Shown one piece after another: positions 1-12,785 of a stretch of DNA of 12,785 nucleotides. The notes beneath the pieces are model-generated. The model was not told where the DNA came from. It searched no databases and saw only the letters and a list, made by a program, of their open reading frames with translations. The stretch is from the NCBI GenBank assembly GCA_900543555.1, contig UQRL01000051.1:1-12785 (forward strand). The letters are read 5' to 3'. The position numbers were made by a program, and so were the translations under genes. The stretch's first letter is position 1. Every line of letters begins with the position of its first letter. The DNA is from an uncultured Oscillospiraceae bacterium. Lineage in GTDB: Bacteria; Bacillota; Clostridia; Oscillospirales; Acutalibacteraceae.

Positions 1-2
1 AC

Positions 3-158
3 CACCAGCCGGAGATCCAGCATGTGATCATCAACGCGGTGAAGTGGGCCGCGCCTGCCAACCAGCCCACCCCCGTCTATGGCAACACCCAGCCGGTCGT
101 AGAGGTGCACAGCAAACTGGAGCACAGTATCCAGGGCTTGCACGAGCAGAAGGGTTGA
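3..158 (+). CDS. ThuA-like (trehalose utilization) protein, C-terminal end only
   Basis: Only the last 51 codons lie in the window; the gene starts to the left. The frame reads HQPEIQHVIINAVKWAAP and then a Pro/Gly-rich tail before TGA at 156-158. This resembles the end of ThuA-domain proteins (class I glutamine amidotransferase-like fold), where a histidine/proline stretch is followed by a helix with an N-A-V-x-W-A motif and a short proline-rich tail. ThuA proteins are linked to trehalose and other sugar catabolism and are often annotated as trehalose utilization proteins. The family call rests on this short tail alone. An intrinsic terminator follows within 25 bp, so this is the last gene of its transcript. 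Confidence 0.6.
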   Translation, partial: HQPEIQHVIINAVKWAAPANQPTPVYGNTQPVVEVHSKLEHSIQGLHEQKG

Positions 159-179
159 GCGCCTGCTTGTAAACAAGCG

Positions 180-223
180 AAAAAGCCGTCCCGTCCTCTT
201 CGGAGGCACGGGGCGGCTTTTTT
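180..223 (+). terminator. Intrinsic terminator of the ThuA-like gene
   Basis: A long hairpin pairs AAAAGCCGTCCCGT with ACGGGGCGGCTTTT (one G-U pair). An inner CCTC/GAGG stem is capped by a UUCG tetraloop, and the whole ends in a run of six T. This is a classical rho-independent terminator. Confidence 0.93.
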
Positions 224-235
224 GCCGGCCGGGGA

Positions 236-264
236 TGGAAAAACACCCCAAAGCATGGTATGCT
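236..264 (+). promoter_or_regulatory. Possible sigma-A promoter of the zinc-ribbon membrane protein gene
   Basis: TGGAAA (236-241) and TATGCT (259-264) each match four of six consensus positions and are separated by 17 bp. They lie just after the upstream terminator and about 40 bp before the start codon. The match is weak; position is the main argument. Confidence 0.35.
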
Positions 265-304
265 TATAGCACGGACTGCCGGATGGCTTTGGGAGGAAGA
301 GAGA

Positions 305-2386
305 ATGAACGATTTGAAAAAGATCTACCAGCGGCTGCAGGCCAATTACCCGGAAGGAGACTGGGAAATCACCCTGGAAGGGGAGCGGCTCTCCATCCGC
401 CTAGAGAGGGCCCAGGTGGTGGTGGAAGGGGGCCGGGCCGTTTTTACAGAGGAAGAGGAACCGGCGCAGGAGCTGCAAGATGTGAGCGATGACGACCTGT
501 ACGAGGCCATCGAGACCTTTCTCCTCTACCAGCAGGAGGATGGAGACGAATTTCTCTCTTCAGAAGAAGTAAGGGAGGCCTGCAACGCCACCTATCGGGC
601 GGCAACCAAGGGGCTCCGCCGGCGGGGGCGGCTGGTGCTGATCCTCACCGCAGCCGCGGAGCTTTTGCTCTTGCTGTCTCGAACCTATCTGGAAGCGGGC
701 CTGTGGGTACTCATACCCTTCTTTCTATTCCCCGTGCTGGCTTGGGCCGTGCTGGGGATTCTGAAAAAGCGGACCTTGGACCGCCTATGGGTGTGCCCCC
801 AGTGCGGGAAAAGCCTGCCTATCTCGGGGAACCGTTTTTCCCCAAAGCCCGCTTACACCACCCAATGCCCCCACTGCGGCCATCCCCTGGAGGACCCCGC
901 CACTCTGGAAACGGAGGGCGAGGAAGAGGACCCCTTGGAGGGGCTCCCCCTCCCCCAGCCCGCAAGCAAATGGCCCTCTCGGGTCTATGGGGGCCTGACG
1001 CTGGTCTACTGCCTGCTGACCCTGTCGGGGGTCCTGGCCGGATTGGGAGAAGCCACCGGCCTGGGTGTGGCCCTGGCGCTGCTCCTCCATGTGCCGGTGC
1101 TGGCGCTGGGCCTGGCCCTGCTGTTGTGCAACGGGCCGGAGCTGCCGGAGTTTCCCCAGCCCCAGCTGGCTGTGCGGGAGAGCTGGATCCCCCTGGTGCT
1201 GGGACTGTGCCTGCTGCCCCTGGGCCTGGCCTTTATGATCCCGGCCCTGGGGGGCCTGTTGGACCCGGTGTTGGACCTCCCCTTTGCCCTGTTTCTGGCG
1301 CTTGTGGGGCTGCTCCTTGTCTTGACCGGGGCCTGGGCCCTGCTGGCCCGGCGCAACCGGACCCTGTACGCCTTTCGGGACGGCTCCATGCTTTACGTTT
1401 CCAGCTGGGGCCGCCGCAGGGAGATCACCCCGGGGCAGGCTGCCTCTTTGCGTCTGGGGGCCAACGGTTCCCTGGCCTTTCTGGACCAGGAGGGCAAAAA
1501 GCTGGTATCGGTGGAAGGAAATATGGAGGGTTCTCTTCTATTAGCAGTTTGGGCGGAGGAACAGGGCATCCGCCAAGTGCTGACGCCCCTCTTGGAAAAG
1601 CAAGTGGAACAAGAAAATCCCGCCCCCCAATGGCGGGAGGAGTACAGCACCTGGTGGCACCGCCATTTAGGCGCGGTCCGGGCAGGGGTGGCAGTGACGG
1701 TGGTCCTGTTTCTGGCTGGCTGCGTGCTGCCCTTTGCCCTCTATATCCTGGACCTGCTGAAGTTCCGGCAGGCGGTGTATCTTTCCGCTTTTGCGCCCCT
1801 GCCCTTCCTGGCCCTGTACCTGGCCTGCGCCCCGGTGATCGCCCTGGATACCAAGCCCCCGCGCGCCACCGCGGAATGGAAAGCCCACCACGTTCGGGCG
1901 CCCAGCCTGGTGCTTCTGGTGGCGGGGCTGCTTCTGGCCTCTCAATTCTTCTATTTCTGGAACGAACTGGTGATGCAGACCGTGGACGAGATCCCTTTCC
2001 TGGTGCTTTGGGGCGTGTTGGGCGTGGCCTTGGGGGCGGCGGTCTTCCTGCGCACACCTAAGCGCCTGCGGGGAGACGGGGTGTTCCTGCTGGCCCTGTT
2101 CTGCCTCATCGAGGGCTACGCCCTGGCCTATGGGGGCAATCTGGCCCTGTGCGGGCCAGCCCAGCACTATCCGGCGCAAGTGATGGAGCGCTCTCAGCAG
2201 GAGGACGACGGCGACACGGAGTATTATCTGGAGCTGCTATTGGATGACGGCACCCAGGCCCAGGTGCAGGTCTCAGAGACGGTGTACCAGCTGGAAGCGG
2301 AGGGCACGGAGTTCGTGGTCTGCCAGCTGGAAAGCCCCCTGGGCATCCGCATGGTGGACCTGCACCTTCCGGAGGCCGCGGAATGA
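305..2386 (+). CDS. Polytopic membrane protein with an N-terminal acidic domain and a zinc ribbon, function unknown
   Basis: The product is 693 residues. ATG 305 was chosen because GGGAGGAAG lies 5-13 bp upstream; an in-frame start at 260 has no ribosome site. Residues 1-105 are soluble and acidic. Two membrane helices (about 108-125 and 131-153) lead to a zinc ribbon with CPQC at 164-167 and CPHC at 188-191. A negatively charged linker and four more helices follow (about 226-347). A cytosolic insert at 350-445 starts RNRTLYAFRDG and looks like a small beta-rich, PH-like domain. About five further helices (458-612) and a C-terminal soluble beta-rich domain (620-693) complete it. I do not recognise a named family. 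The gene stands alone between terminators, so context gives no function. A sensor or envelope-stress role is possible but is only a guess. Confidence 0.88.
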   Translation: MNDLKKIYQRLQANYPEGDWEITLEGERLSIRLERAQVVVEGGRAVFTEEEEPAQELQDVSDDDLYEAIETFLLYQQEDGDEFLSSEEVREACNATYRAATKGLRRRGRLVLILTAAAELLLLLSRTYLEAGLWVLIPFFLFPVLAWAVLGILKKRTLDRLWVCPQCGKSLPISGNRFSPKPAYTTQCPHCGHPLEDPATLETEGEEEDPLEGLPLPQPASKWPSRVYGGLTLVYCLLTLSGVLAGLGEATGLGVALALLLHVPVLALGLALLLCNGPELPEFPQPQLAVRESWIPLVLGLCLLPLGLAFMIPALGGLLDPVLDLPFALFLALVGLLLVLTGAWALLARRNRTLYAFRDGSMLYVSSWGRRREITPGQAASLRLGANGSLAFLDQEGKKLVSVEGNMEGSLLLAVWAEEQGIRQVLTPLLEKQVEQENPAPQWREEYSTWWHRHLGAVRAGVAVTVVLFLAGCVLPFALYILDLLKFRQAVYLSAFAPLPFLALYLACAPVIALDTKPPRATAEWKAHHVRAPSLVLLVAGLLLASQFFYFWNELVMQTVDEIPFLVLWGVLGVALGAAVFLRTPKRLRGDGVFLLALFCLIEGYALAYGGNLALCGPAQHYPAQVMERSQQEDDGDTEYYLELLLDDGTQAQVQVSETVYQLEAEGTEFVVCQLESPLGIRMVDLHLPEAAE

Positions 2387-2390
2387 CAAA

Positions 2391-2427
2391 AGGACCGGCA
2401 GGGACTGTCCCCGCCGGTCCTCTTTTC
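2391..2427. terminator. Bidirectional intrinsic terminator between convergent genes
   Basis: AGGACCGGC (2391-2399) pairs with GCCGGTCCT (2413-2421), with an inner GGGA/TCCC stem. A T-rich run follows on the plus strand (TCTTTTCTT), and AAAA lies on the left for minus-strand termination. It sits 5 bp after the membrane-protein stop and 10 bp beyond the stop of the reductase gene. Confidence 0.88.
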
Positions 2428-2436
2428 TTAGCTGTG

Positions 2437-3579
2437 TCAGCCCAGCAGGGCCTTGGCCTTTTCCATGCGCTCCACCACGGGCACCCCAAAGGGACAGCGG
2501 GTTTCGCAGCCGCCACAGGCAATGCAGTCCGCGGCCGTGGCGGAAAGGGCCTGGTAGTGGGCCCGCACCGTGGCGGGGACCTCCGGCTGCATGGCGGCCA
2601 GGTCGTAGAGCTTGTTGACCATGGCAATGTCGATGCCCGCCGGGCAGGGGGCGCAGTGACCGCAATAGGTGCACTGGCCGGAGTAGGCGTGGCGGGGTGC
2701 CTTGGCCAGCACGCTGGCGTAGTCCCGCTCCTCCTCGGTGGCGGCCTCATAGGCCACGGCGGCGTCCACATGGGCGGGAGTGTCGTAGCCCACCAGGACA
2801 CTGGCCACCGCCGGGCGGGTCAGGGCATAGTGCAGGCACTGCACCGGCGTCAAGGCCACCCCAAAGGGGGAGGTGCGGGCGTCGAACAGACGGCCGCCGG
2901 CATAGCCCTTCATCACGGTGATGCCCACGCCCCGCTGCTCGCACAGCTTGTACAGCTCCTCCCGCAGGGGGTCGATGCCGGCCAGACCCTCGCCATAGCT
3001 CTCAACAAAATAGTCGTTCAGGTCCTCGCTGGGGGGCAGCAGGTCAAAGGCGGGGTTGACGCTGAACAGCAGCATTTCGATCTCCCCGCTGCGGGCGGCC
3101 AGCTTGGCCACCTGGGGGTTGTGAGTGCTCATGCCGGTGTGACGGATCACGCCCTTTTCCCTCTGCTCCTTCACATAGGCCAAAAACTCCCCCTCCATCA
3201 CCTGGCGGAACTCTGCCTCGCTGTCCACAAAGTGGATCATCCCCAGGTCGATGTAGTCTGTTTGCAGCCGGGTGAGCAAATCCTGAAAAGCCTCTTTCAC
3301 CTTGGGCAGGTCCCGGGTACGGACATACTGCCCCTCCTGCCAGGTGGAGCCGAAATGCCCTTGGATGACCCATTTCTCCCGGTGTCCACAGATAGCGTTG
3401 CCGATCTTGGTACGCACCTCTGGATTAGACATCCAGCAGTCCAAAATATTGATGCCATAGCTTTCACAGCGCTGTATGACCGCCTTAACCTCTTCTTCCG
3501 TGTGACGTTCCAGCCACTCCGCCCCCAAGCCGATCTCGCTGACCTGCAGGCCGGTGTTTCCCAGCTCTCTGTACCGCAT
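2437..3579 (-). CDS. Aldo/keto reductase with C-terminal 2x[4Fe-4S] ferredoxin domain
   Basis: The product is 380 residues, starting at ATG 3579-3577 with AGGAGG about 7 bp upstream. Residues 1-295 form an aldo/keto reductase TIM barrel that begins MRYRELGNTGLQVSEIGLG. The C-terminus carries two ferredoxin motifs: C303-x2-C306-x2-C309-x2-C312-P and C352-x2-C355-x2-C358-x3-C362-P. This two-part architecture is typical of oxidoreductases in strict anaerobes, in which NAD(P)H and Fe-S electron transfer are probably linked; the substrate is unknown. Of the usual catalytic tetrad, D47, K69 and H116 appear to be in place. The tyrosine normally found a few residues after the Asp is not seen, because the segment reads D-C-W-M-S-N-P, as I believe is common in this subfamily. 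The gene is monocistronic, with its own promoter and a shared terminator. Confidence 0.93.
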   Translation of the reverse strand: MRYRELGNTGLQVSEIGLGAEWLERHTEEEVKAVIQRCESYGINILDCWMSNPEVRTKIGNAICGHREKWVIQGHFGSTWQEGQYVRTRDLPKVKEAFQDLLTRLQTDYIDLGMIHFVDSEAEFRQVMEGEFLAYVKEQREKGVIRHTGMSTHNPQVAKLAARSGEIEMLLFSVNPAFDLLPPSEDLNDYFVESYGEGLAGIDPLREELYKLCEQRGVGITVMKGYAGGRLFDARTSPFGVALTPVQCLHYALTRPAVASVLVGYDTPAHVDAAVAYEAATEEERDYASVLAKAPRHAYSGQCTYCGHCAPCPAGIDIAMVNKLYDLAAMQPEVPATVRAHYQALSATAADCIACGGCETRCPFGVPVVERMEKAKALLG

Positions 3580-3612
3580 GCAAAAGCCTCCTGACAAAGA
3601 ATTGATGGGTAC

Positions 3613-3624
3613 AGTATAGCACAC
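3613..3624 (-). promoter_or_regulatory. Extended -10 promoter of the aldo/keto reductase gene
   Basis: Read on the minus strand the sequence is GTGTGCTATACT: a TATACT -10 (3618-3613) preceded by TG at the extended -10 position. It lies 34 bp before the start codon. The -35 region at 17 bp spacing (TTCCCC) is poor, as is common for extended -10 promoters. The same 12-mer recurs in the nucleoside hydrolase promoter at 5864-5875. Confidence 0.65.
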
Positions 3625-3662
3625 GGCGGGGCTATGGGGAAGCCTAAAAGAAAAGTCTCACA

Positions 3663-3696
3663 AAAAATAGCGGATTTTTCAAAAATAATATATACT
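3663..3696 (+). promoter_or_regulatory. AT-rich region with possible -10 for the sigma-factor/serpin operon
   Basis: This is the only AT-rich stretch in the divergent intergenic region. It contains a 6-bp inverted repeat with a 5-bp spacer (AAAAAT-AGCGG-ATTTTT, 3663-3679), then TATACT at 3691-3696, 73 bp before the sigma-factor start. No convincing -35 box is seen at standard spacing. The palindrome could be an operator. I also looked for an ECF-type autoregulatory promoter and could not identify one with confidence. Confidence 0.35.
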
Positions 3697-3768
3697 GAAG
3701 GTGTAAGATTCTGTCCGGAATGTTGACCTTTAGAGTAGAAGGCTCTGCACAGTGGGAGGTGGAGGAGC

Positions 3769-4326
3769 ATGGAGGATGCACAGATTGTAAAACTCTATTG
3801 GGAACGGAACCCAGAGGCCATTGCCCGTTCCCGGGAAAAGTACGAAATCTACTGCTTTTCCCTGGCAGACCGCATTGTAACCAGCCGGGAGGACGCGGAG
3901 GAGTGCGTCAACGACACCTGGCTCCACGCCTGGAACAGCATGCCGCCCCACCGGCCCAGCGCGCTGCGGATCTTCTTGGCCAAGATCACCCGACGGGTGG
4001 CCTTGAACCGGTGGAAAGCAGCTTCCGCCCAGAAGCGGGGCGGGGGCCAGCTGCCCCTGGTGCTGGAGGAGCTCTCGGAGTGCGTCTCCGGCCAGGAGGA
4101 CGCAGAGGGCGCCGTGGAGGCCAGAGAGCTGCGTCGGCTGCTGGACCAGTTCATTCGGGAGCTGCCTGCCAGGGAGGGCAATATTTTCCTGCGGCGGTAC
4201 TTCTTCACCGAACCGGTGGGGGAGATTGCCCGGCGATGGGGCCTGACGGAAAACCATGTGTCCGTGCTGCTGAGCCGGACCCGGAAAAAGCTGAAGTTAC
4301 TGCTGGAAAAGGAGGGATACCTGTGA
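3769..4326 (+). CDS. ECF-type RNA polymerase sigma factor
   Basis: The product is 185 residues, the usual ECF length. Region sigma-2 spans about residues 22-85: the segment around DRIVTSREDAEECVNDTWLH matches core-binding region 2.1/2.2, and RIFLAKITRRVALNRW matches the -10 recognition helices. Region sigma-4 spans about 128-183, with VGEIARRWGLTENHVSVLLSR as the helix-turn-helix that reads the -35 element. Purine-rich ribosome sites (GGGAGGTGGAGG) lie 3-15 bp before ATG 3769. The stop codon overlaps the GTG start of the serpin gene, so the two are translated as a coupled pair. No classical zinc-binding anti-sigma gene is present. Which genes it transcribes cannot be told from the window. Confidence 0.93.
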   Translation: MEDAQIVKLYWERNPEAIARSREKYEIYCFSLADRIVTSREDAEECVNDTWLHAWNSMPPHRPSALRIFLAKITRRVALNRWKAASAQKRGGGQLPLVLEELSECVSGQEDAEGAVEARELRRLLDQFIRELPAREGNIFLRRYFFTEPVGEIARRWGLTENHVSVLLSRTRKKLKLLLEKEGYL

Positions 4327-5777
4327 AACCGGAAACCCTGTACGAGAATTTGAATTCTGTGGACGAACAGCTGCTGGAGCGCAGCGAGACCGCCAAGGCC
4401 CCCCGCCGCCGTCCCTGGTGGATGGGGGCCGTGGCGGCAGCCCTGGTGGCAGTGGTGGCTCTTGGGGCGGCTTTCTGGCCCAAAGGCAGCCCCCTTGGGG
4501 TGGAGGCCCATGCCATTGAGACGGCTGCTTACCCGGAGATGGCCCCCTATCCTGACGAAGCGGATTATGTGGACCAAGCCACAGGAGAGTACGACAACGA
4601 GGGGTTCAACCAAGCCCATGACGCCTGGTGGGAATCGAAACAGGCCCTGCTGCCGGAAGAAGGCTATGCCGACGGGCTGGATTCCTTTTTCCAGGAGAGC
4701 ATCCCTGTGTTCCTGGGGGGAAAGGAAGGGGAGAACGCCGCCTATTCCCCCGTGAACGTGTACATGGCCCTGGCCATGCTGGCGGAGCTGACAGACGGCG
4801 CCAGCCGCCAGCAGATTTTAGATTTGCTGGGCAGCGATTCCCTGGAGGCCCTGCGGCAACAGGCCCAGGCGGTGTGGCGGGCTCAGTATCAAAACGACGG
4901 GGCCACCACCACCATTTTAGCCAGCTCGGTGTGGCTGGACGAGGACATCTCCTACAACCAAGAAACCATGCAAACCTTGGCGGAGAGCTATTACGCTTCC
5001 TCCTATCAGGGGCAGATGGGCAGTGAGGAATACTCCCAGCTGCTTCGGGAATGGCTCAACGACCAGACCGGGGGCCTGCTGGAGGAACAGGCGGAGGGCG
5101 TAGAAATGAAACCAGAGGACGTGCTGGCCTTGGCCACCACCCTGTACTTCAAAGCCAGATGGGCCGATGAGTTCTCCCCAGAGAACACCAGCCCCCAAAC
5201 CTTCCACGCCCCCAGCGGCGACGTGGAGGTGGACTTCATGCACCAGACCCTGGAGGAAAGCTACTACCAGGGGGAGAACTTCGGCGTGGTGCGCAAAGGA
5301 CTGCAGAACAGCGGCGCCATGTGGCTCATCTTGCCTGACGAGGGAACCACCCCAGAGCAGCTGCTGAAACAGGGGGATGCACTGGAACCGCTCCTTGCGG
5401 AGTACAACTGGGAGGACTGGGAACCCCGGACGGTGCACCTTTCCCTTCCCAAGTTTGACGTGGTCAGTGAAACCGACCTGCTGGGCGGTCTGGAAGCCCT
5501 GGGCGTCACCGACGTGATGGACCCTGCCGTCTCTGATTTCTCTCCCCTCACCTCGGAGATAGAAGGCCTCTACCTGTCTTCGGCCCAGCACGCGGTGCGG
5601 GTCACCACGGACGAGGAAGGGGTGGAGGCCGCCGCCTACACGGTGTTTTCCCTTTCGGCCACCAGTGCGGGTGAAATGCCTGAGGAACTGGACTTTGTGC
5701 TGGACCGGCCCTTCCTGTTCGCCATCACCAGCGACGACGGCCTGCCCCTGTTTGTGGGCGCCGTCAACCATCCGTAA
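4323..5777 (+). CDS. Membrane-anchored serpin (serine/cysteine protease inhibitor) in the anti-sigma position
   Basis: The product is 484 residues. GTG 4323 is the start: it overlaps the sigma-factor stop (GTGA), has GGAGGG at 6-bp spacing, and the protein sense begins there. Residues 1-30 form a short basic cytoplasmic tail, 32-52 a single membrane helix with no lipobox or signal-peptidase site, and 53-115 an acidic linker. Residues 116-484 form a complete serpin domain. Signs are the helix-B-like NAAYSPVNVYMALAMLAELT, TTLYFKARW at 272-280, and the serpin signature F-V-L-D-R-P-F-L-F-A-I (458-468). The reactive-loop hinge EEGVEAAAYT (431-440) has the small residues needed for loop insertion, so an inhibitory serpin is expected. 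Counting from G433 as P15 puts P1-P1' at T447-S448. There are no cysteines. Gut Firmicutes and bifidobacterial serpins are known to trap host elastase-type proteases. The tail and coupling to a sigma gene suggest a signalling role, which is inference. Confidence 0.93.
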   Translation: MKPETLYENLNSVDEQLLERSETAKAPRRRPWWMGAVAAALVAVVALGAAFWPKGSPLGVEAHAIETAAYPEMAPYPDEADYVDQATGEYDNEGFNQAHDAWWESKQALLPEEGYADGLDSFFQESIPVFLGGKEGENAAYSPVNVYMALAMLAELTDGASRQQILDLLGSDSLEALRQQAQAVWRAQYQNDGATTTILASSVWLDEDISYNQETMQTLAESYYASSYQGQMGSEEYSQLLREWLNDQTGGLLEEQAEGVEMKPEDVLALATTLYFKARWADEFSPENTSPQTFHAPSGDVEVDFMHQTLEESYYQGENFGVVRKGLQNSGAMWLILPDEGTTPEQLLKQGDALEPLLAEYNWEDWEPRTVHLSLPKFDVVSETDLLGGLEALGVTDVMDPAVSDFSPLTSEIEGLYLSSAQHAVRVTTDEEGVEAAAYTVFSLSATSAGEMPEELDFVLDRPFLFAITSDDGLPLFVGAVNHP

Positions 5778-5798
5778 CCGCCTTTCCACCAGCCGGCG

Positions 5799-5832
5799 GG
5801 GCCGGGAGCCTGGAGGCTTCCGGCCCTTTTTT
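5799..5832 (+). terminator. Intrinsic terminator of the sigma-serpin operon
   Basis: A 12-bp stem, GGGCCGG plus GAGCC paired with GGCTT plus CCGGCCC, has a TGGA loop and is followed by six T. It lies 21 bp after the serpin stop codon. Confidence 0.93.
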
Positions 5833-5846
5833 AGCGGCTTTCCCCA

Positions 5847-5875
5847 TGGACGGGGGCGGCCCTGTGTGCTATACT
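5847..5875 (+). promoter_or_regulatory. Promoter of the nucleoside hydrolase-permease operon
   Basis: TGGACG (5847-5852, four of six consensus bases) is separated by 17 bp from TATACT (5870-5875), with TG at the extended -10 position. It lies between the serpin terminator and the hydrolase start. Confidence 0.7.
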
Positions 5876-5943
5876 ATTTTCAAATATTTCAAACACACCG
5901 GGGCACGGCCCTGGGATAAACTGTGGAGAGGAGTTTGATTCTT

Positions 5944-6888
5944 ATGAAAAACACAGAGCTGGCTTCCCTGCTGCGGCGGCTGGAAAGGCCCTCTGGGCCC
6001 GTAGACGTAGTGCTGGACACGGACACCTTCAACGAGGTGGACGACCAGTTCGCCCTTTCATACCTGCTGGCCTCCCAGGAGAAGCTGAAGGTCCAGGCGC
6101 TGTACGCCGCCCCCTTCTTCAACGAGAAATCTTCCAGCCCGGAGGACGGCATGCTGAAAAGCTATGAGGAAATTCTGCGGCTTTTAAAGCTCTGCCACGC
6201 CCAGGAGCTGGAGGACCGGGTGTTCCAGGGGTCTCGGGGCTACCTGCCCGATGAAAAGACCCCCGTGGCCTCCCCCGCCGCCGAGGACCTGGCCCGCCGG
6301 GCCATGGGGTACTCCCCGGAAAATCCCCTGTATGTCATCGCCATTGGAGCCATCACCAACGTGGCCTCTGCCCTGCTGCTGGAGCCCGCCATTGCGGAGA
6401 AGATCGTGCTGGTGTGGCTGGGAGGCAACGCCTGGGACTGGCCCGACAACCACGAGTTCAATGCCTTTCAGGATGTGGCGGCTGACCGGGTGGTCTTTGG
6501 CAGCGGGGCCCCCATTGTGCAGCTGCCCTGCATGGGGGTGGTCTCTTCCTTCCGGGTCAGCGAGCCGGAACTGCGCTGCCACCTGCTGGGCAAAAACCAG
6601 CTGTGCGACTACCTGGCGGGCCTGGTCATCAGCGACCAGGAAAAGGCAGGGGCAGGCCCCTGCTGGAGCCGTCCCATCTGGGACGTGACCGCCGTGGCCT
6701 GGCTGCTGGAGGGCCCGGACGGCCCCTTCATGGAGGACCGGCTGGAGCCCGCCCCCATCTTCCAGTACGACCACCACTACAGCTTTGACAAGAGCCGCCC
6801 CCCTATGCGATATGTGTACCACATCCATCGGGACGCACTCTTTGAGGACCTGTTCCGCAAGCTGGCCGCCCTGGAGGGCCATTTGTGA
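5944..6888 (+). CDS. Nucleoside hydrolase family protein
   Basis: The product is 314 residues, the normal length for the inosine/uridine-preferring nucleoside hydrolase fold, which splits ribonucleosides into base and ribose in the cytosol. The N-terminal VVLDTDTFNEVDDQFAL (22-38) gives the calcium-binding D25-x-D27 and D33/D34. A-I-G-A-I-T-N-V-A (133-141) and E171-F-N (171-173) match ribose-binding segments, and D247 in P-I-W-D-V matches the last calcium ligand. The spacing between D27 and the DD pair is longer than in textbook members, and Trp replaces the His that precedes the last Asp in classical enzymes, so the substrate may not be inosine. ATG 5944 was chosen for its AGAGGAG site about 10 bp upstream; GTG 5923 has none. 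It overlaps the permease gene by four bases. Confidence 0.9.
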   Translation: MKNTELASLLRRLERPSGPVDVVLDTDTFNEVDDQFALSYLLASQEKLKVQALYAAPFFNEKSSSPEDGMLKSYEEILRLLKLCHAQELEDRVFQGSRGYLPDEKTPVASPAAEDLARRAMGYSPENPLYVIAIGAITNVASALLLEPAIAEKIVLVWLGGNAWDWPDNHEFNAFQDVAADRVVFGSGAPIVQLPCMGVVSSFRVSEPELRCHLLGKNQLCDYLAGLVISDQEKAGAGPCWSRPIWDVTAVAWLLEGPDGPFMEDRLEPAPIFQYDHHYSFDKSRPPMRYVYHIHRDALFEDLFRKLAALEGHL

Positions 6889-8015
6889 TCCGCCAGGCGT
6901 GCAGGGGGCTGGCTTCCTTTGCCCGAAGGGACGTGGTGCTTACCACCGCCATTCTGCTGGCGGTTCTCTCCGCGTTCTTTGTGCCGCCCAGCCCGGCCTA
7001 TCTCTCCTATATCGACTGGGATACTCTCTGCCTGCTCTTCTCCCTGATGGCGGTGATGAAAGGCTTCCAGCAGGAGGGGTTCTTTCAATCCATGGGCAGC
7101 GCCCTGCTGCGGCGGGCTGGCTCTACCCGGCGCATGGTGCTGGTGTTGGTGTTTCTCCCCTTTTTCTGCAGCATGGCCATCACCAACGACGTATCACTCA
7201 TCACCTTTGTACCCTTCGGGCTGGCCGTTCTGAAGCTGGCCCAACAAGAGGAGCTGGCGGTGCCCCTGGTGGCCCTGCAGACGCTTGCGGCCAATCTGGG
7301 AAGCATGCTCACACCCATGGGGAACCCCCAAAACCTGTACCTTTACTCCCGTTCGGGCATGGGGTTTGGGGAACTGTGCGCAGTGATGCTCCCCTATGTT
7401 CTCCTGTCCGGGATATGCCTGTTGGGGCTGTCGGTGCTGCGGCCCTCTCACCCCAACGCTCCCCCTCGGGTGAATACCCGGCGCACGAACCCCCGGCGCC
7501 TTGGGATGTGGGGGGCATGGTTTCTCCTGTGCCTGCTGGGCCTCTTCGGGGCAGTGCCATCTTGGGCGGTAGCGGCACTGGTGCTGATTTTTCTCTTCCT
7601 GCGGGAACGGCCTGTGCTGCGGGCAGTGGACTACTCCCTGCTGGGGACCTTTGCGGCCTTCTTCCTCTTTATCGGCAACCTTTCGGCGATCCCTTGGTTC
7701 CAGCAGCTTTTGTCTTCCGTTCTCCAAGGAAGGGAAGTGCTGGTTTCAGTGTTGGTCAGCCAGGTCGTCAGCAATGTGCCCGCTGCCCTGCTGCTCTCGG
7801 GCTTTACAGAGGATTGGACTGGCCTGCTCATCGGATGCAACCTGGGCGGGCTGGGTACGTTAATCGCCTCTATGGCCAGCCTCATTTCCTACAAGCAGGT
7901 CTCGCGGGAATATCCCCAGCAGCGCGGCAAGTACCTGCTGTGGTTCACCGCCAGCAACGCCGGAATGCTTCTCCTGCTTTTGCTGGAACACCAGGCGCTG
8001 CGGGCCCTGTTTTAA
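6885..8015 (+). CDS. SLC13/ArsB-type (ion transporter superfamily) permease
   Basis: The product is 376 residues, starting at GTG 6885 inside the hydrolase stop (GTGA), with GGAGGG 6 bp upstream. About ten membrane helices are seen. The two inverted halves carry the expected re-entrant-loop motifs: N101-D-V, then N137-L-G-S-M-L-T-P-M-G-N-P-Q-N in the first half, and S296-N-V-P-A then N319-L-G-G-L-G-T-L-I in the second. These mark the SLC13/ArsB/NhaD ion-transporter superfamily, whose members carry dicarboxylates, citrate, sulfate, arsenite or protons/sodium; the closest known type seems to be YbiR-like anion permeases. It is shorter than most SLC13 proteins. Coupling to a nucleoside hydrolase suggests a shared physiological task, but the substrate is not evident. 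No terminator follows directly; the next one is at 8233-8290. Confidence 0.9.
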   Translation: MIRQACRGLASFARRDVVLTTAILLAVLSAFFVPPSPAYLSYIDWDTLCLLFSLMAVMKGFQQEGFFQSMGSALLRRAGSTRRMVLVLVFLPFFCSMAITNDVSLITFVPFGLAVLKLAQQEELAVPLVALQTLAANLGSMLTPMGNPQNLYLYSRSGMGFGELCAVMLPYVLLSGICLLGLSVLRPSHPNAPPRVNTRRTNPRRLGMWGAWFLLCLLGLFGAVPSWAVAALVLIFLFLRERPVLRAVDYSLLGTFAAFFLFIGNLSAIPWFQQLLSSVLQGREVLVSVLVSQVVSNVPAALLLSGFTEDWTGLLIGCNLGGLGTLIASMASLISYKQVSREYPQQRGKYLLWFTASNAGMLLLLLLEHQALRALF

Positions 8016-8032
8016 GCGCCAGGCTATCTGTC

Positions 8033-8079
8033 CTGTAAAACGTACTGTAAAACCAGCTGCGTTAAATCTTTGTTAAATC
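8033..8079 (+). promoter_or_regulatory. Candidate PHO box: two pairs of direct repeats upstream of the phosphate symporter
   Basis: CTGTAAAAC occurs at 8033-8041 and 8045-8053 (12-bp period). GTTAAATC occurs at 8061-8068 and 8072-8079 (11-bp period), giving TTAAAT-N5-TTAAAT. Bacillus-type PhoP sites are direct TT-A-A-C-A-like hexamers spaced about 11 bp apart, and E. coli PhoB repeats are CTGTCAT with 11-bp period. The right pair ends 12 bp before the -35 of the promoter, and the downstream gene is a phosphate transporter, which fits a PhoP activator site. Confidence 0.55.
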
Positions 8080-8091
8080 AAAGAAAAGAGC

Positions 8092-8120
8092 TTGTGATAT
8101 CCTCGATCTTTCTTTATAAT
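8092..8120 (+). promoter_or_regulatory. Sigma-A promoter of the phosphate-symporter leader
   Basis: TTGTGA (8092-8097) is separated by 17 bp from a perfect TATAAT (8115-8120). Transcription should start near 8127, giving a leader of about 200 nt before the symporter start codon. Confidence 0.85.
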
Positions 8121-8164
8121 AATCCTGTCGGGAAAAACAGAGAAACCACGAGGGGAAATTAGCC

Positions 8165-8230
8165 ATGGAGCACGCCGGAGCAGGCGCGTTTGCAGGAAAA
8201 ACCGGGAAAGTGGATTTTACAAAAAGCTAA
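8165..8230 (+). CDS. 21-codon leader ORF upstream of the Na/Pi symporter
   Basis: ATG 8165 opens a 21-residue reading frame (starts MEHAGAGAFAGKTG, ends TKS) with AGGGG about 9 bp upstream. It begins about 38 nt from the predicted transcript start and ends at TAA, two bases before a strong terminator hairpin. It is rich in Gly, Ala and Lys, with no membrane segment. It could be a leader peptide coupled to attenuation, a small protein on a terminated Pho-type RNA, or chance. Nothing in the sequence proves translation. Confidence 0.35.
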   Translation: MEHAGAGAFAGKTGKVDFTKS

Positions 8231-8232
8231 TA

Positions 8233-8290
8233 AAAGCACGGTTTGCACCGCTGTCTCTTTACAGCCGGTGCCAGCCGTGCTTTCTTTTTT
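8233..8290 (+). terminator. Intrinsic terminator or attenuator inside the symporter leader
   Basis: AAAGCACGG (8233-8241) pairs perfectly with CCGTGCTTT (8275-8283). Nested stems GCACCG/CGGTGC and CTGT/ACAG lie inside, and the tail TTTCTTTTTT (8281-8290) is T-rich. It stands between the promoter at 8092-8120 and the symporter ATG at 8331, with no clear promoter after it. It may also end transcripts coming through from the permease gene. No strong competing antiterminator was found by eye. Confidence 0.88.
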
Positions 8291-8330
8291 GCCGCTGTTC
8301 CAGGCTAGACAAGGAAGGGGAAATGAAACC

Positions 8331-9965
8331 ATGACAATTACAAACGCACTTTCGCTGCTAGGGGGCCTGGCGCTTTTTCTGTACGGCATGCAGATGATGA
8401 GCTCCGGCCTGGAAGCCGCCGCAGGCAACCAGATGAAGCGGATCTTAGAGCGGCTGACCTCTAACCGTATTTTAGGCGTGCTGGTGGGCGCGGGCATTAC
8501 GGCGGTCATCCAGTCCTCCTCCGCCACCACAGTGATGGTGGTGGGGTTTGTAAACTCCGGCATGATGACTCTGCGGCAGGCGGTGTGGATCATTATGGGG
8601 GCCAACATTGGCACCACCATTACAGGGCAGCTCATTGCCCTGGATGTGGGGGTCATCGCGCCGCTGCTGGCCTTTGTGGGCGTGGCCCTGGTGGTGTTTA
8701 TCAAGAGGCCGTCTGTCCGGTATTGGGGACAGATCGTCGCAGGGCTCGGCATCCTCTTCATCGGCATGAATATGATGAGCGATTCCATGAAACCCCTGCA
8801 GGACAGCCAGGTCTTTATCAACCTGATGACCACCTTCCAGAACCCGTTGATTGGCATTTTGGTGGGCGCCGTGTTCACTGCCATTATTCAGTCTTCATCG
8901 GCCTCGGTGGGCATTCTTCAAACCCTGGCCAGATCTGGGCTTATTGGCTTGAACAGCGCTGTGTATGTGCTCTTTGGCCAGAATATCGGCACCTGCATCA
9001 CCGCGGTCCTGGCCTCTATTGGCACCAGCCGCAACGCCAAGCGCACCACCATTATCCATCTGATGTTCAACATCATTGGAACCATCCTTTTCACCTTGGC
9101 GTGCATGTTCTTCCCTCTCACCTCTTTTGTGGAGGGCTGGACTCCGGGGAGCCCCTCCGCGCAGATTGCCAATATGCACACCCTGTTCAACGTGGTCACC
9201 ACGCTGCTGCTCCTGCCCTTTGGCACCTATTTGGCCAACCTGGCCACAAAGATCCTGCCGGAAAAGCCTGCCGAGGTTTTGGAGAGCGGCGCCCATGCCC
9301 TGCTGTTTATCAAACCCGTGGACCAGCTCTCTGCGGAGCACCATGTGGGCACCTCTGCCATTGTGCTCAACGGCGTGCAGAAAGAGCTTTCCCGCATGGC
9401 GGACATGGTGCTGGAAAACGTGGACAAAGGGTTCCAGGCGGCTTTGGAGGGGACCCCTTCCCAGCTGGAACAGGTGGAGGAAACAGAAGAGTACATCGAC
9501 TACTTAAACCAGGAGATTTCCAGCTATATCTCCCATATTATCGTCTATGAGACAAACGAACGGGACTCCGAGCGGATCAGCGGGTTCTTTAAGATCTCCA
9601 GCAACCTAGAGCGCATCGGCGACCACGCTGTCAACATTTGCCAGTACACCCAGCAGCTAGAGCAAAAGCATATCTCCTTTTCCCCACAGGCCCGCGAGGA
9701 AATCCAAGCCATGCGGCAAACCAGCCTGGACTCCCTGCGCAGGCTGTGCTCAATGGGGCAGCTTTCCCAAGAGGCCCTGGTGGAGATTGCGGGGCTGGAG
9801 CAGCAGATCGACGACATGACCGCTGCGTACCGGCAAAACCAGATGGTGCGGCTGCGGCAGGGTTCCTGCTCGGACGAGGCCTGCACCCTCTATTCTGAAA
9901 TGCTCACCGACTTTGAGCGCATTGGCGACCACATTTTGAACATCGGGCAGGAGCTGGCCAAATAA
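8331..9965 (+). CDS. Na+/phosphate symporter with PhoU-like C-terminal domain
   Basis: The product is 544 residues, the usual length for bacterial NptA/YjbB-type (PF02690) transporters with a PhoU-like tail. Residues 1-310 are membrane-embedded and carry the duplicated signature QSSSAT (61-66) and QSSSAS (187-192), the paired repeats that bind sodium and phosphate. Residues 340-544 are helical and PhoU-like, with the metal-binding E-R-I-G-D-H motif twice (427-432 and 529-534). It imports or exports inorganic phosphate with sodium at the cytoplasmic membrane; the PhoU part is thought to sense or regulate. ATG 8331 was chosen because the first membrane helix starts just after it and AGGAAGGGG lies about 10 bp upstream. 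In-frame codons back to 8190 cross the terminator and are not credible. It is followed directly by its own terminator. Confidence 0.94.
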   Translation: MTITNALSLLGGLALFLYGMQMMSSGLEAAAGNQMKRILERLTSNRILGVLVGAGITAVIQSSSATTVMVVGFVNSGMMTLRQAVWIIMGANIGTTITGQLIALDVGVIAPLLAFVGVALVVFIKRPSVRYWGQIVAGLGILFIGMNMMSDSMKPLQDSQVFINLMTTFQNPLIGILVGAVFTAIIQSSSASVGILQTLARSGLIGLNSAVYVLFGQNIGTCITAVLASIGTSRNAKRTTIIHLMFNIIGTILFTLACMFFPLTSFVEGWTPGSPSAQIANMHTLFNVVTTLLLLPFGTYLANLATKILPEKPAEVLESGAHALLFIKPVDQLSAEHHVGTSAIVLNGVQKELSRMADMVLENVDKGFQAALEGTPSQLEQVEETEEYIDYLNQEISSYISHIIVYETNERDSERISGFFKISSNLERIGDHAVNICQYTQQLEQKHISFSPQAREEIQAMRQTSLDSLRRLCSMGQLSQEALVEIAGLEQQIDDMTAAYRQNQMVRLRQGSCSDEACTLYSEMLTDFERIGDHILNIGQELAK

Positions 9966-9978
9966 GGGCTGGCTATGG

Positions 9979-10021
9979 GGAATCCCCCTGGAACCAATCC
10001 AGGGGGATTCCTTTTCGTTTT
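9979..10021 (+). terminator. Intrinsic terminator of the Na/Pi symporter gene
   Basis: A perfect 14-bp stem, GGAATCCCCCTGGA paired with TCCAGGGGGATTCC, has a 5-nt loop and is followed by TTTTCGTTTTT. It starts 13 bp after the stop codon. Confidence 0.96.
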
Positions 10022-10087
10022 TCGGGGAATGAACTGCCTCTGACGGGACATGCTAGAAGAGAACCCAAATTTTAGGAGGGAACTGCT

Positions 10088-10522
10088 ATGGTGGAAGAGG
10101 ATACTGTAAAGCTGCTGCGGGAGTGCAACGCAGGCATCCGCATGGGGGTAAGTTCCATCGACGAAGTGCTGCCCAAGGTAAAGGACGGCGGGCTGCGTCA
10201 GGTCTTGGAAAAAAGCCGCTCTGCCCATGGAAAACTGGGGGACCAGACCTATGCCATGCTGGCGCGCTATGGGGACGAAGGCAAGGAACCCAACCCCTTG
10301 GCAAAGGGTATGGCATGGATGAAGGCCAACGTAAAGCTGACCTTAGAGGACAGCGACAACGCCGTGGCGGATTTGATCACCGACGGGTGCGCTATGGGGG
10401 TAAAATCCCTGAACCGCTCCCTGAACCAGTACCAAGCCGCAGGCGAGCAGGCCAAGGACCTTGCCCACAGGCTCATTCAGCTGGAAAACCAGTTGGGGCA
10501 GGAGGTGCGCCCTTATTTATAG
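10088..10522 (+). CDS. Predicted all-helical protein of a Clostridia-type uncharacterised family
   Basis: The product is 144 residues, preceded by AGGAGGG at 7-bp spacing. There is no signal peptide, membrane helix or known catalytic motif. The composition and heptad-like spacing suggest a four-helix bundle: helices at about 3-31, 34-62, 75-98 and 100-142, with a G-K-E-P-N-P loop in the middle (65-70). The two halves look alike: C13...MGVSSI (19-24) and C101...MGVKSL (103-108) start equivalent helices, reminiscent of the internal symmetry of ferritin-like and DUF2383-type bundles. I recall similar unnamed proteins in Clostridia but cannot assign a function. A weak -10-like TAGAAG preceded by TGC lies at 10054-10059. 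The TspO gene follows 73 bp later with no terminator between. Confidence 0.8.
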   Translation: MVEEDTVKLLRECNAGIRMGVSSIDEVLPKVKDGGLRQVLEKSRSAHGKLGDQTYAMLARYGDEGKEPNPLAKGMAWMKANVKLTLEDSDNAVADLITDGCAMGVKSLNRSLNQYQAAGEQAKDLAHRLIQLENQLGQEVRPYL

Positions 10523-10595
10523 AGATACGCATTTCCCCGCTGCGGGAGACATATATTGTGTGGTAAAGCGGGACAGCGGAAGGGAGCGAGCGCCC

Positions 10596-11063
10596 ATGAT
10601 CAAACTGAAGCCCCTGGCGGCAAGCCTATTCATCGCCCTGGGAACAGGGGGACTTTCTGCCCTGCTGACCCGGGATGCTATGGAGCGGTACAGGGAATTG
10701 GAGCAGCCGCCCCTATCCCCGCCTGGTTGGGTGTTCCCCGTGGTGTGGAGCGCGCTGTTCGTACTGATGGGGGTAGCGGCCTATCTGGTGTGGATGCGGG
10801 ACAGCACAGGCCGCAATGGGGCCCTGGCCCTTTACGGGCTGCAGCTGGCCCTGAATTTCTGCTGGACACTGATCTTCTTCAACCTGCAGAACCACGCCTT
10901 GGCGTTTTTCTGGCTGCTGTTGTTGTGGCTGGTGATCCTGCTGTGCACCCTGCGTTTCTTCAAGGAGACCCCCGCAGCCGGCTGGCTGATGGTCCCCTAC
11001 CTGATTTGGGTGGCTTTCGCGGGTTACCTCAACGCGGGGGTCTGGCTTCTGAACGCAGGATGA
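10596..11063 (+). CDS. tspO: TspO/MBR family tryptophan-rich membrane protein
   Basis: The product is 155 residues, the normal TspO length, with five predicted membrane helices. Family hallmarks are P-P-G-W-V-F-P-V-V-W (42-51) after the first helix, L-N-F-C-W-T-L-I-F-F (86-95), and P-Y-L-I-W followed by A-x-Y-L-N-A (134-147) in the last helix. Homologues bind porphyrins and other tetrapyrroles in a pocket formed by these aromatic residues, and act in tetrapyrrole handling or stress sensing; transport remains disputed. ATG 10596 is supported by the family start and by a modest GGAAGGGA site about 11 bp upstream. A TATATT element at 10552-10557 could serve as its own -10, but no good -35 is visible, so it may be co-transcribed with the preceding gene. 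Confidence 0.92.
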   Translation: MIKLKPLAASLFIALGTGGLSALLTRDAMERYRELEQPPLSPPGWVFPVVWSALFVLMGVAAYLVWMRDSTGRNGALALYGLQLALNFCWTLIFFNLQNHALAFFWLLLLWLVILLCTLRFFKETPAAGWLMVPYLIWVAFAGYLNAGVWLLNAG

Positions 11064-11095
11064 CAAAGGCCAGAAAGCCCTATGGAAGGGCGGCA

Positions 11096-11134
11096 AAACG
11101 GGCACCGGAGCGCTGCTTGCTCCGGTGCCCGTTT
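11096..11134. terminator. Bidirectional terminator between tspO and the B12-regulated operon
   Basis: A perfect 16-bp stem, AAACGGGCACCGGAGC paired with GCTCCGGTGCCCGTTT, has a 7-nt loop. T-runs are short: three on the plus strand and four on the minus strand. The position between convergent genes supports use in both directions. Confidence 0.85.
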
Positions 11135-11194
11135 CCGCATGTATTTGTGGATTATGGGATCTTTGGGCACCTTCCAAAGGTTTGCGGCCTCGCC

Positions 11195-11701
11195 TCATGT
11201 TCCGGGCAACCGCCGCTCCATCTCTTGCAGGGCCCTGCGCAGGGGCCTATACAGCACCAGCGCAAGGAAGAAATTGCCCACGGCATGTCCCACATCAAAG
11301 GTCAGGCCGCTGATGATCCAGGCGATCATCATGGAAAGCCCGCCCACAGGAAGATACACCAGAGAGCACAGGGTTCCAAAGGCCAAGCCGTACAGGCCGG
11401 ACAAAACGGCCCACTGCCAGGAATGCTTCATCCAGCGGAACAGCCAGGTAAGCCCGGCCAGCAGAGGCCAGACGTACAGGTACATCAGCCACCACAGGCC
11501 AAATCCCCCATAGAGCAGCCCTTCCAGCATAAGAAACACCGCCAAGGCCCCCAGCACCCGCCTGCGGAACACCAACGTGAACAGGATGGTCAACAGGCTG
11601 ACCAGCTCCACATTGGGCAGAGCCGCCAGCGTTTCCTTGGAAACCACCATTACTGTGCCCATCATGGCCATCAGGCACAGGTCCACCAGGCGGCTTTTCA
11701 T
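11195..11701 (-). CDS. ECF-type transporter S component (substrate-binding membrane subunit), probably corrinoid-related
   Basis: The product is 168 residues, starting at ATG 11701-11699, which shares its first base with the TGA of the lipoprotein gene (TGATG); GGTGGG lies 7 bp upstream. A TTG one codon earlier is less likely. About five to six membrane helices span almost the whole protein, with a W/Y-rich segment G-G-F-G-L-W-W-L-M-Y (65-74). A D-V-G-H-A-V-G-N-F (136-144) segment precedes the last helix, as in energy-coupling-factor S components. Such subunits bind a vitamin and dock on shared EcfA/A'/T units, none of which is encoded here. The cobalamin riboswitch upstream and the DUF4430 partner point to cobalamin or a related corrinoid as substrate. 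The family call is moderately sure; the substrate is inferred from regulation. Confidence 0.75.
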   Translation of the reverse strand: MKSRLVDLCLMAMMGTVMVVSKETLAALPNVELVSLLTILFTLVFRRRVLGALAVFLMLEGLLYGGFGLWWLMYLYVWPLLAGLTWLFRWMKHSWQWAVLSGLYGLAFGTLCSLVYLPVGGLSMMIAWIISGLTFDVGHAVGNFFLALVLYRPLRRALQEMERRLPGT

Positions 11702-12231
11702 CAATAGCCCACCGTCAGAGTCAGCTCATAGGTGTCGCCGTCGCTGAGCTCGGTGGAGTCAGCGCCGTAGTTCCACATCTCGCCGCCCTTGGTCAGGCAC
11801 CACCACTCCTGGTTGGAGTCATCGGCAGTCTCGCCATCCACAGTGGTGATAAACAGCCCATAGCTGCTCTCTTCCCCTTCCACCAGGCCCTCGGCCATCA
11901 GGGCGTCGCCCAAGGTCTCCGCCTCGGTGGAGATGGGGAACTCTTTCTCGCTGCCGTCGCCGTGGACCACCTTCACAGTGATCTCCTTTACGGCCGCCTG
12001 AGAAACGGCGCTTTCACCGGAAGCCGCGCTCTCCACAGTGGAGGACTCTGCCGCGCTGGAAAGAGCCGAAGAGCTTTCCTCCGTCTGGGAGGAGGCCGCG
12101 CTGGAAACGCCGCTCTCCTGGGAGGAAGAGGAGGCGCCCCCGCTGGAGCACCCGGCAAAGACGGACAGGACCAGGGCCAGGCTCAACAGCAGCGCGCCGA
12201 GACGGCCAAGGGTTTGCTTTGTGTGTTTCAT
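11701..12231 (-). CDS. DUF4430 domain lipoprotein, candidate surface corrinoid-binding protein
   Basis: The product is 176 residues. A signal peptide (1-27) ends in a lipobox-like F-A-G-C with C28 as the predicted lipidated residue; Phe at -3 is unusual. Residues 29-80 are a Ser/Ala/Glu-rich low-complexity linker. Residues 82-176 form the DUF4430 domain, with S-Y-G-L-F-I near 123-128, the Trp-rich E-W-W-C-L-T (142-147), and L-S-D-G-D-T-Y-E-L (162-170), the typical end of this beta-grasp-like fold. DUF4430 (PF14478) resembles the C-terminal domain of the animal cobalamin carriers intrinsic factor and transcobalamin. ATG 12231 has GAGGT at 8-bp spacing. The gene lies directly behind a cobalamin riboswitch and is coupled to the S component, so a role in capturing corrinoids outside the membrane is likely but not proven. 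Confidence 0.85.
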   Translation of the reverse strand: MKHTKQTLGRLGALLLSLALVLSVFAGCSSGGASSSSQESGVSSAASSQTEESSSALSSAAESSTVESAASGESAVSQAAVKEITVKVVHGDGSEKEFPISTEAETLGDALMAEGLVEGEESSYGLFITTVDGETADDSNQEWWCLTKGGEMWNYGADSTELSDGDTYELTLTVGY

Positions 12232-12264
12232 GTGCGTTTACCTCATTTCTAAAAAGATTAGATT

Positions 12265-12309
12265 TGAGGGACGGCGCCCGCTGAAACCTGTTTTCAGGAA
12301 AAAGCGGGC
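12265..12309 (-). other. Hairpin in the 5' leader between riboswitch terminator and lipoprotein start
   Basis: On the minus strand GCCCGCT pairs with AGCGGGC, enclosing a CCTG-AAAA-CAGG inner hairpin. No T-run follows, so it is not a second terminator. It may stabilise the transcript or affect translation. The ribosome site (GAGGT) lies about 25 nt downstream, outside the stem. Confidence 0.45.
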
Positions 12310-12312
12310 AGG

Positions 12313-12340
12313 AAAAAACGGCCGGGGGAAAGCCCCAGCC
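12313..12340 (-). terminator. Expression-platform terminator of the cobalamin riboswitch
   Basis: On the minus strand GGCTGGGG pairs with CCCCGGCC (one G-U), loop CTTTC, followed by one G and six T. It lies about 45 nt after the aptamer and 80 nt before the lipoprotein start. This fits an OFF switch that ends transcription when cobalamin is bound. Confidence 0.88.
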
Positions 12341-12384
12341 CTTCCTGTACCATGCGCCAAGAACCCGTGGCTTTGGTACGGCCG

Positions 12385-12606
12385 ATCCGGGCAAGTCTTC
12401 CGGCTCAGGCATGTTGGCCTGCAAGGCAGGCCGGCGGGACGCTTCACCTTCCCAGATTCCAGTATCCAGTGGCAGCAAAGAAGCCGGGCGGCCATGTTCC
12501 CAGCTTCCGGAAGCGCCCCTCTGCCATCACGGCGGCGGGTCCGCCGGGGAATTTCACCCCTGTTCCTGTGTTCGGCCGCGGGGCCAGCCCGCGGACACCC
12601 GGAGTC
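12385..12606 (-). promoter_or_regulatory. Cobalamin (B12) riboswitch aptamer
   Basis: Read on the minus strand, the conserved blocks come in the right order. They are GGGTGTCC near the 5' end; GGTGAAATTCC (12558-12548) followed by GCGG and CCCGCCGCCGTGA; the B12 box GCCACTGG (12473-12466); GGGAAGG; and the closing GCCGGAAGACTTGCC. These define the adenosylcobalamin/cobalamin riboswitch class. It lies between a near-consensus promoter and a terminator, and controls the DUF4430 lipoprotein and S-component genes. The exact aptamer ends are estimated by eye. Confidence 0.95.
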
Positions 12607-12618
12607 CCAACGGGCCCT

Positions 12619-12647
12619 ATCATACCCCATAGAGGCCGTTTTGTCAA
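12619..12647 (-). promoter_or_regulatory. Sigma-A promoter of the B12-regulated operon
   Basis: On the minus strand a perfect TTGACA (12647-12642) is followed by a 17-bp spacer and TATGAT (12624-12619). Transcription should begin near 12612, just ahead of the aptamer. Confidence 0.92.
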
Positions 12648-12671
12648 TTTTATTTCCCAGGAAATGGGGAA

Positions 12672-12698
12672 ATAAAAAAGAGAGGGTCCCCCCTCTCT
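12672..12698 (-). terminator. Intrinsic terminator of a leftward transcript entering from beyond the right edge
   Basis: On the minus strand AGAGAGGG (12698-12691) pairs with CCCTCTCT (12686-12679) around a GGGA loop, then TTTTTTATTT. It stands upstream of the riboswitch promoter, so it must end a leftward transcript whose gene is outside the window. The 12700-12747 stretch before it has no recognisable gene. Confidence 0.85.
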
Positions 12699-12746
12699 CT
12701 TACATGCACTTGTCAAGAGAAAGTAGACAGTAAAAAGAATATTTAT

Positions 12747-12785
12747 CAGAAGCCCCGTTCGGTTTTGAACTGAACGGGGCTTCTG
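12747..12785. repeat. Perfect 14-bp inverted repeat at the window edge
   Basis: CAGAAGCCCCGTTC (12747-12760) is mirrored by GAACGGGGCTTCTG (12772-12785), with an 11-nt loop. It may be a terminator whose T-run is cut off by the window end, or one end of a repeated or mobile element. No T-run follows on the minus strand, so it is not an obvious leftward terminator. Confidence 0.8.

Follow-up and report, generated by a model that had tools for sequence, protein, structure and literature searches.

The window, by which we mean the whole 12,785-nucleotide stretch of DNA analysed here, carries two overlapping genes on the forward strand. The upstream gene (3769..4326, +) encodes an ECF sigma factor of 185 amino acids that matches Pfam Sigma70_r2 and Sigma70_r4_2 and TIGR02937, all above cut-off. 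It has regions 2 and 4 only (PF04542 and PF08281), as is the rule for ECF factors of about 200 residues. The downstream gene (4323..5777, +) starts with GTG and encodes a 484-amino-acid protein composed of a tail, a membrane helix and a serpin. The sigma stop codon and the start of the serpin gene share a 4-base GTGA overlap (4323-4326), and an AGGAGG within the sigma gene (4310..4315, +) is, by its sequence, the probable ribosome-binding site of the serpin gene. From a consensus scan, the predicted two-gene operon is closed by an intrinsic-terminator-like hairpin at 5798..5827 (+), with a 13-pair stem followed by a T run. A viral origin of the locus was rejected after a scan of IMG/VR turned up no close relatives, as was a plasmid origin, for which a plasmid collection gave a single match, to 119 bases of the sigma gene, in Vescimonas fastidiosa.

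Ahead of the sigma gene, a candidate ECF-type promoter element can be read by eye at 3702..3727 (+), consisting of TGTAAGATT (3702-3710), 13 bases and TGAC (3724-3727). It resembles sequence upstream of the relatives' sigma genes, most of which show CG[TA]C at the position of the window's TGAC. We tried 16 simple ECF patterns first, which in most cases matched near chance, and then four hand-made ones (A-D), scored against mononucleotide shuffles. Pattern A, the loosest, matched 18/32 serpin systems (shuffle 5.1), 13/52 others (8.3) and 14/85 lipoprotein serpins (14.2). Pattern D, which was made after viewing the sequences and widened to admit the window's TGAC for CG[TA]C, matched 10 of the 32 serpin systems, the window included (shuffle mean 0.1), with 2 matches among 52 non-serpin systems and none among 85 lipoprotein serpins. 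The recurrence of a promoter-like block before the sigma gene in serpin systems suggests that the sigma factor activates its own operon.

The downstream protein begins with a cytoplasmic tail (residues 1-31; 4323..4415, +), which its family and its co-variation with the sigma factor, both described below, mark as a probable sigma-binding module. A single membrane helix follows (residues 32-52; 4416..4478, +), read from the sequence and modelled by AlphaFold as a helix at 33-51, with positive charges flanking it on the N-terminal (inner) side. There is no lipobox, ruling out anchoring as a lipoprotein. Outside the membrane lies an acidic, ordered N-terminal extension with a YPEMAPYP motif (residues 61-134; 4503..4724, +; block pLDDT 83-96 in AlphaFold), where Y70 and P71 are invariant across the 57 rows of alignment A4. 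The remainder is a serpin domain (residues 135-484; 4725..5774, +), recognised by PF00079 and by PDB matches, that spans the full-length fold. The preliminary description of this DNA had reported overlapping genes, a short tail, one helix, an acidic linker and a complete serpin, and the sequence confirms each of these.

When a protease attacks the reactive-centre loop of a serpin, the serpin passes to a relaxed state and the protease is trapped. In the window protein, the hinge EEGVEAAAYT (residues 431-440) and the loop can be located in the sequence at 5613..5696 (+). Counting from G433 as P15 places P1-P1' at T447-S448, and AlphaFold assigns a pLDDT below 50 to residues 445-458 of the loop. 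Because the hinge is intact, the window serpin is predicted to be of the inhibitory type and to trap its protease. An inhibitory hinge, called by pattern, is present in 142/151 tailed and 93/101 lipoprotein serpins. Position P14, usually T in serpins, is V or C in 127 of the 142 hinge-bearing tailed serpins, and in 135 of them canonical counting puts A, S, G or T at P1, residues that would suit elastase-like proteases. Tengpin is among the nearest solved relatives of the window serpin, and siropins of a gut commensal are described, in the excerpted text of PMC8233489, as inhibiting human neutrophil elastase and proteinase 3.

The survey of serpins covered the family of an Oscillospiraceae MAG (L001), the nearest species genome found, whose protein is 56% identical to that of the window and is matched to its residues 1-484. 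A serpin match was present in 155 of 300 genomes of this family. Together, the survey, earlier loci and the window supplied 160 serpin ORFs, which reduced to 155 non-duplicates among the matches listed, weaker serpin matches falling outside this set. With lipoboxes assigned by a simple pattern and membrane helices by hydropathy, 95 had a lipobox and 60 did not. Among the matches listed, 37 of the 155 lie directly behind an ECF gene, meaning fewer than 260 bases from the sigma stop to the helix. All 37 have a tail and a membrane helix (in 32 the tail is of the same type as in the window, in 5 of a second type) and all are among the 60 without a lipobox, while none of the 95 lipoprotein serpins is so placed. 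The distance from sigma stop to helix is 70-132 bases in the 37 and 625 in the nearest lipoprotein serpin. This difference, 37/37 versus 0/95, rules out chance adjacency of sigma and serpin genes; distant ECF genes may be missed, as these same loci served to train the sigma model. The other 23 ORFs, with neither a lipobox nor an adjacent sigma gene, include several S-layer-like fusions, contig-edge fragments, second copies and lipoproteins that the pattern missed. The preliminary description had made its proposal hinge on conservation of the pairing and of the tail, and both are conserved in relatives.

The tail itself recurs well beyond serpins. When 61 genomes of the same family were searched with alignment A1, built from 25 tails, 55 contained a match at E up to 0.01; many weaker matches spanned the membrane helix only. 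With best E up to 1e-6, matches were found in 32/61 family genomes (G017 by the helix part only) versus 8/199 phylum-wide. Tail loci were taken from the A1 search (30) and from 32 further regions chosen for matches covering the tail. From 116 tail-matching ORFs, 19 were dropped as duplicates or for an uncovered tail, leaving 97 tail proteins, often several per genome. Thirty-five are serpins and 62 have other outer domains, nine of the 62 having come from serpin loci rather than from the tail search. An ECF gene lies directly upstream of 92/97 (32/35 serpins and 60/62 non-serpins), and of 51/53 non-serpins found by the tail search alone; the commonest junction between the two genes is a 4-base overlap (54/92). 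Of the tailed serpins without an adjacent ECF gene, two (L096, L122) are second copies within the same operon and the third, L178, is an apparent orphan, the 2.5 kb before it containing no ECF match. L155 also lacks a sigma gene, which may be an edge effect, as its upstream sequence amounts to only about 100 bases. The outer domains of the tailed non-serpins are almost all unannotated: a Pfam scan of 61 of them (L015 omitted; E up to 0.01) found DUF4179 in two and six other families in one protein each. The second tail type (YKRANxx...) is carried by the serpins of L085, L103, L136, L138 and L147.

We compared the tail with known anti-sigma factors. Residues 1-31 contain neither Cys nor His, bearing out the earlier remark that the tail has no zinc-binding motif, and do not fit the H-x3-C-x2-C pattern of class I (ZAS) factors as given in the consulted portion of PMC7406223. 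No Pfam or NCBIfam model matched the tail above cut-off, and the curated anti-sigma models returned only NF052375 (16.0 bits, cut-off 100) and NF038083 (23.6 bits, cut-off 100), far below threshold. A Pfam search with the first 66 residues of the window protein at E up to 1 found no RsgI, its only match being to VirB8 below cut-off, and DUF4179 has no match in the window protein. The A1 profile, run against PDB sequences at E up to 10, retrieved no anti-sigma factor, the absence of CnrY from this search being no evidence against a likeness to CnrY. By a helical-moment shuffle test the tail is not clearly amphipathic, as 29 of the 97 tails fell below 0.1 and the window scored 0.24. A single-chain AlphaFold model of the sigma factor and tail of L145 placed the tail with moderate confidence (helix block pLDDT 61-67; pTM of the model 0.44) and gave no clear docking; the tail lacked alignment depth in this model because alignment A6 held only sigma rows beside the query. 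Mixed alignments A3 and A5 had been dropped, their tail rows having been placed on the sigma N-terminus. The only hints for the tail, NCBIfam hits likewise far below cut-off, are to an anti-sigma model and to CU044_5270.

The preliminary description had proposed looking for co-variation between tail and sigma factor, and such co-variation is present. Over 88 pairs, the 92 adjacent ones minus four with a short sigma match, the sigma-tail distance correlation is 0.44, the highest of 2000 permutations reaching 0.17. It is 0.41 in the 56 non-serpin pairs. In the 32 pairs of sigma factor and tailed serpin, r is 0.57-0.64 for the tail, 0.21 for the helix and 0.26-0.27 for the serpin, and partial correlation gives 0.61 for the tail given the serpin and 0.01 for the serpin given the tail. 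The sigma-serpin correlation was reached by 2/2000 permutations, as expected of neighbours. The tail exceeded the serpin in every one of 1000 subsamples of 22 pairs, and with well-diverged sigma factors only, the values are 0.36 (tail), -0.08 (helix) and 0.03 (serpin). When 30-residue windows are moved along the protein, the peak falls at residues 1-31 (0.565); values elsewhere lie at 0.13-0.34 and are highest where the stretch still includes part of the tail. Within the sigma factor, region 4 correlates most with the tail (up to 0.56, versus 0.19 at the N-terminus). Simple vertical co-inheritance was rejected as the whole cause, since the serpin, though encoded by the same ORF, shows much weaker co-variation.

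Trees, built with FastTree and of limited support, describe how tails and outer domains have been combined. In the tree of sigma factors (88 + 5 rows), a single change, with support 100, separates the two tail types, and serpin versus non-serpin outer domains require 12 changes, at least six of them forced by well-supported branches. On the serpin tree, the first tail requires 11 changes (at least six forced) and the second four. These multiple changes indicate that fusions between serpins and such tails arose or were lost several times. Both marks of a membrane anti-sigma factor, adjacency to the sigma gene in relatives and a cytoplasmic segment that co-varies with the sigma factor, are found here. 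Taken with the change counts for tail type and outer domain, the pairing and the co-variation indicate that the tail is very probably a sigma-binding (anti-sigma) module of an undescribed family and the serpin very probably an outer domain that can be exchanged for others, comparable to those of RsgI or RsiV. That the tail binds the sigma factor is a prediction in which we have high confidence.

The closest parallels are to membrane anti-sigma factors with a sensory outer domain. RsiV of Bacillus subtilis, with its partner SigV, likewise joins an ECF sigma factor to a membrane anti-sigma factor whose outer domain meets a host enzyme. In the portion of PMC6066255 available to us, RsiV binds lysozyme and signal peptidase then cuts it at a site just outside the membrane, for which the window protein has a candidate counterpart. 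RsiV differs in belonging to the DUF4179 group and in having a lysozyme-binding outer domain, whereas the window protein is without DUF4179 and carries a serpin. RsgI, the partner of SigI in cellulosome-forming clostridia, resembles the present family in that a common anti-sigma base carries outer modules of different kinds, some of them carbohydrate-binding or glycoside hydrolase modules, according to the excerpts of PMC3413522 and PMC12484212. Unlike the window system, it has SigI-like partners, and those excerpts name no serpin as an RsgI outer domain. By the tests run on its sequence, the window system belongs to neither group. These analogies support the earlier suggestion that the serpin stands in place of an anti-sigma sensor domain. 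The same description held that any contact between tail and sigma factor would be of a new kind. This was overstated: the short, zinc-free class II anti-sigma factor CnrY is known, its two helices wrapping CnrH and the first binding region 4 in the sections of PMC7406223 and PMC8103513 at hand, and the tail here is a recurrent module rather than a one-off. Our tail resembles the CnrY segment there described in its shortness, its length being a fit, and in that region 4 is the part of the sigma factor that co-varies most with it, but it has no detectable sequence match with CnrY; it may be of class II. What is new in the pair, which is otherwise of the ECF/anti-sigma kind and is real, conserved and coherent, is that a serpin forms the outer domain of a protein from an undescribed tail family.

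Like the bacterial group T serpins (tengpin, siropins, the Bifidobacterium serpin and miropin), the window protein has a complete serpin of inhibitory type, the likeness being judged by nearest solved relatives; the excerpts on those serpins, unlike the present case, mention no sigma-linked tail. Among the open-licence PMC papers listed, no title or abstract start described a link between a serpin and an anti-sigma or sigma factor.

The candidate site for signal peptidase (site 1) is A62-H63-A64 (4506..4514, +), an AxA just outside the membrane. An AxA occurs at this place in 101/143 tailed versus 4/26 lipoprotein serpins, P0022 and P0047 having been moved by hand from the lipoprotein to the tailed group for the count. 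A tree-corrected test, leaving out P0022 and P0088, was not significant: among 7 supported independent contrasts, 2-5 agree and at most one disagrees (median p 0.25). Within residues 50-85, an AxA is found in 25/35 tailed serpins versus 23/62 tailed non-serpins. The site-2 protease family PF02163 is present in 28/28 genomes with tailed serpins and, as it is present in all 14 of 14 controls too, lends the scheme weak support. Signal peptidase cuts RsiV near the membrane once the signal arrives (PMC6066255) and likewise cuts RsiP near the membrane (PMC8844934), as far as the cited excerpts go.

We lean, with some reserve, towards an explanation in which the locus encodes an ECF sigma factor and its membrane anti-sigma factor, the latter with a serpin as outer domain, and attack on the serpin loop frees the sigma factor. 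The tail (residues 1-31) would hold the sigma factor inactive, probably at region 4; inhibition is inferred here because the membrane anti-sigma factors in the cited papers inhibit. Outside the cell, the serpin would offer a cleavable loop, and a protease attacking it would be trapped on a relaxed serpin. The relaxed state or the trapped protease could then free the N-terminal extension and expose the membrane-proximal AxA. This step is mechanically reasonable, as the N-terminal segment of tengpin attaches to the body of that serpin and keeps it in its native state, according to the text excerpted from PMC8233489 and PMC12702362. Site-1 cleavage would be followed by intramembrane (site-2) cleavage, breakdown of the tail and release of the sigma factor, which would transcribe its own operon and supply new serpin, making the serpin sensor and shield in one. 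Release of the sigma factor by protease attack on the loop is plausible, and the protease-sensing step is attractive; whether a protease is the signal we regard as an evenly balanced question. More tentatively, and with greater doubt than conviction, the serpin may act as a one-shot fuse: loop cleavage would withdraw the extension (residues 61-107) from the serpin body and bare the AxA, intramembrane proteolysis would free the sigma factor, and the surface would be re-armed, the serpin being a bacterial receptor recruited repeatedly onto two anti-sigma tails.

The link to the sigma factor does not depend on the serpin being a sensor, since some operons of the same kind encode the serpin separately from the anti-sigma protein. 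In eight loci (L009, L015, L024, L033, L037, L049, L058, L072), the sigma gene is followed by a tailed non-serpin gene and then by a lipoprotein-like serpin, in L072 with one extra gene between the last two. Serpins can therefore be cargo of an operon headed by an ECF/non-serpin tail pair, and the window serpin could be output only, an induced shield behind an anti-sigma tail whose signal is something other than serpin cleavage, such as signal peptidase itself or envelope stress felt by the membrane segment. The serpin of Bifidobacterium breve offers a precedent: its expression, like that proposed here, is tied to protease exposure, but a separate two-component system does the sensing and the serpin is the output (PMC8012564, in the part available). 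Pure output, however, needs no fusion, and 37 of the 155 serpin ORFs are fused to a tail behind an ECF gene; moreover, the two-gene operon of the window encodes no outer domain other than the serpin. We consider output alone rather unlikely.

If the tail and helix were instead an unusual signal peptide or anchor, then a constitutive cut at the AxA would yield a secreted serpin that is simply co-expressed with the sigma factor. The position of the AxA right after the helix in 101/143 is where ordinary signal-peptidase sites lie. Yet the tail co-varies with the sigma factor above any other 30-residue stretch tried, changes type only once on the sigma tree and is shared with 62 proteins with other domains, 60 of them directly behind ECF genes, which makes this account improbable. 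A tail that binds the sigma factor as a positive partner, by membrane recruitment or stabilisation, would equally explain the partnership, to which all the evidence speaks, the direction of regulation not being readable from sequence. Since RsiV, RsiP, RsgI and CnrY, the membrane-bound sigma partners in the excerpts cited, are all inhibitors, we find a positive role very improbable and favour an anti-sigma factor with the serpin as its outer domain.

Serpins aside, this tail defines a family of ECF partners, and the outer domains of its members, almost all unannotated, amount to a catalogue of unknown sensors. The placing of serpins within probable sigma-factor switches gives the puzzling bacterial serpins a concrete, testable function in protease sensing. 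If the serpin is the sensor, protease attack would be read through an irreversible molecular trap, and the proteases read may include host elastases. Among the matches listed, the 37/155 serpin ORFs within such probable switches come nearly all from one bacterial family. Their range is mostly the family of the Oscillospiraceae MAG, and tailed homologues were also found in an Acutalibacter MAG (P0040) and in a strain of Hominifimenecus (P0102), a genus of Lachnospiraceae.

Membrane proteins that share the first tail type, the short cytoplasmic N-terminal segment that is probably a sigma-binding module, form a large ECF-linked family beyond the serpins, with examples in loci L153, L154, L160, L161, L166, L179 and L189, among others. 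Their outer domains are almost devoid of Pfam matches: in the 61 tailed non-serpins scanned, we found DUF4179 in two, plus six single hits. The family, with its almost entirely unannotated outer domains, amounts to a catalogue of unknown sensors. One genome (G022) alone gave 13 matches to the tail profile at E-values up to 0.01, part of which cover the helix only.

Serpins behind ECF genes in L085, L103, L136, L138 and L147 carry a second tail type (YKRANxx...), unlike the first, and pair with a sigma clade of their own. At three loci (L096, L122 and L147), a single ECF gene is followed by two tandem serpins; both are tailed in L096 and L122, and the second serpin of L147 has a membrane helix and no recognisable tail. 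For the tailed serpin of L178, no ECF match was found in the approximately 2.5 kb upstream; this may be an orphan protein, one that either titrates a different sigma factor or responds to it.

We also observed several apparent fusions. The N-terminus of a metagenome serpin (P0095) resembles the start of a window-type ECF sigma factor joined straight to the membrane helix, and perhaps a natural deletion fused the sigma and serpin genes. In L028, L078, L084, L087 and L127, the serpin is joined to repeats that, judged by eye, resemble S-layer homology repeats, and L039 contains a single 1273-aa ORF with two serpin matches. In L084 and L039, the region upstream of the serpin ORF encodes an ECF sigma factor and a further membrane protein.

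Elsewhere in the window, an aldo/keto reductase carrying a 4Fe-4S domain at its C-terminus (2437-3624, minus strand) is divergent from the sigma operon, and a small, probably membrane-bound protein (11195-11704) adjoins a putative lipoprotein with a DUF4430 domain (11701-12231, minus strand).
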